Assembly (NCBI GenBank): GCA_030673895.1
Contig: JAUTCR010000058.1
Span: forward strand, 1 to 64,000
Direction: 5' to 3'
From: Verrucomicrobiota bacterium JB023
GTDB lineage: Bacteria > Verrucomicrobiota > Verrucomicrobiia > Verrucomicrobiales > Akkermansiaceae
Length of the DNA stretch: 64,000 nucleotides
Shown here one piece after another: positions 1 to 64,000 of the stretch. Within the stretch, counting starts at the first letter, position 1. Every line of letters starts with the position of its first letter. The position numbers were made by a program, and so were the translations under genes. Below the pieces are notes generated by a model. That model made no database searches. It saw only the letters and a list, made by a program, of their open reading frames with translations, and was not told the DNA's origin.

Positions 1-41
1 TTGGAAGAATCAACCAAGCTTCCTGCGTAACCCGTCCCACC

Positions 42-1460
42 ATGCGATGCTTTCTGCTCACCCTTGTTGCGCTCTGCCAGCTCCAAGCAAAACAGCCCAA
101 CATCGTCATCATGCTGAGCGACGATCTCGGCTACGGCGAACTCCAACATCTCAATCCTGAGCGGGGTAAAATCCCCACACCCCACCTCGACGCCATCGCT
201 CGGAGTGGCATGACCTTCACCGATGCCCATAGCGGCTCCTCGGTCTGTACCCCAACCCGATACGGGCTCCTCACCGGTCGCTATGCTTGGCGAACACGAT
301 TGCAAAGGGGCGTTCTCACCGGGGGTGAATCGTTGATTGCTGAGGACCGAAAGACCTTGGCCGACCTCTTGAACGAACAAGGATACGACACCGCCATTAT
401 TGGCAAGTGGCACCTCGGCACCCTCTATGACGGCAAGCACCTCAAGGGCACGGCCCCCCTCGGAGCAACGGTCAGCCATGGTCCAATCGAACGAGGTGGC
501 TTCGACTTCTTCCGTGGCTTTCATCACGCCCGGCAAATGGATGTCTGGCTCGAAGACCAGACCGTCAAGGAACATATCGACCCCGTCGAGATGCTTCCTC
601 GACTCACCCAGGCAGCGGTCGACTACATCTCTAGTCGCAGGGAAGACAGCCCCCCCTTCTTTCTCTACCTACCTTGGAACTCCCCTCACAGTCCCGTCGT
701 TCCGTCGCCCGAGTGGCAGGGCAAGAGCGGCATCAACGAGCACGCCGACTTCGTGATGCAAACTGACCACAGCCACGGACAAGTCATCGCTGCGCTGAGA
801 AATCGGGGACTACTAGACAACACCTTGATTATCGTCACCTCCGACAATGGAACTTCGGCAAAAACTGCCAATAAAAAGGAACTCGAAAGCCGGGGACACT
901 TCCCGAGCGGTCCCTTCCGGGGAGCAAAATCCGATATTTGGGACGGCGGGCACCGCGTCCCCTTCCTCGCTTCATGGCCGGGCATTATTGAGGCCGGAAG
1001 TCAGAGCGACAGCCTGATTTGCCTCACCGATTGCTTTGCCACCGTAGCCGACATTCTTGACGTGCCTCTCTCTGACGCAACAGGAGAAGACAGCTTTAGC
1101 TTCTTCCCTCAACTGAAAGGAGACACCCCGAAAACTCCTCGGGAAAAAGTCGTGCATCACTCCATCGCGGGGCACTTCGCGATTCGGGATGAACGTTGGA
1201 AGCTGATCTTCTGCCCGGGATCCGGGGGATGGTCAGCGCCCAATGTTGCGTCGGCTATTAATAAGGGTGAGCCTCGCGAACAGCTCTACGACATGTCGGC
1301 AGACAAGGAAGAGAGCGCGAATCTTGCCAGCGAAAATCCCGCGATCGCTGCCGCGTTACGCAAAGAAATGGAGCGACTGATTGCCAACGGCCGCTCCACC
1401 CCCGGCCCCCCACAAAAGAACGACGTCCGGGTCGTTCTGGAAAAGTGGAAAAAGAATTAG
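42..1460 (+). CDS. Secreted sulfatase (arylsulfatase family, Cys-type)
   Basis: ORF 472 aa; N-terminal PNIVIMLSDDLGYGEL metal-site motif; SVCTPTRYGLLTGR formylglycine motif (C-x-P-x-R); HSPVVPSPEW and TSDNG motifs; short signal peptide. Confidence 0.95.
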   Translation: MRCFLLTLVALCQLQAKQPNIVIMLSDDLGYGELQHLNPERGKIPTPHLDAIARSGMTFTDAHSGSSVCTPTRYGLLTGRYAWRTRLQRGVLTGGESLIAEDRKTLADLLNEQGYDTAIIGKWHLGTLYDGKHLKGTAPLGATVSHGPIERGGFDFFRGFHHARQMDVWLEDQTVKEHIDPVEMLPRLTQAAVDYISSRREDSPPFFLYLPWNSPHSPVVPSPEWQGKSGINEHADFVMQTDHSHGQVIAALRNRGLLDNTLIIVTSDNGTSAKTANKKELESRGHFPSGPFRGAKSDIWDGGHRVPFLASWPGIIEAGSQSDSLICLTDCFATVADILDVPLSDATGEDSFSFFPQLKGDTPKTPREKVVHHSIAGHFAIRDERWKLIFCPGSGGWSAPNVASAINKGEPREQLYDMSADKEESANLASENPAIAAALRKEMERLIANGRSTPGPPQKNDVRVVLEKWKKN

Positions 1461-1659
1461 GCTTCAATGGTGCGAAATCAGGCGGCTCTTTGTGAGTCGT
1501 ACTTTTGGGAACGCGGCAGTGGAGCGACCGCACCCCTATCCACAACGCCAAGGGTTGAGCCACTCCTTTTGCAGCGCTCGCAGCGTATAAGGGAATAGCC
1601 ACGACTCTCCGAAACCTCTCCCTCGACTTCCCCACCCTTACCGTCCCCGGACAGCGCAC

Positions 1660-2745
1660 AGCGAGACGACCAACGAAAGCCGACCCAAAGCGGAACCCCT
1701 TTCCCGAATCCTTTTTCCCTTCCGCGCTCCCGACCCTCACCGTCCCCGGACTGCGTCAGCCTGCTGACGCTCAAAGAGCCTCTCAGCCTGCTGAGAGGCG
1801 TGGTGGCCAAACCGAAAATTCCCACCTATCCCTCCGCCGTCGTCGCCCCCTATCAGCGCTCAACTCAAGCCCTGTTATCCCCTCAAGTTGCGCAACCTCT
1901 CCGTGGACTGACACCTCGCACCTCCGCAAAGAGCCCTCCCCGACCTCGGGCCAGCAGGCTGGCCCTGACACATGCGGCAGCAGGCTGCCGCAGTCCAGGA
2001 CTCCGCACAACGAGACCACCTACGAAAACCGACCCAAAGCGGAATCCCTTTCCCGAACCCCTTTTCCCTTCCGCGCTCCCCACCCTCACCGTCCCCGGAC
2101 TGCGTCAGCCTGCTGACGCTTAAAGAGCCTCTCAGCCTGCTGAGAGGCGTGGTGGCCAAACCGAAAAATTCCCACCTATCCCTCACCCGTCGTCGCCCCC
2201 TATCAGCGCTCAACTCAAGCCCTGATATCCCCTCAAGTTGTGCAACCTCTCCGAGGACGGACACCTCGCACCTCCGCAAAGAGCGCGCCCTCGACCTCGG
2301 GCCAGCAGGCTGGCCCTGACAAAAGCGGCAGCAGGCTGCCGCAGTCCAGGACCCTACCCAGAAACACCACCAACGAAAATTGACCCAAAGCGGAACCCTT
2401 TCCCGAATCCCTTTTCCCTTCCGCGCTCCCGACCCTTACCGTCCCCGGACTGCGTCAGCCTGCTGACGCTTAAAGAGCCTCTCAGCCTGCTGAGAGGCCT
2501 GGCGGCTAAACCAAGAGACTTCCTTCTCTTCCCCTCACCCGTCGTCGCCCCCTACCTGCGCTCAACTCAAGCCCTGCTATCCCCTCAAGTTGTGCAACCT
2601 CTCCGAGAACTGATACCTCGCACCCCCGCAAAGAGCCCGCCCCCGACCTCGGGCCAGCAGGCTGGCCCTGACAAAAGCGGCAGCAGGCTGCCGCAGTCCA
2701 GGACTCCTCACAGCGAGACCACCTACGAAAACCGACCCAAAGTGG
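1660..2745. repeat. Three-unit ~350-bp direct repeat array containing 12 palindromes with a shared CAGCAGGCTG/CAGCCTGCTG core
   Basis: GCGTCAGCCTGCTGACGC at 1753, 2102, 2452; CCTCTCAGCCTGCTGAGAGG at 1779, 2128, 2478; GGGCCAGCAGGCTGGCCC at 1948, 2299, 2651; GCGGCAGCAGGCTGCCGC at 1974, 2325, 2677; intervening sequence also repeated. Confidence 0.95.
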
Positions 2746-3145
2746 AAAGCTCGATAACGATCCCGAGCACCCAGCTCTACGAATCACCTTTCGCTCGCAA
2801 GAGCCTCACTCAGCGGCAGGAACCACCTGCCTTCAAGCGATAGCAGGCTGCCATCTCCATGACTGGCCTAAGAAAGACACCCAGAAAACGCTTGGTGAAG
2901 ATTGCAGCTTGTCGCCTTCTCCGCGAATTTTGCACGATCGCCGAACCGATTGGAATGCCGGCTATTGTCCGACTAAACCACTCCACTGTCGCTCTCACCA
3001 ATTGCCTGACACCTGATAGGACTTGGTTTTTCAACAGTTCCACACCGCCGATCCTGTCTTCGCTTCGAGTGAAATCCTAACAAGTGAGAGAATCCCGGGA
3101 TTGGCCTCCTCCTTGCGGGAAGAGGTCGAAAGCACCCAAATAATC

Positions 3146-4516
3146 ATGTCTGTAACCACCATCAACCCCGCAACCAACGAAAAGCTGGACACCTACGAGC
3201 CCCTGACCCGGGAGGAAGCCCTCGAGGCAGTTGCCAAAGCTCACGACGCCTTCCAGACTTGGAGAGAGACGACCTTCGACGAACGGCGGGAGATCCTGCT
3301 CAAAGCTGCAGAGCGCCTCCGCGCCGACACCGACCAGTTCGCCGAACTCATCACTGCTGAGATGGGCAAGAGAATTAGCGAGGCTCGAAGTGAGATTGAA
3401 TTCTGCGCCGAAATTATCGAATTCTACGCCAAGGGAGCCTCCGACTTCCTTGCCGACACGCCTTGGCAAGCCGATGGTGCCGACGCCTATGTGCAGTATG
3501 CTCCCATCGGGGTCCTGATGGGAGTGATGCCTTGGAACTTTCCCTTCTATCAGGTCATCCGATTCATTGCGCCCAACATCATGGCGGGCAATACCACGCT
3601 GGTGAAACACGCCAAAATTGTCGCAGGTTGTGCCGAGAAGATTGAGGAAATCTTCCGGGATGCCGGCCTCCCTGAGGGAGTTTTCACCAATCTCATTATT
3701 CCCAGCGAGTTTGTTGACACCATCATCTCCGACGAACGAGTGCAAGGTGCTTCCCTAACAGGCAGCGAGCGGGCTGGAGCAGCGGTGGCCGGCGCAGCGG
3801 GTAAGAACCTGAAGCGCTCCGTTCTCGAGCTGGGCGGCAATGACCCCTTCATTGTGCTTGAAGACGCCGACCTTGAGAAAACGGTGGCCATGGCGGTGAA
3901 AGGCCGGATGGTCAATACAGGGCAATCTTGCGTCGCGGCGAAGCGCTTCATCGTTGTCGAGGAGGTCGCCGATCAGTTCTTGGCTGCATTCAAGGAGCAG
4001 GTCTCCCAGCTCACCTTGGGTGATCCCATGGACGAGGAGACCGATATCGGACCTCTCTCCTCTGAAGACGCTGCCGAGCGATTGCAAAAACAAGTCGACG
4101 AAGCCATCAAGGCGGGAGCCTGCGCCATCGTGGGAGGAGACCGTCCGGATAAGGCTGGGGCTTGGTTCAATCCCACCATCCTCACGGGGGTCAAGCCGGG
4201 AGACCCAACCTTCGATCAAGAGCTCTTCGGTCCCGTTGCCACGGTGTATCGAGTCAAAGACGAACAGGAAGCCATTGAGTTGGCCAACCGCTCTTCCTAC
4301 GGCTTGGGGGGCTCCGTTTACACCAAGGATATTCCCCGCGCCAAAAGAGTGGCCGAGCAGATCGATACCGGAATGGTCTTCATCAATCAGCCGACCAACT
4401 CACAGGCAGACTTGCCCTTCGGAGGTACGAAAAACTCCGGCTACGGGCGGGAGCTTTCGTCGCTCGGAATTCTTGAGTTCGTCAATAAAAAGCTGATCCA
4501 CCACCAGGCAGCCTAA
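3146..4516 (+). CDS. gabD: NAD(P)-dependent succinate-semialdehyde dehydrogenase / aldehyde dehydrogenase family
   Basis: ALDH signatures VLELGGNDPFIVLEDADL and NTGQSCVAAKRFIV; start chosen at MSVTTINPATNEK, internal to the longer ORF. Confidence 0.85.
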   Translation: MSVTTINPATNEKLDTYEPLTREEALEAVAKAHDAFQTWRETTFDERREILLKAAERLRADTDQFAELITAEMGKRISEARSEIEFCAEIIEFYAKGASDFLADTPWQADGADAYVQYAPIGVLMGVMPWNFPFYQVIRFIAPNIMAGNTTLVKHAKIVAGCAEKIEEIFRDAGLPEGVFTNLIIPSEFVDTIISDERVQGASLTGSERAGAAVAGAAGKNLKRSVLELGGNDPFIVLEDADLEKTVAMAVKGRMVNTGQSCVAAKRFIVVEEVADQFLAAFKEQVSQLTLGDPMDEETDIGPLSSEDAAERLQKQVDEAIKAGACAIVGGDRPDKAGAWFNPTILTGVKPGDPTFDQELFGPVATVYRVKDEQEAIELANRSSYGLGGSVYTKDIPRAKRVAEQIDTGMVFINQPTNSQADLPFGGTKNSGYGRELSSLGILEFVNKKLIHHQAA

Positions 4517-4743
4517 ATGACCCGTCCCCTCGGGGGCCTTTGATTCGAACGAAGCTGCTCTTCCAACTAAGGTATTTCAGGGGGTGTCTCCGAAGTAGGT
4601 CGGTGGGCATCTGCTGATAAAAGAGAACCCTTCGCGCGGTAGTCCCCGCAATGGGGCTGCCCTTTTCTGCGCGAAGAGCAGAGGGAATGCCCCGTGCGAA
4701 ATCCACTCAAACCTAACTCCAAATTACTTCGCTTGAATAACTT

Positions 4744-6018
4744 ATGAGAATACAACCTTACCTCATCAGGCCCGCGCTACTTGTCGGCCTTCTCTTGGCC
4801 TCCTTCGCCTCGGCAGCCACTCATCCAGAGAAGCTGCCACTGCGCATCTACATCTTGGCGGGCCAATCCAATATGGTTGGCACCGGAGGCATCGAGACCA
4901 TCCCCGCGATTGGCGATGACCCGGAGACCGCTCCCTTGCTGGAGAAAATTCTCAACGAAGACGGAGAACCGCGCACCTGCGAGCGAGTCTGGATCTCATC
5001 GCTCAATGGCAAGTTCCGCACCCTCGGTGGCGAAGGCCGGGGCAAGCTGGGGCCGGGCTATGGACTCCGCAGGGAGGACCCAACGACGCCCGGCGATTGC
5101 ATCGGGCCTGAGTACTTGTTCGGCATCACGATGGAAGAGAACTATGACGGCCCAATCCTTCTCATCAAGACAGCTTGGGGAGGGAAAAGCCTTCACCTCG
5201 ACTATCGACCACCGAGTGCAGGACCTTACGTCCTGCCCGAAGAGAAACGTGAGAAACTCGCCTCCAAGGGTAATCTGGAAAAAGTTCAGGCCGAGAACGA
5301 GGAATTCTCCGGCAAATACTACGGCCTCATGATGGATCATATCCAGAAGGTGCTGGCCGACATCAAGCGCGTCTATCCGGATTACGACCCTGAGATCGGT
5401 CATGAACTGGGCGGCTTCGTCTGGTTCCAAGGATGGAACGACTACGTAGCGCTCATGGACTATCCCCTGAGTAAGGGCGACGACCAGTATGAAGGTTACA
5501 CCGAGTTGATGGCCCATTTCATCAAGGATGTCCGCAAGGACTTGGAGGCTCCCGCTTTGCCTTTCGTCATTGGTGTGATTGGCGTCAATGGCCACCACAC
5601 TGAAGGCTTATTCAATCCAGGCAACAACGCCCAACAGCGGATGGAGCGGCTTCGCAAAGCCATGGCGGCTCCCGCCGATATGCCAGAGTTCGAGGGTAAT
5701 GTCTTCGCCGTTCCTACGGCTCCATTTTGGGACGAGCAGCTGGCAGACTTCGGCATGAGGCAGCAGAAGATCAAGCGCATGAGAACTCTCATCGACAAGA
5801 AGTCGCCTCAAGGCCCCAATGCCGATGGGAAGATGACCCGTGACGACCGCCAGAAGTATCTCGACGAATACACGGCCACTCTCTTCTCTCCGGAGGAGCT
5901 CCGACTGAAGGAGCGCGGCATGGCCGGAGGCGGCTTCGTTCACTACTACGGTAGTGCCAAGTTCCACGCGCAGGCTGGTCACGCCTTTGCCAAGGCTCTC
6001 CTTCCGAGCAAGGACTAA
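4744..6018 (+). CDS. Secreted SGNH/SASA-family carbohydrate esterase (sialate O-acetylesterase-like domain)
   Basis: Signal peptide then LRIYILAGQSNMVGTGG (GQSNM block), LLIKTAWGGKSL, FVWFQGWND; typical SASA/DUF303 blocks. Confidence 0.85.
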   Translation: MRIQPYLIRPALLVGLLLASFASAATHPEKLPLRIYILAGQSNMVGTGGIETIPAIGDDPETAPLLEKILNEDGEPRTCERVWISSLNGKFRTLGGEGRGKLGPGYGLRREDPTTPGDCIGPEYLFGITMEENYDGPILLIKTAWGGKSLHLDYRPPSAGPYVLPEEKREKLASKGNLEKVQAENEEFSGKYYGLMMDHIQKVLADIKRVYPDYDPEIGHELGGFVWFQGWNDYVALMDYPLSKGDDQYEGYTELMAHFIKDVRKDLEAPALPFVIGVIGVNGHHTEGLFNPGNNAQQRMERLRKAMAAPADMPEFEGNVFAVPTAPFWDEQLADFGMRQQKIKRMRTLIDKKSPQGPNADGKMTRDDRQKYLDEYTATLFSPEELRLKERGMAGGGFVHYYGSAKFHAQAGHAFAKALLPSKD

Positions 6019-6037
6019 CACCGCGCCGGTTCCAACC

Positions 6038-6077
6038 AGGCCCGGAGTCATCTCCGCAGGCCTTTCCCGTTTTTTTA
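6038..6077 (+). terminator. Putative terminator after the SASA esterase
   Basis: AGGCCCGGAG-TCAT-CTCCGCAGGCCT hairpin followed by TTCCCGTTTTTTT. Confidence 0.5.
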
Positions 6078-6149
6078 GGTGACCTCCCTCGTCCAATCCG
6101 GCGAGGGAGAGACGCCTCTCAAGCTCGGCTTCCCACAGCCCGCAAGCGC

Positions 6150-7655
6150 TCAGGCTTTCTTCTTGCGGCGCAGCTTGGCTTCCTTTTCTTCCCACTCGAG
6201 CTGACGATCAAACACGACCCCGTAGGGTTGGTAATTGTTATGAGGCACCGCTTCGGCCTTCCAGGCGTCGACATGCCGGTCATAGACGCCCCTCATTCGC
6301 TCCAGCTGCTCGCTGTACTCGGCGTTTGCAGCCCGGTTCTCAAGCTCCAGGGGGTCTTCACCCAAGTGATAAAGCTCCTCGGTTGGCTCGAATCCCTTCC
6401 CGCCGAAGTTCCAAAAAATGTACTTCCAGTCTTCACTCACCACCGCGAGGGCTTGCGTCTGTCGACGACCCCAAACATTGATTAGCGCAAGCGAGTCATG
6501 GAAAGGAGCCTCCGGCTCGTCGTAGAGCTTCATCAGGTTGGCTCCATCCATATTGCCAGGCACTGGGAGCCCGGCGAGAGCTAGAATGGTCGGAGCGAAG
6601 TCAATGCCCCCGGTCAACGAAGCGGAGCGTCTTCCCTTGCCCGAATTCTCGTGCCTCGGATCGTAGATGATGAGGGGCACGCGCGCGGACTCCTCGTAGG
6701 GCAACACCTTGGAGCCATAGCCATGGGAGCCGCAGAAGAAGCCATTGTCGGAGGTGTAAATGATCACCGTATTATCCGCTACCCCGCTCTCGGCCACGGC
6801 CTTCCGAATCATGCCAACCGCTTGATCAATGGCATAGATCTGCTGGTGATAGGTGGCCATTACCTCGTCGTATTGGTCGGAGTAATGCCATTCGTGGAAG
6901 CGCGTGTATTGCCTTCCCTGCTTGCTCTGTTTGGCAAAGTGCTGCCCGTGCTCGCGGCCGTAGTTTGCCGGTTTTTGAAAAACCTTCCCCGCATAGACAT
7001 CATCGAAGCGAGGATCCGGGGTGGCTGGTTTGTGCGGAGCCTTGAAGCTGATCGATAGGCAAAAAGGCTTTCCGGCGGCTGCTGCATCAGTGACGAAATC
7101 CCGGCCGAATGCCCCGTAGGAAAGTGTCGAATGCGGATACTCATCCGCGTAATCGACCATCGACTTGTTCATCCGAGTCTCATAGTAGGTCTGGCCCGGG
7201 CCGCCGCCCCAGCGGTCAAAATCATCCTCCGGCAGGGGCAAGGCCTTGCCCCGGGGCTTCTCGCTGATTTCAAAACCAAACTTTCCCGCGAAAGCGGTCT
7301 GATAGCCAGCCTGCCGCAAGAGCACGGGGTAGGACTTTTGCCACATCGCCTGGAGCAAATTCCCGTGGGAAAAATTACAGCCGGTCTTGTATTCATACAT
7401 CCCGGTCATGACGGTGGCGCGGGAGGCCATGCAGATGGACGTCGGATTGTAGTGACGATCGAAGGTCACCCCGTCCGCAGAAAGTTGGTCGAGGTGCGGC
7501 GTTTCCACATCCTCGTTTCCGTAGCAGCCCATGGAATAGGTGCTCTGATCATCCGACATCAGGAAGATGATATTCGGCCGATCGGCTGAGGCGACGAGGG
7601 TCGAGATCCCGACTAGGATGCCGACAAAACAAAGAAAAGGAGACAACAATTTCAT
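6150..7655 (-). CDS. Secreted sulfatase
   Basis: [37 protein letters not shown] (C-x-A-S-R active site); [14 protein letters not shown]. Confidence 0.95.
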
Positions 7656-8045
7656 CTTGGAAGCACAAAGGACAACGCTCTTCGCCTCCGACTCCTATCA
7701 GTCCCACCGAGAATTGAGGGCGAGAAAGCGCTCTTTCCTCCTCTCGAAAGAGAATCACGAGGGCACCCTCCGTAGCGGCTCCAATCACGCCCCAAACCCA
7801 CCATCCACGACAACCGCTCTAACCGCTTGAGCAAAGAAAATCCTCAATTCGCCAAGCCCGTTTCCTCGGCTCAATCTCCACTATCTTGAGTTCGATAACT
7901 ATCTTTAAAGCCTCTCAGTCATGAGACGAGGCTCCTAGTAGTCGTGGTGCTCGCAGACCAGATCGAACCTTATTCATAGAACTCATCTTGAGTCACTTAC
8001 TACAGGACGAGAATAAGATCTTCTCTCTCACCCCCAGCCCGACCA

Positions 8046-10088
8046 TTGGCATCCGAGCTGCTTTTCACCACTCTTCGCAATCATTCGCCAACACATCAAG
8101 TGAACAAACATTACAACTCTTACTGGAGTTCTTCTGAGAAGAACCATTCCGTCGGTCGGCAGCGTCGCCTCTCATTTTTCCTCTGGGTCCGGGATCGGGC
8201 GATCAAGCAATTCCATGAGCGTGGTGGTCTCGCTCTTGCCGCAGCCACCGCTCTCGTTCCGGCAACAGCCCGGGCGGCGGAATTCACGGTCGATACCCTC
8301 TCCGACTCCGATGCCGATGGCGCCACCTTACGGGAAGCCATCGTCGCGGCCAATGCGACTGCGGAGGCCGATACGATCAAATTCGCGGATGGGCTTACGG
8401 GCTCCATCGTTCTCAGCCAGGGCGTCCTGAGCATCACCAGCGACGTCGCTATCACTGGGCCTGAAGACAAAATCACCATCTCGGGCAATGACCTGACCCA
8501 GCTCATCAACATTGAGCTCGCTGACGTGGCTCTCGCGAACCTGATCCTGACTGGCGGCGATGCCACAAACGGCGGCGCAATAGCAACGAATCAGGCGACC
8601 TTGCAACTCACTAACTGCGAGGTAAGGGGCAATAATGCATCCAGCCAAGGCGGTGGACTCTACAGCACCCTCTCCGAGCTCACCCTGACCGATTGCGAGT
8701 TCACCTCAAACAATGCGGACGGGAACGGGGGCGGTATCCGCACCTCCAATTGCGAGCTTGAGCTCACCAACTGCCTCGTCAGCGAGAACACTTCCGCAGA
8801 CAGTGGTGGTGGCGTTTACTCTGCGGGGGCCTTGGGCAACGGATCCTTCCTTTCCCTAACAAACTGCGAGGTCGCTGACAATTCGGCCATCAATAACGAG
8901 AACCAGGCCGCAACTGGCGGAGGCATCGCCTCCTACAATCTGGATGAAGTGGTCGTCTCCAATTGCCTCCTCTCTGGTAACACCTCCGGGGGCAACCGCT
9001 TCACCGCCGGAACAGGCGGAGGCATGATCGCGAATTACATCGGTGACCTCATCGTCACGAATAGCACCTTCTCCGGCAACGAAGGCGAGTTCTTTGGTGG
9101 TGGACTGTCCACCCAGTCGGCGACTTTCGTCTCGGTGAGCAACACCACCATCTACGGGAATACCAGTAATGTTGCAGGCGGCATCGGCATCTATGGAGCA
9201 ACCAACGCCGTCCTTACCAATTGCACCGTGGCGGGCAACCAGACCGGCTTGGCAACCGGGGGTGGCGTCTACAGCCGGGCCTCTGGAACCATTGACATCA
9301 CCAACTGCTCAATCACGGGCAACTCGGCAAGCACTGATGGCGGCGGGATCTACTTTGCCCGCACCGATGTCAATCTTGCCAACTCACTGGTGGCTTTCAA
9401 TCGCGCCAGTGCGAATGACCACGATCTTGCTCTCCGCAGCATCAGCACCCTCAACCTGATCTCACCCAATCTCTTCAGCGCGATTGATGAGACCTTGAGC
9501 AACGTCAATCAAATCATCGAAACCTCTCCCGAGGAAGTCTTTGCCACAACGGCAGAGATGAATGGCATCGTCACCGGCGAATTGGCTGACAATGGCGGCC
9601 CGGTCTCCACGATCAAGATTCTGCAAGGTGGTCTCGCGGAGGAGGCGGGAGCTAACTCGATTTTGCCAACCGATTCACAGGATCTGGATGAAGATGGCGA
9701 CACAACCGAAACGCTTCCTGTCGATGCCCGGGGCTTCCCCCGCATTGCCGAGGCGCGCGTCGACCTCGGAGCCTTCGAGTTCACGGCGAGCTATGATCTC
9801 GAGAGCCAGGCTCTCACCCTGACGCTGGAAGGGTTGACCGTTGATGGAGACCTCGTGCTCTCCTTCGACAGTGACTACAGCCTTACCGAGGGACAATCCA
9901 TGGTCGTGAGCCGTTCAACGGATTTGAACAGCTTCTCTCCTATCTTTGTCTTTGATGGCACCAGCGTCACCTCGGAGGAGGACGGCAATCTCTCCAGCCT
10001 GGAGCAAGGTGGAAGCCTCTACACGATCACCGATACGGCTCCCCCGGAACCCAAGGCGTTCTACAAGCTGGAAGTCGCCACGGACTAA
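8046..10088 (+). CDS. Secreted right-handed beta-helix protein with CSLREA-like N-terminal segment
   Basis: FTVDTLSDSDADGATLREAIVAAN motif; repeated LTNC.V..N.A...GGG(I/V)YS coils; Ala-rich signal region; start codon uncertain. Confidence 0.8.
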   Translation: MASELLFTTLRNHSPTHQVNKHYNSYWSSSEKNHSVGRQRRLSFFLWVRDRAIKQFHERGGLALAAATALVPATARAAEFTVDTLSDSDADGATLREAIVAANATAEADTIKFADGLTGSIVLSQGVLSITSDVAITGPEDKITISGNDLTQLINIELADVALANLILTGGDATNGGAIATNQATLQLTNCEVRGNNASSQGGGLYSTLSELTLTDCEFTSNNADGNGGGIRTSNCELELTNCLVSENTSADSGGGVYSAGALGNGSFLSLTNCEVADNSAINNENQAATGGGIASYNLDEVVVSNCLLSGNTSGGNRFTAGTGGGMIANYIGDLIVTNSTFSGNEGEFFGGGLSTQSATFVSVSNTTIYGNTSNVAGGIGIYGATNAVLTNCTVAGNQTGLATGGGVYSRASGTIDITNCSITGNSASTDGGGIYFARTDVNLANSLVAFNRASANDHDLALRSISTLNLISPNLFSAIDETLSNVNQIIETSPEEVFATTAEMNGIVTGELADNGGPVSTIKILQGGLAEEAGANSILPTDSQDLDEDGDTTETLPVDARGFPRIAEARVDLGAFEFTASYDLESQALTLTLEGLTVDGDLVLSFDSDYSLTEGQSMVVSRSTDLNSFSPIFVFDGTSVTSEEDGNLSSLEQGGSLYTITDTAPPEPKAFYKLEVATD

Positions 10089-10151
10089 CTCTCCAGTGCC
10101 AGATGCGCCTATCGCGAAGGCGCGTCATTGGCCTGACAAATCGTTGATCTC

Positions 10152-10188
10152 AATCCCCCGGCCGGCATCGGCTCGGGGGATTTTTTTT
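10152..10188 (+). terminator. Rho-independent terminator
   Basis: AATCCCCCG...CGGGGGATT stem followed by an 8-T run, 63 bp after the stop codon at 10088. Confidence 0.85.
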
Positions 10189-10260
10189 AGGCCCCTACTA
10201 TCCGGTTTCTTCGAAGGAATAAGGCGAAAATGGCACTCCCCCGGATGAGGAATACACGTT

Positions 10261-11163
10261 ATGACGTCCACCTCCCGCACCCTTGATTCTCAGATGGCGA
10301 CCAACGGATCCAACTTTCACTTCATCTCCGGCCTTCCTCGTAGTGGCTCGACATTGACCGCAGCACTTCTCAGGCAGAACCCCCGCTTCCATGCCGGCAT
10401 GTCCAGCCCCGTGGCAGGGCTCTACGAGGGCATCGTGAACCAGGTCTCAGCCGGCTCGGAGCTGGCCACGATGGTTGACGGAGAGCAGCGCGCCCGCATC
10501 CTGCGCGGGCTCTTCGAAAGCTACTACGCAGAACGTAACGAACCGGTCATCTTCGACACCAATCGGGCGTGGACGGCCAAGCTAGCTGGCCTGATGACGC
10601 TCTTCCCAAAGGCCAAGCTCATCTGCCTGGTCCGTGATGTGGCGTGGATCATGGATTCGCTTGAGCGCCAATTTCAAAAGAACGCCTTCGAGAACACGCG
10701 CCTTTTCGGTCATCCCAGCCAGCGAGCGACAGTTTACACGCGCTTGGATTCGCTCGCCAGCCCGAGCGGCCTCGTGGGCTTCCCCTATCAAGCGCTGCGG
10801 GAAGCCTGCTACTCCAGCTTCGCCGACCGCATCGTCATTGTTGAGTATGAAATGCTCACTCAACGCCCGGCCGAGGTCCTGCAGCTCATCTATCAGTTTC
10901 TAGATGAAGAGCCCTTCACGCATGATTTCGACTCCCTCAGTTATGATGCTCCGGAGTTCGATGCCCAGCTGGGGATCGACGGGCTTCACCGGGTGCATCC
11001 GAAGGTGGCTCCCCGCCCGCGCCAATCAATCCTTCCGCCGGAGCTGTTCCAGAAGTTCGCCCAGCTCGCCTTCTGGCGGGAGCTCACCGATTCCAAGGCT
11101 TTTCGCATCACCTCAAAGGGCGACCAACACAGCCCCCAGCAGCACACTCTGCCAAGCAGCTAG
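10261..11163 (+). CDS. Sulfotransferase family protein
   Basis: FHFISGLPRSGSTLTAALLRQNPRFHAG PAPS-binding loop; AKLICLVRDVAWIMDSLE block. Confidence 0.85.
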   Translation: MTSTSRTLDSQMATNGSNFHFISGLPRSGSTLTAALLRQNPRFHAGMSSPVAGLYEGIVNQVSAGSELATMVDGEQRARILRGLFESYYAERNEPVIFDTNRAWTAKLAGLMTLFPKAKLICLVRDVAWIMDSLERQFQKNAFENTRLFGHPSQRATVYTRLDSLASPSGLVGFPYQALREACYSSFADRIVIVEYEMLTQRPAEVLQLIYQFLDEEPFTHDFDSLSYDAPEFDAQLGIDGLHRVHPKVAPRPRQSILPPELFQKFAQLAFWRELTDSKAFRITSKGDQHSPQQHTLPSS

Positions 11164-11191
11164 GCAGAGAGAGGCCGAACAAGCCTTCGCT

Positions 11192-12085
11192 TCAGAAGCG
11201 CAGGTTGTAGCTTTCGCGAAGGCTCCGGGTCATCGCCTGCATCTCGGCATCGCTCAGCGGACGCTCGTAGATCAGGAAGCGGGCAATCTCGCCGTGGAAG
11301 GATTCTTTGCCCGGATGCTCGATGGCATCGCGTTCTTGCCCGATGGCCAACTTGGATGGATTGGCCTCCGGATTGACGGGCACTGTCTCGCTAGCCACTG
11401 GCGTGCTGTCATTGACGAAGAGTTCGAGGGAAACACGTCCCAGCCCGGAACCCATCCGTCCCGCGAGCAAATAAAACCGGTTTGTCTCCAGAGGCTTGTT
11501 CGTGACAACGAGCGGATTGAGCTCGGCGTGCCATAAGGAGGAGGCGTTCCCGGCATCCTCGGACGCTTCCGGCTTGAGACCGTTGCGCGTGCCCATCCAG
11601 AGGCGGTTGTCGTCCATCAGGTTCCCCCAGAACCCCTCGTAGGGAGGCCCGTTTCTCAAGTTTCCAAAGAAGGAGTTCACATCCTTCTTCCCCACCTGCT
11701 GGGGGTGCACCGCCATCACCGAGAACCAGGTGTAGCCTTGCCCAGTGATCAGGTGATCGAAGGCATCTTCCTCATGATTCACGAGCTCCTGCTCAGCGAA
11801 GACAAGGGCGTTCGAACCTCCGAGAGCGGCAAGATTCTTGGTGAGGGTTGGCCGACCGGACCCAGCAAGCTTCCGGCCCCGGTCTTGTTTGACGAAGTCG
11901 ACTGCAGAGCGGTTTGGCGCCTGGTTTCGCCAAACGGCGACCCGATCTCCGTCCTCGGTCACCACGCCTTGGTTTGCATTCAAATCGAGAATCAGCCCCT
12001 CGGCTACCGGGAGTTGCCCTTCATCGCCGAAAGCAGGAAGCCCCCAGATGGCGGCGAGAAGCAGTGAGGCCAGCGGTCTCTTCAT
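11192..12085 (-). CDS. Secreted hypothetical protein, LamG/concanavalin-like
   Basis: Signal peptide MKRPLASLLLAAIWGLPAFG; FHGEIARFLIYERPLSDAEMQAM C-terminal motif typical of LamG-like jelly-roll proteins. Confidence 0.65.
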   Translation of the reverse strand: MKRPLASLLLAAIWGLPAFGDEGQLPVAEGLILDLNANQGVVTEDGDRVAVWRNQAPNRSAVDFVKQDRGRKLAGSGRPTLTKNLAALGGSNALVFAEQELVNHEEDAFDHLITGQGYTWFSVMAVHPQQVGKKDVNSFFGNLRNGPPYEGFWGNLMDDNRLWMGTRNGLKPEASEDAGNASSLWHAELNPLVVTNKPLETNRFYLLAGRMGSGLGRVSLELFVNDSTPVASETVPVNPEANPSKLAIGQERDAIEHPGKESFHGEIARFLIYERPLSDAEMQAMTRSLRESYNLRF

Positions 12086-12112
12086 CTTAAACGCTTGTTG
12101 CGGGTGATTCTT

Positions 12113-14218
12113 TTACTGTCCGTTCGCTGGCTCTGCGGCGGCTTCCCTGCTGACCGTCAGCTCGAAGTCACGCTGACCTGAAGGCAGCCCGATCTGCCAA
12201 AAACCATTGCCGAGGGACTCTACTGGAAATTCTCCTGCGGTCGGTTGACCTTTCCCCGTCCAGATGATCAGCGGACCGCTTTCGACCATCTCGATGAAGA
12301 GCTCATCCGCAGTGGCCTGCACCTGCTTGACCGCGACGGGCGAGAGATATTTCTCCCGGGCCCCAATGACCGCCCAATCCTTCTTCACCGGAGCTAACAA
12401 CAAGAGGCTATCCGAAAACCCGGTCAAGGTCACGGAGTAGGAATCGTCCAAACGCTGGCCCTGCCCCTTTCGCCAATCGAAGATGACCAACCCTTCCGCA
12501 GGAACTTCCCACGCTCCCTCGTAGGGCTGCATCATCCCGGAGGCGTGCGGATAATCGGCGGGCGTCACCCGGGTCTCCACAGTCTGCTCACCGGGATGGA
12601 GAAGATTGTAAGCCACCACAGCCGCACAGCCATGATTCAATGGCGCGATCACTCGGAAAGCCTCTCCGCCCTGATAGACATCCATCATGACGGAATCCGG
12701 GAGAGGAAAACCCGGAGCAAGCGGGCGAAGAAGCTCGCCGTCCTCATAGGCCAGCGGCCGGATGAACGGTGCGTGGAAATCGGACGGATTGTCCGAGAGG
12801 TAAATCGGAGCCCCCGACATCGCCTTGGAGATGGCCATCAATTCCCCGGCATCCGGATCGGAAGAGTGAAACATATCATGGTCGGGCCAGACGGTCTGCC
12901 CTTGGAGCAGGGTGCAGACGTAGGACTGCTCGATGTGCGCCTTCGCCTTGGCAAGGTCATTCAGCTTGTAATCGATACTGACCCGGGAGACCGCGGAATG
13001 GCTGGTGCCCAGCACCTGGGGCGTCCCTTGGCTCATGCAATTGATCATGCCCTGGGGCATCTGCTTCTTGACCGACTCTTCCAAGGCCTTGGTCATCCAG
13101 GTATTGACCTGCACGCTACTCGCCACGTCCTTCTGCTTGTTATTGTAGAGAGACTGATTGTCGATCTTGACGAAATCGAAACCATCCTCGGCAACGGAGC
13201 CGATGAAGGCATCGTAGAAGCGCTGTGCGCCTGCCGCCGAGCGACCAGGCCCCAGATGTTTCCCAAAGGGGATGAAGTCTTCATTTAGCTCCCCGAGGTT
13301 GTTCTTCCGGTGAATGCCATTCCAGAGACCCATGTATGAGTGCCAGAGACCGAACCATTTGATCTTATCATCCTTGCGCATCGACAAGAGCGGGTCCCAT
13401 CCCTCGGGGAAGGTCCTTGGGTTCGGTTCGAAGCTTTTGAGAGCGAGCCCTTGCTGAATCTGGAAGCCGTCATCGACAAGAAACCAGCGAATGGGCAATC
13501 CGCTTTTCTCAATTGTCCGCGCGGCTTCGACCAACTTGTCGCTCGAGATATTTTTTCGGAAGTGCTCCCAAGAGCACCAGCCCAAGTATTCGAAGGCTTC
13601 AGGATAAGTCTTATTCATCCGCCAATCCGTAGCTCCCTCAAGCTCCTCGATGACGAGTTGCCATGCCTGCTGGAGGGAGCGATAGAGATTGGCATCCTTG
13701 GCCCAAGCTAGCAGGGGGACTTCGCCGCTCTCTGCTCCGTTCCCAAAATTGCCGAGCACGAGATCAAGCCGCCCATCCGGAGAGGTTTCCAGCCAGCTCA
13801 TGGTGGAGCCCTTGCTCAGGCTGAGGAGAGTCAAGTAGTCACCTGTCTCCAATTGGTAGAGAGCGAACATGCCCTCTGGCTGCGCTCCCTTGCCAATGGT
13901 GCTACAAGGATTCTTGGCAAAAGGCCCCGCGAACAGGGTCGACATGTCATTGTCGAACACAAACCAGGGAGTCATCTGATTGGCGAGCCGGGGCCACTTG
14001 AAGTTGGAGCCCAGTCCACCCGCAAAGTAAGCTCCGCGCTGAAAGGCCGGGAGCTCCAATTCCCGCCTCAGCAGGACGCCTTTTTCGTTTGGTTCGGCCT
14101 CTTCAAGAGTCTCGCGGATCAAGCCCCGCGCTCCATCCCCAAGCTCGATCGGCTTGTCGGCTAGGACGGGGCAGATAGTCGCAAAGAGAGCGGCGAGAAA
14201 AACAGCAAAGCACTTCAT
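12113..14218 (-). CDS. Secreted GH36-like protein (raffinose synthase/Sip1-type alpha-galactosidase family)
   Basis: FEYLGWCSWEHFRKNISSDKLVEAARTIEKSGLPIRWFLVDDGFQ; FDFVKIDNQS; start set at MKCFAVFLAALFATICPVLA (signal peptide). Confidence 0.8.
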   Translation of the reverse strand: MKCFAVFLAALFATICPVLADKPIELGDGARGLIRETLEEAEPNEKGVLLRRELELPAFQRGAYFAGGLGSNFKWPRLANQMTPWFVFDNDMSTLFAGPFAKNPCSTIGKGAQPEGMFALYQLETGDYLTLLSLSKGSTMSWLETSPDGRLDLVLGNFGNGAESGEVPLLAWAKDANLYRSLQQAWQLVIEELEGATDWRMNKTYPEAFEYLGWCSWEHFRKNISSDKLVEAARTIEKSGLPIRWFLVDDGFQIQQGLALKSFEPNPRTFPEGWDPLLSMRKDDKIKWFGLWHSYMGLWNGIHRKNNLGELNEDFIPFGKHLGPGRSAAGAQRFYDAFIGSVAEDGFDFVKIDNQSLYNNKQKDVASSVQVNTWMTKALEESVKKQMPQGMINCMSQGTPQVLGTSHSAVSRVSIDYKLNDLAKAKAHIEQSYVCTLLQGQTVWPDHDMFHSSDPDAGELMAISKAMSGAPIYLSDNPSDFHAPFIRPLAYEDGELLRPLAPGFPLPDSVMMDVYQGGEAFRVIAPLNHGCAAVVAYNLLHPGEQTVETRVTPADYPHASGMMQPYEGAWEVPAEGLVIFDWRKGQGQRLDDSYSVTLTGFSDSLLLLAPVKKDWAVIGAREKYLSPVAVKQVQATADELFIEMVESGPLIIWTGKGQPTAGEFPVESLGNGFWQIGLPSGQRDFELTVSREAAAEPANGQ

Positions 14219-14398
14219 TGCCCCACCATACGTCCTTAGGGCAGCCAATGTTAGCACGATCCCCTCTCTGGGAGTGAAATTGTCCACCCCTGTGTGGCTG
14301 ATGCCTTCTGCACCATGAGGAGAGCCGGGGCAAGCGAACGGGCTTCGCCCCCGTGCTGGCCGCTCGGGCCCAAGCTTGTTGGCTTCGATAGCCTGACC

Positions 14399-15499
14399 TC
14401 AGGCCGAGGGATCTGGCTTGGTGACCGGGGGCTCCGCCTCAGGCTCCAGAGCGATACCCATCTTCTTCGCCCTCTTCTTCCAGAGATCGCGGGCCATCTG
14501 CTGCATGTCCTCAATGTCATCGACCTCGTCCACAATCTCGGTGCCGAGAAGGGTCTCAATGACGTCTTCCAGCGTAATGATTCCGGAGAGAGCACCGAAT
14601 TCGTCCAAGGTGGCAGCGATATGGATTCGCTCCGCAATCATGGTATCGAAGAGGTCAGCCAGAGACTGGTCATTGGGCACGGTATGCAGCTTGCGGGAAA
14701 ATTCGCGCAGCGGCACATCCTCCTTGCCGTGCCCACTTGCTTGCAGGATCTCCACCTGCAGCACAAAGCCTTCGAGATCGTCGATGGTGTTTCCGTAGAT
14801 GGGAATGCGGGAAAAGGGCCGGTTGGAGTGCTTCTCCACGAACTCCCCCACGGTGCAGCTGCCCGGCACCGCGAAGACGACCGTGCTTGGCGTCGCCGCG
14901 TGACTGACCGCCGTATTGCGCAGGCCGAAGAGATTCTTCACGATCTGCCCCTCATTTTCCTCAATCGCTCCCTCCTGCTGGCCAATGTCGGCCATGGCGA
15001 TGAATTCCGCCCGGCTGTAGGCGCCCTTCTTCTCGCCGTGGGACATGCCACTGGTGATTTTCTCCGTGACCCAGATGATGGGCGCCATCGTGACAGTCAG
15101 ACCCTTCAACAGAGTGCCCACGATGCCTGCAAGCTGCTTCCAATAGACCGCGCCGAGGGTCTTGGGGATGATCTCCGAGAGGACGAGAATCAGAACAGTC
15201 AGGATGGCGGAGATGATCGCGGTCATGACTGGCTCCTCGCCAAAGACCTTGGTGGCCTGAGCGCCCACGCCCGCGGCACCGACGGTATGTGCGACCGTAT
15301 TGAGAATGAGGATGGCAGAGAGAGGGCGATTGATATCCTTCAAATGCTCGGTCCAGATCGCGGCATTCTTAGGGCGCTCAACCCGCTGGGTTTCAATATA
15401 AGGGCGCCTGATGCTGAGGAGCACGGCCTCGAAGACCGAGCAGAGAAATGAGAACAGCAGAGCAATGAGGAGATAGACAACGAGCAGGACGACATCCAT
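14399..15499 (-). CDS. CNNM/DUF21 transmembrane protein with CBS domains (hemolysin C/CorC-like family)
   Basis: Hydrophobic N-terminus; ILVLSEIIPKTLGAVYW (DUF21); RIPIYGNTIDDLEGFV and EFGALSGIITLEDVIE CBS signatures. Confidence 0.9.
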   Translation of the reverse strand: MDVVLLVVYLLIALLFSFLCSVFEAVLLSIRRPYIETQRVERPKNAAIWTEHLKDINRPLSAILILNTVAHTVGAAGVGAQATKVFGEEPVMTAIISAILTVLILVLSEIIPKTLGAVYWKQLAGIVGTLLKGLTVTMAPIIWVTEKITSGMSHGEKKGAYSRAEFIAMADIGQQEGAIEENEGQIVKNLFGLRNTAVSHAATPSTVVFAVPGSCTVGEFVEKHSNRPFSRIPIYGNTIDDLEGFVLQVEILQASGHGKEDVPLREFSRKLHTVPNDQSLADLFDTMIAERIHIAATLDEFGALSGIITLEDVIETLLGTEIVDEVDDIEDMQQMARDLWKKRAKKMGIALEPEAEPPVTKPDPSA

Positions 15500-15598
15500 G
15501 AGCCTTCAAAAAACGCTAGCTTACGCCAAACGAAAGCAAAATCGCGTGGAAGAAGACGATTTTGCCTCTCGCTCCCGCTCACTCCCCAGCCGGAGCCA

Positions 15599-18376
15599 TC
15601 ATTCGACCACGAGGCGAATGAACTTGCAGCCCTCTTCTAGCGCCACTCTGGCCTCTACCCATTCCACGTCCCCATCGGTCTCAAGCACGGTCTCGGTGAG
15701 GCCGGCACCGGGTCCCTGCCAGGCGTCGCCGTGGAGAGAAGGGCTCCATACCGCATGCACGGAGGCCCCGCTCCCCGCCCGGCGCTGGTAACGGACGGTG
15801 AAGTCGTCGCCATCTTCTTTACACACGAGGACGGGCTCATCCGGTTGGGTCGGATCCAGAAGGAGCGCCCACTCCTCCTCGTTGGTGAAGTGGTCGCCAT
15901 CGGCATTCCCCAGCGCCCCCGTGTCCACCCCATCCTCTCCGGCAGCAAATGCCAAGGATGCCCATTGCTCATAAGGAGAGGCCGCCTCTTCGATGTTGAT
16001 TGAATCAATGGCGGCATCAGCCGCATGCCACTGCAGCTGCTTGGAGCGAAACCGGATGAGAACCTCGTCCAGCCCCGCGAAGGGAGACAAGTCAACCGTC
16101 GCCGTGGACCAGGCCTCTTCACTGGACGCGTGCTGAGCCCTTGACAATTGATAGACATCCAAACTCCACGCCGCCCCATCGAAGACGTCCACCGCCAAGA
16201 AATCGATATAGGGACCGTACATGTGATAGTCGAAAGTCATGACCGGCTGAAGCACGCCGGAGAAGTCGAAGGCGCACTCGACCGCTGCTGTCTTGTAATA
16301 GGTTCCCCGCGAGTGGTTCTCGACATAGAGATACCAATCGCCCCCGGAAGCCGCCGAGGGCCCGGTATTGGCAGTCTCGGTGCCCCCGCTGTGGCGCGAC
16401 CAGTCGATGTCATCATCAACGGACTGGACCCAAGCCCCGAACCCGTCCTCGAAGTCCTCGCCATAAGGCAAGCGCTGCGGAGGTTCCTCGAGAACCAGGT
16501 TATCAATTGCGACATCAGACGCATGCCAAGTCATCTTCTTACTCCGGAATCTCAGGGTCACCCGAGGCAAGCCCGCGTAGGCCGACAGATCAACCACCGC
16601 CCGGGACCAGGGTGCCTCACTACTCTCGTGCTGCGCTCCTTGCTGGGTCCAGACCCCTTCAGTCCAAGCGGAGCCATCATGAACGTCCAACGCCAGATAG
16701 TCGATGTCGGGGCCATACAGATGATAGTCGAAGCCAAATCGCGCTCCAGCGACATTGCTGAGATCGAAAGGACACTCCAGCATCGTTGTTAGGTCCGGCG
16801 CGCCCGCCTCATGACCTTCGGCATAGAGATACCAGTTCCCGTCTGATGCAGAGCTCGGGCCCGTCCCGACTGTCGACGTCCCGAAGGTGCTACGAGACCA
16901 ATCGTAGTCATCATCAGTGGATTGCCTCCACCCTGCGAATCCGTCTTCAAAGCTCTCCTTGTAGGGCAAGCTCTGCGGGGCCGCTTCCGTCACGCTGAAG
17001 CGATAGCAGGAAAGACTCCGCGCAGGAATTGTCATTGCGAAGGTTGATCCGTCAATGGTGATCGATTGCCCGACTCCTTCAATTGCTCCCTCTTCCGTCC
17101 ACACCAATCCCTCGGCCGTTGCGCTAGTGAACGCCGCGTCGATAGCAAGGGGCACGGAGGAGTGCTCCACTTCCCCTTCATTAATCGCCCAGAAGATCAC
17201 CTCATCATTCTTCCGAAAAGCCATCGCATGCACTCCCTCAAGGCCTTGAAGCGAGGAAGGCAGATAACAGCTATCCTTCACCTCATTGGCGAAGTGCTTC
17301 ATGATGTAATAAGCCCGCAACTTTCTCCCCGTGCCACCCCAAGTGTAGTAGATGGGGCGAGTCTCCCGATTAATCCCCCGCGACCAGAGCTCGAAGAAGA
17401 TCTCCCCCTTCACCCCCGCTGCATACATGTGGCACTTCTCCACATATGCCGCAATGGGCGTCCCGATTGGCCGCTCTTCTCCAAATGTCGGGCCGCCGCC
17501 TCCATGACTGCTTTCATCGTTATAGAGTGGCTTGCCCAAGGAAGCCGCATTCTCGCTGATCCCCTCCCAGAGGGTATCATCATCCGTGCCGTAGTTGTGA
17601 TTGCAGAAGGACCAGTAAAGGTCCTCGGTTCCCAGGTCGCGCACTTGGTCGATGTATTTATTCCCTTGCGCAGTGCTCCAGAAGCCTTGATCCGAGATCA
17701 GCGGCACCGGCACCTCACGCGCATCCAATTCGCTCTTAAGCTTGTGGATGACATCGCGAGCTACGGGAGCAGTGACAAAGGTGGTCCACTCTTTGGCCAC
17801 CGAGAGCATGGAGATAGGCACCTCTTGCTCCGCCATGTACTCGACGTAATCGGCCAGAAAGACTCCATATTTTTCGGCATCAACCGTCTTGGTAGCGTAG
17901 TTGCAGCACCAGTCGGGCAGGTTGTTGTCGTTACCATAACCATCGTAGTCAGACCGTAAGGTCGCGAAAAAGAGAATGTCAGGATTGAGGGCCCGGATCG
18001 CCTGCATGGTCGTCACCTGCTTGTTGTAGAACGCCCAGTTCTTCTCTCCCTCGACCAATTCTTGATTCTTGTCGTACTGGACCCGGCAGACATTGAAAGC
18101 GATGTCGCGAAAGCCCCATTCAAGGATTTCATCCTTATTCGCCGCGTGCTGGATCGCTTTGGAGTTTCGCTCGATATCTCCTCCCATCATGTCGATGGAT
18201 TGACGGAGGTCAGTGACGCTGAGGTCAATGGATTGACCAGCGCAGAGGGCCGCGCCCATGAAGAGAAGCCAAATGGTGGCAATGCTTTGCCAGCGACTCG
18301 ATCCTTGCCGGATGATTGACGGATAGGAAGGGAGGCGGAAGAGACGTGACCTTGAGATGAGCGTTCGAGGCATCAC
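15599..18376 (-). CDS. Large secreted protein: clan-A-like glycoside hydrolase catalytic region (GH30/39-like) plus two tandem MAM-like domains and C-terminal module
   Basis: TIM-barrel-like N-terminal half with C-terminal beta-domain ending IPARSLSCYRFSV (GH30-like); two homologous ~150-aa repeats LPYxExFEDGFxxWxQSxDDDxDWSR... Confidence 0.65.
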   Translation of the reverse strand: MMPRTLISRSRLFRLPSYPSIIRQGSSRWQSIATIWLLFMGAALCAGQSIDLSVTDLRQSIDMMGGDIERNSKAIQHAANKDEILEWGFRDIAFNVCRVQYDKNQELVEGEKNWAFYNKQVTTMQAIRALNPDILFFATLRSDYDGYGNDNNLPDWCCNYATKTVDAEKYGVFLADYVEYMAEQEVPISMLSVAKEWTTFVTAPVARDVIHKLKSELDAREVPVPLISDQGFWSTAQGNKYIDQVRDLGTEDLYWSFCNHNYGTDDDTLWEGISENAASLGKPLYNDESSHGGGGPTFGEERPIGTPIAAYVEKCHMYAAGVKGEIFFELWSRGINRETRPIYYTWGGTGRKLRAYYIMKHFANEVKDSCYLPSSLQGLEGVHAMAFRKNDEVIFWAINEGEVEHSSVPLAIDAAFTSATAEGLVWTEEGAIEGVGQSITIDGSTFAMTIPARSLSCYRFSVTEAAPQSLPYKESFEDGFAGWRQSTDDDYDWSRSTFGTSTVGTGPSSASDGNWYLYAEGHEAGAPDLTTMLECPFDLSNVAGARFGFDYHLYGPDIDYLALDVHDGSAWTEGVWTQQGAQHESSEAPWSRAVVDLSAYAGLPRVTLRFRSKKMTWHASDVAIDNLVLEEPPQRLPYGEDFEDGFGAWVQSVDDDIDWSRHSGGTETANTGPSAASGGDWYLYVENHSRGTYYKTAAVECAFDFSGVLQPVMTFDYHMYGPYIDFLAVDVFDGAAWSLDVYQLSRAQHASSEEAWSTATVDLSPFAGLDEVLIRFRSKQLQWHAADAAIDSINIEEAASPYEQWASLAFAAGEDGVDTGALGNADGDHFTNEEEWALLLDPTQPDEPVLVCKEDGDDFTVRYQRRAGSGASVHAVWSPSLHGDAWQGPGAGLTETVLETDGDVEWVEARVALEEGCKFIRLVVE

Positions 18377-18584
18377 CGCCCGCCAAGCAGTTCATCTGCC
18401 AAAATTGACACCCCGGCTTCCTATTATTCAAAATCGACTCAAACCTTCCTGATTCGTGCTGATTCTGGACACCGCTGCAGGTCAGGCCGAGGACGTTTTG
18501 GACCTCGAACCCATTGGGCGGTTTCGGTTGCCCGCCAGTCGTCGCGCATGCGAGAAGACGGACAACCTGAGCAAGAAGATGCCC

Positions 18585-19748
18585 CTAGCCGGGCACTGGA
18601 GCATTCTGAGCAATCAGCTCTTTGGCCTTCAGCTCGGCCCAAAAGGCTTCGGGGATCTGGACTTTCATCGATTCAACATTCTCCTCGATTTGTTCCTTGG
18701 TCCGAGCCCCCGGGATGATCGCGGAAACAGTCGATGGCGCTTCGGCAAACTGAAGCGCCGCCGTCTTGATATCAATGCCATGCTTCTCCGCGATGCCGCT
18801 AATTTGGGAGAATTTGTCGCTCATGGGCTGGGGAATTTCCGGCGAGTAATTGAAGCGATTGCGGCCTGCGAGGAAGCCTCCATTCAATGGCGCCCCGACG
18901 ACGACCGAGATGTCCCGCTCATCCAGCGCCGGGAAGGTCCGCTCCAGCGCATCCTGATGATCGAGTAGGGAGTATTGCAGAGCCAGCAGGCAGATATCGA
19001 AGTCAGCAACATCCAGCGCCTTGTGTACGGCATGCGCCGTATTCACACCGAAGCCCCAGGCCTTGATGATGCCTTCCTCCCGCATCTTGGTCAGCTCGGG
19101 CATCGCTCCCTTAACGGCTTCATCATAGTATTTGGTCCAGTCCTTTCCCATATCACTGTTTTGCGGAGAAAGATCGTGAATGAAGACAATATCGAGAGAA
19201 GCCATCCCCATGCGGTGCAAACTATCTTCGATAGAACGACGGGTTCCTTCCGCCGTATAATCATAGTGATAGTGGAAAGGTGAATGATTCGCCCAATGCC
19301 ACTTCTTCGGAAGCGGCTCGGCGGATGGGGTGAGAAGACGCCCCACCTTTGTGGACAAGACATAGTCCTCTCGCTTCTTGTTCCGCAAGAGGTCACCGAA
19401 GCGGCGCTCGCTCAGGCTCAACCCATAGAAGGGCGAAGTATCGAAGTAGCGAACTCCCGATTCCCATGCCGCATCCAACATCCCAAGGATCGTCTCATCG
19501 GTCGAAATCGTATTGAAACCATTCCCCGCAGCCAAGCCTCCGAGCCCCATCCGATATTCGGGCCGGTAACGCTTCCCATCGGACATCTCGTTGGTAGGAA
19601 GCTCGGCATCCTCATCAAGAGGTCCCTTCGTTTCCATCACCTCGCCATTGGTCTTTCTGACCTTCAATTTGGAGGCCATTGCTGGCGTGCTCAGGGCTGC
19701 GCCAAACCCGAAAGCCGCACCCGTCTGGATCATCTGTCGTCTCGTCAT
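18585..19748 (-). CDS. Tat-exported aldo/keto reductase family oxidoreductase
   Basis: MTRRQMIQTGAAFGFGAALSTPAMA Tat signal; GVRYFDTSPFYGLSLSERRFGDLL; DIVFIHDLS; AKR fold motifs. Confidence 0.9.
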   Translation of the reverse strand: MTRRQMIQTGAAFGFGAALSTPAMASKLKVRKTNGEVMETKGPLDEDAELPTNEMSDGKRYRPEYRMGLGGLAAGNGFNTISTDETILGMLDAAWESGVRYFDTSPFYGLSLSERRFGDLLRNKKREDYVLSTKVGRLLTPSAEPLPKKWHWANHSPFHYHYDYTAEGTRRSIEDSLHRMGMASLDIVFIHDLSPQNSDMGKDWTKYYDEAVKGAMPELTKMREEGIIKAWGFGVNTAHAVHKALDVADFDICLLALQYSLLDHQDALERTFPALDERDISVVVGAPLNGGFLAGRNRFNYSPEIPQPMSDKFSQISGIAEKHGIDIKTAALQFAEAPSTVSAIIPGARTKEQIEENVESMKVQIPEAFWAELKAKELIAQNAPVPG

Positions 19749-20392
19749 GCAGGGTCAAGAAACCACCATTCGCACAAAATTCAAAAACGTTTTATCTATC
19801 TTATTATTGTCAATTCCGACTGTTTTCTTTCTATCACCAAACAACGAATTTTGCCGAACTCGAGGCTCCCAACCCGCTCTCAGCAAGACCTTTCTAACAG
19901 ACCGAAAAGGGGACGCGTCGTCCTTGCTCAATCCGTCGATCCTCCTGGCGACGATTTTTGCCAAAGGTCAGAGCGAAGCTCAAAAGTGGAGGGCTCCCAG
20001 ATTGCGCGAATAGCTGAATCGAACGACTGCTTTCGCCTCCCCTCATCCCTCTCCTGCTACTGGCCAATGCCTCCTCAAGCGAGCTCCGCAAGGCCGACCC
20101 AAACGCAGCGAGAAAAGTAAAAGCTCATAATTACCAGTCCCACCCCGCCCCAGCTTTCATCATTCATCAAGAAAATGGGAAAAACTGAGCCATTTAACCG
20201 CACCTTGCTCTGCTCAACTAGTTAACTAACGACCTATCATCAAAATACTCGACGTATCTCCTTCTTCACCCGTTGAATACCCTATTCTCTTCGAGGGTTT
20301 CGTTTTCGAACTGAGACCAGCAGAGAGAAAGCAACACCCACACCCATGCGGCACGATCACTAACCGGTCGATCAACCATCAAACCCAATCCC

Positions 20393-22285
20393 ATGAAACG
20401 AGAATTCCGATCTGCATCAACGCAGCAAAAGATAGGACGAGCCGTCCGCTGGTCATTGCTCCTAGCCTCCTGGCTTCCCGCACTTGGCAAAGAAGTCACC
20501 CTCAAGCCAAACTGGACCCTCTACGATCCTGAGGGGAACTCCAGTCTGACCGAACAATCCAGCTCCGGCTTTCAAGCCACCATCTCGGGCGTTTCCGACG
20601 CGCTTGCCCAACCGGCAGTCGTTCAAGAATTCGAACCCGTCGATATGACTCAAGTGGGTGCCTCACTAAGGGCCCGCTTCGAGATCGATCTCTTAGAGGA
20701 TCAACTCAAGCAACTCGACTCCGGCTTTCGAATCATCTTCTACGACACGGATAGTAATTATGAATTTTTCTTGGGAATCGACATGGGAGCACCCAACGGC
20801 ACCGCCATGCGCATGCGCATCGATAATCGGATCAGCACGGAGGACGAGGAATCACCTCCCGGCTCCTTCATCACTGGAGACTATGCGCATCTTGGCAATG
20901 GAGGAGGTACCCTGAATCCCAGTGGAGGGAATCCCAACAACTTCGGTCTGCAGTATCCCGAGGATTTCAACACGATGGAACTGACCCTCACACGAGTTAG
21001 CTCGACGGTTCTGGAATTCAAGGCCACCTGGATATCCCACACGGTGGAAATATCGAGCACTCGCACGATCACGGATGCCATCATCGACGAGAGTTCAGCA
21101 GCAACAATCGAGGCCAATGACGTCCCTCCGGGCGGCAGCTTCACTCAAATGAACGGAATCGGCTTTAGAATTTTCAACAACGACCCCTTCGATGCTGATG
21201 ACGATCCCACAACTCTCGACAGTGGCTCCTACCGCATTGCCAATTTGTCCATCGACCACTCGATGATCCAGTCCTTCAGCGAGGATTGGTTCCTCTACGA
21301 TCCCTCTGGCAAATCGAGCCTTGCCGAGCTATCCGACACCGGCTTCACCGCAACCATTACCGACATCACTGAGGAAGAGTCTCGTCCAGCCGTGCTAAGG
21401 GAATTCCCTCCTCTCGCTCTGTCCCGCGTCGGCCAATCAGTTGAAGTGAACTTTGACGTTCAGCTTCTTGACATCGTCAATGCTGCCAACGACACCGACT
21501 TTCGGTTCTCCTTCTACGATACCTCCAGTAATTACGAGTTTGTGGTGGGCATGATCGACTTGGGCCCTCCGGGTGGAACGGGTATGCGAATGCGAATCGA
21601 CAACCGAATCAGCACTGAAGACGAGCTCGATCCTCCAGGGCCTTTCATTCCCGGCGATTACTCGTTTCTAACGAACGCAAGTGGAACGCTCGCCAATGCC
21701 GGTAGCCCGGCGGGCGACGGTCTGCAGTACGACACGGACCTCAGCCACTTTTCTGCCAAGATCACTCGTATCTCGGAGACCGAGCTACAGCTTGAAACCG
21801 CCTGGACTTATCTAGGCGCGATCTCTTCAGAGACCTCCTCCTTGAGCACCATCGTCGACGAATCCGATCCGACCCTCATCGCCAACAACGACGTTCCTCC
21901 GAGTGGGAGCTTTACTGAAATCAACGGATTCGGTTTCGTCCTCTTCGACAACGATCCTTTCGACACCGACGGCAATCCCCTGACCGAGGATGCCGGCAGT
22001 TACACGATCTCGAACTTCCAGTTTCGCTATTGTGAAGGAGAAGTCACTCCTGAGACCATCAAGGTCCTCAGCATTGTCAGAGACCCCGAAAGCGGAGATC
22101 TGACGATCACGTGGTCCAGCGAACCCGGCAAGACCTATCACCTTGTTGAGAGCGCGAACCTCGACAGCTTTTCCTCTGCTCCCGTGATGACTGTCACCGC
22201 CTCCGGAACAACCGCGAGCCACACCTTGCCAGCCGCGAACCTGCCGGCAGAGGGCAAGGGGTTCTATCGCCTCACCGCAGACTGA
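20393..22285 (+). CDS. Secreted hypothetical protein with two homologous tandem domains and verrucomicrobial-style C-terminal module
   Basis: Repeat 1 NWTLYDPEGNSSLTEQSSSGFQATIS... and repeat 2 DWFLYDPSGKSSLAELSDTGFTATIT...; shared TGMRMRIDNRISTEDE block in both. Confidence 0.75.
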   Translation: MKREFRSASTQQKIGRAVRWSLLLASWLPALGKEVTLKPNWTLYDPEGNSSLTEQSSSGFQATISGVSDALAQPAVVQEFEPVDMTQVGASLRARFEIDLLEDQLKQLDSGFRIIFYDTDSNYEFFLGIDMGAPNGTAMRMRIDNRISTEDEESPPGSFITGDYAHLGNGGGTLNPSGGNPNNFGLQYPEDFNTMELTLTRVSSTVLEFKATWISHTVEISSTRTITDAIIDESSAATIEANDVPPGGSFTQMNGIGFRIFNNDPFDADDDPTTLDSGSYRIANLSIDHSMIQSFSEDWFLYDPSGKSSLAELSDTGFTATITDITEEESRPAVLREFPPLALSRVGQSVEVNFDVQLLDIVNAANDTDFRFSFYDTSSNYEFVVGMIDLGPPGGTGMRMRIDNRISTEDELDPPGPFIPGDYSFLTNASGTLANAGSPAGDGLQYDTDLSHFSAKITRISETELQLETAWTYLGAISSETSSLSTIVDESDPTLIANNDVPPSGSFTEINGFGFVLFDNDPFDTDGNPLTEDAGSYTISNFQFRYCEGEVTPETIKVLSIVRDPESGDLTITWSSEPGKTYHLVESANLDSFSSAPVMTVTASGTTASHTLPAANLPAEGKGFYRLTAD

Positions 22286-22384
22286 CTTGATTCCCATTCG
22301 GTCATCCGTGTTTCGTAGAGGCAGAGCGCCCTGGGAGGGAGCGGGAGGATAACCCGCCCGAGGACAAGCTCACCTTCGTATCAG

Positions 22385-22417
22385 GCAAGACCCGCTCAGA
22401 TTTTGAGCGGGTCTTGC
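22385..22417. terminator. Putative bidirectional terminator/hairpin between convergent genes
   Basis: Perfect 14-bp stem GCAAGACCCGCTCA-GATTT-TGAGCGGGTCTTGC; no strong T tract. Confidence 0.6.
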
Positions 22418-22448
22418 TGCGAAATCGACAGAGCTGATTGGTCTTTCT

Positions 22449-23453
22449 TCAATCTTCGAGCGCCTTGTCGAAGACCTCTTTGAAGGCCGCATAGTCCTCA
22501 TACTGAGGCATGTGCCCGAGCCCCTCCAATTCGAATAACTGGGAGCCCTCGATGAGCGACTGTGCCTGCTTGCCCAGCTGGGAATAGTCTCCCAGCTTTC
22601 TCGTCACTCCCTCCTTCTTCCAATCGCGGCCTGGACCGGTGGTATCGCGCGTGCCGATGATGAGATAAGTTGGGGTCTTGATGAGAGGAAACCTCTCGAC
22701 GACGCTTTCGGAAAAAATCGGACCATACGTGAGAGCGTTATTCCACGCGACAATCTCCCAATCATCCCCCGCCAGCTGACCTTTGAGCGGCTTGAGCAAT
22801 TCTTCGTAGGCATCCGACCAATTCCCGTCGTAGTAGTTTTTCTTTTGATAGTCCCGCGCCTTCTCCACGGTTTTGTTCAATTCGTTCTCATAGAAGAAAT
22901 TCGTATCCTTAAAGTCCACATACTTCGCATAGGACTCAAGTCCGATGGGATTGACGAGAATCAGCTTGTCTAACATCCCGGGAAAATCGGCGGCGAAGGT
23001 CGTTGCGATCATGCCCCCCATGGAGTGACCAACCAGGCAGGTTTTCTCTACATCAAGGCTCTCTAACAAGAGCTTGGTGTTCAGAGCCAACTGCCTGAAG
23101 CTGTATTGATAGGCTTCGGGCTTGGACGACTTTCCGAAGCCAATCTGGTCCGGGATAATCACCCGAAAACCTTGCTCTTGCAGGTCATTGGCAACCCTCT
23201 CCCAATAGTAGCCGGAGAAATTCTTCCCGTGTAAGAGAACGACAACCCGGTCCGACGATTCCTCGCCAATGTCCATGTAGCGCATTTCCAGCCGCTGCCT
23301 CTGTGACTCGAATTCGAAGGTCTCGACCTCGAAGGGATAGGCAAATTCGCTGAGCTCCTTATCATATGAGAGATTCGAGCTGCTCGGTTCAGCCGAGCAT
23401 AACGTCACGGTGGCCAGTGAGGCCGCGAAAACGAAGAGAGGAAGAGATTTCAT
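22449..23453 (-). CDS. Secreted alpha/beta hydrolase
   Basis: VVVLLHGKNFSGYYWERVANDL; CLVGHSMGGMIATTFA nucleophile elbow; GLGHMPQYED catalytic His region. Confidence 0.9.
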   Translation of the reverse strand: MKSLPLFVFAASLATVTLCSAEPSSSNLSYDKELSEFAYPFEVETFEFESQRQRLEMRYMDIGEESSDRVVVLLHGKNFSGYYWERVANDLQEQGFRVIIPDQIGFGKSSKPEAYQYSFRQLALNTKLLLESLDVEKTCLVGHSMGGMIATTFAADFPGMLDKLILVNPIGLESYAKYVDFKDTNFFYENELNKTVEKARDYQKKNYYDGNWSDAYEELLKPLKGQLAGDDWEIVAWNNALTYGPIFSESVVERFPLIKTPTYLIIGTRDTTGPGRDWKKEGVTRKLGDYSQLGKQAQSLIEGSQLFELEGLGHMPQYEDYAAFKEVFDKALED

Positions 23454-23715
23454 AACGGTGATTGCGAGGAATCTAACGTCGCCTTTATTCCCGAAAAATC
23501 GAATGTTCTACCCTCTGTTTACGGACATGCCCCTCTAACCGTCACAGTCCGAGCGGCTTGTCATACTGTGGAAAGATCTGCGCCCTACTCTCTTTTGTTA
23601 GAACTTCGCCAATCGGGGCGGGCATCGAGTCCCGCGGGAGATAAAAAGCGTTTGGGGCATTGGATTGCTAGCAATCTAGTGTAACCATCCCGCAACTTCG
23701 GTGTTTAGGGAATCA

Positions 23716-24966
23716 ATGAAACAACGCACCCACAACCTGATAAACTTCGCTCGGCACATCATTGTCGTCGCCAGCTTGGTTGCTCTAACTGATACCGACG
23801 CAGTCGAGAAACCAATCGGCGCATTTGCCAGTTCCGGAGCCAGTGGAACCGCCATTTATGCCAATCCCCATCTCAAAGGGGTCCTTGTGCGAGCGAGTTG
23901 GAGCGATATCGAGCCGACTCCGGGCGTCTTCGCTTTTGAGGCCATTGACCAACAGGTGGCCCGAGTCCACGAAGAAGGACAGAGCTGGTCTTTGGGCATC
24001 ATTGCCGGCGGTCTGGGAACACCTGATTGGGTGCTGGACGAGCTCCACGCTGGCTCTTTTCCCTATTCATTCCGCGGCGTCCCGGGCTATCGCCTCCCCC
24101 TGATCTGGGACTCCGTCGTTCAGACCCGATTACAGAGTTTGGCCATTTCCCTCGCTGCAAAATATGGCCAAGATCCGTCACTCAAGCTTGTCTATGTGCC
24201 CCAGATGACCAGTAACGGCATCGAAGGACACTTGCAGGGAGTGGATATGATCGGATTCACCCAAGCCGGCTACACCGACGAACAATGGGTTGCAGCCAGC
24301 ATCGCGAACGCCCGCAATTTCGCTCTCGCCTTCGAAAACAAGGCTCTCGCCTTCGAAGTCCACGATATCAATGGAGGAATTGACGTGCCGATGAGCATTG
24401 TGGACGCGCTCTGGAATGATGAGGAACTTGAAGAACGGGTCGGCGCGGCGGTGTGGTGGCTTTCGGGCAAGACGAGTTACCAACCCGAACTACTGGAGGC
24501 GCTGGCCGAATTCCCCGGCGATATCTACGGGCAATTCATTGCCAACTCGTCTCAAACGGGGCGCTTCGCCGACGACAAGATTGAAAATGCTTTCTCTCAG
24601 GCCAAGGCCCTGGGAATGCGCTATCTTGAAGCTTGGGAATACGATTTGAAATACGTGCCCCTCAGCGCTCAAGGCGCTTGGGATCATCTGTTTGCTGACT
24701 ACAATGCCTGGGCGGCGTCGACCTACGGCACGCCTTCGTTACCCCTACCCTTACAGATTGAAGTGGGCGAAACCCATTTGGCAATCAGCCACCCGGACCT
24801 GGATGAGAACGACCAGATTTGGCACTCCTTCGACCTGCGGCAATGGCAGCCCATTGACGACATCCAGTTCCAAGACTCACAGCCTCCCTCGTTTCTTATC
24901 GAGCGCGCCTCGAGCACGGACAGCGGCCCCCACTTCTTTCGTCTTGGGCCTGTCGAGTCGCAATGA
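23716..24966 (+). CDS. Secreted TIM-barrel glycoside-hydrolase-like protein with C-terminal module
   Basis: LKGVLVRASWSDIEPTPGVFAFEAIDQQVARVHEEG (GH42/GH5-like block); start set at MKQRTHNLINF. Confidence 0.6.
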   Translation: MKQRTHNLINFARHIIVVASLVALTDTDAVEKPIGAFASSGASGTAIYANPHLKGVLVRASWSDIEPTPGVFAFEAIDQQVARVHEEGQSWSLGIIAGGLGTPDWVLDELHAGSFPYSFRGVPGYRLPLIWDSVVQTRLQSLAISLAAKYGQDPSLKLVYVPQMTSNGIEGHLQGVDMIGFTQAGYTDEQWVAASIANARNFALAFENKALAFEVHDINGGIDVPMSIVDALWNDEELEERVGAAVWWLSGKTSYQPELLEALAEFPGDIYGQFIANSSQTGRFADDKIENAFSQAKALGMRYLEAWEYDLKYVPLSAQGAWDHLFADYNAWAASTYGTPSLPLPLQIEVGETHLAISHPDLDENDQIWHSFDLRQWQPIDDIQFQDSQPPSFLIERASSTDSGPHFFRLGPVESQ

Positions 24967-25465
24967 AGCTCTGGGTCCTCTTCTTCCCCTAGTTTACGCA
25001 AGGAGTCTTTCGACACTCCTCATCATGCTGGACGACGCTGAAAAACACCCAACCTGCGGTGCTGCAAGACAGCAACTTTCCCAAGAATAGACAGCGTCTC
25101 AGATGGAAATATCTGCTTCAACTTAACACTCTCTTTACACAAGTAGGGAGCCTAACAAAACGGCTCCTTGCTTGAAGTCGGTGAGGCGAAGCCTGATTCT
25201 CCCAGGTTTCATAAGGTGTCTCTGCGGCGCTTACGGAGTTGGACCCACGTGAGGAGTATTCCTCATTCGTGATATTCGCATCTCTCGAAGCTTCCTCAAT
25301 TTTACACGAGCCTAACAGTATCGGGCCTGTATCGAAATCAGACCCTAACAAAGCCGTGGTCACACTGCGGCATCGTGGGAAATCCCCATGACGGGCCGAA
25401 CTAGAACCAACCTAAACCTCCCCACGACAGCATCTCGGCCAAAGCTGTCGTGGGAAACCAACCCA

Positions 25466-27046
25466 ATGAAACTTAAACTCGCTCCCCTCCCCCTCCTCGC
25501 CTTGGCTGTCGCCGAACCCACTTGGGCTCAGCGTCCAGAGAGTCCACGCGATTATGTGGGCCCCAATGTGAGGCCTAACCCACGGGCCCCGAGGCTTGAT
25601 GAGGACCGCAACCGGCAGGAACGTGATCGTCCCGATGGAACGGAAGAATCCGATTTTGGAAGCTCACCTTCCATTCGGGAATGGAACACAATTGCGGTCG
25701 ATGCCAGCGGGCTCGACCACACCCCGGTCAACGACGGTGAAGATCGGGTCTATGGCGAACAGCTTGGACCCTGTCGGGCTAGTCGAGCCATGGCGATTGT
25801 CCACATCGCCATGTTCGAGGCTCATAATTCTGCAGTCGGCCAGCCTTACCTTTCCTATCTGCAGCTTGCCCCTGCAGAGGGAGAAGTCTCTGCCGATGCG
25901 GCGATAGCTCAAGCTGCGCATGATACACTGGCTTCGCTATTCCCCTCACAGGCTTCCGCATTCGGCGAGTCGCTGACCGCGACGCTGGATGGCATTCCTG
26001 ATGGACTAGCGGAGGATAATGGAATCGCTCTGGGTCGAGCAGCCGCGCAAGCGGTTCTCACCGTGCGGGCTGACGACCATTCAGACCACGAGGAGCCCAT
26101 TATCGGTATTGACTACTTTACTAGTAATGAGCCGGGTCGGTGGCGCCAGGCCCCCATCTCCGAAGGGCCCATCGCTCTCGGAGCCCTCTGGAGTACGGTG
26201 ACTCCCTTCACCCTTAAATCTGCGGAGCAGTTTCGCTCACCGGCGCCGCCGGAGCTGGACAGCCTCTCCCACACACTTGCCTATGTCGAAGCCAAGCGGC
26301 TGGGCGGTGATGGAGTCGTCACCCCGACCGAGCGCACTGAGGAAGAGGAATTCATCGGAGTCTATTGGGCCTACGACGGCACACCAAGCCTTTGCGCCCC
26401 GCCCAGACTCTACAATCAGTTGATCCTAACCGTTGCGGAAGAGATGGGAACGGAAGGGCTTGCGCTCAGTCGGCTTTTGGCCCTCGCGAATGTCGCAATG
26501 GCCGATACCGCCATCGCGACGTGGGATTCCAAATACTACCACGACCGGGGTCGGCCAATCACCCTCATTCGGGAAGCCGGGACCGGCATCTATGATGACG
26601 GGAACCCCGACACCGTTCAAGATGTCAGCTGGACTCCTCTCGGAGCCCCCGCATCCAACCTACTCGGCCCTAATTTCACGCCCCCATTCCCCTCCTATCC
26701 TTCGGGGCATGCGGCCTTCGGTGGAGCGGTCTTCGAGACCTTGAGAAACTACTATGGTCGTGATGACATTGCCTTCACCTTTGTCTCCGACGAATACAAT
26801 GGTGTCACTCTCGACAATACCGGTGAAGTGCGTGAGCTTAAACCGCGCAGCTTCGATAGCCTCTCCCAGGCGGAGATCGAGAATGGTGACAGCCGGATCT
26901 ACCTCGGCATCCATTGGAGCTACGACTCCTATGAAGGTATCGAGCTAGGCCGCAACGTTGCAAATCACGTCTTCACAACGGCCTACCAACCGGCCTCTGA
27001 TGAAGAAGGTGACGAAAACATCGACGGTGACCGCAGACGACGCTGA
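25466..27046 (+). CDS. Vanadium-dependent haloperoxidase-like / PAP2-superfamily secreted protein
   Basis: DSKYYHDRGRPIT, FPSYPSGHAAFGGAVFETLRNYYG and YLGIHWSYDSYEGIELGRNVANHVF match the vanadate/phosphate-binding motifs; start at MKLKLAPLPLLALAVAEPTWAQ. Confidence 0.85.
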   Translation: MKLKLAPLPLLALAVAEPTWAQRPESPRDYVGPNVRPNPRAPRLDEDRNRQERDRPDGTEESDFGSSPSIREWNTIAVDASGLDHTPVNDGEDRVYGEQLGPCRASRAMAIVHIAMFEAHNSAVGQPYLSYLQLAPAEGEVSADAAIAQAAHDTLASLFPSQASAFGESLTATLDGIPDGLAEDNGIALGRAAAQAVLTVRADDHSDHEEPIIGIDYFTSNEPGRWRQAPISEGPIALGALWSTVTPFTLKSAEQFRSPAPPELDSLSHTLAYVEAKRLGGDGVVTPTERTEEEEFIGVYWAYDGTPSLCAPPRLYNQLILTVAEEMGTEGLALSRLLALANVAMADTAIATWDSKYYHDRGRPITLIREAGTGIYDDGNPDTVQDVSWTPLGAPASNLLGPNFTPPFPSYPSGHAAFGGAVFETLRNYYGRDDIAFTFVSDEYNGVTLDNTGEVRELKPRSFDSLSQAEIENGDSRIYLGIHWSYDSYEGIELGRNVANHVFTTAYQPASDEEGDENIDGDRRRR

Positions 27047-27071
27047 GTCCTGATTCATCCTAGACTACCGC

Positions 27072-27110
27072 ATCGGGGTACCTTCGGCAGCTGAAGGTGC
27101 CCCGATTTGT
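27072..27110 (+). terminator. Putative terminator after the haloperoxidase gene
   Basis: ATCGGGGTACCTTC-GGCAGCT-GAAGGTGCCCCGAT (14-bp stem with one wobble) then TTGTTTGG. Confidence 0.6.
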
Positions 27111-27326
27111 TTGGCATTGGCCATTGGCACGACCTCAGTTTGGGTGAAGCTGAATGTTGACGTCTCCATCGCAGACCCACGCCCCACCGTGGCAATGAGA
27201 GACAAACTCGTGGCTCCAGGCTCAGGCACGGTTTCCTGCCTGCTGGCTTTATCAATCGACAGATTTGATAATATAGGCCACTCATAGACTGTATCACCTC
27301 GTTTTCACCATCGCTTTTCTGTCCAA

Positions 27327-29096
27327 ATGCTTCTTCGCTTCACCTCACGCTCCAAGCCCCGCCCCACCTCCGGGGCCCCGGGAACCTTCTTCTCCCTGAG
27401 CCTTCTCGTCTCGGTTTTCCTTCAGTCGACCCTCTTTGCGCAAATTGACCGAGTGGCCAGCCACTCTTTTGCAACTCGTGCCGAGGTCATCGCGCAAAAC
27501 GGCATGGTCGCCACCAGCCACCCTCTTGCCGCTCAGGTCGGCCTGGAGATCCTTCAATCCGGAGGCAATGCAGTCGATGCAGCCATCGCCACCAATGCCG
27601 CCCTCGGACTCATGGAACCGACCGGTTGCGGTATCGGAGGCGACCTTTTCGCCATCGTCTGGGACGCCGGTGACAAACAGCTCCATGGGCTGAATGCATC
27701 GGGTCGTTCGCCCCAAGGATTAAGTTACGAGAACCTGCGAGAAGAACTAGCCCGTCTTGGTAAGGAAAGCATCCCGTCTCTTGGTGTGCTTCCTATTTCT
27801 GTTCCCGGAGCCGTCGACGGATGGTTTCAACTGCACGATCAATTCGGCACAAAGCCCATGCCCGAGTTGCTCGCCCCAGCCATCCACTATGCGGAGAATG
27901 GCTTCCCCCTCACTGAGCTTATCGCTCATTACTGGCAGTATGCGACGCGTTACCAAGACCTACCAGGCTCTGCCTACGAGACCTGGGTGCCGGGTGGCAA
28001 ACCTCCGCAGAAGGGTCAACTATTCAGGAACCCTGACCTTGCAGAGACCTATCGCCGAATCGCGGAAGGAGGACGGGAGGAGTTCTATCAAGGCTCCATC
28101 GCGGACGAAATCGATGCCTTTATGAAACAGCATGGCGGCTACCTCCGGAAGGCCGACTTGGCCGCCCACTCCTCGACCTGGATCAAACCTGTCTCCATCA
28201 ACTACCGAGGCTACGACGTCTACGAATTACCTCCGAATGGGCAAGGAATTGCAGCCCTACAGATGCTTACCATTCTGGAAGGTTTCGACCTCCGGGCCAT
28301 GGGTCGGAACTCGCCGGAGGCTCTTCATGTGATGATTGAGGCCAAGAAGCTTGCCTTCGAGGATCGGGCGAAATTCTATGGCGATCCAGACTTCAGCGAC
28401 ATCCCCCTCGAGGGACTTCTCTCAGAGGAATACGCCGCCCAACGCCGAAGCCTGATAGACCCCGAACGTGCGGCACGCCGGGTGGTCGCCGGCCATCCCG
28501 CCTTGCAAGATGGAGACACCATCTATCTAACAACTGCGGATTCAGAGGGCAATATGGTCTCGCTGATTCAGAGCAATTACCGAGGGATGGGCAGTGGAGT
28601 GATGGTGCCGGGCTTGGGCTTCGGTTTCCAGAACCGGGGTGAGATGTTCGTTCTTGAGCCACGCGACCACGCCAATGCCTACGAACCTAACAAGCGCCCT
28701 TTCCACACCATCATCCCGGCTTTCGTCATGAAAGACGGAGAACCCTGGTTAAGCTTCGGGCTGATGGGCGGCGCGATGCAGCCCCAAGGGCACGTGCAAA
28801 TATTGACCAATCTCATCGACTTCGACCTCAACCTTCAGGAGGCGGGAGATGCGGCTCGGTGGCAGCACCATGGCTCAACCGACTACAACAGGAAGCAAAT
28901 GGTCGACGGAGGATTTGTCTCCCTGGAGTCCGGCTTTCCCTTTGAGGCGCTCAGAGGATTGGAAAGACGAGGGCATGATCTCCGCACTCGAACTGGTTCA
29001 TACGGAGGCTATCAAGCGATTCAGTGGGATGCGGAGAACGGAGTCTATCTCGGTGCCAGCGAAAGCCGAAAGGACGGCCATGCCGTCGGATACTAA
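27327..29096 (+). CDS. Gamma-glutamyltransferase family protein (YwrD-like)
   Basis: GMVATSHPLAAQVGLEILQSGGNAVDAAIATNAALGLMEPTGCGIGGD; GDTIYLTTADSEGNMVSLIQSNYRGMGSG catalytic Thr region. Confidence 0.92.
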   Translation: MLLRFTSRSKPRPTSGAPGTFFSLSLLVSVFLQSTLFAQIDRVASHSFATRAEVIAQNGMVATSHPLAAQVGLEILQSGGNAVDAAIATNAALGLMEPTGCGIGGDLFAIVWDAGDKQLHGLNASGRSPQGLSYENLREELARLGKESIPSLGVLPISVPGAVDGWFQLHDQFGTKPMPELLAPAIHYAENGFPLTELIAHYWQYATRYQDLPGSAYETWVPGGKPPQKGQLFRNPDLAETYRRIAEGGREEFYQGSIADEIDAFMKQHGGYLRKADLAAHSSTWIKPVSINYRGYDVYELPPNGQGIAALQMLTILEGFDLRAMGRNSPEALHVMIEAKKLAFEDRAKFYGDPDFSDIPLEGLLSEEYAAQRRSLIDPERAARRVVAGHPALQDGDTIYLTTADSEGNMVSLIQSNYRGMGSGVMVPGLGFGFQNRGEMFVLEPRDHANAYEPNKRPFHTIIPAFVMKDGEPWLSFGLMGGAMQPQGHVQILTNLIDFDLNLQEAGDAARWQHHGSTDYNRKQMVDGGFVSLESGFPFEALRGLERRGHDLRTRTGSYGGYQAIQWDAENGVYLGASESRKDGHAVGY

Positions 29097-29157
29097 CAAG
29101 AGATGAGGCAGCTCATGATTCTCCTTCCGACAACAGATGCAAAGCGAGCGACACCTC

Positions 29158-30030
29158 ATGAAGAGTAGTCTTAGCATCGCAGTCATCGTAGCCGCCGCTG
29201 CTTTAGGAGTCGCTTACTGGCAGAGCAGTCGCCCCGGCACCAATGGGAACGAGACGCAACCAGCCGGTGAAACGCTCGTTCTCCCTTTACGAGTCCATCT
29301 CGTCACCGGCTTGGACATGGTCAGAGAGGCGGAAAACGCGGACGGCAGCCCCTCGGCGACCCTAATGAAGATGACGCTCTCGAAGAAGGAAGCCGAGGCC
29401 ATCATCTCCCAAGTCAACGACCTCTGGGCACCGGCCAGGATATACTGGGAAACGGATCCAGAACAAGGTGGGGGAGGCATCATTCACGAACAAGCCGGAG
29501 GAGGCAATCGCTCTCCCGAGGAAATCATGACGCTTGCCCAGAGAGCAGTCGACCGAAAGCGTGGTTCGACCTTCAACTACATGGCGAAGGTCTTCCCCAA
29601 GCTGGCCGATCCAGCGCAGAATGAAAGTATGGATGCCGGCGGCGTCCTCCATCCGGGACGAGCCAGGTTTTATCACCTCTATCTCTTCCCCTACGTGGGG
29701 CAGACCTTGCAAGGAACAGCCAACCTGCCAGGCACCTTTGCGATCGTCGGAACCTATTCAGACAAGAAGCCAAATCAGAATGGCTTTCCCCTTCCTCGAC
29801 CGCACTTAATCCCAGGCGACGCTGAGGGGAGATTGCTTCCCGATAATTTCCCGGCAGCGGGAGCCCTCTCGGCCACCATTGCCCATGAACTGGGCCATAA
29901 CCTGAGCCTGCGCCATGCCGATGAAGGAATGCCTGACAACCTGATGAAGGGCCGCGTGAAGATACGCCTGGGGCCGCGCCAAATCTCAAAAGCCAGACAA
30001 CAAGCACTCAAGGGGCCACGTCTCAGATGA
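29158..30030 (+). CDS. Putative zinc metalloprotease (zincin, HExxH)
   Basis: ATIAHELGHNLSLRHADEG; N-terminal membrane/signal segment MKSSLSIAVIVAAAALGVAYW. Confidence 0.75.
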   Translation: MKSSLSIAVIVAAAALGVAYWQSSRPGTNGNETQPAGETLVLPLRVHLVTGLDMVREAENADGSPSATLMKMTLSKKEAEAIISQVNDLWAPARIYWETDPEQGGGGIIHEQAGGGNRSPEEIMTLAQRAVDRKRGSTFNYMAKVFPKLADPAQNESMDAGGVLHPGRARFYHLYLFPYVGQTLQGTANLPGTFAIVGTYSDKKPNQNGFPLPRPHLIPGDAEGRLLPDNFPAAGALSATIAHELGHNLSLRHADEGMPDNLMKGRVKIRLGPRQISKARQQALKGPRLR

Positions 30031-30266
30031 TGGGCGGTCTCATCGTATCAGCGGATTCCATCTGAACAAGGACGCGAACGACACATCAGTTCGCAGAGCC
30101 CTGTTGCTTGGCTACGCACCGAGCCTCTCTTGACCCATTGGTCGGAAAACAACAAGCCGCACCAGGAAACCAATGGCCGGAGCCAAAGGTTGCCTGATAC
30201 GGCTTGAGTTCGGTTTTGGCTATGGCAAACAGTTCAATCGAACTTCCATGAAAGCAGCCAATCAGT

Positions 30267-32390
30267 TCACTCTGAAACCTGATAGAATTCGGAGGCGCCG
30301 AATCCGGTAGTGGTGAAGGTTGCTACACCTTCCAAGTCAGTCGTTGCAGTACCGAGTGTGAAAGGAAAATTCGACAGATCGGGCGAACTAAGAATACTGT
30401 ATGTCGTCTCTGGCAGCCCGGAGAAGACAATCGTAATCATTGGAGCGTTGGCCACCTCTTCATCGGGAGTGACCGTGAACGATATGATCACCGGCGGAGT
30501 CACCACGACAACATCAATCGAATAGACGTACGGTCCACCCGGTCCAGTCACCTCGAGGTTGTAGGTTGTCGGTCCGGTCGGCATGATGGGGATTTCATAA
30601 TCACCTGCCCCAGCCGAAATATCGATCGGGTTGCCATTGAGCGTCGCCCCAGTCGCCGCATCGCCGACTTGGACGAAGAGGGTGCCAGATCCACCGACGC
30701 TCACTTGTGTCGAATCGGCGTAGAAACCAAGGAAGGTATCCTCAGCCTCGTCAATAAAGGCTGCCGCCTGCGCTTCGATTTCTGCCTCGCTGAGCATCGA
30801 GGTGAAGATCGCAGCCTCGTCCAACCAACCATCGAAGAATTGCGAACCAAGCACCTTGTCTGCTCCGAGAATCCAATTACCCGCATTCGCTGCGACATTT
30901 CCTACCGTGGTGGTCGCGTAGAGATGGCCATTAAGATAGATCCGCACTTCCCGCGCAGTGGTCTCAGCAATGCCGTCTGGATCAGGATCCAAGACCATGT
31001 GCACAAGACAAGACGTGTCATCGAACAATGCCGAGGTATCAGCAACGACAATCTCTCCTCCGGACATCGACGTCACCAAACCGGCTGGACGTACTGCAAG
31101 AAGAGAACGCCCAACGACTCCGCTTCCTCCATCCGCATTACTGAGCAGCGTATCCACTTCGGTTCCGGGGAATTCAGACACCTTCATGACCGCAGCAAAG
31201 GTGTAGGCATTGCGCATATTGTAGGTGGCCGGAACAAGAATCCCTGCATCACCGTCGAAACGCACCGATCCACCAACTCCTCCAGAGCTTTCACCTTGGA
31301 CGAGAGGACCGACAATGTCGTCCGTGTGATTGCTGTTGCCAGAGTGGTCAATGATATAGCCAGTATCTGCAGGCTCTTCGAAGCGGTAGTAGAACTGGGG
31401 AGAAGAGGCCTTGATCGCGGTACTGAATGAATTATCCGCCTCCGCAGATGGGTCCACGACAATGACCTCAGCAGCGAGGTTTTCCGGGGTCTGCCCTGTC
31501 TTGGTGACGTCAATCTCGTAGGTGAAAGTCGAAGCGGGGCTCTCCGTCACCACCACCATGCCATCCCCGGGAACTTCATCACTCGCATCAAGAGCCAACA
31601 AGTCCGTTGTCCCGTCAGGGGTCGTCAAGGTTGCGGTGTCGACGGTCGTATCGAAGGTGATCGTCAGATCAATCGAATCCCCGGTGCTGATCAAATCATT
31701 CGAGAAAACCAAAGTGGAGTCAGTAATACCCGGGTCAATGGCCTCTCCTTGAATCCAGTAATTCATCTGGCGCGCAGTTGCCGTACCATGATTCGACGCC
31801 GTAATAGACGTTCGCCCGTCGTTAGGATCGAGAGGCGACCCGCTCTCACGATAAAAGAAACTGGTCAGAGAGCTACTACCTTGCTCGTAGGTAAAGAAGA
31901 AACCATAGGCATCATCCTCGTCAACGACGAGGGGAGTCGTCAGTTCGAAGGTCACATGAGAACCAACGGCAATCTCTTCGTTCAGGGTGAAAGTCTCGGA
32001 CGTTAGCGGCGTCACCTCCGTACCGATGTAGAGATCCTCTCCCGCCACCCGTCCCGACCCAGCGTTCCATTGGTCGGACGTGCCTTGGTAGATATGAAGC
32101 GTTATTTGATCGCCATCGAAAGTTTGCGCACCTGCCGACTCGATTGTCACGGAGTCGATTCGGAAGGTATCTCCGCCTCCATCGGGAACGAGGAACCGGT
32201 TCCCTCTCGCGTGATTGGCATTCGCATCAATGTCGAAAATTCGTGAACCAGTAACGCCAAAAGCGGTGGAAGTGGCGATCACTTGAGAGCCAGTAGGCTC
32301 GGTCGGTGACACCACCACATCGGCAGCGACAACTCCTGTTAGATTGGCAAGTATCAGGCAACTTGCTTTTTTATGACTTCTGACAAACAT
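30267..32390 (-). CDS. Secreted LamG-like jelly-roll protein with C-terminal module
   Basis: NAYTFAAVMKVSEFPGTEVDTLLSN ... DGWLDEAAIFTSMLSEAEIEAQAAAF; C-terminus TYSILSSPDLSNF...SEFYQVSE. Confidence 0.75.
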   Translation of the reverse strand: MFVRSHKKASCLILANLTGVVAADVVVSPTEPTGSQVIATSTAFGVTGSRIFDIDANANHARGNRFLVPDGGGDTFRIDSVTIESAGAQTFDGDQITLHIYQGTSDQWNAGSGRVAGEDLYIGTEVTPLTSETFTLNEEIAVGSHVTFELTTPLVVDEDDAYGFFFTYEQGSSSLTSFFYRESGSPLDPNDGRTSITASNHGTATARQMNYWIQGEAIDPGITDSTLVFSNDLISTGDSIDLTITFDTTVDTATLTTPDGTTDLLALDASDEVPGDGMVVVTESPASTFTYEIDVTKTGQTPENLAAEVIVVDPSAEADNSFSTAIKASSPQFYYRFEEPADTGYIIDHSGNSNHTDDIVGPLVQGESSGGVGGSVRFDGDAGILVPATYNMRNAYTFAAVMKVSEFPGTEVDTLLSNADGGSGVVGRSLLAVRPAGLVTSMSGGEIVVADTSALFDDTSCLVHMVLDPDPDGIAETTAREVRIYLNGHLYATTTVGNVAANAGNWILGADKVLGSQFFDGWLDEAAIFTSMLSEAEIEAQAAAFIDEAEDTFLGFYADSTQVSVGGSGTLFVQVGDAATGATLNGNPIDISAGAGDYEIPIMPTGPTTYNLEVTGPGGPYVYSIDVVVVTPPVIISFTVTPDEEVANAPMITIVFSGLPETTYSILSSPDLSNFPFTLGTATTDLEGVATFTTTGFGASEFYQVSE

Positions 32391-32862
32391 ATCGATAAGT
32401 GTTTCAGGTTGAATCCCATGAGGACCACCCTCAACCCTACCAAAGCAGTCAACAGGCCAAAGAAAAAAACGTTAAAGTTCTCGGCACTTTTGGCAAACCT
32501 TATGATTTATGTTCATTTTAAAACCTGTTTACGAAACATTCTGAATCAAAGCTTAGCGAGTCGCTTTTTAGTTTTTGCGACGCAGCCACTTTTAATTTCT
32601 GGATTGAGACGACGAGCTACGAAGCGACCGACTCGCGCTAGGCTTTACGAGAAGATGGCCAGCTCGAGATCAGCTTCATCCGACTCAAGTTCATTTTCCA
32701 TTCACCTAATCGCCCTTCATTCGAACGATTTTTTGCCCAATCCAGCGCCGAATAAGCAGGTGGTTCGGGAGGCGAAGATCAATTGGAATCGTCTTCGATC
32801 GGACAGATCGGAGAAGGCTTGATGAGACCGACTGCCTATCGAGCTCAGGATCCCCCACCCCA

Positions 32863-32911
32863 AAAAAAAGCCAGAAAGGTAGGTCTCTCTACCTCTTCTG
32901 GCCGTTTTTAA
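32863..32911 (-). terminator. Rho-independent terminator, A/T-flanked on both sides
   Basis: AAAAAAAA-GCCAGAAAGGTAG-GTCTCT-CTACCTCTTCTGGC-CGTTTTT; downstream of the minus-strand gene ending at 32942. Confidence 0.8.
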
Positions 32912-32941
32912 AATCGACTGTTCAATTGCGAATAACAATCG

Positions 32942-33658
32942 CTAGGACTCAACAGCGACAGGGAACGTGACCCCGTGATAATTGATTCGATTGAAGCGTG
33001 TGTCCCAGCTGAAGATACAGATTTCGCGTCGGGTCGGACGAAGCACCACCGTTGAGGCGCTTAGAATTTGCCACCGCTCTTTTTCTTCCATGTAGAAGTG
33101 GTAGCTGGTCGGAACGTTTTTGGACTTCTGCAGGTTGCGAGCCTCGAAGACTTCGATTTCCCCAGGCGACAAGTTGAGCTTCTCATCACCCAAGGTCACC
33201 GCCACTTTCTTGGGGCTAAGATTCATATAAAGGAAATCTCCACCCCGGAAATCGTTGAGGTCAAAGACCTTGCAATTAAAGACCATTCCCTCGCCGACCT
33301 TCTTTCCCGTTGGAGCGAAGATCAGCATCGCTTCCTTCACTGATTCACTGATTTTTGCTTGAGCAAAGGGAATGTAGGTCACTTCACCCGGCTTGTCCGG
33401 GTTCTCAACGCTCTTCACCATCTGGATCACTCCATCTGCCGGAATCTTCACCGGGGCGCTCATCGACCGCTTGGAAAGAACAACCTGCTGCAGCTTACCT
33501 CCTGCCAAGACATTGACAGGATTCTCCAGACCTTCGGGAATTCCAACGGTGAGAAACCAAGCCTTGCGACCTCTGACCTCACCGCTTCCTTCCTCGTCTT
33601 GTCCCAAAGCCACTCCAAAGAGGGCAAGCCAAATGGCAAAAATGATACGGTTTTTCAT
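32942..33658 (-). CDS. Secreted hypothetical protein, immediately downstream of the Verru_Chthon-like pseudopilin
   Basis: 238 aa with signal peptide MKNRIIFAIWLALFGVALG; 20-bp gap to the upstream gene. Confidence 0.7.
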   Translation of the reverse strand: MKNRIIFAIWLALFGVALGQDEEGSGEVRGRKAWFLTVGIPEGLENPVNVLAGGKLQQVVLSKRSMSAPVKIPADGVIQMVKSVENPDKPGEVTYIPFAQAKISESVKEAMLIFAPTGKKVGEGMVFNCKVFDLNDFRGGDFLYMNLSPKKVAVTLGDEKLNLSPGEIEVFEARNLQKSKNVPTSYHFYMEEKERWQILSASTVVLRPTRREICIFSWDTRFNRINYHGVTFPVAVES

Positions 33659-33678
33659 AAATCGTCAATGTCTAAGTC

Positions 33679-36600
33679 TCAGACCTCATTTTCACTCAAC
33701 CAGCGGAACGAGACAATCTTAAAGCGTCGGCCGAACTGGCGATTGACCTCGGTCAGCTCCCCGCTCTCGGTGAACGTGCCACTCTCGTCGACTTCACGGA
33801 AAGGAACCTCCGGGTCGTTCTCGCTATCGAGATACTCGGGCAGACGCTGAACGATCGCCTCACACCATGCCTGCGCTTCGACTTGACCGTTCCGGCTCAA
33901 GGATTCGCCATAGCCACGAATCCGAAACGTGTCGTCACGGACCGACATCGTATTCGCAATGGGTCGAAGCAAGTCAGACTGAATCACGTAGCCTGGAATT
34001 CCCGCAAAGCGCGAACCTTTCACTGCTTCAGGTGTGGAGAACTCATTGTCACCGAGGTCATTCGGCTCGATAAGAAACTCGGGATTACTCTTGAAGGGGT
34101 AGTTGATTGACTCCGCATCTGGCGCATCGTCATCGTAGTCAATCGCGCTCTGAAGCGCTCCCATCAGGCCCAAGTCATCGTTGGACAAACGCCGATTGAC
34201 GAACTCGGAGAAGTTCAGGAAAGGCCCCCTCAGCTTAACCTGCTTGACGCATTCCTCAGCAAGACGCTGGAGTTGATCATCATTAAGAAAACGCACCCCG
34301 GACCACCCTGAGAAACCGTCCGACATCCCCACCCCATATTCGGGATCGGTCATTTCCTCCGCAGAAAGCTCGGTCTCGAAGCGAGAGATGGCGATCCGCT
34401 GGCCAGAGGGAACTTCAAGGGGCGAAACTCGACCATCATCTCCTCGGACAACCAGCTTTCTCTCTCTGATTCCGGCGAAAAGGGAATACCAGGCCGCCAC
34501 CGATGTGCTGTTCACATTGAACATTCCATCTACCACGATATGCTTGGCGGCTTTCAAGTAGCCGTCTTCCGCAGCCAAGTCACTTTCCACCTCATTGCTG
34601 TCCCGACCCCCGTCATAGTATTTGTAACGGCTGTTGGCGATCTCCTCTCCGTCGACGAAACGGCTCAGATTCTCTTGCAGGCTCTGACCTGCGGAGGCTC
34701 CCGGTCGGACTTGGTCGGCTAACGATGAGACAAAGTAATCATCCCAAAGAGCATCATTGAGAAGGAACACGTGATCCCAGTAATCGTTGTAAGCCTTTGT
34801 ATCGTTCGTCTTGGTGTTCTGCCAATTCTGTCCACTCCGATCAGGGACGTCCTCACTCTTGGAATTGTCAATATAGCGATAAATATCGGTGCGCGGGAGC
34901 ATGGGGTGGATGAAGGAATTCCCGATGCCGGGCCCCGTCACGCCGCTCTGATAAGCGACTCTCTTGGTATCGGCAGCATGCAAGGACTCCTCGCCGGTAC
35001 TGGTGGTCCCCGTGCCGACGTAGGTTTTCGTGCTCAAGTGTGAGCCCATCACCTCGGGATTCATCCAGCCTGGATTGATGCGCATATTACTGAAGCCGGC
35101 CAAACTGCTGACGGGCGAAGTCGGCAGCTCGAGCGCCACAATTGAGGTCACCTTCTCGTAGGGGTTGGAGCCTGAACCCGCGAAGGAGCGAGTGCCCACC
35201 TGAGCAACGACCTTGGGCATCTCTGCCATTGATGTCGGCCCGAAATACATGACGTAAGGGTTATCAAGGCGCTGGGTATGCGCGATCTTGTCGTCTTCGG
35301 AAATATACATCCCGTTACCGAAATAGAATGGAGGCGAGTGAATCCAGTTTCTGGAGCGCCAGTCTTCGGCCCAGTCGATGCTTTCATAGTTGAACTCGGA
35401 AAGCCCCTTGAGCACCAGCTGGCAGAAAGCTACGGGGACGGGCTCCGAATCGGCGAATTGCCAACGCGCAATATTGGAGAGGCCCGGAGGCGTCATCGGA
35501 GTGTGGGTCTGGTCCTTTTGGAACCAATCGTTAGCGTAAGTGAGTGGAATGCCGCCGGAGTTGGTACTCCGGTCCCACCAAGTCTGCATGCAGAGGGAAC
35601 CGCCCGTGTTGCCCCAGTTGATATTACCACCCCAGTAGGAGTGAGAGAACTCCACGCTCAGGCCCGGATTTTCTCGCGAGCTGAATGAACCGTAATGTTT
35701 CTTCTCCCCTCCGATCGCGTTGGGATTAAAGCCTGGCACCAATTCAGCGCTTTGAGAATCGGAGCCAGAAGAAATATCCGAAGCATGGGAGAACACTTTG
35801 AACTCACCCGGGGCAAACGTGATGCTGCGGCCACCATTCGAGCGAAGCGTCGACTTGGTGTTGACCCCTTGGCTGTATCCGAACGCGCCGAAGGCACCGA
35901 GGTCGTCGGAATCTTGCACCAGCTCGTTACCGAGCCAAAATTGTCCTGAGTTCGGCAAAACCTTATAGGCCGAGGTCAACATCTGAAGGACGTTGTCACC
36001 GATCTGCATTTCAACATTATACGGATTCCAGAAAGTGAACACTGGGCTGTAAACGTGATAGCAGTCGTATTCCCCTCGAACCGTGGTGCTTGGTTGACTG
36101 ACCAAGCTATAAATAAAGGTGATCTTGGCCAGCAGCGGGACACGCCAGTAATTGTTTGATCCATCCCAACCAGTGGATTTGCCCAAATTCGTCGAGCTAA
36201 CCCACTCCGTCCATGGCTTGGAGCCCGACCATCGCAAGGAGCCGCCTCCACCGGTTTCTGCCACGGTGGCATCACTACTCTGCCGATACATGCGGTAGAA
36301 GTGCCTCATGTTCGTCCAAGATTGGAAGTGCCGGTTAGGGATCTGAGGACGCTTGGCTGTCAAATCCGAACTCATGGGGCGAATCGAGGGCTCCTGGTAG
36401 TCGCGACCCGCATTAAACCGGATGAAGTCCGGCAAATTTTCCTGCTCAAAAAGCAAGCTGAGATCTTTCTTCAGCTGGCCCGTCCGCACACTGGTCAGAA
36501 CACCTTTACTATGCGCCGTTAAGTCGAAGAAGTGACGCCGAACCTCCTTCGAGTCGACACCGGAAAGAGCCACTGTTTGCGCAGTCACCAAACGGGATTC

Positions 36601-37419
36601 CAAGTTTTCCTGCGACTCGAGAACTTCGAAACCCGGCAATCCAGCGACGCCCACTTCCCCAGTGTTTCCTTGGGAAGTCGCCCACTCATCTCCGGTCAGT
36701 TCCCGCTGCGTCGACGCCAAGGAAACAAGCGCACGGTGATTTTCCGGACCGATCCACCACGCGTGGCGCCCAGTCTCTCCCACACGATTACGATAAGCCC
36801 GCGTCACTTGGTCCGGATTCGTGGCGGCTGCTTCGCCGAGACTCCCCTCGCCAACCAACGTGATCCAGTTGGCATCCTCAGATGCCGTGAGCGGCGCATT
36901 GGGGTCTTCCTCAAGTTCTTCAGGGAGGGAAAGCAGCCAACGGCGGAACATGTTTTGGCGCCCTTGCCCATAGGTATCCTGAATGCTCAAGGCCCGACCT
37001 TCACGCTCAGGGGGAGAATAATCATCGTTCAACCAGTTCCCCCAAGCATCATAGACACCCAACCAGCGGGATTGCTCTACACCGTCGATTTCCTCCGTCT
37101 CAACATTCTGGTCGTAGAGAGCGGACTCCATACTGATCCGTGTGTCCGGGCCCATCTGCTGCTGCAATTCACCCAACGCCACCATTAGAGCCAATCGTGC
37201 GTTAGCCCGCGCCTCTTGAAACGACTGACTCGTCGAGGAAGAACGTAGCGTGACTGCTGAAAGAGAAAGCAATCCGATGGCAACCATGGAGAGGAGCACC
37301 ATCATCGTGACTACGACGATCAGCGAGAAACCCGGACGGCCACCCCTCTTTGAGCTGCCGCCAGTCAATCTCGCCGACTGACCATTGTGTAATATTCGGA
37401 ATCTGGTGGAAATTTTCAT
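33679..37419 (-). CDS. Verru_Chthon cassette protein A-like giant pseudopilin
   Basis: GRPGFSLIVVVTMMVLLSMVAIGLLSLSAVTLRSSS...ARANARLALMVALGELQQQMGPDTRIS: type IV pilin-like N-terminus and conserved ANARLALMLALGELQ block. Confidence 0.85.
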   Translation of the reverse strand: MKISTRFRILHNGQSARLTGGSSKRGGRPGFSLIVVVTMMVLLSMVAIGLLSLSAVTLRSSSTSQSFQEARANARLALMVALGELQQQMGPDTRISMESALYDQNVETEEIDGVEQSRWLGVYDAWGNWLNDDYSPPEREGRALSIQDTYGQGRQNMFRRWLLSLPEELEEDPNAPLTASEDANWITLVGEGSLGEAAATNPDQVTRAYRNRVGETGRHAWWIGPENHRALVSLASTQRELTGDEWATSQGNTGEVGVAGLPGFEVLESQENLESRLVTAQTVALSGVDSKEVRRHFFDLTAHSKGVLTSVRTGQLKKDLSLLFEQENLPDFIRFNAGRDYQEPSIRPMSSDLTAKRPQIPNRHFQSWTNMRHFYRMYRQSSDATVAETGGGGSLRWSGSKPWTEWVSSTNLGKSTGWDGSNNYWRVPLLAKITFIYSLVSQPSTTVRGEYDCYHVYSPVFTFWNPYNVEMQIGDNVLQMLTSAYKVLPNSGQFWLGNELVQDSDDLGAFGAFGYSQGVNTKSTLRSNGGRSITFAPGEFKVFSHASDISSGSDSQSAELVPGFNPNAIGGEKKHYGSFSSRENPGLSVEFSHSYWGGNINWGNTGGSLCMQTWWDRSTNSGGIPLTYANDWFQKDQTHTPMTPPGLSNIARWQFADSEPVPVAFCQLVLKGLSEFNYESIDWAEDWRSRNWIHSPPFYFGNGMYISEDDKIAHTQRLDNPYVMYFGPTSMAEMPKVVAQVGTRSFAGSGSNPYEKVTSIVALELPTSPVSSLAGFSNMRINPGWMNPEVMGSHLSTKTYVGTGTTSTGEESLHAADTKRVAYQSGVTGPGIGNSFIHPMLPRTDIYRYIDNSKSEDVPDRSGQNWQNTKTNDTKAYNDYWDHVFLLNDALWDDYFVSSLADQVRPGASAGQSLQENLSRFVDGEEIANSRYKYYDGGRDSNEVESDLAAEDGYLKAAKHIVVDGMFNVNSTSVAAWYSLFAGIRERKLVVRGDDGRVSPLEVPSGQRIAISRFETELSAEEMTDPEYGVGMSDGFSGWSGVRFLNDDQLQRLAEECVKQVKLRGPFLNFSEFVNRRLSNDDLGLMGALQSAIDYDDDAPDAESINYPFKSNPEFLIEPNDLGDNEFSTPEAVKGSRFAGIPGYVIQSDLLRPIANTMSVRDDTFRIRGYGESLSRNGQVEAQAWCEAIVQRLPEYLDSENDPEVPFREVDESGTFTESGELTEVNRQFGRRFKIVSFRWLSENEV

Positions 37420-37704
37420 CGCGGGTCTACTGGCTAGGTTTTTGCAAAAAGCTTCTAAGAAATTCAGTGCAGAATATAGGCCAACTTCACAGCTCCTTTA
37501 CAATTCTGCCACCTACCTAATTGTTAATAGCTTATATCGCTATACAGAAATGCCGGATGCAGCTCAACCTTTTTTTGTATTCACACCGGAGTGACAATTG
37601 ATAGCCCCTCCCTTAAGCGCGGAAGACTTCTCCTGGGCTCGAACCGCTTAAAAAAGATCAGCTTAAGGCGCAGCTCGATGCTCGCGATTGATTCGGGAAC
37701 AAAA

Positions 37705-37730
37705 AAACGGGACTCTTTCGAGCCCCGTTT
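37705..37730 (-). terminator. Rho-independent terminator for the minus-strand LTD/Calx-beta-like gene
   Basis: On the minus strand AAACGGGGCTC-GAAA-GAGTCCCGTTTTTTT. Confidence 0.75.
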
Positions 37731-37758
37731 CTTAAGAAATGGTTTTGGAAACCTTCGA

Positions 37759-40485
37759 TCAAGAGGTTGGAGCGTCCGCGCCGGCTTCCTGAATGAGATA
37801 GTAGGTCTCATCTGCATCAAGTGGCGCCTCATCGACATAGGTTCCCGAGGAGATGCCCTCGTCGCTCGCTTGAATTGTCCAAGTTTGCAGGTCCGTGCTC
37901 CGGTAAACGTCCGACAGTCCTGTCGCACTAAAGTCGATCGTAACTGTGCCAGCCACATTCGAAATCGAAGAGATCGAGACCGAGTAATCGCTCACGGCCG
38001 ACTCGGCATAGAAGCCAAGGTAGTTGGTATCGCCCGTCGCGGCATTTTCAACCGTCTCGAGGTCCACTGCCGCCCACACGGAGGCAAAATCGGTGATATT
38101 AGAACCCGCATTCGTGTTCCATCCTGTTCCGGAATTGAGACGAACATAGCTTGTGTCCGCTCCTTCATTACCGGTTTCGGTAAAGCTCAGAACATCAACG
38201 ATATTGGCTGGATCGATTGGACCACTGTAGATCACCAGGGAATCATTGCCGTTATGATTCACAATTCCCGTTTGGTAATCTGAAACAATTTCCGGCACTA
38301 CAGCACTGGAGTTCGATATGACGATTGTCTGTCCCGCTTCCAACGTAATTTCCGACAGGTCATAGACCCCTCCGGCTCCACCTGTTGCGGTTTTCCAGTC
38401 TTCGGTCGTGTCATTACTCCACCTCGTCAAGCTCCAGCCATCGAGTGAGATTGTTGAGGAACCAATATTGGTGATTTCAACGTGTTTGTTGTTGCTACTC
38501 CCTTCGTAATATTGCGTGAAGACAATATCCGCCGCGCTACTCGTATCGGATGGATCCGTGATTTCGAGAGATCCGTTACCGTTGAGGTAATTGGAGGCTA
38601 GTGCGACGAGCTCAACGTCAATCGTTCCATCGGCAGTGCTGTTGTTCACCGCGTCCAAAGGGAAAGAGACTTGGCTGCTTCCCGCTGAGATAACACCTGA
38701 AACTTCAGCCAATCCCTCGAAACCATCATTCACCAGGAGCTTGCTTGGATTTCCACTAAAGAGAGTGACAGTGACATCCGATGAGGCGGCCGACGGCAAG
38801 GTCACGGTTGCGGTCGCAACACCCTCACCATCTTCCTCTGAAACCGAAGATGAACTGAAGGAAATCGACAACGCATCGGTCACATCACAAAACGGGCCGC
38901 CTTCGGCAAATGTTCCCGGGGAGAAGGTTTCCGCGAATGGAGAAACCCCTGAATGAGATGTGTATGAACCAGGCACGAGGTCCATCGCAAGATTGAGAGA
39001 TTCTCCAAGCTCGGGGGGCACGGGAAGATCCATTGAGAAGACCTCGGCATCGCTGTCATCCAGAAGAGTCACGAAATCATTGCCATCTCCCGACAAGAAC
39101 AGGCTATTTGTCTCACGTGAGGATCCGGTCACTTGCGCCGTCCCAAACATTCCAGCGAGCGTCCCATCAGTGACCCCGCCACCGAACACGACAATCGCGC
39201 AATCGGGGTCAAGCACGGTTCCTTCGCGAAAGCGATGGATGCCATCGTCACTGAAATCCGTTCCAGCATTTTCGACAAGGTAATATCCGGAGAGATCGAT
39301 TGGTGATTCGGTGACATTGACAATTTCAATAAACTGATCGGCGTCGTCGACCGTTCCGTCCTGATTGGCATCTTCACCGACATCGCCATAATAAACCTCG
39401 TTAATGACGAGAGTGTAGGCGTCAGAATCGTCGTTAACGGTAAGAAGGGCCTCCGCTCCGATAGCGCCGCTGGCTGTGACCGCAATTGTGACGTCCTGCG
39501 AGCCATCCGGCCAGCCGTCGTCGATGGCATCAATTTGAAAGGTTTCTGAAGTATCCCCTGCGAAGATTGTCACCGAAGATCCGGCGATCGCCTCGGACTC
39601 GTCTGAGGAGCTGATTGTGATTTCGAGATCAACGTCGAGTGAACTATCGATACTGACCGTTCCCGTTGAAGCGCCGAAGTCATCATCCTCATCAATCACA
39701 TTTGGACTCAAGACCAGTGAGAGCGTCAATGGAGGAGGATTAGCCCCCCCGGGGGTGTCCTTGGTATTTTGAAGGATTACAGGATCATCAGCCAATTCAC
39801 TTCCGAAATCGCCCATCAGCCAAGTCGCTCCCCCGTCTCCACCTCGGAAGACATGAGCCGGGACAAAGGTTCCATTCGGCCCAACGTCTTGCCCACCAAG
39901 AGTGGATGCGTAGAACTCATCCCCGCTATCAGGAGTTGCAACCAGGCTCACTGCGTCGACGACGGAAGACCAAGGGTTGACATCCAAAGTTCCGTCATCA
40001 TCCGTATCAAGATCGTCGGCCAGCAAACCGGTAAAGTTTTCAACGAGAAGGTGCGTAACATTGTCGCCATTCTCAAAAACCAGAGAGGCTCCGGCGAGGT
40101 CGGGGATAGCAGACAATTCGGCAGTTCCGTCCCCATCGGCATCAATGTTGAGCTCCGTTGAATTCGCCACGAGGAAGTAATCGCCGGCGGCTAATGAAAC
40201 ATCAGGTAGTGAAAGCACGGACTCAATCGTGCCACTCCCACTTGCCCCGTCGCCAATGACAATGTAGGAGTAGTTTACCAAGCTGACCGCGTCTGCCCCA
40301 GTGTTATAAAGCTCGAAATACTCATGGGTGTCACCAGATGGGTCGTCGATTCTAACTTCATTGATAACGACCTGAGCCCCAGCGGAGCCAAATCCCGCGG
40401 CAAAGGCGAAAATGGGGAGGATTTTACTTTTCATTTTACGTTCTCGTTTCAGGCCAGGTGAGTGACCTCGGCATAGAAATGCCAA
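37759..40485 (-). CDS. Secreted lamin-tail-domain / Calx-beta-like protein
   Basis: VVINEVRIDDPSGDTHEYFELYNTGADAVSLVNYSYIV, LVINEVYYGDVG...DQFIEIVNVTESPIDLSGYYL and HVEITNIGSSTISLDGWSL: three LTD-like repeats; ISFSSSSVSEEDGEGVATATVTL Calx-beta-like. Confidence 0.8.
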   Translation of the reverse strand: MAFLCRGHSPGLKRERKMKSKILPIFAFAAGFGSAGAQVVINEVRIDDPSGDTHEYFELYNTGADAVSLVNYSYIVIGDGASGSGTIESVLSLPDVSLAAGDYFLVANSTELNIDADGDGTAELSAIPDLAGASLVFENGDNVTHLLVENFTGLLADDLDTDDDGTLDVNPWSSVVDAVSLVATPDSGDEFYASTLGGQDVGPNGTFVPAHVFRGGDGGATWLMGDFGSELADDPVILQNTKDTPGGANPPPLTLSLVLSPNVIDEDDDFGASTGTVSIDSSLDVDLEITISSSDESEAIAGSSVTIFAGDTSETFQIDAIDDGWPDGSQDVTIAVTASGAIGAEALLTVNDDSDAYTLVINEVYYGDVGEDANQDGTVDDADQFIEIVNVTESPIDLSGYYLVENAGTDFSDDGIHRFREGTVLDPDCAIVVFGGGVTDGTLAGMFGTAQVTGSSRETNSLFLSGDGNDFVTLLDDSDAEVFSMDLPVPPELGESLNLAMDLVPGSYTSHSGVSPFAETFSPGTFAEGGPFCDVTDALSISFSSSSVSEEDGEGVATATVTLPSAASSDVTVTLFSGNPSKLLVNDGFEGLAEVSGVISAGSSQVSFPLDAVNNSTADGTIDVELVALASNYLNGNGSLEITDPSDTSSAADIVFTQYYEGSSNNKHVEITNIGSSTISLDGWSLTRWSNDTTEDWKTATGGAGGVYDLSEITLEAGQTIVISNSSAVVPEIVSDYQTGIVNHNGNDSLVIYSGPIDPANIVDVLSFTETGNEGADTSYVRLNSGTGWNTNAGSNITDFASVWAAVDLETVENAATGDTNYLGFYAESAVSDYSVSISSISNVAGTVTIDFSATGLSDVYRSTDLQTWTIQASDEGISSGTYVDEAPLDADETYYLIQEAGADAPTS

Positions 40486-40599
40486 GAGGAACTCGGAATG
40501 GCCAACTCCGATCTCCGCTCACAGGTGACGAATCCGTCACCCCTTAAGGATCACCACTGCCGCGCGGACGCGCCAATGGGCATGTCTGGGGGAAAATCT

Positions 40600-41238
40600 T
40601 TACCAGTCGGCATTATAGCCGCGAGTGTCGATGTGGGTGAAGTTCGAATAACGACCAACCCCTCCTTTGAAGAGCCCATTGTTCCGCAACTCCCTCGCCA
40701 CGCGGGAGACCCGGCTGGTGGAGGTATTGAACATCAGATCGAGAGCCACGTTCTGCATGTGATAAGAGCGGGGCTTGGCACCCGGGCAACGTGAATTGTA
40801 GGCGGGACAACGATAGGCCGACGTAACTTGATCCAAACTGACACCAAGCACCTCCGTCACCTTGTCAGCAACCAACAACGTTGAATCCATATTTTGCCAG
40901 TATTTCTTCGGTGGGATTTGATTCCAGACCGAGCCTTTTCGACGGGCGTGAGCTTTGATCACCTCATGAACTGAAATTTTCTCGAGCTTCAGGCTCGCGA
41001 TGTGGCGAGCGTAGGCTTGGAGTCGTTCACCCTGAGACCGAACCCACTCCTGCGGTAGGTCATCAGTGTTAAGGTTCGTCTTGCCTCCAAAAAAGAGGAA
41101 GGCGCTGGACTCCTGAATCCCTGCCATAGCGGTACCAACCACGAGGCTTGAAGTCGTCAAGAAACGACGACGGGTTTGAAAATTGTTTTGGCCTTGGGCA
41201 GGCTCGAATCCTCTCTGGGCAAGGTTCGGGTCGCTCAT
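40600..41238 (-). CDS. Tat-exported DUF882 / peptidase M15-like protein
   Basis: RRRFLTTSSLVVG Tat signal; SAYRCPAYNSRCPGAKPRSYHMQNVALDLMF...NFTHIDTRGYNADW. Confidence 0.85.
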   Translation of the reverse strand: MSDPNLAQRGFEPAQGQNNFQTRRRFLTTSSLVVGTAMAGIQESSAFLFFGGKTNLNTDDLPQEWVRSQGERLQAYARHIASLKLEKISVHEVIKAHARRKGSVWNQIPPKKYWQNMDSTLLVADKVTEVLGVSLDQVTSAYRCPAYNSRCPGAKPRSYHMQNVALDLMFNTSTSRVSRVARELRNNGLFKGGVGRYSNFTHIDTRGYNADW

Positions 41239-41364
41239 CTGGCGGCACAGTTGCAACTCCCGTGCCAAATGGCCAGAATAAAGTTACCGTGAAAAGTCAC
41301 TTTCTTTTTCAATTAAACGGAACTTTTCCCGATTTTTTTGACCAAAAAGGCTCGAATTCTCCAA

Positions 41365-42192
41365 TCAGCTTCCCAAAGGAGCCTCAATCGTGAGGTCAAG
41401 CTGCTCGGGTAACGCGGTTCGTGGTCGCCATGTCAATATTTCCGGGGCGTCCTTACCAACAAGGACGGTGTGCTCAAAGTGGGCTGAATTGGCCCCGTCT
41501 TCGGTGACCACCGTCCACCCATCCTCCAAAGTCAGGATTCCCGAGCTCCCCGCATTAACCATTGGCTCAATGGCCAAAACCATCCCTTCTTTGAGGATTG
41601 GTGAACGTCTTCCAAGAGGCCGATAGTTTGGAACCTGCGGATCTTCATGAAGTTCTCGGCCGACCCCATGACCAACCATTTCCCTCACCACAGTAAATTT
41701 GAACTGCCGAACGAAAGAATTCACGCTACCGCACAAATCATACAGACGATTGCCTTCCACTGCGTATTCGATCGCGTTGAACAAAGCCTGTTCCGTCGCG
41801 TAGAGAAGTCGTTTGGTCGCTTCATCGATTGGACCAACCGGGACCGTCGTCGCGTTGTCACCAATCCATCCCCCTTTGCGGATACCAACATCAATTTTGA
41901 TGATGTCACCATCCTGAATCACTCGGTCATTACCAATTCCGTGGACAACCTCTTCGTTGAAACCAATGCAAATATTGCCCGGAAAACCTCGGTAATTAAG
42001 GAAAGCACTCTCGCAGCGATGCTGCTTCATCAACTCCGCAGCATAAGCATCAACCTCAGCGGTCGTTTTCCCTGCTTCAATGAATGACGCCGTCGCCTGC
42101 AGAATTTCACTAGCGGTCTGGCAGGCCTCCCGCATCTCGTTCAATTCTGCAGTCGATTTGATAGGGATCCTCCCTTTTTTCTTCTTCGCCAT
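41365..42192 (-). CDS. map: Methionine aminopeptidase type I
   Basis: NYRGFPGNICIGFNEEVVHGI, MVGHGVGRELHEDPQVPNY, EGMVLAIEPMVNAG; position downstream of adk. Confidence 0.97.
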   Translation of the reverse strand: MAKKKKGRIPIKSTAELNEMREACQTASEILQATASFIEAGKTTAEVDAYAAELMKQHRCESAFLNYRGFPGNICIGFNEEVVHGIGNDRVIQDGDIIKIDVGIRKGGWIGDNATTVPVGPIDEATKRLLYATEQALFNAIEYAVEGNRLYDLCGSVNSFVRQFKFTVVREMVGHGVGRELHEDPQVPNYRPLGRRSPILKEGMVLAIEPMVNAGSSGILTLEDGWTVVTEDGANSAHFEHTVLVGKDAPEILTWRPRTALPEQLDLTIEAPLGS

Positions 42193-42197
42193 TCTGA

Positions 42198-42806
42198 TTA
42201 GAGCTTTTCTTCGATTCTTTCCCATACCACGTCTCGGTCACCGAGGCCGTCGATGATCGTCAACTGACCACGCCCTTCAAAGAAATCTAACACAGGAACG
42301 GTCAAATTCTTGTAAACCTCATAGCGCTTTCGGAACTTTTCAGGAGTGTCGTCATCCCGCACCGTCCATTCACCTCCGCAATTAGGGCAAACCGGTTCAC
42401 CCTCCTTAGCTACCCGACCACATTTCACGCACTCGCGGCGCAATCCGACACGTCGAACAAGCTCCTCGCGCGGAACCTCGAGGGCAATTGCCTGAAAATT
42501 TGTCCCCGCATCCATGACGAGGGCCTCAGCTTGAGGCAGGCTTCTTGGAAATCCGTCCAAGACCCAGCCACCATCGTGCTCCGACAACCAGGACCGAACC
42601 AGATCGACAGCCAGGGAATCTGGCACGAATTCGTTCCGAGCGAGGTAACCTTCGGCCTGCTGGCCAATCGCACTTCCACGCTCGATTTCCCGTCGCAAAC
42701 ACGCCCCCGTACTGAGATAAGGGACGGCAAACCTCTCCGCAAGGCGTCTTCCCTGCGTTCCCTTCCCAGATGCGGGAGGACCTAGCAGAGAGAAGTTCCT
42801 AGTCAT
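42198..42806 (-). CDS. adk: Adenylate kinase
   Basis: SLLGPPASGKGTQGRRLAERF P-loop; GWVLDGFPRSLPQAE; Cys4 zinc LID (CVKCG...CPNCG). Confidence 0.96.
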   Translation of the reverse strand: MTRNFSLLGPPASGKGTQGRRLAERFAVPYLSTGACLRREIERGSAIGQQAEGYLARNEFVPDSLAVDLVRSWLSEHDGGWVLDGFPRSLPQAEALVMDAGTNFQAIALEVPREELVRRVGLRRECVKCGRVAKEGEPVCPNCGGEWTVRDDDTPEKFRKRYEVYKNLTVPVLDFFEGRGQLTIIDGLGDRDVVWERIEEKL

Positions 42807-42839
42807 GGGAGGCTAGCCATTGGCGACGACAATTAAATC

Positions 42840-44336
42840 CTAAAAGAACTGGGAGATTCCTGCGATGATGCAAAGAATCGCGATGAACACCCAAAGAAAG
42901 ACGATGTGGGAACTGGCCGCAGCCTGTCCCGCAGCCTGACGGCGCTCGTATCGTCCCTTCAATTTACCCTGACGAAGGAAACCATCGTAGTTCCGCTGAA
43001 GAAGATGCGTTTCAATTTGGCGCATCATGTCGAGCAAGACGCCAACCAAAATCAACAAGCTCGTGCCACCGAAGAATTGGGCGACAATGCTCGGCATATT
43101 CGCGGCGTTACTCAGGATCCCCGGTATCACAAACAAAGCGGTGAGGAAGATCGCGCCAAAAAAGGTCAACCTCGTCATCGTGAAATCAAGGAAATCGGCA
43201 GTGGGCTTACCTGGTCGCACACCAGGAACGTAACCGCCGCCCTTCTTGAGATTCTCCGCAATCTCACTTGGCTGGAACATGGTCGCTACCCAAAAATAAC
43301 TGAAGAAAAAGATCATGACACCAGCAATCACGTAATAGGGCCATGACGCTGGATTCAACGCCTCTTGGAAAGAAACGACCCACTCCTGGCCTCGAAAAAC
43401 CTGAGACAAAAGCAGGAGAGGTAGCTGTAAGACAGCACTGGCAAAAATTACTGGCATGACCCCAGCGTAATTGACCTTCAAAGGAAGATACTGCGTGTGT
43501 CCGGTCATTTCCTTTGCGTGCCGATTGCTCGCCCGCTTCGCATATTGGACGGCGATGCGGCGTTGCGCCTGGGTGATAGCGATCACCGCAGCTGTCACCA
43601 CGATGAGAAGCGCGACCAAGCCGACCAATGCCATGGCCGAAAATGGGCTCCCATTGGCTCCACCCACGTAAGTGCGCCAGGCTTGGACGAGTCCACCGGG
43701 GAGAGCGGCGATAATATTGACCGTGATGATGAGAGAGATGCCGTTCCCGATACCTCGTTCAGTAATTTGATCACCAATCCACATCAGGAACATCGTTCCT
43801 GCGATGATGGTCAATACACCCAACAGAACGAAGGGGGCACCGAAGTTGGGCACGAGCTCACGACCGACTTCCCCGATTCCTTCCATGTAGGGGATGATTT
43901 CGGGATTCTCTAACGAGCGCATCAACAGGAACCCTTGTACTGCCGCGATACAGATTGTGAGGATTCGAGTGTATTGATTGATTTTCTGCTGCCCGCCTTC
44001 TTCCCTCCGCAATTTTGCGAGCTTGGGAACGACAGCTGACATAAGCTGCATCATAATAGATGCCGAGATGTAAGGCATGATGCCGAGGGCAAAAAGGCCC
44101 ACGTTCTCCAAAGCCCCACCGGAGAACACGTTCAAAAGTGCTCCCACAGCTGCTCCGGGATTGTTCCCCCCGTCGTCGGTCACCCGTTCCTTAAGCCATT
44201 CGTCGATGACCGTGGTGTCGACACCCGGAATCGAGATGGCAACCCCTAGTCTGACGATGATGATCATCGCCAGAGTGAATAGAATTCGGTCCCGAAGCTC
44301 GGGTACTCGCCACGTGTTCGCGAATGCAGAAATCAT
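42840..44336 (-). CDS. secY: Protein translocase subunit SecY
   Basis: ISAFANTWRVPELRDRILFTLAMI; multi-TM; GLFALGIMPYISASIMMQLM; NGISLIITVNI. Confidence 0.97.
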   Translation of the reverse strand: MISAFANTWRVPELRDRILFTLAMIIIVRLGVAISIPGVDTTVIDEWLKERVTDDGGNNPGAAVGALLNVFSGGALENVGLFALGIMPYISASIMMQLMSAVVPKLAKLRREEGGQQKINQYTRILTICIAAVQGFLLMRSLENPEIIPYMEGIGEVGRELVPNFGAPFVLLGVLTIIAGTMFLMWIGDQITERGIGNGISLIITVNIIAALPGGLVQAWRTYVGGANGSPFSAMALVGLVALLIVVTAAVIAITQAQRRIAVQYAKRASNRHAKEMTGHTQYLPLKVNYAGVMPVIFASAVLQLPLLLLSQVFRGQEWVVSFQEALNPASWPYYVIAGVMIFFFSYFWVATMFQPSEIAENLKKGGGYVPGVRPGKPTADFLDFTMTRLTFFGAIFLTALFVIPGILSNAANMPSIVAQFFGGTSLLILVGVLLDMMRQIETHLLQRNYDGFLRQGKLKGRYERRQAAGQAAASSHIVFLWVFIAILCIIAGISQFF

Positions 44337-44359
44337 TTAAGCGTGCGTAAATTTATCAG

Positions 44360-44394
44360 AAAAAGGATGGGTCAGGCCCAAGGCCCGCCCATCC
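44360..44394 (-). terminator. Hairpin plus T-tract between rplO and secY (possible attenuator)
   Basis: Minus strand GGATGGG-CGGGCCTTGGGCCTGA-CCCATCC-TTTTT. Confidence 0.55.
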
Positions 44395-44425
44395 GTCAAA
44401 AACGGCGCGTATCCAAACCGCTGAG

Positions 44426-44872
44426 TTAGGCGAGGTCAATCGTTCCGCCTGCTTTTTCAATCTTTTCGCGGGCAGATGCACTGGCAAGTTGGACTTTAAC
44501 CTCAAGTTTCTTGCTGAGCTCTCCCTGTCCGAGAACTTTGATGGCATCAAAGCGGCCCTTGAGAAGACCGGCTGCCTTCAAAGACTCCTCGTTCACAACT
44601 GCTCCTTCCTCAAAGCGATCTTCGAGTTGGCTGATATTGACGATGCCAATCTTGAGTTGGAACTGAGTATTGTTGAATCCACGCTTGGGAAGGCGACGGT
44701 GAAGGGGCATCTGACCACCTTCGAAGCCAGGACGAATTGTGCCACCAGAACGGGCTTTTTGACCCTTGTGACCTTTACCCGATGTCTTTCCGTGCCCCGA
44801 GCTCTCGCCGCAGCCCAGTCGCTTGGTGCGGTGCTTGGCTCCGGGATTCGGCTTAATTTCGTTTAATTTCAT
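44426..44872 (-). CDS. rplO: 50S ribosomal protein L15
   Basis: MKLNEIKPNPGAKHRTKRLGCGESSGHGKTSGKGHKGQKARSG. Confidence 0.97.
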   Translation of the reverse strand: MKLNEIKPNPGAKHRTKRLGCGESSGHGKTSGKGHKGQKARSGGTIRPGFEGGQMPLHRRLPKRGFNNTQFQLKIGIVNISQLEDRFEEGAVVNEESLKAAGLLKGRFDAIKVLGQGELSKKLEVKVQLASASAREKIEKAGGTIDLA

Positions 44873-44901
44873 TTGGGCTCTCTACTAAATGTTTCACGGC
44901 C

Positions 44902-45600
44902 TTAGATGGCCTTTTCCTTCTTCTTACCACGGAGTGCGAAGATCTCATCGCGACCGCGCAGTTGAGAAAGCGCTTTCAGAGTCGCCTTCACCACGTTCGC
45001 GTGATTATTCGATCCGAGCGACTTACCCAGGACATCCTTAATTCCGACGGCTTCACAAACTGCGCGAACACCCCCACCAGCAATAATACCGGTTCCGGGA
45101 GAAGCTGGCTTGAGAAGAACCTTTCCGCCTCCAAACTCAGCGTAGGTTTCATGAGGAATCGAGCCTTCGGCAAGCTGCATCTTCTTCAGATTCTTCTTCG
45201 CGCTTTCGCTGGCTTTCTTGATGCACTCGGCAACCTCATTGGCCTTACCGAAGCCGAAACCAACTTGTCCTTGCTGGTCACCAGAGACAACCAAAGCGGA
45301 GAAACTGAAACGACGTCCACCCTTGACCACCTTGGCACAACGGTTGATGAAAACGACTTTCTCGGAAAGCTGGTCCCCGTCATCCTCATCATGACGTCGG
45401 CCACGGTCACCGCCACGTCCGCGGTCACCACCACGGCCCCGGTCGCCTCCGCGTCCACGGTCACCGCCACCTCCACGGTTGCGGTCACCGCGTCCTCCGT
45501 CGCGGCGATCGCCACTTCTTGGGGGTGTCGCCTCGTTAGGCTTCTGCTCTCCGGAGGCTGCCTTTGCGCCTTCGGTCTTGGTCTCGCTATCTGCTACCAT
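44902..45600 (-). CDS. rpsE: 30S ribosomal protein S5 with RG-rich N-terminal extension
   Basis: [45 protein letters not shown]-terminal (GGDRGR)n. Confidence 0.96.
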
Positions 45601-45610
45601 GATCGTTTTC

Positions 45611-45967
45611 TTAGAATTTCAATCCACCTTCCCGCGCGGCGTCCGCCAATACCTTGATTTTTCCGTGATAGAGATGCCCACCACGGTCGAAAACCACTTC
45701 GGAGACATTCGCGCCTTTGGCGCGCTCGGCAATCAACTTGCCAATCGTCCCAGCCATTTCTTTGTTTGCACCCTTCGCTTCGACTTCCTTGTCGAGCGTG
45801 GAGGCTGCACAGATCGTGCGCCCAGCGACATCGTCGATGACCTGCACGTAAATATTCTTGTTGGAGCAATGCACTGCGAGGCGTGGGCGCTCGGCAGTGC
45901 CGCTGACTTTGCGACGGATCCGGTTGTGGACGCGCTGACGAATTCTTTTTCGGTTCAAAACACTCAT
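45611..45967 (-). CDS. rplR: 50S ribosomal protein L18
   Basis: [31 protein letters not shown]; operon position. Confidence 0.97.
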
Positions 45968-45981
45968 TGTCTTTTTCCCTA

Positions 45982-46521
45982 TTATTTACCAACGCTCTTA
46001 CCAGCTTTCCGGCGGACATATTCACCAGCGTAACGCACACCTTTGCCCTTATAAGGCTCGGGTGGGTAATAAGCTCTCACATCCGCAGCGAACTGACCGA
46101 CGCGCTGCTTATCAATGCCTTCCACCTTAATTTTGGTATTCTCGGTGACGGTCACAGTCAGATCATTCGGGATTGGGTGAAGGATCGGGTGGGATTTACC
46201 CAGGCTCAAATCGAGGTCTGAACCTTTAACGGCGGCCCGGAGACCGACGCCCTGAATCTCAAGGTCCTTGGAGAATCCTTGGGAAACCCCCAAAATCATA
46301 TTCTGAATCAGGCTCCGAGCGGTACCATGCATGGCACGGAGTTCACGCTTCTCATTTTGTCGGTTCACCTGGACGGCGCCATCCTCGACAACAACATCGA
46401 TTCCTTCAGGGAGCGTCCAATCAAGCTTGCCCTTCGGTCCCTCGACCTCGACGGAGCGGTCTTTGACCTCAAGCTTGACCTTCTCGGGAAGGGAGATTGC
46501 TTTATTTCCAATACGTGACAT
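45982..46521 (-). CDS. rplF: 50S ribosomal protein L6
   Basis: [56 protein letters not shown]. Confidence 0.97.
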
Positions 46522-46543
46522 TTGTCTATCCTCCTGTTCGCTA

Positions 46544-46942
46544 TTACCAAACCTTGGCGAGCAGCTCACCACCAACATTCTCCCGCTTGGCACGTGCTCC
46601 TGTCATCACCCCGCGTGAGGTCGAAAGGATCGAGATACCAAGCCCATTCAGAACTCGAGGAACATCCTGAGAGCCAACGTAGTGGCGGCGGCCAGGCTTC
46701 GAAATCCGCTTAAGATCCGTGAGCGCCGACTTGCCTTCCACATACTTGTTGGTCACCTTGAGAACGGGGAATTGACCGCTCTCGTCGACCTCGTAGCTCC
46801 AGATGTAGCCTTCCTCTTTCAAAATGCGGGCTAGCTCGGCCTTCATCTTCGAGAAGGGCGCGGTAAATTCTTCGTTCCCTGCCCGAGCGGAATTCTTGAA
46901 TCGAATCAAGAAGTCGGAGATGGGGTCACTAATAACTGCCAT
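46544..46942 (-). CDS. rpsH: 30S ribosomal protein S8
   Basis: ISDPISDFLIRFKNSARAGNEEFTAPFSKMKAELARILKEEGYI; STSRGVMTGARAKRENVGGELLAKVW. Confidence 0.97.
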   Translation of the reverse strand: MAVISDPISDFLIRFKNSARAGNEEFTAPFSKMKAELARILKEEGYIWSYEVDESGQFPVLKVTNKYVEGKSALTDLKRISKPGRRHYVGSQDVPRVLNGLGISILSTSRGVMTGARAKRENVGGELLAKVW

Positions 46943-46966
46943 GTTCGTGTCCTATTAAATTGTTAC

Positions 46967-47545
46967 TTATGCCGCTGCCGCCTGCTCGTTCCGTTCCGCT
47001 GGCTTGCGGAAAGGATAGCCCAAATGATCCAACAAAGCCTTTGCTTGCTCGTCGCTGTTGGTTGTCGTCACAATAATCAGGTCAAAACCAAGAGTGCGCT
47101 TGACCTGGTCAAGCTCGATCTCAGGGAAGATACTCTGGTCATTGATGCCCATCGCGTAATTGCCCCGGCCATCGAAGCTCTTGAAAGGAAAACCGCGAAA
47201 GTCTCGCACGTTGGGTGCGGTGATATTGATGAAACGATCAAGGAATTCCCACATGCGTTCAGCACGCAAAGTCACCCGCGCCCCAACAAGCTCCCCTTCA
47301 CGGACCTTGAAGTTTGCCACACTCTTGCGGGCATGGACGACACTGGGTTTTTGTCCGGTGATTTTGGAAAGGTCACTCACCGCATCCTCGACCGCTGCTT
47401 TCCGATCATTCATGTAATGACCGATGTGGGTGGAGAGGACGATTTTCTCCAGATTAGGGACTTCGTTCGGGTTCTTGAGGCCGAATTGCTCCTTCAGTTT
47501 AGGAACAACCTCCTTGTTGTATCTCTCTTTGAGTTCGTTTTTCAT
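46967..47545 (-). CDS. rplE: 50S ribosomal protein L5
   Basis: RYNKEVVPKLKEQFGLKNPNEVPNLEKIVLSTHIG; RGFPFKSFDGRGNYAMGINDQSIFPEI. Confidence 0.97.
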   Translation of the reverse strand: MKNELKERYNKEVVPKLKEQFGLKNPNEVPNLEKIVLSTHIGHYMNDRKAAVEDAVSDLSKITGQKPSVVHARKSVANFKVREGELVGARVTLRAERMWEFLDRFINITAPNVRDFRGFPFKSFDGRGNYAMGINDQSIFPEIELDQVKRTLGFDLIIVTTTNSDEQAKALLDHLGYPFRKPAERNEQAAAA

Positions 47546-47607
47546 ATCGCGGGTCAGCTCGTTTTTGGCTTAAGCGCTCGCTTAAAGTTTTTTGGGGGGC
47601 GCGGCTC

Positions 47608-47841
47608 TTAGTCCGCTTTCTTCACGTTGGAAAGATGAATCGGTCCATCTTTTTCAACAATTCCACCTTCGGGATCAGCTTCCGAGCGGCGAATCGCCTT
47701 TTTGATCGGGCGAACTCCTTCCAGGATCACCTGCTGCTTCTTGGAGTTCACGGACAACACCTTGCCGCTTTTTCCTTTGTGGTTGCCAGCGACAACGACT
47801 GCGTTGTCTCCAGCTTTTACATGTGTTTTGGGTCTCGACAT
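47608..47841 (-). CDS. rplX: 50S ribosomal protein L24
   Basis: [37 protein letters not shown] (KOW); start at [11 protein letters not shown]. Confidence 0.96.
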
Positions 47842-47860
47842 CGTAGCAAATCGTTGGGGG

Positions 47861-48226
47861 TTAGAGCACCTCGGGAGCGAGGGAAACAATCTTCATGAAG
47901 TTCTTCTCGCGCAATTCCCGGGCAACGGGTCCAAAAATACGGGTTCCACGTGGATTTCCATCCTTATCGATAATAACTGCAGCATTGCTGTCGAAGCGGA
48001 GGATGGAGCCGTCTTGGCGACGGATAGGCGCCGCGGTGCGGACAATGACTGCCTTGACCACAGTTCCTTTTTTAATGGAAGCGGTGGGGATGGACTCGCG
48101 AATGTGAGCGGTGATGATGTCGCCTACATTCGCCGAGCGGGAACGCTTACCCAACACACCAATCATTTTGGCCTGACGGGCGCCGGTGTTGTCGGCGACC
48201 TCAAGCTTGGATTCCATTTGAATCAT
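47861..48226 (-). CDS. rplN: 50S ribosomal protein L14
   Basis: [56 protein letters not shown]. Confidence 0.97.
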
Positions 48227-48278
48227 CGTTTCGTAATTTTCCGGTTAAGATGGTTAATAATGGGAAAGCTATCGGGCG

Positions 48279-48554
48279 TTAGTGGGAGAGAATCTCCACG
48301 AGCTTCCAGCACTTGTTCTTGGACAAAGGACGGCATTCTTCGATACGGACCTTGTCCCCCACGGCCGCCTGCTCCTCTTCATCATGAGCATAGAACTTCT
48401 TGCTACGCTTCACGATCTTCTTGAACTGCGGGTGAGGCACTCGGGCGACGTACTCAACAACGATGGTCTTATTCATCCCGGTTGACTTGACGATCCCGAC
48501 ACGTTGCTTGCGCAAACCTTTGCCTTCTGTTTTGGCGGATGTTTCTTCGCTCAT
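48279..48554 (-). CDS. rpsQ: 30S ribosomal protein S17
   Basis: [45 protein letters not shown]. Confidence 0.96.
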
Positions 48555-48591
48555 GGTCTAGTTGATTCTCGTTATATTTTCCTCTGATCCC

Positions 48592-48795
48592 TCAGGCCTG
48601 GCCACGGCGCTCGTTCAGAATGGTCATCACCTTGGCCACCTCGCGGCGGATAAGGCGAATGCGAGCGGTGTTCTCCAACTGTCCGGTGCCCTGCTGCACG
48701 CGGAGGTTCACTCCTTCGTGCTTCAATTCCTGCAAGCGCTTGCGAAGCTGGTCGCTACTCTGCTCCCGGAGTTCTTTTGCTTTGATCAATGCCAT
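48592..48795 (-). CDS. rpmC: 50S ribosomal protein L29
   Basis: KAKELREQSSDQLRKRLQELKHEGVNLRVQQGTGQLENTARIRLIRREVAKVMTIL. Confidence 0.95.
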   Translation of the reverse strand: MALIKAKELREQSSDQLRKRLQELKHEGVNLRVQQGTGQLENTARIRLIRREVAKVMTILNERRGQA

Positions 48796-48829
48796 GGTCG
48801 TCTTCCTTCAGTACAAATGGTTCTCTTAA

Positions 48830-49243
48830 TTAGTGGGTCCGCTTCACGAAACGGGTGGGGATACCCAACTTATTGGATGCGAGGCGCATCGCTTCACGCG
48901 CGGATGACTCGGGCACACCGGCGACTTCAAAGAGCATGACGCCGGGACGAATCACTGCGACCCAAGCATCAACGGGGCCCTTACCCTTACCCATCCGTGT
49001 TTCAGGTGGACGGGCTGTTGTTGATTTGTGAGGGAAGATTCGGATCCAAACTTTTCCCTTACGCTTGAGGTAACGGTTGATTGAGATCCGGCAGGCTTCG
49101 ATCTGACGGTTGGTCATCCAGCCGCGGCCAGTGGCCTGCAGGCCGAAATCGCCGAAGCTCACATTCGTTCCCCGCTGTGCGTTGCCCGCACGGCTTCCCC
49201 GGTGTGATTTGCGGAACTTGGTCCGCTTAGGCATGAGTGGCAT
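48830..49243 (-). CDS. rplP: 50S ribosomal protein L16
   Basis: [53 protein letters not shown]. Confidence 0.97.
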
Positions 49244-49282
49244 GGTCTAATCCTCCTTTTCGTGAAATTCTAGTTAATTGAG

Positions 49283-50014
49283 TTAGGAATCGCGGCGTCC
49301 TCCTCCGCGATTGTCACCACCACGATTATCGCGGCGGCCACCGGGGCGTCGGTTGTCGCGACGATTACCACCCGGGTTCTGCTTGATCTTGTCCTCGCGC
49401 TTGTTCAACCAGCACTTGATACCGATGATCCCGTAAACAGTGCTCGCTTCTGCGAAACCATAGTCAATAGGGACACGAAGGGTCTGAAGAGGCACCTTAC
49501 CCTGGCGATACCATTCGGCACGGGCAATGTCTGCACCACCAAGACGACCGGCGCAGCGGATCCGGATACCATCAGCACCGAAGTCCATCGCTGTCTGGAC
49601 AGCACGCTTCATCGCCCGGCGGAAGCTAATCCGGCGCTCAAGCTGAACGGCGACGTTCTCGCAAATCAGCTGGGCATCCAGCTCAGGCTGGCGAATCTCG
49701 ACGATATCAATCTTCACTTGAGCTCCGTTGCAGATCTTCGTGATGTCGCGGGTCATGAGTTCGATCTCAGAGCCACGCTTACCAATGACAAGACCAGGGC
49801 GGGAGGTGTGAAGGGTGACTCGCACGCTATTCCAAGCGCGCTCGATGACCACCTTGGACAGCGCCGCAAATTGCAGTCGGTTGCTCAGGTATCTCCGGAC
49901 AGCAAGGTCCTCGTGAAGCTTCTTGGTGTAGTCCTCTCCGCTGGCATACCACTTGGAGCGCCAGTCGCGGTTGAAGGCGAGTCGGAATCCTACTGGGTTG
50001 ACTTTCTGTCCCAT
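49283..50014 (-). CDS. rpsC: 30S ribosomal protein S3 with RG/RR-rich C-terminal tail
   Basis: MGQKVNPVGFRLAFNRDWRSKWYA; SRPGLVIGKRGSEIELM KH motif; tail NPGGNRRDNRRPGGRRDNRGGDNRGGGRRDS. Confidence 0.97.
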   Translation of the reverse strand: MGQKVNPVGFRLAFNRDWRSKWYASGEDYTKKLHEDLAVRRYLSNRLQFAALSKVVIERAWNSVRVTLHTSRPGLVIGKRGSEIELMTRDITKICNGAQVKIDIVEIRQPELDAQLICENVAVQLERRISFRRAMKRAVQTAMDFGADGIRIRCAGRLGGADIARAEWYRQGKVPLQTLRVPIDYGFAEASTVYGIIGIKCWLNKREDKIKQNPGGNRRDNRRPGGRRDNRGGDNRGGGRRDS

Positions 50015-50056
50015 ATCGTTCGTTTCGTGCTTGGTTCGTTACGCTAGTTAAATTGA

Positions 50057-50737
50057 TTAGCCGTTCCCTTTTTCATCAATAAGGGTCTTGGCTTGCTCGA
50101 GCCAGTTGTCTCGCTCGATGCGTCCTTTGAAGGAGAGAAGCATGTCGAAGGCAGCAATGTTCTCGGGGGTCCAATCAACAATCTGCTGATAAGTGTAGAC
50201 ACCGAAGCCATTAAGCTTTTCCTCAAGCGCAGGTCCAACGCCACTGATTTTCTTCAGGTCGTCGACTTCAGCAGGAGCCTCCGAGTAGACGGTGCCCAAC
50301 TGCGCTGGGTCAACTTCCGGTGTCTCGGTCTCAGAGACGGGAGCCGTCTTCTTAGGAGCTGCTTTTTTAGCTGCCTTGCGAGATTTTGGAGCCTTCTCCT
50401 CAACCTCAGCTTCAGAAAGTGTGATGTAGATGTGGCTGGTGCGCTTGCGAATTGCTGAAGCGGAACCGCGAGCGCGAGGCTTGAAGCGACGGAACATTGG
50501 TCCTTCACAAATGCTGGCTTCCTTTACCACGAGGGTGTCTCCGGGCAGATCGTGGTTGTTTTCAGCATTGGCCAGAGCGCTCTTCAATGTCTTGCCGATC
50601 AAGAAGGCCGCCTTCTTCGGGGTGTAATTCAGCGTGTCCAGAGCATCGGAAACCGGCATGCCTTGGATTGCGCGGGCAACGTCCCGGGCTTTCTTAGCCG
50701 AGACTCTCGCGTATTTGGTTATCGAACGGACTTCCAT
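50057..50737 (-). CDS. rplV: 50S ribosomal protein L22 with C-terminal helix-hairpin-helix-like domain
   Basis: YARVSAKKARDVARAIQGMPVSDALDTLNYTPKKAA L22 core; C-terminal DDLKKISGVGPALEEKLNGFGVYTYQQIVDWTPENIAAFDMLLSFKGRIERDNWLEQAKTL. Confidence 0.95.
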   Translation of the reverse strand: MEVRSITKYARVSAKKARDVARAIQGMPVSDALDTLNYTPKKAAFLIGKTLKSALANAENNHDLPGDTLVVKEASICEGPMFRRFKPRARGSASAIRKRTSHIYITLSEAEVEEKAPKSRKAAKKAAPKKTAPVSETETPEVDPAQLGTVYSEAPAEVDDLKKISGVGPALEEKLNGFGVYTYQQIVDWTPENIAAFDMLLSFKGRIERDNWLEQAKTLIDEKGNG

Positions 50738-50752
50738 GACTTTTTGACTTCG

Positions 50753-51463
50753 TTAATTGCGTTTGAATGAAACCCGGTCGCCTATCTGGACAGGGTTTTC
50801 TTGGTTTTCCAAATTGGTGATGAGTAGAGCGCTCACATCAGCGCGAGTCGATGCGACGAGCGCATCGGCCACTTTCATTTCATTTCGTAGGACTTCGAAA
50901 GGCATTCCAATCACAGCGGATTCCTTTTCACCCACATTGACAACGACGATCGAACCGCCGGCTTCGCTATTGACACTGACCACTCGGGCCATTTGAAGAT
51001 TCCCGGTGAGACGATCCTTGGCTGGCTTCTCGCGCAATCCGACAGCGATGTCGAGATCGCGGAGGCGGGCCTCCAGGTTCGCCCTGGCATCCGGGTCTGC
51101 CGCAATTGCGGTGGCGAGATAATTTTTTGCGTCAGAGGATAGAGCCAGCGCAGCGTCCTCGACCTCCTTCAGTCGGCGAGTGAGAACTTCGTAGTCCGCA
51201 ACTGCTGTGACCAGGCGGTCGCTCTGACCATCGAGAACAGATGCCCCCATGGCTTCGAGCCGAAGCTTGATCTCCTCGAGACGCTCATTTGCTTCGCTCT
51301 CCCGCTTGGTTGTCTCCACCAGGCTTTGTTTGAGAATCTCCACCTGGCTACGGAGCGAGGCGAGCTCGACAGACTCAGGTCCATGAGGATGTCCGCACAG
51401 CGTCCCACCGCCGACCCCGAAGATGAGGGCGGTCAGGAGCTGATAATGACGGACAGTCTTCAT
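50753..51463 (-). CDS. Unknown secreted coiled-coil protein inserted in the S10 operon
   Basis: 236 aa; N-terminal signal-like MKTVRHYQLLTALIFGVGGGTLCG, long coiled coil, C-terminal beta-rich RVVSVNSEAGGSIVVVNVGEKESAVIGMPFEVLR; 15-bp and 29-bp gaps to the flanking r-protein genes. Confidence 0.8.
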   Translation of the reverse strand: MKTVRHYQLLTALIFGVGGGTLCGHPHGPESVELASLRSQVEILKQSLVETTKRESEANERLEEIKLRLEAMGASVLDGQSDRLVTAVADYEVLTRRLKEVEDAALALSSDAKNYLATAIAADPDARANLEARLRDLDIAVGLREKPAKDRLTGNLQMARVVSVNSEAGGSIVVVNVGEKESAVIGMPFEVLRNEMKVADALVASTRADVSALLITNLENQENPVQIGDRVSFKRN

Positions 51464-51492
51464 GAATGAGAATCTTAGCGATTAATCAATGC

Positions 51493-51762
51493 TTACTTCT
51501 TACCGACACCGCCGTGTGCCTTGAAGTTCTTGCTCGGTGCAAATTCACCCAGCTTATGACCAACCATGTTTTCGGTGACGAAAACAGCGGTAAAGGTCTT
51601 GCCATTGTGAACTGCGAAGTTGAGGCCGACGAAATCGGGAGTGATCATCGAGCGACGGCTCCAGGTCTTGATCGGCTTTTTGTCGTTTTTCTCAATCGCG
51701 ACATCGATCTTGGCCAGAAGCTTCTGGTCGACGAAGGGTCCTTTTTTCAGTGAACGTGGCAT
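51493..51762 (-). CDS. rpsS: 30S ribosomal protein S19
   Basis: [46 protein letters not shown]. Confidence 0.97.
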
Positions 51763-51786
51763 TTCAGATACTACTCGAGGTTAAAA

Positions 51787-52623
51787 TTACTTTTTCTTGC
51801 GGGACTGGACGATGAAGGTGCTGGTTGGCTTCTTCTTCTTGCGGGTCTTCTGCCCCTTGGTGTGTCCCCAAGGCGACTTGAGGTGCTGACGACCACCACC
51901 GGATTTCGACTTACCCTCACCACCACCATTCGGGTGATCGACTGGGTTCATACACATTCCACGGACGGTCGGACGGATGCCCTGCCAGCGGCTGCGTCCC
52001 GCTTTGCCGGAAACCTCGTTCATGTGGTCACGGTTACCGACTTGCCCAATCGTGCAGTAGCAGGTCTCGTGGAAGCGGCGGATTTCGCCTGAAGGCATGC
52101 GCACAAGCGCGTAGCCGCCTTCTCTGTTCGAAAGGATTGCCTGCTGGCCTGCAGCGCGGGCAACCTTACCACCACCACCTGGCTGAAGTTCAATATTGTG
52201 AACCGCTGTTCCAAGAGGAACGCTAGCGAGAGGCATTGCATTGCCTGGCTTGGGAGGAGCAGCAGAACCGGCTTCCACCTTCGCACCCACGGTCAATCCG
52301 ACTGGCGCGAGGATATAGGCCTTTTCGCCGTCCTCATATTGAAGGAGAGCAATCCGGCAGGTGCGGTTCGGATCATATTCGATAGAAAGAACCTCGGCGG
52401 CGACTTCACGCTTGTTGCGCTTGAAGTCGATGATGCGGTATTTGCGCTTGTGACCGCCACCTTTGTGGCGGCACGTGATGCGACCTTGATTGTTTCGACC
52501 ACCACTCTTCTTGAGGGGAGCGGTGAGGCTCTTCTCAGGCTTCGATGCGGTGACTTCAGCGAAATCCGGGTGCTCCTTGTAGCGATTGGCCGGGGTGAAG
52601 GGTTTGAATGTTTTGAGAGACAT
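51787..52623 (-). CDS. rplB: 50S ribosomal protein L2
   Basis: [80 protein letters not shown]. Confidence 0.98.
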
Positions 52624-52670
52624 GTCGATACGGTTTGGAAATTTTCAGTTCGATTCCGGACAGGTGGCCC

Positions 52671-52955
52671 TTAGACGAGATCCAAGGTGTCCCCTTCCTT
52701 CAAGCGCACGTAGGCTTTCTTCCAGCTAGCGGTGCGTCCTGCGTCGGAGCGGCGCTTACGGCGCAATTTGCCCGCATAGTTGCAGGTGCGGACGTCTTCC
52801 ACGCTCACGTCAAAAATCTTTTCGACCGCTTTACGGATCTCGATTTTATTCGCCTTACGCGCGACTTTGAAGACATACTCGTTGCTGTTTTCCTGCACGA
52901 GTGTCGCTTTTTCCGACATGCGGATGGTGTCGATGACTTGGTAAAGGTCTTTCAT
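52671..52955 (-). CDS. rplW: 50S ribosomal protein L23
   Basis: IRMSEKATLVQENSNEYVFKVARKANKIEIRKAVEKIFDVSVEDVRTCN. Confidence 0.96.
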   Translation of the reverse strand: MKDLYQVIDTIRMSEKATLVQENSNEYVFKVARKANKIEIRKAVEKIFDVSVEDVRTCNYAGKLRRKRRSDAGRTASWKKAYVRLKEGDTLDLV

Positions 52956-52976
52956 CTTCCTGTTCTTCTACGCGGT

Positions 52977-53585
52977 TCAGGCCGTGCGAGCGGCGAGGGT
53001 TTCGAATGCATCCTCGACGAGGATGATTCCCTGGTATTTCAAGAGTTGCTCAACGTTAACGGAGTCCGCAGTCTCAAGCTGGGTCCACGCGACATTGCGA
53101 GCGGCGAGATAAGTCTTTTCATCAAAGGACTTGGCGATGACGAGCACGGTTGGCTTATCACTGAGTCCATTGACGGTGCTTACGAAATTCTTGGTTTTGC
53201 CATCGGCAATTCCGAAGCTGTCCGTGGTCACGACCGCACCTTCTTCGATTCGGTCGCTAAGAGCGCGGCGAAGTGCCAATTTGCGCACTTTCTTGGGAAC
53301 CACCTTGGAGTAATCGCGTGGACGAGGTCCGAACACTACGCCACCACCGACGAAGATTGGAGCCTTCTTGGTGCCGTGACGGGCGTTACCGGTGCCCTTC
53401 TGGCGATACATTTTCTTGTTGTTGCCTGAAACCTCGCCGCGAGTCTTGGCACAAGCGGTGCCGCTGCGTCGATTGGCTTGATAGGCTACGACCAAATCAT
53501 GAACCGCCTGGCGGCCTTTGTTTTCGTCCTCAAGAACAGCAAGATTTGCTGCCTTGGCTTCTTCGAGTGTGAGAGTTTTCGCCAT
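52977..53585 (-). CDS. rplD: 50S ribosomal protein L4
   Basis: [58 protein letters not shown]. Confidence 0.97.
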
Positions 53586-53606
53586 CTTCGTTCCTTTCTA
53601 ATTCAA

Positions 53607-54254
53607 TTACTTGGCCGACTTCTTGATGGCCGGGCGAATCACCACGTAGGAGCCTTTGTGTCCGGGAACGGATCCCGAAATCAGCACCACGTTGTCCTCG
53701 GGGCGCACTTGCACCACCTTCAAATTCTGGACCGTGCGACGGTAGTTACCGTGGCGACCGGGCATCTTCTGCCCTTTCCAAATGCGGCCCGGGGTCGAAC
53801 CCGCGCCAACGGCACCTGTCCGGCGGTGCATCATGTGACCGTGTGCCGCAGGCTGTCCCTGGAAGTTGTATCGCTTCATGACACCCTGGAAGCCTTTGCC
53901 CTTGGTGGTGCCGATGATGTCAACCCACTGACCGCTTTCGAAAAGTCCGGTTCCCGGGTGGTCTGCAGACGTATCAGGAAGTTCTTCGCCCTCTTCGAAA
54001 CGAAACTCAATGAGTTTGCTCTTTGTTCCGGCGTTATGAGCCTTGAGGTGCCCCTTTGCCGCTTGGTTCATGCGATGCTCCTTCTGGTCATCGAAAGCAA
54101 TTTGAACAGCCTGGTAGCCATCCTTCTCTTCGGTCCGAACCTGCGCGAACTCGTTACCAGCCACATCCACTACGGTGACCGCGATCATGCTACCCGCCTC
54201 CTTGTCGAAGACGCGGGTCATGCCCAGTTTTTTACCAATTAGTCCTAAAGCCAT
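53607..54254 (-). CDS. rplC: 50S ribosomal protein L3
   Basis: LGLIGKKLGMTRVFDKEAGSMIAVTVVD; GTTKGKGFQGVMKRYNFQGQPAAHGHMMHRRTGAVGAGSTPGRIWKGQKMPGRHG. Confidence 0.97.
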   Translation of the reverse strand: MALGLIGKKLGMTRVFDKEAGSMIAVTVVDVAGNEFAQVRTEEKDGYQAVQIAFDDQKEHRMNQAAKGHLKAHNAGTKSKLIEFRFEEGEELPDTSADHPGTGLFESGQWVDIIGTTKGKGFQGVMKRYNFQGQPAAHGHMMHRRTGAVGAGSTPGRIWKGQKMPGRHGNYRRTVQNLKVVQVRPEDNVVLISGSVPGHKGSYVVIRPAIKKSAK

Positions 54255-54266
54255 TGTTCGATCAGG

Positions 54267-54572
54267 TTAGATTTGAATGGTGATGTCCACACCAGCGGGA
54301 AGATTCAACTTCTTCAGTTCATCAACGGTGCGCGCGGTCGGATCAACGATATCGAGGAGACGACGGTGCGTGCGGATTTCGAATTGCTCGGCCGACTTCT
54401 TGTTCACGTGGACGGAACGGTTCACGGAAAACTTCTCGATCCGGGTAGGAAGTGGAATCGGTCCAGCGATCCGGGCGCCGGTTCGCTTCGCGGTTTCCAC
54501 GATTTCTTCAGACGAGCGATCAATCGCGCGGTGATCGAAGGCCCGGAGGCGGATGCGGATTTTCTGGTTCAT
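54267..54572 (-). CDS. rpsJ: 30S ribosomal protein S10
   Basis: [46 protein letters not shown]. Confidence 0.97.
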
Positions 54573-54612
54573 TGTTTTCTGTCGAAAAAGTCGTACGGTT
54601 AGTCTTGGGTCA

Positions 54613-56766
54613 TTAAGCGGCTACCGGTCGGCGGCCAGTCAGAGTTTCCACCAACTTTGGTGGAACGGGTTCAAAGCTTGCAGGCTCCATGGTGAATGAC
54701 GCCCGTCCTGAAGAGAGGGTACGCAGGTCAGTCATGTAGCCGAACATTTCGGAAAGAGGGACTTCCGCCTTCAAGGTGCAGACAGTTCCCTTTGTTTCCA
54801 TGCTGCCGAGCTGAGCACGGCGGCGGTTCAGGTCCCCCATCACATCGCCCTGGTAGTCGGGCGGCGTGGAAATTTCCACGTCCATAACGGGTTCGAGCAA
54901 AATCGATTGTGCCTTTTGGAAAGCGTCCCGCATCGCGAAGACTGCAGCCATGCGGAATGATGTATCGCTGGAATCACTTTCATCAAAGCTCCCGTCCTTG
55001 ATGTCGACATGAACATCGACGACGGGATAGCCGGCAACGATTCCGGTGGTGAGAGCTTCGTTAACACCTTGGTTAACGGAGGCAATAAATTCTTTGGGAA
55101 TCCGCTCTGCGGACACGGTGGTCTCGATGCTATTTCCCGAGCCTTTTTCGTTGCTGCGAACGTCGAGAATCACCTCGGCAAACTGTCGTCTTCCACCTGC
55201 TTCGCGGTCGAGCTTCCCTTCACCAGTCGCTGCCTGGCTAATGGTTTCGCGATAGGAAATTTGGGGCTTACCGACCCGAGCCTGCACATTGAATTCGCGC
55301 AAGAGACGGTCAACAATGACTTCCAGGTGGAGCTCGCCCATACCGGAGATGATCATCTGCCCGGTTTCTTCATTCGTCTTAACAACGAAGGTCGGATCCT
55401 CCTCAGCCAAGCGGTCCAGAGCGATGGCCAGCTTGTCGGAGTCTGCGGTCGAGCGGGGCTCGACAGCCATTCCAATAACAGGCTCCGGGAAAACGGGGCG
55501 TTCGAGAACGACTCGGAAAGACGGGTCGGTGAGAGTATCGCCAGTAGCAGTCTCCTTCAATCCAACCATCCCAGCGATGTCACCGGAATAGCAGGTATCC
55601 AAATCTTCAAAACGGTCCGCTTGGATCTGGATGAGGCGACCAACGCGCTCTTTCTTCCCGGTTCGTGGATTGAGAATTTGGTCTCCTTTTGAAACCTTGC
55701 CCGAGTAAACCCGGAAGAAGACGAATTTGCCGAAATGTTTGTCGCTATTCAGCTTAAATGCGAGAGCGCAGAACTTGCCGTTGTCTCCCGTCGCTACTTC
55801 GACTTCGTTCTCAAGGTCTTTGGTGTCGTGGCCGACGGCATCAGCCACGTCGAGAGGACTGGGAAGATAATCGACAATGGCGTCGATGAGATATTGAACG
55901 CCTTTATTCTTGAAGGCGGAACCGCCCGCGACGGGAATCAGCTCATTGGAGACGGTTGCTTTTCGCAGGGCCTGCTTCAACTCCTCAGCAGTAATCGGTT
56001 CCTCCATCAGGAACTTCTCACTCAGCTCTTCGTCGGTGCTGGCTACTGATTCGAGTAAAAGTGCGTGTGCTTCCTCCCAAAGCGCAACCTCTTCATCATT
56101 GAGGTCACGCACGGTGTAAGTTGAACCAAGGAGGTCATCATCAGAATAGATGACCGCCTTCCGATTGATCACGTCAAGCTGTCCATAGAGTGAGTCCTCG
56201 GAACCAAGAGGGATGAGAACGGGCAGCGCATTGGCCCCAAGCTTCTCCTTCACCTCGTCAACGACCGCTTGGAAATCGGCGCCAACCCGGTCCATCTTAT
56301 TCACAAAGATGAGACGCGGAACGTTGTATTTCGTGGCTTGTCGCCAAACGGTTTCAGTCTGTGGCTGAACTCCCGCGACACCACAGAAAACAACGATAGC
56401 ACCATCAAGAACCCGCAGCGAACGCTCGACCTCCGCCGTGAAATCGACGTGCCCCGGGGTATCGATGATGTTGATTCGAATTTTATCTCCTTCGAGCAGC
56501 TTACTGACCCCGTCTTCAGGCTTTTGTTCCCAGGAACAGGTGACCGCAGCAGACTGAATTGTGATTCCGCGCTCGCGCTCTTGAACCATGTGGTCGGTCG
56601 TGGCCGCACCATCATGAACTTCGCCGAGGCGATGAATTGAGCCGGTATAGAAGAGAATTCGCTCGGTCAACGTCGTCTTGCCCGCGTCAATATGAGCCGC
56701 GATCCCGATGTTGCGCGTGCGCTCCAAGGGGTAGGCTCTTTCTGGACTGTTCGGGCTAGCGGACAT
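54613..56766 (-). CDS. fusA: Elongation factor G
   Basis: [84 protein letters not shown]. Confidence 0.98.
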
Positions 56767-56804
56767 TGACGTTCTCTTCGATAAGCAGCGACTCAGGGAA
56801 GCAA

Positions 56805-57278
56805 TTAGAAGCGGAAGTGAGCGAAGGCACGGTTGGCTTGGGCCATCTTGTGCACATCGTCACGCTTACGGACGGCGCTGCCGGTATTGTTGGCGGCGTC
56901 CTTGATTTCGTTAGCCAAAGCAACATGCATTGGCGTGCCCTTACGATTACGGGCAAAACCGGTGATCCAGCGCATGGCGAGTGCCTCGGAGCGCTGAGTG
57001 TCAACTTCGAGAGGAACCTGATAGGTCGCACCACCAACGCGGCGGCTCTTCACCTCGACGCGCGGCTTCGCGTTTTCGAGGGCGCGGTTCACAATCTCAA
57101 GAGGGTCGATGGTGTCGGTGCCATCGTTAGCGCGGTCAATTGCCGCGTAAACGATACGCTCAGCAAGAGAGCGCTTGCCTTCTTTCATCACCATGCTGAT
57201 CAAGCGCCCGACAACGGGGCTATCGAACTTGGTGTCGCGCTTCTCTTCTTTTTTGTAGGTCCGTGATCTACGTGCCAT
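56805..57278 (-). CDS. rpsG: 30S ribosomal protein S7
   Basis: [51 protein letters not shown]. Confidence 0.97.
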
Positions 57279-57298
57279 GAGTCAATAGGGTTGAAAGT

Positions 57299-57673
57299 TT
57301 ATTTCTTAGGACGCTTGGCGCCATACTTGGAGCGAGACTGCATACGATTGTTGACCCCAAGGGTATCAAGCGCACCGCGGACAACGTGGTAACGAACACC
57401 AGGCAAATCCTTCACACGACCGCCGCGCACAAGGACGATGGAGTGCTCTTGCAAGTTGTGCCCTTCACCACCGATGTAGGCGATGACTTCATGTCCGTTC
57501 GTCAAGCGCACTTTGGCGACTTTCCGGAGTGCGGAGTTCGGCTTCTTCGGCGTGCGGGTGTAAACCTGGAGGCAAACCCCACGACGTTGCGGGCAGTTGG
57601 TCAGAGCACGGGATTTCGAGGTGGTCTCGATTTTCTTGCGTCCCTTGCGCACGAGCTGGTTGATTGTCGGCAT
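57299..57673 (-). CDS. rpsL: 30S ribosomal protein S12
   Basis: [82 protein letters not shown]. Confidence 0.98.
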
Positions 57674-58199
57674 AAGTCCTGCTTTTCGGTTCGGCGGATT
57701 TTCGTTTAGTCCCTCTCCTCACCTACGTTCGCAACTGTCGCCAAGATAACGTGCGAGTTTTACTCGCATCAGCCTCTTGTCCGGAGCTGCACCCGATAGG
57801 TTTGAAGTCTTTTGCGGCGGACCAATTGTTCGAGAAGCCCTCCGCGACTTGCGGGGCGCGGACTCTAGGAGACTCCTGTGTCATGACAAGACCAAAGTTG
57901 TTCTTTTTGCAAAAAAACTTTCCAGCGACCTATCCAGCCCCCTGTAATTAGGCGGTTAGGAGACCAACTCGTTTCCCTCCCGATTTTCACAAAAAATTTT
58001 GACTCCGTTAAGAAGTGTCGTTTTTTGTCGCCGATTCTCTCCCGGCACTTCTGAGCCGGGTGTCAGATCGACGTTGTGATCTGGGGTCATTGCTCGCGGG
58101 AGGGAGACGGACAGCTCGAGCTTTGCTGGCCGGCGTTTTCGAGCATTTCACCCGCCACTTTGACAAAGTATCGATTCCCCGTAAGCTCTGCCAACACAG

Positions 58200-59399
58200 A
58201 TGGCAATCACGCAACACCCCGTTTATCAACGAGAGATTGAATTCCGGCCCTCCGCTCCTGGTCGCTTTCCTGATGTTCCGGAAGAGGACTGGAATAGCCA
58301 CACTTGGCAGCTTAAGAATTCGCTGAAGAAGCTTTCCCAGCTCGAGGAACATCTTGAGCTCTCCGAGGAAGAAAGAGCTGGCATCCTACTGACGGGTACG
58401 AAGCTCGCTACTGCCGTCACTCCTCATTTCTTCAATCTCGTGGGTGAGGACCCCGATGATCCAATTCGCCGCCAAGTGATGCCCCGGATTGAGGAATCGC
58501 TCGTCGACCCTACAGAAATGTCCGATCCCTGCGGCGAGGATTCCCACATGCCCGTCCCCGGCCTCGTTCATCGTTATCCGGACCGCGTTCTCTTCCTCGT
58601 CACCGACCGCTGTGCCTCCTACTGCCGCTATTGCACTCGCTCCCGGGTTGTTTCCGGAGTCTCCGATCAGAAATTGGAGACCCAATGGGAAGCCGCCTTC
58701 GAGTATCTCGAGCGCACTCCGTCTGTCCGTGATGTTCTTCTTTCCGGCGGGGATCCCCTGTTGCTATCTGACGCGCGGATTGATCGGATCCTGACTCGCC
58801 TTCGGCAGATTCCCCACATCCAGTTCGTCCGCATCGGTTCCCGTATTCCTGTCTTTTTGCCCCAACGCATCACGCCGGCTCTTTGCGAAATTCTACAGAA
58901 GCATCACCCGCTTTTCATCTCGATTCACTCCAACCACCCGAGGGAACTTACGACGGAGGTCCGTGACGGGCTCGATCGATTGACTCGTGCAGGGGTTCAG
59001 ATTGGCAATCAATCGGTGCTCCTCCGGGGAGTCAATGACAGCCTTCCCGTCCACGCCGCCCTCCTCCACAAGCTACTGATGTGCCGCGTGAAGCCCTATT
59101 ATCTGTATCAGTGCGATCTCATCCAGGGCTCTTCCCACCTGCGAACGTCGATTCAGACCGGGCTTGATCTCATTGAGGGGCTGCGAGGGCACACCTCTGG
59201 CTACGCGGTGCCCCAGTACGTTCTCGATGCCCCGGGGGGCGGAGGAAAAATCCCGCTCAACCCCAACTATGTGGTCTCGCGCAATGAAGAACGTATTGTA
59301 TTGCGAAACTACGAGGGCAAACAGTTTGTCTATCCCGAGGTGGGCGGCATGCCCTCCGAGGTCGCTTCTCCTGTGGCGACGCAAGCCGATAATCTGTAG
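58200..59399 (+). CDS. KamA-family radical SAM protein (lysine 2,3-aminomutase / EpmB-like)
   Basis: VLFLVTDRCASYCRYCTRSRVV radical-SAM CxxxCxxC; RDVLLSGGDPLLLSDARIDRILTRLRQIPHIQFVRIGSRIPVFLPQRIT; VKPYYLYQCDLIQGSSHLRT. Confidence 0.92.
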   Translation: MAITQHPVYQREIEFRPSAPGRFPDVPEEDWNSHTWQLKNSLKKLSQLEEHLELSEEERAGILLTGTKLATAVTPHFFNLVGEDPDDPIRRQVMPRIEESLVDPTEMSDPCGEDSHMPVPGLVHRYPDRVLFLVTDRCASYCRYCTRSRVVSGVSDQKLETQWEAAFEYLERTPSVRDVLLSGGDPLLLSDARIDRILTRLRQIPHIQFVRIGSRIPVFLPQRITPALCEILQKHHPLFISIHSNHPRELTTEVRDGLDRLTRAGVQIGNQSVLLRGVNDSLPVHAALLHKLLMCRVKPYYLYQCDLIQGSSHLRTSIQTGLDLIEGLRGHTSGYAVPQYVLDAPGGGGKIPLNPNYVVSRNEERIVLRNYEGKQFVYPEVGGMPSEVASPVATQADNL

Positions 59400-59544
59400 G
59401 GCGCGGACAACGGTCGCAGCGAAGCTCTCTAAGCTCTCCAATATGGGGGCTCGGAGAGCGAACCCTCAGGGAGGTAACTGAACTCCCTGGAGGGCATGGA
59501 TCTCTTGTGTTAGCCAGAGGCCCCGCATCTCGTTCTCGGACAAT

Positions 59545-60051
59545 TCAGTAGTCGACGGACCAGTCGATCTGCTGCCAGACGATATGTTCTCCTTCGAAGG
59601 CAAACCGCCCCCGAAAGCTTTGGCCTTCCAGAAGCTGACTAAGCCAAAATTGATCATCTTCCCACATTCGCTCGAAGGGAAGCTCATTCACTGAGGTCCA
59701 GCGGGGCACAGCTTCATCGGTCTCGGTGGGTGTTCCCTCGTAGCCATCTGCGAGGAAGACGTGACAAAGGATATCCGGAATATCGGACATCGCGAAATGA
59801 AGCTCGCCATGCTTCCGGACGCCCGTCGCAGTGACGTGCAATTCCTCTTGGGTCTCCCGAATCGCGCACTCTTCGGGCGTCTCGCCAGGATCAATCTTTC
59901 CGCCGGGGCCATTGATTTTACCAGCGCCGATGCCCCGCTTTTTTTCGATCAGGAGCACCTGATCACCCACGCGAATGAACATGAGGGTAGCCAGCATCTC
60001 CGGCTGCCAAGCATCCCAATCCACGGGGCAATCATCGGCTTCGGTAGTCAT
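59545..60051 (-). CDS. NUDIX hydrolase (8-oxo-dGTP diphosphatase/MutT-like)
   Basis: GPGGKIDPGETPEECAIRETQEELHV nudix box. Confidence 0.9.
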   Translation of the reverse strand: MTTEADDCPVDWDAWQPEMLATLMFIRVGDQVLLIEKKRGIGAGKINGPGGKIDPGETPEECAIRETQEELHVTATGVRKHGELHFAMSDIPDILCHVFLADGYEGTPTETDEAVPRWTSVNELPFERMWEDDQFWLSQLLEGQSFRGRFAFEGEHIVWQQIDWSVDY

Positions 60052-62859
60052 TTACTCGGAATAACTCTCCATCGGAGCGCAGGTGCACACGAGGTTGCGG
60101 TCGCCATGGACATTATCCACCCGCCCGACTGGCGACCAGAATTTCCACTCGCGCAAACTATCCACCGGCCAGGCTGCCTCCTTACGGGTGTAAGGGTGAG
60201 ACCATTCATCGGCGCTCACCATGTCCGCCGTGTGAGGAGCATTTTTCAAGACATTGTCCTCGGCATCGACAGCGCCCTCTGCGACGGCAGTCATTTCCCC
60301 GTGAATCGCGATGAGCGCCTCACAGAAGCGATCAAGCTCTCCTTTATCCTCAGACTCGGTGGGCTCAACCATCAGCGTTCCGGCTACCGGCCAGCTCATC
60401 GTCGGGGCATGGAATCCGTAGTCGATGAGGCGCTTGGCCACATCTTCAACAGAAAGCCCGCTGGCCTTGGCCAAGGGGCGAAAATCGAGAATGCACTCAT
60501 GGGCGACGAAGCCGTTGCTCCCCTTGTAGAGCACAGGGAAGAAGCTATCGATGCGCTGGGCGACGTAATTGGCCGTCAAGAGCGCGGTTTCCGTGGCTTC
60601 CTTCAGTCCATCAGCACCCATCATTCGGATATACATCCAAGAGATGACGTTGATCGACGCGCTGCCCCAAGGCGCTGCTGATACAGCATCACCGGATTCG
60701 GCATCTCCGGGCAAGAAAGGCACCAGGTGCTCGGCCACGCCGATTGGCCCGATTCCGGGTCCTCCGCCTCCGTGCGGGATGCAGAAGGTTTTATGAAGAT
60801 TGAGATGGCAGACATCCGCGCCAATGCGCGCGGGACTGGTGAGACCCACCTGCGCATTCATATTCGCTCCGTCCATATAGACTTGCCCGCCGTTATCGTG
60901 GACGATTTGACAAATCTCGAGAATGCCTTCCTCGAAGACGCCATGAGTGGACGGATAAGTGACCATCAGGGCAGCGAGGGAATCGGCGTGCTTACTGGCC
61001 TTTGCGCGCAAGTCGTCGAGGTCAATGTTGCCCGCCTCATCACACTTCACGGGCACGACCTTCATCCCCACCATCACCGCAGAGGCCGGATTGGTTCCGT
61101 GCGCCGAGGTTGGGATGAGACAGATATTGCGGTCGGCATCACCCCGTGACTGGTGATAGCGCCGGATTGCCAAGAGACCGGCATACTCACCTTGGGAACC
61201 CGCGTTCGGCTGCAGCGAGACCCCGGCGAAACCGGTAATCTCTGCCAGCCAATCCTCAAGTTGCCCCAGCATGGTTGCATACCCGGTCACTTGGTCGGCT
61301 GGCGCGAAGGGGTGGATGGCTCCCACCTCAGCCCAAGTCACGGGCATCATCTCGGCGGCCGCATTGAGCTTCATGGTGCAGGAACCGAGAGGAATCATCG
61401 CCTGATTGAGCGCCAGGTCCTTACCCTCCAGTTTGCGCAGATAGCGCATCATCCGCGTTTCGCTGCGATGCTGATGGAAGACTTCGTGCGTGAGATAGTC
61501 AGTTTCGCGGGCTTGGCCCACATAGGCATCGCCTGCGGGAGCCTCCTTGGCAGTCGCTCCGAAGATTGCGGCAATTTCCTCAACGTCAGCCATCGTGCTG
61601 AGCTCATCAAAGCTGATACCAACCTCGCTATCCGTTACTAGGCGGAGATTGATGCCCTGCTTGGCCGCCTCAGCCACGATTGCGGCGGCCTTCTCGGTCA
61701 CCACGGTCAAGGTATCGAAGTAAGAAAGGCCCCGCAGCTCGTATCCCGCTTCGCCCAAGCCTGAAGCAAGAGACTTGGCCAAGCCATGAATCCGTTCCGC
61801 AATCGCGCGCAATCCTTCCGGACCGTGATAGACCGCATACATCGAGGCCATCACTCCGAGAAGCACTTGCGCCGTGCAAATATTCGACGTCGCCTTATCG
61901 CGACGGATGTGCTGCTCCCGCGTCTGCAAGGAAAGGCGTAAGGCGGGCTGACCCTGGGAATCGACGGAAACCCCGATGAGGCGCCCGGGAAGCTTGCGCT
62001 TCAACTTATCCTTCACCGCCATGTAGGCCGCGTGAGGACCTCCTCCGCCCATTGGAACCCCGAAGCGCTGGGTCGACCCCACACAAATGTCTGCGCCCCA
62101 AGCCGCAGGCTCCTTGAGCACGGTCAAAGCCAGCGGGTCAGCGGCGGCGACCAGAGTCCCACCCGCATCATGAACTGCCTTGCCAAATTCCTCGTAGCTC
62201 TCCACCCGACCCAAGGTGTCGGGATACTGCACCAGGGCGCCGAAAAAGCCTTCGCAAGACGCTGGAACGAAGTCACGCCAATCGGCAATCCGCACCTCGA
62301 TATTGAGAGGCTCGGCCCTGGTTTTTAGCACTGCCAGGGTCTGGGGATGGCAAGAGGCATCGGCAAAGAAAACCTTCCCCTTCGGCTTCTCCGTCAGGGC
62401 CAGGCTCATGGCCTCGGCAGCTGCGGTGCCCTCATCCAAGAGGCTGGCGTTGGCGACATCCAGACCGGTCAAATCCGTCACCATGGTCTGGAAATTCAGC
62501 AGAGCCTCCAGCCGCCCCTGCGCGATCTCGGCCTGATAAGGGGTGTAGGCGGTGTACCAGCCCGGATTCTCCAAGATATTTCGCTGGATGACCGCTGGGG
62601 TCTCGGTCCCGTGATAACCTTGACCGATGAAACTCCGGCAAACGCGATTCTGCGAGAAAATCGCCTTCAGCTCGGTCAAGGCCTCCCTCTCGCTAGCAGC
62701 GGATGGGAGCTCCAGACCACTTTCCAGCCGAATGGCAGGGGGCACCACCTTCTCGGAGAGTTCCTCCAAGGACGAAACACCAAGCGGAGCGAGCAATTGC
62801 TCCACCTCGTCGCCGAAGACCCCGAGGTGCCGGCTGCGAAAGTCAGAATGAATAGGCAT
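60052..62859 (-). CDS. gcvP: Glycine dehydrogenase (aminomethyl-transferring), P protein
   Basis: [25 protein letters not shown]; single-chain P protein; [29 protein letters not shown]-Lys motif; start at [13 protein letters not shown]. Confidence 0.97.
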
Positions 62860-62888
62860 GACCGATATTTGCCGGAAACGAAGAAAAA

Positions 62889-63266
62889 TCAACCAAGATG
62901 CTCTTCGTAAGCATCGGCATCGAGCAATCCTTCAACTTGCTCGTTGTCGGCGACCTTCACCTTGAACAACCAGCCGCCCTCGTAGGGCTCTTCGTTGATG
63001 AGAGAAGGCTCCTCTTCCAGGCCGTTGTTCACCTCCGTGATTTCTCCGTTCAGGGGCGCATAGATATCGCTCGCCGCCTTGACAGACTCGACCACGGCGA
63101 TTGCCTCACCTTCCTCGACCTCGCGACCGATTTCAGGCAATTCGACAAACACGACATCGGAAAGTTCCTCCTGTGCGTGGTCAGTGATTCCGACAGTGGC
63201 GATACCATCTGCAACGCGGATCCATTCGTGCTCCTCTGTGTAGCGCAAGTCGCTTGGGATGTTCAT
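62889..63266 (-). CDS. gcvH: Glycine cleavage system H protein
   Basis: [64 protein letters not shown] lipoyl-Lys motif. Confidence 0.98.
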
Positions 63267-63289
63267 GGCTTCGTTCTAAATATCAAAAA

Positions 63290-64000
63290 TCAGCGAACAA
63301 AAGGTTTTTTCACAACTTTTGCGGAAACTTTCCTTCCGCGCACCTCCACCGCAAGGGGGGTGCCTACTTTGGCAAGTTCAACAGGAAGGTAGGCCAGAGC
63401 GATTCCCTGCCCCAAGGAGGGGGAAAGAGCACCACTGGTGAGCGTCCCCACCTGATTGCCTTCCTCATCGACTACCGGATAACCGGGACGGGGAGGTGAG
63501 CCCTTGCCATCATAAAGAATCGCAGCCAATCGCTCGGTCAGACCCTCTTCCTTTTGCTCGGCCAAAACATCACGACCGACGAAGTCGTCCTTCTTCAAAT
63601 CGACAAAGAAGCCCAGACCAGCCTCCAGCGGTGTCCTCTCGGGGCTAAGATCCGAGCCATTGAGCGGGTAACACTTCTCCAAGCGAAGGGTATCACGCGC
63701 GCCCAAGCCGCAAGGGACAGCCCCCGCATCCTGAAACTCGCGCCACCAGCGCTCGGCATCGGCCTGACGACAGAAAAACTCAAAACCATCCTCACCGGTA
63801 TAACCGGTGCGACAGACCAAAATCTCTTGGCCGTCTTCCTTCAGAATATCGACCCCATTGCGAGTCGGAAGAGTCCGTCCACCAAGGACGCGGGAAAAGA
63901 CATCGGCTGACTTCGGCCCTTGCACGGCCATCCCCGCCATCTTCTCGCTCTCATCCCGCAGGGTGAGCTCCTCCGGCAAGTGCTGGCCAAGCCAAGCGAC
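63290..64000 (-). CDS. gcvT: Aminomethyltransferase, T protein (5' end beyond window)
   Basis: LACRTGYTGEDGFEFFC-type block (LVCRTGYTGEDGFEFF), ARDTLRLEKCYPLNGSDLSPERTPLEAGLGFFVDL, TSGALSPSLGQGIALAYLP. Confidence 0.95.
   Translation of the reverse strand, partial: VAWLGQHLPEELTLRDESEKMAGMAVQGPKSADVFSRVLGGRTLPTRNGVDILKEDGQEILVCRTGYTGEDGFEFFCRQADAERWWREFQDAGAVPCGLGARDTLRLEKCYPLNGSDLSPERTPLEAGLGFFVDLKKDDFVGRDVLAEQKEEGLTERLAAILYDGKGSPPRPGYPVVDEEGNQVGTLTSGALSPSLGQGIALAYLPVELAKVGTPLAVEVRGRKVSAKVVKKPFVR

Follow-up and report, generated by a model that had tools for sequence, protein, structure and literature searches.

The 1.7-kb gap that separates a sulfatase-like gene from an aldehyde dehydrogenase-like one in Verrucomicrobiota bacterium JB023 holds twelve perfect palindromes, all built on the core CAGCAGGCTG with stems of 7-9 bp and a loop of 4 nt (Table 1), raising the question of what kind of repeat they form and how it came to be there. 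An earlier note had reported these palindromes at 1753-2694 of the window (the whole 64,000-nucleotide stretch analysed), and all of them are present. The exact core occurs 12 times in the 64-kb window, each time inside the array, against 0.16 copies expected and a maximum of 2 in 100 shuffles. TRF divides the array into 3.1 copies of 350 bp with 90% matches, and direct repeats D1 and D2 give a period of 349-352 bp. Core to core, the two palindromes of a pair are 26 or 27 bp apart; the constant start-to-start spacing of 26 bp claimed for the pairs holds in six of six by the definition used at the time (GCGTCAG to CCTCTCAG, GGGCCAG to GCGGCAG). Just beyond the array lies a possible relic with the core TAGCAGGCTG at 2841-2850, which the covariance model R1 does not recover. 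Rfam gave no match in the window. Elsewhere in the window, a short tandem repeat of 18 or 24 bp (CCACGGTCACCGCCACGT) occupies 45398-45499.

Table 1. Features of the palindrome array and its flanks, in window positions
Feature	Positions	Strand	Evidence
Upstream flanking gene, 472-aa ORF, sulfatase-like (named from sequence)	42-1460	+	ORF
Tandem array, three ~350-bp units, each an inverted element pair plus linker	1657-2747		TRF, direct repeats D1/D2
Perfect palindromes 1-6	1753-1770, 1778-1799, 1948-1965, 1973-1992, 2102-2119, 2127-2148		
Perfect palindromes 7-12	2299-2316, 2325-2342, 2452-2469, 2477-2498, 2651-2668, 2677-2694		
Unit 1 element A: GGACT foot 1748-1752, hairpin 2 1753-1770, hairpin 1 1778-1799	1748-1799	+	R1, 72.3 bits
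Unit 1 element B: hairpin 1 1948-1965, hairpin 2 1974-1991, AGTCC (foot complement) 1992-1996	1948-1996	-	R1, 70.2 bits
Unit 2 element A: foot 2097-2101, hairpin 2 2102-2119, hairpin 1 2127-2148	2097-2148	+	R1, 72.7 bits
Unit 2 element B: hairpin 1 2299-2316, hairpin 2 2325-2342, AGTCC 2343-2347	2299-2347	-	R1, 76 bits
Unit 3 element A: foot 2447-2451, hairpin 2 2452-2469, hairpin 1 2477-2498	2447-2498	+	R1, 71.8 bits
Unit 3 element B: hairpin 1 2651-2668, hairpin 2 2677-2694, AGTCC 2695-2699	2651-2699	-	R1, 75.8 bits
Possible decayed hairpin-2 relic (AAGCGATAGCAGGCTGCC...)	2834-2862		One-mismatch core, repeat D3; uncertain
Downstream flanking gene, 456 aa, aldehyde dehydrogenase-like (named from sequence)	3146-4516	+	ORF, relatives

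The palindromes had been sorted into four types recurring three times with a period of about 350 bp. The recurrence is confirmed but the separate types are not: the CCTG and CAGG loops are one core on opposite strands, and the four types are therefore two inverted copies of a single two-hairpin element. Read on its GGACT strand, this element consists of a 5'-GGACT foot, hairpin 2, a spacer usually of 7-9 nt and hairpin 1. Hairpin 2 is nearly invariant (GCGKCAG/CTGMCGC around the loop), while hairpin 1 keeps the CAG-CAGG-CTG neck and the loop of hairpin 2 but has outer arms that vary freely and still pair. Two such elements, inverted with their feet outward, make a unit, and the window holds three units in tandem. 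Two hairpins are also predicted by single-stranded DNA folding on either strand. Elsewhere in the genome, the left arm of hairpin 1 runs into the right arm of hairpin 2 in two hybrid elements (C52:16760, locus L097, and C20:7872, locus L075), and the copy at C4:1582-1627 has three consecutive cores; these are likely products of slippage between two cores.

The same element is found throughout the genome, as had been proposed for checking together with a covariance model and a search for a nearby transposase. The 4.03-Mb assembly contains 110 copies of the core (6 for a reversed-pattern control), and 43 core pairs are spaced 24-28 bp apart (0 for the control). Model R1 finds 48 elements with differing linkers, 39 of them within eight clusters. 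All eight clusters start with a minus-strand and end with a plus-strand element, so that their feet point outward, and the alternation of strands is broken only once, at the site that holds the transposase described below. Tandem units of other lengths are present on contigs C8, C15, C42, C69, C71 and C75. Most clusters lie between long ORFs and a few overlap ORFs of unclear status. Multi-copy short palindromic stem-loops at extragenic sites, arranged in inverted pairs and clusters, are what defines REP elements and their BIMEs, and the suggestion of a REP/BIME-type repeat is borne out. The foot is GGACT here and GGA[CG]T in related transposase clades; since the conserved tetranucleotide GTAG (GT[AG]G) is absent, the repeat is not placed in the GTAG superfamily. 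Nor are these elements CGTC-tagged REPs, which have a CGTC foot and no dedicated transposase.

The family extends well beyond this genome. Under the strict filters of the R1 scans, which may miss weak elements, it turns up patchily among the relatives (9 of 57) and in 38 of the 390 genomes scanned across the phylum; the scan found no elements in three genomes of the same genus. The exact hairpin-2 motif with an A[N]TCC flank was recovered from at least 114 stretches, most of them from Verrucomicrobiota or Planctomycetota, and hairpin 1 with an exact core lies upstream of that motif in 138 of 161 distinct elements. At a few loci, such as L177 and L207, the element is a lone hairpin flanked by a foot at either end. 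The same-genus genomes offered no empty site; because the genes flanking the array are not syntenic in the nearest genome, insertion at the window locus itself is not seen.

A candidate partner was found with a profile of many Y1 proteins: an HUH/Y1 transposase of about 195 aa, directly beside elements in 7 of the 80 loci listed, two of them from Planctomycetota. All seven proteins match NCBIfam NF047646 (REP-associated tyrosine transposase, or RAYT), the first member at 74.4 bits against a curated cut-off of 80. An HYH motif and Y140, which aligns with the catalytic tyrosine, are invariant among them. The profile A2, built from six of the seven and one further protein, matches E. coli TnpA-REP (PDB 4er8) with an E value of 2e-7, and 4er8 is also the best fold match (E 8e-6) of an AlphaFold model with a pLDDT of 64, followed by IS200/IS605 transposases. 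Together the motifs and the profile and fold matches to 4er8, the latter from a model with a pLDDT of only 64, place an HUH motif and a catalytic tyrosine on a Y1 fold.

Profile A2 has exactly one match in the JB023 genome (G000), a minus-strand gene at C69:13172-13744 that lies within an array of the elements. A single-copy transposase flanked by its repeats is the arrangement expected of a RAYT, or TnpA-REP, and the Y1 transposase proposed as a search target near copies of the repeat is thus located. The RAYT is close beside elements in G000, G015, G037, G050 and G054 and near elements in G367, and elements adjoin it in every genome with a high-scoring RAYT. The culturable Brevifollis gellanilyticus NBRC 108608 (locus L190) likewise has both a RAYT and elements. 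A strong RAYT (>280 bits) is encoded by 5 of 9 element-positive but 0 of 48 element-negative relatives (Fisher p 3e-5, relatedness ignored). Across the phylum the figures are 5 of 38 and 0 of 352 (Fisher p 7e-6, again ignoring relatedness), and both sets of counts are partly circular because A2 was built from element-adjacent RAYTs, G015 and G050 contributing; G000, G037, G054 and G367 are independent of the profile members. The other four element-positive relatives (G009, G038, G044 and G049) have no strong intact partner. In G009, where 22 elements occur, the partner survives only as a C-terminal RAYT remnant (an 83-aa frame) 271 bp from an element, at G009:C10:91639-91752.

In a tree of 24 RAYTs, the 12 found beside the GGACT two-hairpin repeat form one clade with 100/100 support. 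Most of the 12 related RAYTs outside that clade are beside inverted hairpins with other cores, many of which have stems preceded by the foot TTTGGA[GC]T and followed by TTT. At two of these other-core loci (L399 and L400) there are two hairpins with one loop in common, and the two-hairpin build therefore recurs. The flanks of L348-L355 and L399-L401 each have a related RAYT beside its own hairpin type, pointing to a wider set of REP-like families.

Given the repeats, their clusters, the adjacency of the RAYT and the match between RAYT clade and repeat, it is very probable that the three units of the window array are BIME/REPIN-like and belong to a REP family whose own RAYT is the one on C69, and that this enzyme copies the family in trans, the mobilisation being the inferred part of that reading. 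A two-hairpin element in inverted pairs, its GGACT foot and a specific partner transposase all go beyond the earlier note.

The pairing of the palindromes bears on whether they are kept as DNA or as RNA. Among 23 distinct elements of the genome, 49 changes are two-sided and none one-sided, in agreement with the earlier claim that core and geometry are kept while the outer arms differ and still pair. Pair cells in these 23 elements are standard in 93%, compared with 76.7% after shuffling and 22-39% when partners are slid. Among the genome_contigs loci, 65 unique arm pairs have a Watson-Crick fraction of 0.69, compared with 0.34 shuffled (shuffled maximum 0.42), and Watson-Crick bases form the two pairs adjoining the core in 135 and 130, respectively, of the 138 distinct elements whose hairpin-1 core is exact. 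Those 138 elements have 41 different 4-nt hairpin-1 arms, and pairing at the outer positions becomes less regular with distance from the core. Hairpins retained for an action in RNA, as a terminator, an attenuator or an mRNA-stabilising 3' element between the flanking genes, could account for such conservation: the array sits downstream of a gene, hairpins are predicted on both strands (with DNA parameters), and on the minus strand a TTTT run after hairpin 2 gives a terminator-like score. However, the count of terminators is not above that of shuffles (4 versus 2.6 +/- 1.6), the 23 elements change from one Watson-Crick pair to another and lack G-U intermediates, and at the two firmly paired outer positions of the genome_contigs loci G-T occurs no more often than A-C. 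That G-U pairs are almost lacking suggests that the palindromes are needed as DNA rather than as an RNA fold. As an RNA function would also leave the symmetrical inverted pairs and the RAYT linkage unexplained, we regard it as improbable, while a secondary RNA effect of the arrays, like that of known REPs, is possible.

Slightly less probable still is mobilisation by a different, multi-copy Y1 transposase of about 398 aa, first noticed on contig C39, where an element lies about 120 bp downstream of its gene. Elements are downstream of this gene at both C39 and C69:54070, the same flank is present at a contig end of C17, and near-identical partial copies of the gene stop at contig ends. On the other hand, C39-type genes are present in 48 of 57 relatives irrespective of elements, and G009 with its 22 elements has no C39-type match. 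The motifs of the protein (NHFH, WE and YIDLNP) fit TnpA-Y1 subclass 2.1, a class reported without REPs (PMC6006769). The C39 protein was the first candidate partner found near an element and was dropped when co-occurrence failed; a tblastn search of the 80 element loci with the C39 and C43 proteins gave no match. It is more likely that an element inserted beside one C39-type copy and was then carried along. The C39 gene itself (locus L068) is at 3471-4667 on the minus strand, with further copies on C34, C65, C30, C56 and C18 and at C69:54070, and these near-identical copies break the assembly. Hairpins of the AAAGGACACACCTTTTAT type are found upstream of three C39-type copies, and G049 has 71 C39-type matches, many with near-equal scores, suggesting a recent expansion. 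An element subtype with CCCCG in hairpin 1 and GCTG in hairpin 2 is found at C39:3303, C69:53956, C17:131715 and C4:1582; it has a flank in common downstream of the C39-type gene, as if it were a passenger. The C4 copy adjoins microsatellites of GTTGGCA and TGGATGC and seems to follow a tRNA gene.

Least probable, to the point of being nearly negligible, is a plain recent triplication of one 350-bp segment belonging to no functional family: the three tandem units are about 90% identical, but tandem duplication accounts for the local copy number only, and the refutation named in the earlier note, one local triplication, fails given 48 elements with different linkers across the genome and the motif in many related and unrelated genomes.

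For a REP family served by the C69 RAYT, each REP would be a single-stranded DNA substrate of two hairpins. E. coli TnpA-REP cleaves single-stranded REP and requires the GTAG foot (PMC8266576). By analogy with that enzyme, the C69 RAYT most likely binds the folded single strand, reading the foot as a guide, and its HUH/tyrosine centre would nick and rejoin the element strand. Inverted pairs would thereby be copied in trans to new intergenic sites. The window array, which has no transposase of its own, would then have grown to three units by later tandem duplication, and the hybrid and triple-core copies support slippage from core to core.

Under this scenario, the family would be an independent case for co-evolution of RAYT and repeat, with a clear transposase clade, a matching repeat and a different foot, and it would account for the recurrence of the repeat in many Verrucomicrobiota and Planctomycetota genomes. 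Co-evolution and recognition of RAYTs and their repeats have been studied in a few Proteobacteria with GTAG feet. Sister clades keep a similar foot with other cores. More tentatively, and with less than even confidence, these elements may form a separate PVC branch of REP/RAYT systems, tagged by GGA[CG]T, with a bipartite two-hairpin substrate in which the foot and hairpin 2 are read by sequence while hairpin 1 is recognised through its neck and loop alone, so that its arms may drift as long as they pair. If so, one element might supply both hairpins for a transposase dimer. The natural variants of hairpin 1 separate the parts read by sequence from those where only pairing matters.

Among known systems, REP/BIME (REPIN) repeats with a TnpA-REP, such as the E. 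coli REPtron (PDB 4er8), are alike in having many intergenic hairpin copies, inverted pairs whose feet point outward, tandem clusters and a single-copy HUH/Y1 transposase flanked by repeats. They differ from the family described here, in which each element has two separate hairpins with one core, the foot is GGACT rather than GTAG, the stems are perfect with no bulge, and the arms of hairpin 1 are variable but paired. A literature search for the core, unfamiliar to the earlier note, turned up no relevant paper, and the core is absent from the text searched. In Di Nocera 2013 (PMC3733652), published REPs carry GTAG or CGTC tags and are palindromes with an unpaired tag at one end that form head-head dimers, much like the elements here, which have neither tag; that text also places tagged REPs in the PVC group, in Opitutus terrae. 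For the transposase, Quentin 2018 (PMC6006769) offers several partial likenesses: TnpA-Y1 subclass 2.8 has the NHYH motif and a proline-rich N-terminus, subclass 2.6 has YxHQN and WQ, with atypical flanking structures as also in class 3, and class 3 occurs in Planctomycetes. The feet given there are CnGA for class 3 and GT[AG]G for subclass 2.8. The RAYT motif set (NHYH, WQ and YVHQN[AP]) matches no single row of Table 1 of that paper in a comparison of motifs. Some of the TIRYTs of PMC3733652 have double palindromic flanking repeats, a likeness in description as their sequences are given only in a figure, and tyrosine transposases with flanking repeats are reported there for R. baltica. Systems of this kind are thus already known, and it is in its two-hairpin build and tag sequence that the present family differs from those described.

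Follow-up and report, generated by a model that had tools for sequence, protein, structure and literature searches.

The module studied here, of helix-hairpin-helix (HhH) type, has homologs on several bacterial proteins, of which PhaH is the only one with a reported function. In a review, the HhH domain of PhaH is described as binding DNA non-specifically, with PHB granules being held along the nucleoid (PMC13052382). The PhasinPhaH model has its cut-off passed in Caulobacter vibrioides, and COG3743 receives a single mention in the open-licence literature searched, in one paper on PHA production. HhH tails on the ribosomal proteins S2 and L21 are already catalogued, and the kind of fusion is therefore known, because NCBIfam holds S2 and L21 models that include the tail. 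Protein-O of the Dinoroseobacter shibae RC-LH1 complex also matches the module (PDB 8yy9 chain O, E 2.7e-14; 9wqv chain a, 8.6e-17); its domain sits on a flexible linker, is invisible in the 8yy9 cryo-EM map, and has a function that was called obscure (PMC12079452). The fusion to L22 appears to be undescribed. Searches of open-licence papers returned nothing on L22 with HhH or on a Verrucomicrobial ribosome extension, and the same literature yielded no account of L22, L15, S3, or L19 as hosts, of copying within genomes, or of the charge shift reported below.

The L22 gene of the window and its C-terminal tail

The window, a 64,000-nucleotide stretch of a contig from Verrucomicrobiota bacterium JB023, carries rplV on the minus strand (50057..50737) as a single ORF with an ATG start and an unbroken reading frame, encoding a 226-aa L22 with a C-terminal HhH module (Pfam L22, 5.7e-35). 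Its core (residues 1-107, 50417..50737, minus strand) has a net charge of +11 and is covered by Pfam L22 over residues 7-107 and by TIGR01044 at 119.4 bits, above the curated cut-off of 73.65; this score and the place of the gene in an S10 operon ordered S19 - extra gene - L22 - S3 - L16 - L29 - S17 both identify the protein as bacterial ribosomal protein L22 (uL22). In the AlphaFold2 model, the core has a pLDDT mostly of ~90, with values of 72-73 around residues 81-100. It is followed by a Lys/Ala/Pro/Glu-rich linker (residues 108-146, 50300..50416, minus strand, net charge 0), which congener comparison and a pLDDT below 50 across residues 112-142 mark as disordered.

The remaining 80 aa form the tail, a mobile C-terminal unit made of a lead-in and an HhH module. 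The lead-in, LGTVYSEAPAE (residues 147-157, 50267..50299, minus strand), contains a pattern, LGxVYxxAP, that accompanies the module and was absent from the original prediction; it is conserved in L22 fusions and in the L15, S3, NuoJ, and membrane-protein hosts of the order. The module itself (residues 158-219, 62 aa, 50081..50266, minus strand, net charge -3) is intact, matches profile A2 at 1.3e-37, and leaves 7 residues to the C-terminus. It includes the hairpin GVGP (residues 166-169, 50231..50242, minus strand), invariant in A3 and degenerate (GLTK) in G023, and a family signature, FKGRIERDNW (residues 203-212, 50102..50131, minus strand), which stays strongly conserved among the hosts and in both phyla. 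The tail thus sits at the very C-terminal end, behind a low-complexity linker, the same placement as in PhaH-, L21-, and NuoE-type modules. Moderately confident within the full-length L22 model, it gives a pLDDT of 84 and a pTM of 0.73 with short helices when modelled alone, and these predicted helices are consistent with an HhH/RadA-NTD-like fold.

Domain searches place the tail more firmly in NCBIfam than in Pfam. Pfam HHH_5 (PF14520) matches residues 159-196 at 5.4e-5 (24.0-24.4 bits, below the 27-bit gathering cut-off) and covers the first half only (profile 2-39 of 57); the GxG hairpin between two helices is present, with GVGP at 166-169 and a helix at 169-177 in the model. The NCBIfam matches are to NuoE (PRK12373, 5.2e-25), L21 (PRK12278, 8.4e-25), S2 (PRK12311, 2.6e-16), and PhasinPhaH (NF045508, 1e-20 to 5.2e-20, profile positions 131-232), and the L22 tail alone gives a whole-module match to these L21, NuoE, PhaH, and S2 models at 1e-16 to 1e-25. 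At 75.7 bits against a 250-bit cut-off, and over the C-terminal part only, L22 falls outside the PhaH equivalog.

The original prediction, of an L22 fused to an HhH-type C-terminal domain, is thereby borne out by the Pfam and NCBIfam matches and by the architecture of congeners, its coordinates (50060-50266) coincide exactly with residues 158-226, and the PRK12278 match confirms its statement that the module is known from extended L21. It was also right that the module is not standard on L22, and missed that the trait recurs in one bacterial order and belongs to a mobile family on many hosts. A frameshift or assembly artefact was rejected, since the three congeneric genomes share the L22 architecture, as do dozens of other genomes. 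The suggestion that L21 of this genome might also carry the module was rejected by a genome search: a profile search found one L22 and one module copy, which lies on L22, and the L21 is therefore without it.

Other features of the operon lie beside this gene. Between S19 and L22, on the minus strand (50753-51463), is a 236-aa protein with an apparent N-terminal hydrophobic segment and a coiled coil, which had no Pfam match and whose homologs adjoin L22 in most of the families sampled from the order. The S3 of the window (49283-50014, minus strand) ends in an Arg/Gly/Asp/Asn-rich C-terminal tail (GGNRRDNRRPGGRRDNRGGDNRGGGRRDS), and in the relative G166 (L175) S3 carries an HhH module in place of such a tail.

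Distribution, hosts, and mobility of the module

The three congeners have an identical architecture, with 77% identity across the full L22. Between G000 and these congeners, lead-in and module are 86% identical, the L22 core 78-81%, and the linker ~50% with indels, so that the module is about as conserved as the core; dN lies far below dS where dS is measurable, the ratio being mostly unmeasurable because synonymous sites are nearly saturated. In the four genomes of the genus, the L22 copy is the only one at E<=1e-5. Across a 290-genome sample of the order Verrucomicrobiales, a full-length profile detected the module on ~47 of 275 L22s (46 genomes matched to the end of the model plus a split match in G008, with G023 and its degenerate hairpin among those counted). 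Its presence is patchy and varies even inside genera, requiring at least 15 changes on an L22 tree of poor resolution, and the module is therefore dispensable. A spread across the whole phylum was rejected, since in a sample of 291 genomes from the phylum only six were positive, every one of them from this order. One draft genome (G197) contains two differing L22 genes with the module (C123 and C108; L130 and L292), the core of one being identical to the G056 core; this genome is probably a mixed bin.

L22 is one of many hosts. In Verrucomicrobiales, these further include L15, S3, NuoJ, many small proteins bearing a single hydrophobic helix at the N-terminus, and coiled-coil proteins with two to four module copies. 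Giant tandem arrays also occur as ORFs of 1200-2904 aa with 7-23 copies (L228, at G031:C66:1500-11500; G052:C3; L229; L230). The L15 fusion was found in three g9 genomes, each of which also has the L22 fusion, and the L15 and L22 modules of the same genome share 89-98% protein identity, which points to recent copying between the genes; at the DNA level, strong similarity starts close to the lead-in, runs to the stop codon, and drops off beyond these limits. In Alphaproteobacteria, the hosts are NuoE, L21, S2, L19, phasin-like proteins, RC-LH1 protein-O, ABC-transporter ATPases, and membrane proteins, and the module was present in 13 of 143 class-wide genomes and in 139 of 150 genomes of the order around Methyloligella. 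The ATPases L368-L371 of that order, of peptide-transporter type, carry it at the C-terminus, and the L19 of Methyloligella halotolerans (L246) has a diverged acidic copy (net -8) with a long acidic tail behind it. Ribosomal hosts nearly always have the module placed 2-13 residues from their C-terminus.

A tree of 155 modules, built on only 62 columns, separates Verrucomicrobial from alphaproteobacterial branches with a support of 90, bar one long-branch row. The fusions to L22, L15, and S3 and those to S2, L21, and L19 are therefore separate events, with at least two origins. A phage origin was rejected, no match being present among 50,697 phage records, and a plasmid search gave matches only on seven large replicons of Hyphomicrobiales.

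Charge of ribosome-borne modules and possible functions

Ribosomal copies of the module are more acidic than others. The mean charge in Verrucomicrobiales is -5.0 on ribosomal hosts (n=53) versus +0.7 on other hosts (n=74), and in Alphaproteobacteria -2.9 (n=35) versus -0.9 (n=59); the rows compared are related, so that p-values overstate the case, and the shift is present on both branches. Within genomes, the ribosomal copy was the more acidic by 22 to 0 with one tie in Verrucomicrobiales and by 12 to 2 with one tie in Alphaproteobacteria (an earlier count pooling both groups gave 29 to 0, one tie). The main positions involved are the residue before the hairpin glycine, mostly S in ribosomal copies and often K/R elsewhere, and module positions 16, 27, 42, and 51; at one position ribosomal copies carry E where others have K/R. 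Acidity is not exclusive to ribosomes, since the copies on NuoJ show it as well. PhaH orthologs were sought for the same comparison, and none scored above the cut-off in the search.

Because many of the hosts belong to large abundant assemblies, we propose, with a probability of roughly one half, that the tail serves as a flexible docking head at the surface of the ribosome, anchoring or concentrating ribosomes at a shared cell component. The HhH domain and its lead-in, carried on a flexible linker of ~40 aa, would act as a mobile C-terminal docking module, and with this ending on L22 each ribosome of the organism would carry a small acidic head that moves freely and extends outward from the solvent side, close to the exit port. 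We infer that the module is exposed and flexible there and docks to some partner, holding or concentrating ribosomes at a common component as has been proposed for PHB granules; its acidity may serve to keep the head off rRNA. No binding partner for the module was found in this analysis. By the precedent of PhaH, the nucleoid would be the leading candidate, and the partner is perhaps DNA itself, a tentative assignment drawn by analogy. Nucleic-acid binding by the tail is conceivable because the homologous HhH domain of PhaH reportedly binds DNA; the S and E substitutions, together with the acidity, weaken the case for simple DNA binding, and the acidic charge of the L22 tail would argue weakly against non-specific binding.

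The main rival to a nucleoid partner is protein or self-association, in which the module, like SAM or NusA-AR domains, would bind its own copies or a specific protein, and so cluster ribosomes or link them to module-bearing membrane proteins. This is possible, with the odds against it: module proteins that are membrane-anchored or form tandem arrays are also encoded in many genomes of the order, and the same genomes hold acidic ribosomal copies beside neutral or basic membrane copies, but in the genus of the window, where all four genomes have the L22 copy only, a module-bearing partner is unneeded. Among weak matches in a PDB fold search with the module, the SAM and LEAFY oligomerisation domains and NusA favour association, although none is significant, the search having returned no match at E<0.001.

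The original prediction suggested that an extra domain resembling nucleic-acid binders could sit near the nascent-chain exit; on this reading the tail would be a nucleic-acid-binding extension acting at the exit port, on rRNA or the nascent chain. The L22 globular domain does adjoin that port, and HhH folds are often nucleic-acid binders. The C-termini of module-bearing ribosomal proteins, however, sit at different ribosome sites, and the module also occurs on S2, S3, L15, L19, and L21 and on non-ribosomal complexes; the greater acidity of the ribosomal copies speaks against the tail adding a surface that binds rRNA or the nascent chain, and a linker so long and variable gives no hint of a fixed site. 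A role specific to the exit port is thus unsupported and in our estimate improbable, and the tail looks like a general docking tag rather than an exit-tunnel device. We are equally doubtful that it is a tolerated passenger, spread between gene 3' ends by recombination to little benefit and acidic merely so as not to stick to rRNA. The patchy distribution, the intragenomic copying, and the degenerate copy in G023 would fit such a passenger, but a module as conserved as the L22 core, with a signature kept across hosts and phyla and recurrently retained on essential proteins, would not.

To our knowledge, bacterial ribosomes are usually thought to be without lineage-specific tethering domains. 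A bolder extension of the docking head, which we regard as speculative and rather unlikely, is that one mobile HhH module was independently recruited in two phyla as a ribosome-localisation tag, selected to be acidic so as to avoid rRNA, and tethers ribosomes and other tagged complexes to a shared structure. If so, L22, L15, and S3 in Verrucomicrobiales and S2, L21, and L19 in Alphaproteobacteria would all be ribosome tags. That one module recurs on six ribosomal proteins of two phyla, as well as on phasins, complex I, and a subunit of a photosystem, suggests that large assemblies share a general addressing system, and ribosome positioning or DNA coupling would be directly testable through one C-terminal domain.

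Comparison with described systems

Among described proteins, NCBIfam PRK12279, the '50S ribosomal protein L22/unknown domain fusion protein', is likewise an L22 with an extra C-terminal part. The extension is a different one, as the match extends over L22 and the linker alone (profile 1-168 of 311) and the module alone did not match PRK12279. Protein-O shares the C-terminal module with L22 and differs in being a membrane-anchored photosystem subunit. The alphaproteobacterial L21 and S2 fusions (PRK12278, PRK12311) have the same module, C-terminal place, style of linker, and a ribosomal host, whereas the ribosomal proteins are other ones and their modules lie on a branch apart from the Verrucomicrobial modules. 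PhaH has a granule-surface protein as its host, and L22 is without the phasin part; the two are alike in that Caulobacter crescentus PhaH (NF045508) bears a homologous C-terminal module after a linker and, in the review, is proposed to be a nucleoid tether for a large body (PMC13052382).

Follow-up and report, generated by a model that had tools for sequence, protein, structure and literature searches.

In the window, by which we mean the whole stretch of 64,000 nucleotides analysed here, an ATG-started open reading frame of 236 amino acids lies between rpsS and rplV, 29 bp from the former and 15 bp from the latter. We refer to it as gene X. Few gene orders in bacteria are as stable as rplB-rpsS-rplV-rpsC. 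An earlier note on this DNA had described a 236-aa gene at this junction, with the same gaps and oriented as the operon; the reading frame, its coordinates, length and gaps are all correct, the strand can now be given as minus for X, rpsS, rplV and the other S10 operon genes in the window, and the C-terminal sequence quoted at the time is present in the translation of X. The features are collected in Table 1.

Table 1. Features of the rpsS-X-rplV junction and its surroundings in the window.
Feature	Position	Strand	Basis
Gene X, predicted secreted coiled-coil protein, 236 aa	50753..51463	-	ORF; homologues at same junction
X, signal-peptide-like N-terminal region, residues 1-26	51386..51463	-	Sequence; hydrophobic N-termini of homologues
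X, coiled-coil helix 1, residues 29-71	51251..51379	-	AlphaFold2 model
X, coiled-coil helix 2, residues 81-117	51113..51223	-	AlphaFold2 model
X, helix 3, residues 124-141	51041..51094	-	AlphaFold2 model
X, C-terminal beta domain, residues 157-236, FlgT_C/TsaP/MreC-barrel-like	50756..50995	-	Model, profile and conservation
rpsS (S19), upstream neighbour of X	51493..51762	-	ORF; served as query in relatives' loci
rplV (L22), downstream neighbour of X, with C-terminal HHH-like extension	50057..50737	-	ORF and Pfam
rplB (L2), S10 operon	51787..52623	-	ORF; served as query in relatives' loci
rpsC (S3), S10 operon	49283..50014	-	ORF and Pfam

A scan of the rpsS-rplV stretch on the minus strand, confined to sigma-70-type sites, returned no promoter-like or terminator-like site, and hence no sign of a separate promoter or terminator, which according to the earlier note would isolate X from the operon. 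The short gaps on a single strand suggest that X is co-transcribed with the S10 ribosomal genes. The rplV gene of the window itself carries a C-terminal extension (50060-50281) that matches the helix-hairpin-helix family HHH_5 (E 5e-5); the extension is present in some relatives and missing from others.

The N-terminus of X had been called signal-like, and this is borne out by its relatives: by a simple rule, not a trained predictor, a hydrophobic N-terminal stretch was recognized in 149 of 156 homologues, with an AxA-like motif after it in 143 and a lipobox in four. Given its place among ribosomal genes, X might instead remain in the cytoplasm or associate with the ribosome, its hydrophobic N-terminus being no export signal. 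We consider this very improbable: nearly all homologues have the stretch, mostly preceded by basic residues and followed by the AxA-like site, and related paralogues have N-terminal membrane anchors. No Pfam or NCBIfam match indicated homology of X to a ribosomal protein.

The further layout of the protein, according to the earlier note a long coiled coil ahead of a small C-terminal domain rich in beta structure, is reproduced by an AlphaFold2 model (pLDDT 86), in which three helices build the coiled coil and are followed by the beta domain, modelled at residues 159-233. Modelled alone with 93 sequences, the C-terminal domain reached a pLDDT of 92.6 and a pTM of 0.82. It is also the best conserved region of X, with G178, G186, R193, R207, G228, and D229 near-invariant. 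No family in Pfam or NCBIfam fits the full protein, and searches of Pfam, NCBIfam and PDB with the whole protein returned mainly coiled-coil noise. Among open-licence PMC papers, we found no published account of X or of its insertion into the S10 operon.

Comparing a profile of the C-terminal domain with PDB, we obtained TsaP as the best match (E 9e-7). The Pfam family FlgT_C (PF16538) matches 25 of 93 C-terminal domains (best 1.6e-6), the copy in the window being unmatched, and the MreC barrel of Pfam gives weak matches in seven of the 93. A Foldseek search of PDB with this domain, as proposed in the earlier note, placed FlgT on top and MreC close behind, at a weak E of about 0.01 and for a fold, the small barrel, that is common. 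In a viral library, an FlgT-C-like phage protein was among the high-ranking matches. The C-terminal domain of X is thus distantly related to the barrels of FlgT_C, TsaP, and MreC.

For relatives of the gene, a degenerate pattern derived from the window protein alone matched none, and the alignments A1 and A2 were too diverse; a closer alignment succeeded. Within the Verrucomicrobiales, we sampled 57 genomes at the own, genus, family, and order levels. X lies upstream of rplV in all 57, and the full order rpsS-X-rplV is present in 56. A protein search found a single copy in each of 55 genomes; G006 and G019, which gave no match in this search, carry X at the same junction, as seen by reading their rplV loci. 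At the DNA level, rplB-rpsS-X-rplV-rpsC was read in all order loci except L036, whose contig starts inside the region. An independent scan of 80 named GTDB loci, labelled mostly Akkermansiaceae, Verrucomicrobiaceae, Luteolibacter, Haloferula, and Prosthecobacter, revealed rpsS, X, and rplV in order at every one. The published 16S primer AM1 for the gut bacterium Akkermansia muciniphila has three matches in each of G082 and G153, two single-contig genomes of 2.7 Mb in genus g3, and on these grounds the genus was taken as Akkermansia; both genomes have X at the same rpsS-rplV junction (loci L059 and L065). X is probably also present in Verrucomicrobium spinosum, a member of the same order, for which a saturated transposon study with an essentiality table is available (Data S5; PMC12283558).

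An artefact of a single assembly, the case in which the earlier note would have given up its claim, is rejected by the 57 order genomes and the 80 GTDB loci; X is found at the junction across order, class, and phylum. A chance reading frame was likewise rejected. Over 90 close Akkermansia-type pairs, the median dN/dS of X is 0.16 (range 0.03-0.68), and the gene is under purifying selection.

Conservation of the insertion across Verrucomicrobiota, a check put forward in the earlier note, extends beyond the order to further families of the class and to other classes. X-type members were detected by profile search in 151 of 189 class genomes, a figure that is not a count of S10 copies, because some matches are paralogues elsewhere. 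Long X occupies the junction in 31 of 31 read loci of further class genomes from more than 20 families (L116 ends before rplB). Seven further class loci contain a short X of 108-130 aa, composed of a signal-like N-terminus and the C-terminal domain. In class loci lacking X, rpsS and rplV are either tightly joined, 1 to 43 bp apart, or separated by 85-313 bp, and L129 has a gap of 552 bp whose reading frame is not clearly X. In genus g47, X is missing from two genomes of 0.9 Mb, reduced like those of endosymbionts (L137 and L139), and kept in G147 (L099; 2.5 Mb). Between rpsS and rplV, L137 and L139 retain 148-313 bp, including one stretch common to both genomes. No relics of X were detected in the gene-less rpsS-rplV gaps. 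Since several lineages lost X or kept its C-terminal domain only, some members of the phylum manage without the coiled coil or without the gene altogether.

In other classes of the phylum, the gene was seen in two sets of loci. The first has X, here 129-301 aa long, between rpsS and rplV. In the second, an X-like gene (profile E about 1e-7 or better) is located 1-124 bp before rplV and rpsS is missing upstream; some members of the Verrucomicrobiota are without X. The rpsS gene of the split operons is found elsewhere in the genome, about 660 kb off in G236 and 37 kb in G311, and wherever both parts are on one contig, tens to hundreds of kb separate rpsS from X-rplV. Thus, X travels with rplV and not with rpsS. 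The break in the S10 operon falls precisely between rpsS and X-rplV in L263-L268, L272, L275, L277-L280, L282, and L287 (with L251). Taken together, the order, class, phylum, and GTDB loci show X holding the same place between rpsS and rplV from lineage to lineage, as a resident of the S10 operon.

The spacing is likewise narrow. Over 128 loci, with start codons chosen mechanically, the median gap is 20 bp before X and 18 bp after it, and most gaps measure 10-30 bp. X is predicted to be exported, lies directly before rplV and, in split operons, is found on the rplV side; it could act as a secretion monitor, i.e., a secreted arrest protein like SecM or MifM, encoded upstream of rplV and controlling it through its own export status. 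Little room is left in the intergenic spaces around X, however; its C-terminal end is poorly conserved and has no arrest-like motif, and the C-terminal domain is a confidently predicted fold. We therefore attach hardly any probability to a monitoring function.

A separate observation concerns the sequence just before rplV in family f17. About 70 nt ahead of rplV, the loci L133, L134, L135, L136, L140, L142, L143, L144, L145, and L309 contain a conserved, RNA-like element composed of AAAGGGYAGGG, a variable hairpin, CTRTCGCC, a second hairpin, and GGAATC. Between sequences, the two halves of the GGYAG/CTRTC pairing vary together, T going with A and C with G. This was read directly from the sequences; in the automatic alignment, the 3' strand was misplaced. 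Folding energies are only modestly better than those of shuffles. In a pattern search of 132 genomes of the order to which f17 belongs, the element occurred once in each of eight genomes, all of f17, and the reversed-pattern control gave no match in the 132 genomes. Rfam returned no credible match to the element. It may represent a new ribosomal-protein leader, and we list it as a candidate rplV leader.

X was also compared with the ribosomal genes in divergence and codon usage. For 84 loci, the distances between X proteins track those between ribosomal proteins (Mantel r 0.62; none of 1000 permutations was as high) and are about 3.7 times as large. X scores 0.68 in codon adaptation to the ribosomal genes of the operon; these genes themselves score 0.70-0.81, and 30 other long ORFs have a median of 0.69. 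High expression of X by codon bias is unsupported by these values. X codon usage is average and below that of every ribosomal gene tested; abundance on the ribosomal scale is therefore doubtful, and the dosage of X need not follow the ribosomal proteins closely.

These figures bear on the question of whether the location has a function at all. X could be a functional envelope protein that came to lie in the S10 operon by an old accident and stays there because excision risks breaking an essential operon, so that its coupling to ribosome synthesis would be functionally meaningless. Its average codon usage and its larger distances speak for such a history, as do the variable length and coiled coil and the repeated losses of X without replacement. 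However, the position is kept throughout the phylum sample, and X remains with rplV when the operon breaks. Furthermore, the losses indicate that excision is tolerated, and therefore retention is not simply forced. We regard the accident as quite possible, although we lean against it.

That X is a conserved, S10-embedded and predicted exported protein we hold to be nearly certain as a description. The explanation that we favor overall, an exported S10-operon protein that is likely a periplasmic scaffold and whose supply follows ribosome production, comes close to an even chance without quite reaching it; on this explanation, X became part of the S10 operon, directly ahead of rplV, at an early point in Verrucomicrobiota evolution and has stayed there. 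The mechanism, a scaffold coupled to growth via the operon, is proposed tentatively, at distinctly less than even confidence. X would be part of the S10 mRNA; the protein would leave the cytoplasm through Sec, be cleaved, and oligomerise in the periplasm through its coiled coil. Its C-terminal barrel would dock on another envelope component, making X a general scaffold or anchor in the manner of FlgT rings, TsaP, and MreC. By virtue of the S10 position, its synthesis would rise and fall with ribosome production, i.e., with growth and envelope expansion. Because X keeps its place before rplV even in broken operons, the production of an envelope protein may here keep pace with that of ribosomes.

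It is unexpected to find at this site, across the phylum, a protein that is non-ribosomal and apparently exported, and to see it stay with rplV in broken operons. In A. muciniphila, and probably in V. spinosum, it points to a protein still uncharacterised; both species are amenable to study, and one can ask there whether operon structure couples the growth of the envelope to ribosome synthesis. Going further, X could be a phylum-defining envelope assembly factor, its synthesis hard-wired through the S10 operon to ribosome production, and one that most Verrucomicrobiota, A. muciniphila among them, require to grow normally. This we judge unlikely; if true, it would tie envelope growth to translation capacity by a direct genetic connection, which is not described in model bacteria.

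Among known systems, FlgT is a periplasmic ring protein. Its C-terminal domain (PF16538; Vibrio FlgT, PDB 3w1e and 8z5n) is a small barrel as in X. In Pfam and family scans, however, X is without the N-terminal and middle domains of FlgT and has a coiled coil instead, and it is encoded in the S10 operon rather than with flagellar genes.

TsaP, the type IV pilus secretin-associated protein (PDB 3jc8), has an X-like C-terminal domain by profile and is an exported protein, as X is predicted to be. Accordingly, X might anchor or stabilise an outer-membrane secretin of type II secretion or type IV pili. Apart from TsaP being the best PDB profile match, this would fit the presence of a secretin in 31 of 31 X-bearing genomes tested, and the three secretin-less genomes are also without X. 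Yet 22 of 25 X-less genomes tested have secretins as well and the three without belong to one family, and for this reason the association between secretins and X is weak. In addition, TsaP has a LysM domain, whereas Pfam scans found none in X, which carries the coiled coil. A role as secretin partner thus appears improbable.

MreC (PF04085) resembles X in layout, a coiled coil followed by a periplasmic barrel, and X might accordingly be an MreC-like component of the cell-elongation machinery, in line with the matches of its C-terminal domain to the MreC barrel in Pfam and Foldseek. The family matches are weak, with none above cut-off, and X differs from MreC by a cleavable-looking signal and a single barrel. 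Moreover, most genomes carry X as a gene of its own alongside true MreC: MreC was found in 53 of 56 genomes tested, and the three without it are Akkermansia (G005, G028, and G082), all X-bearing, such that X does not co-occur with the elongation machinery there. X as an MreC orthologue is rejected on these grounds, and an MreC-like role, already largely refuted, retains next to no credence.

The PVC signature protein CT421.2 is, like X, a conserved unknown protein; it is reported across the PVC phyla (Gupta 2012, PMC3444138). With 53-80 aa it is unlike X in size, and it was rejected as a different protein.

Further likenesses are found within the Verrucomicrobiota. The genome of the window and others encode further proteins with a membrane anchor, a coiled coil, and a C-terminal domain related to that of X, often in pairs. 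Tandem pairs outside the S10 operon are located in L237 (6200-7027 and 7070-7897), L238 (4576-5529 and 5486-6421), and L242 (6961-8929), the Akkermansia pair in L238 coming after a pnp-like gene. These paralogues share the layout and the related C-terminal domain with X, but are membrane-anchored and occur in varied contexts. From the common layout we conclude that X is the operon-bound, secreted branch of a wider verrucomicrobial superfamily.
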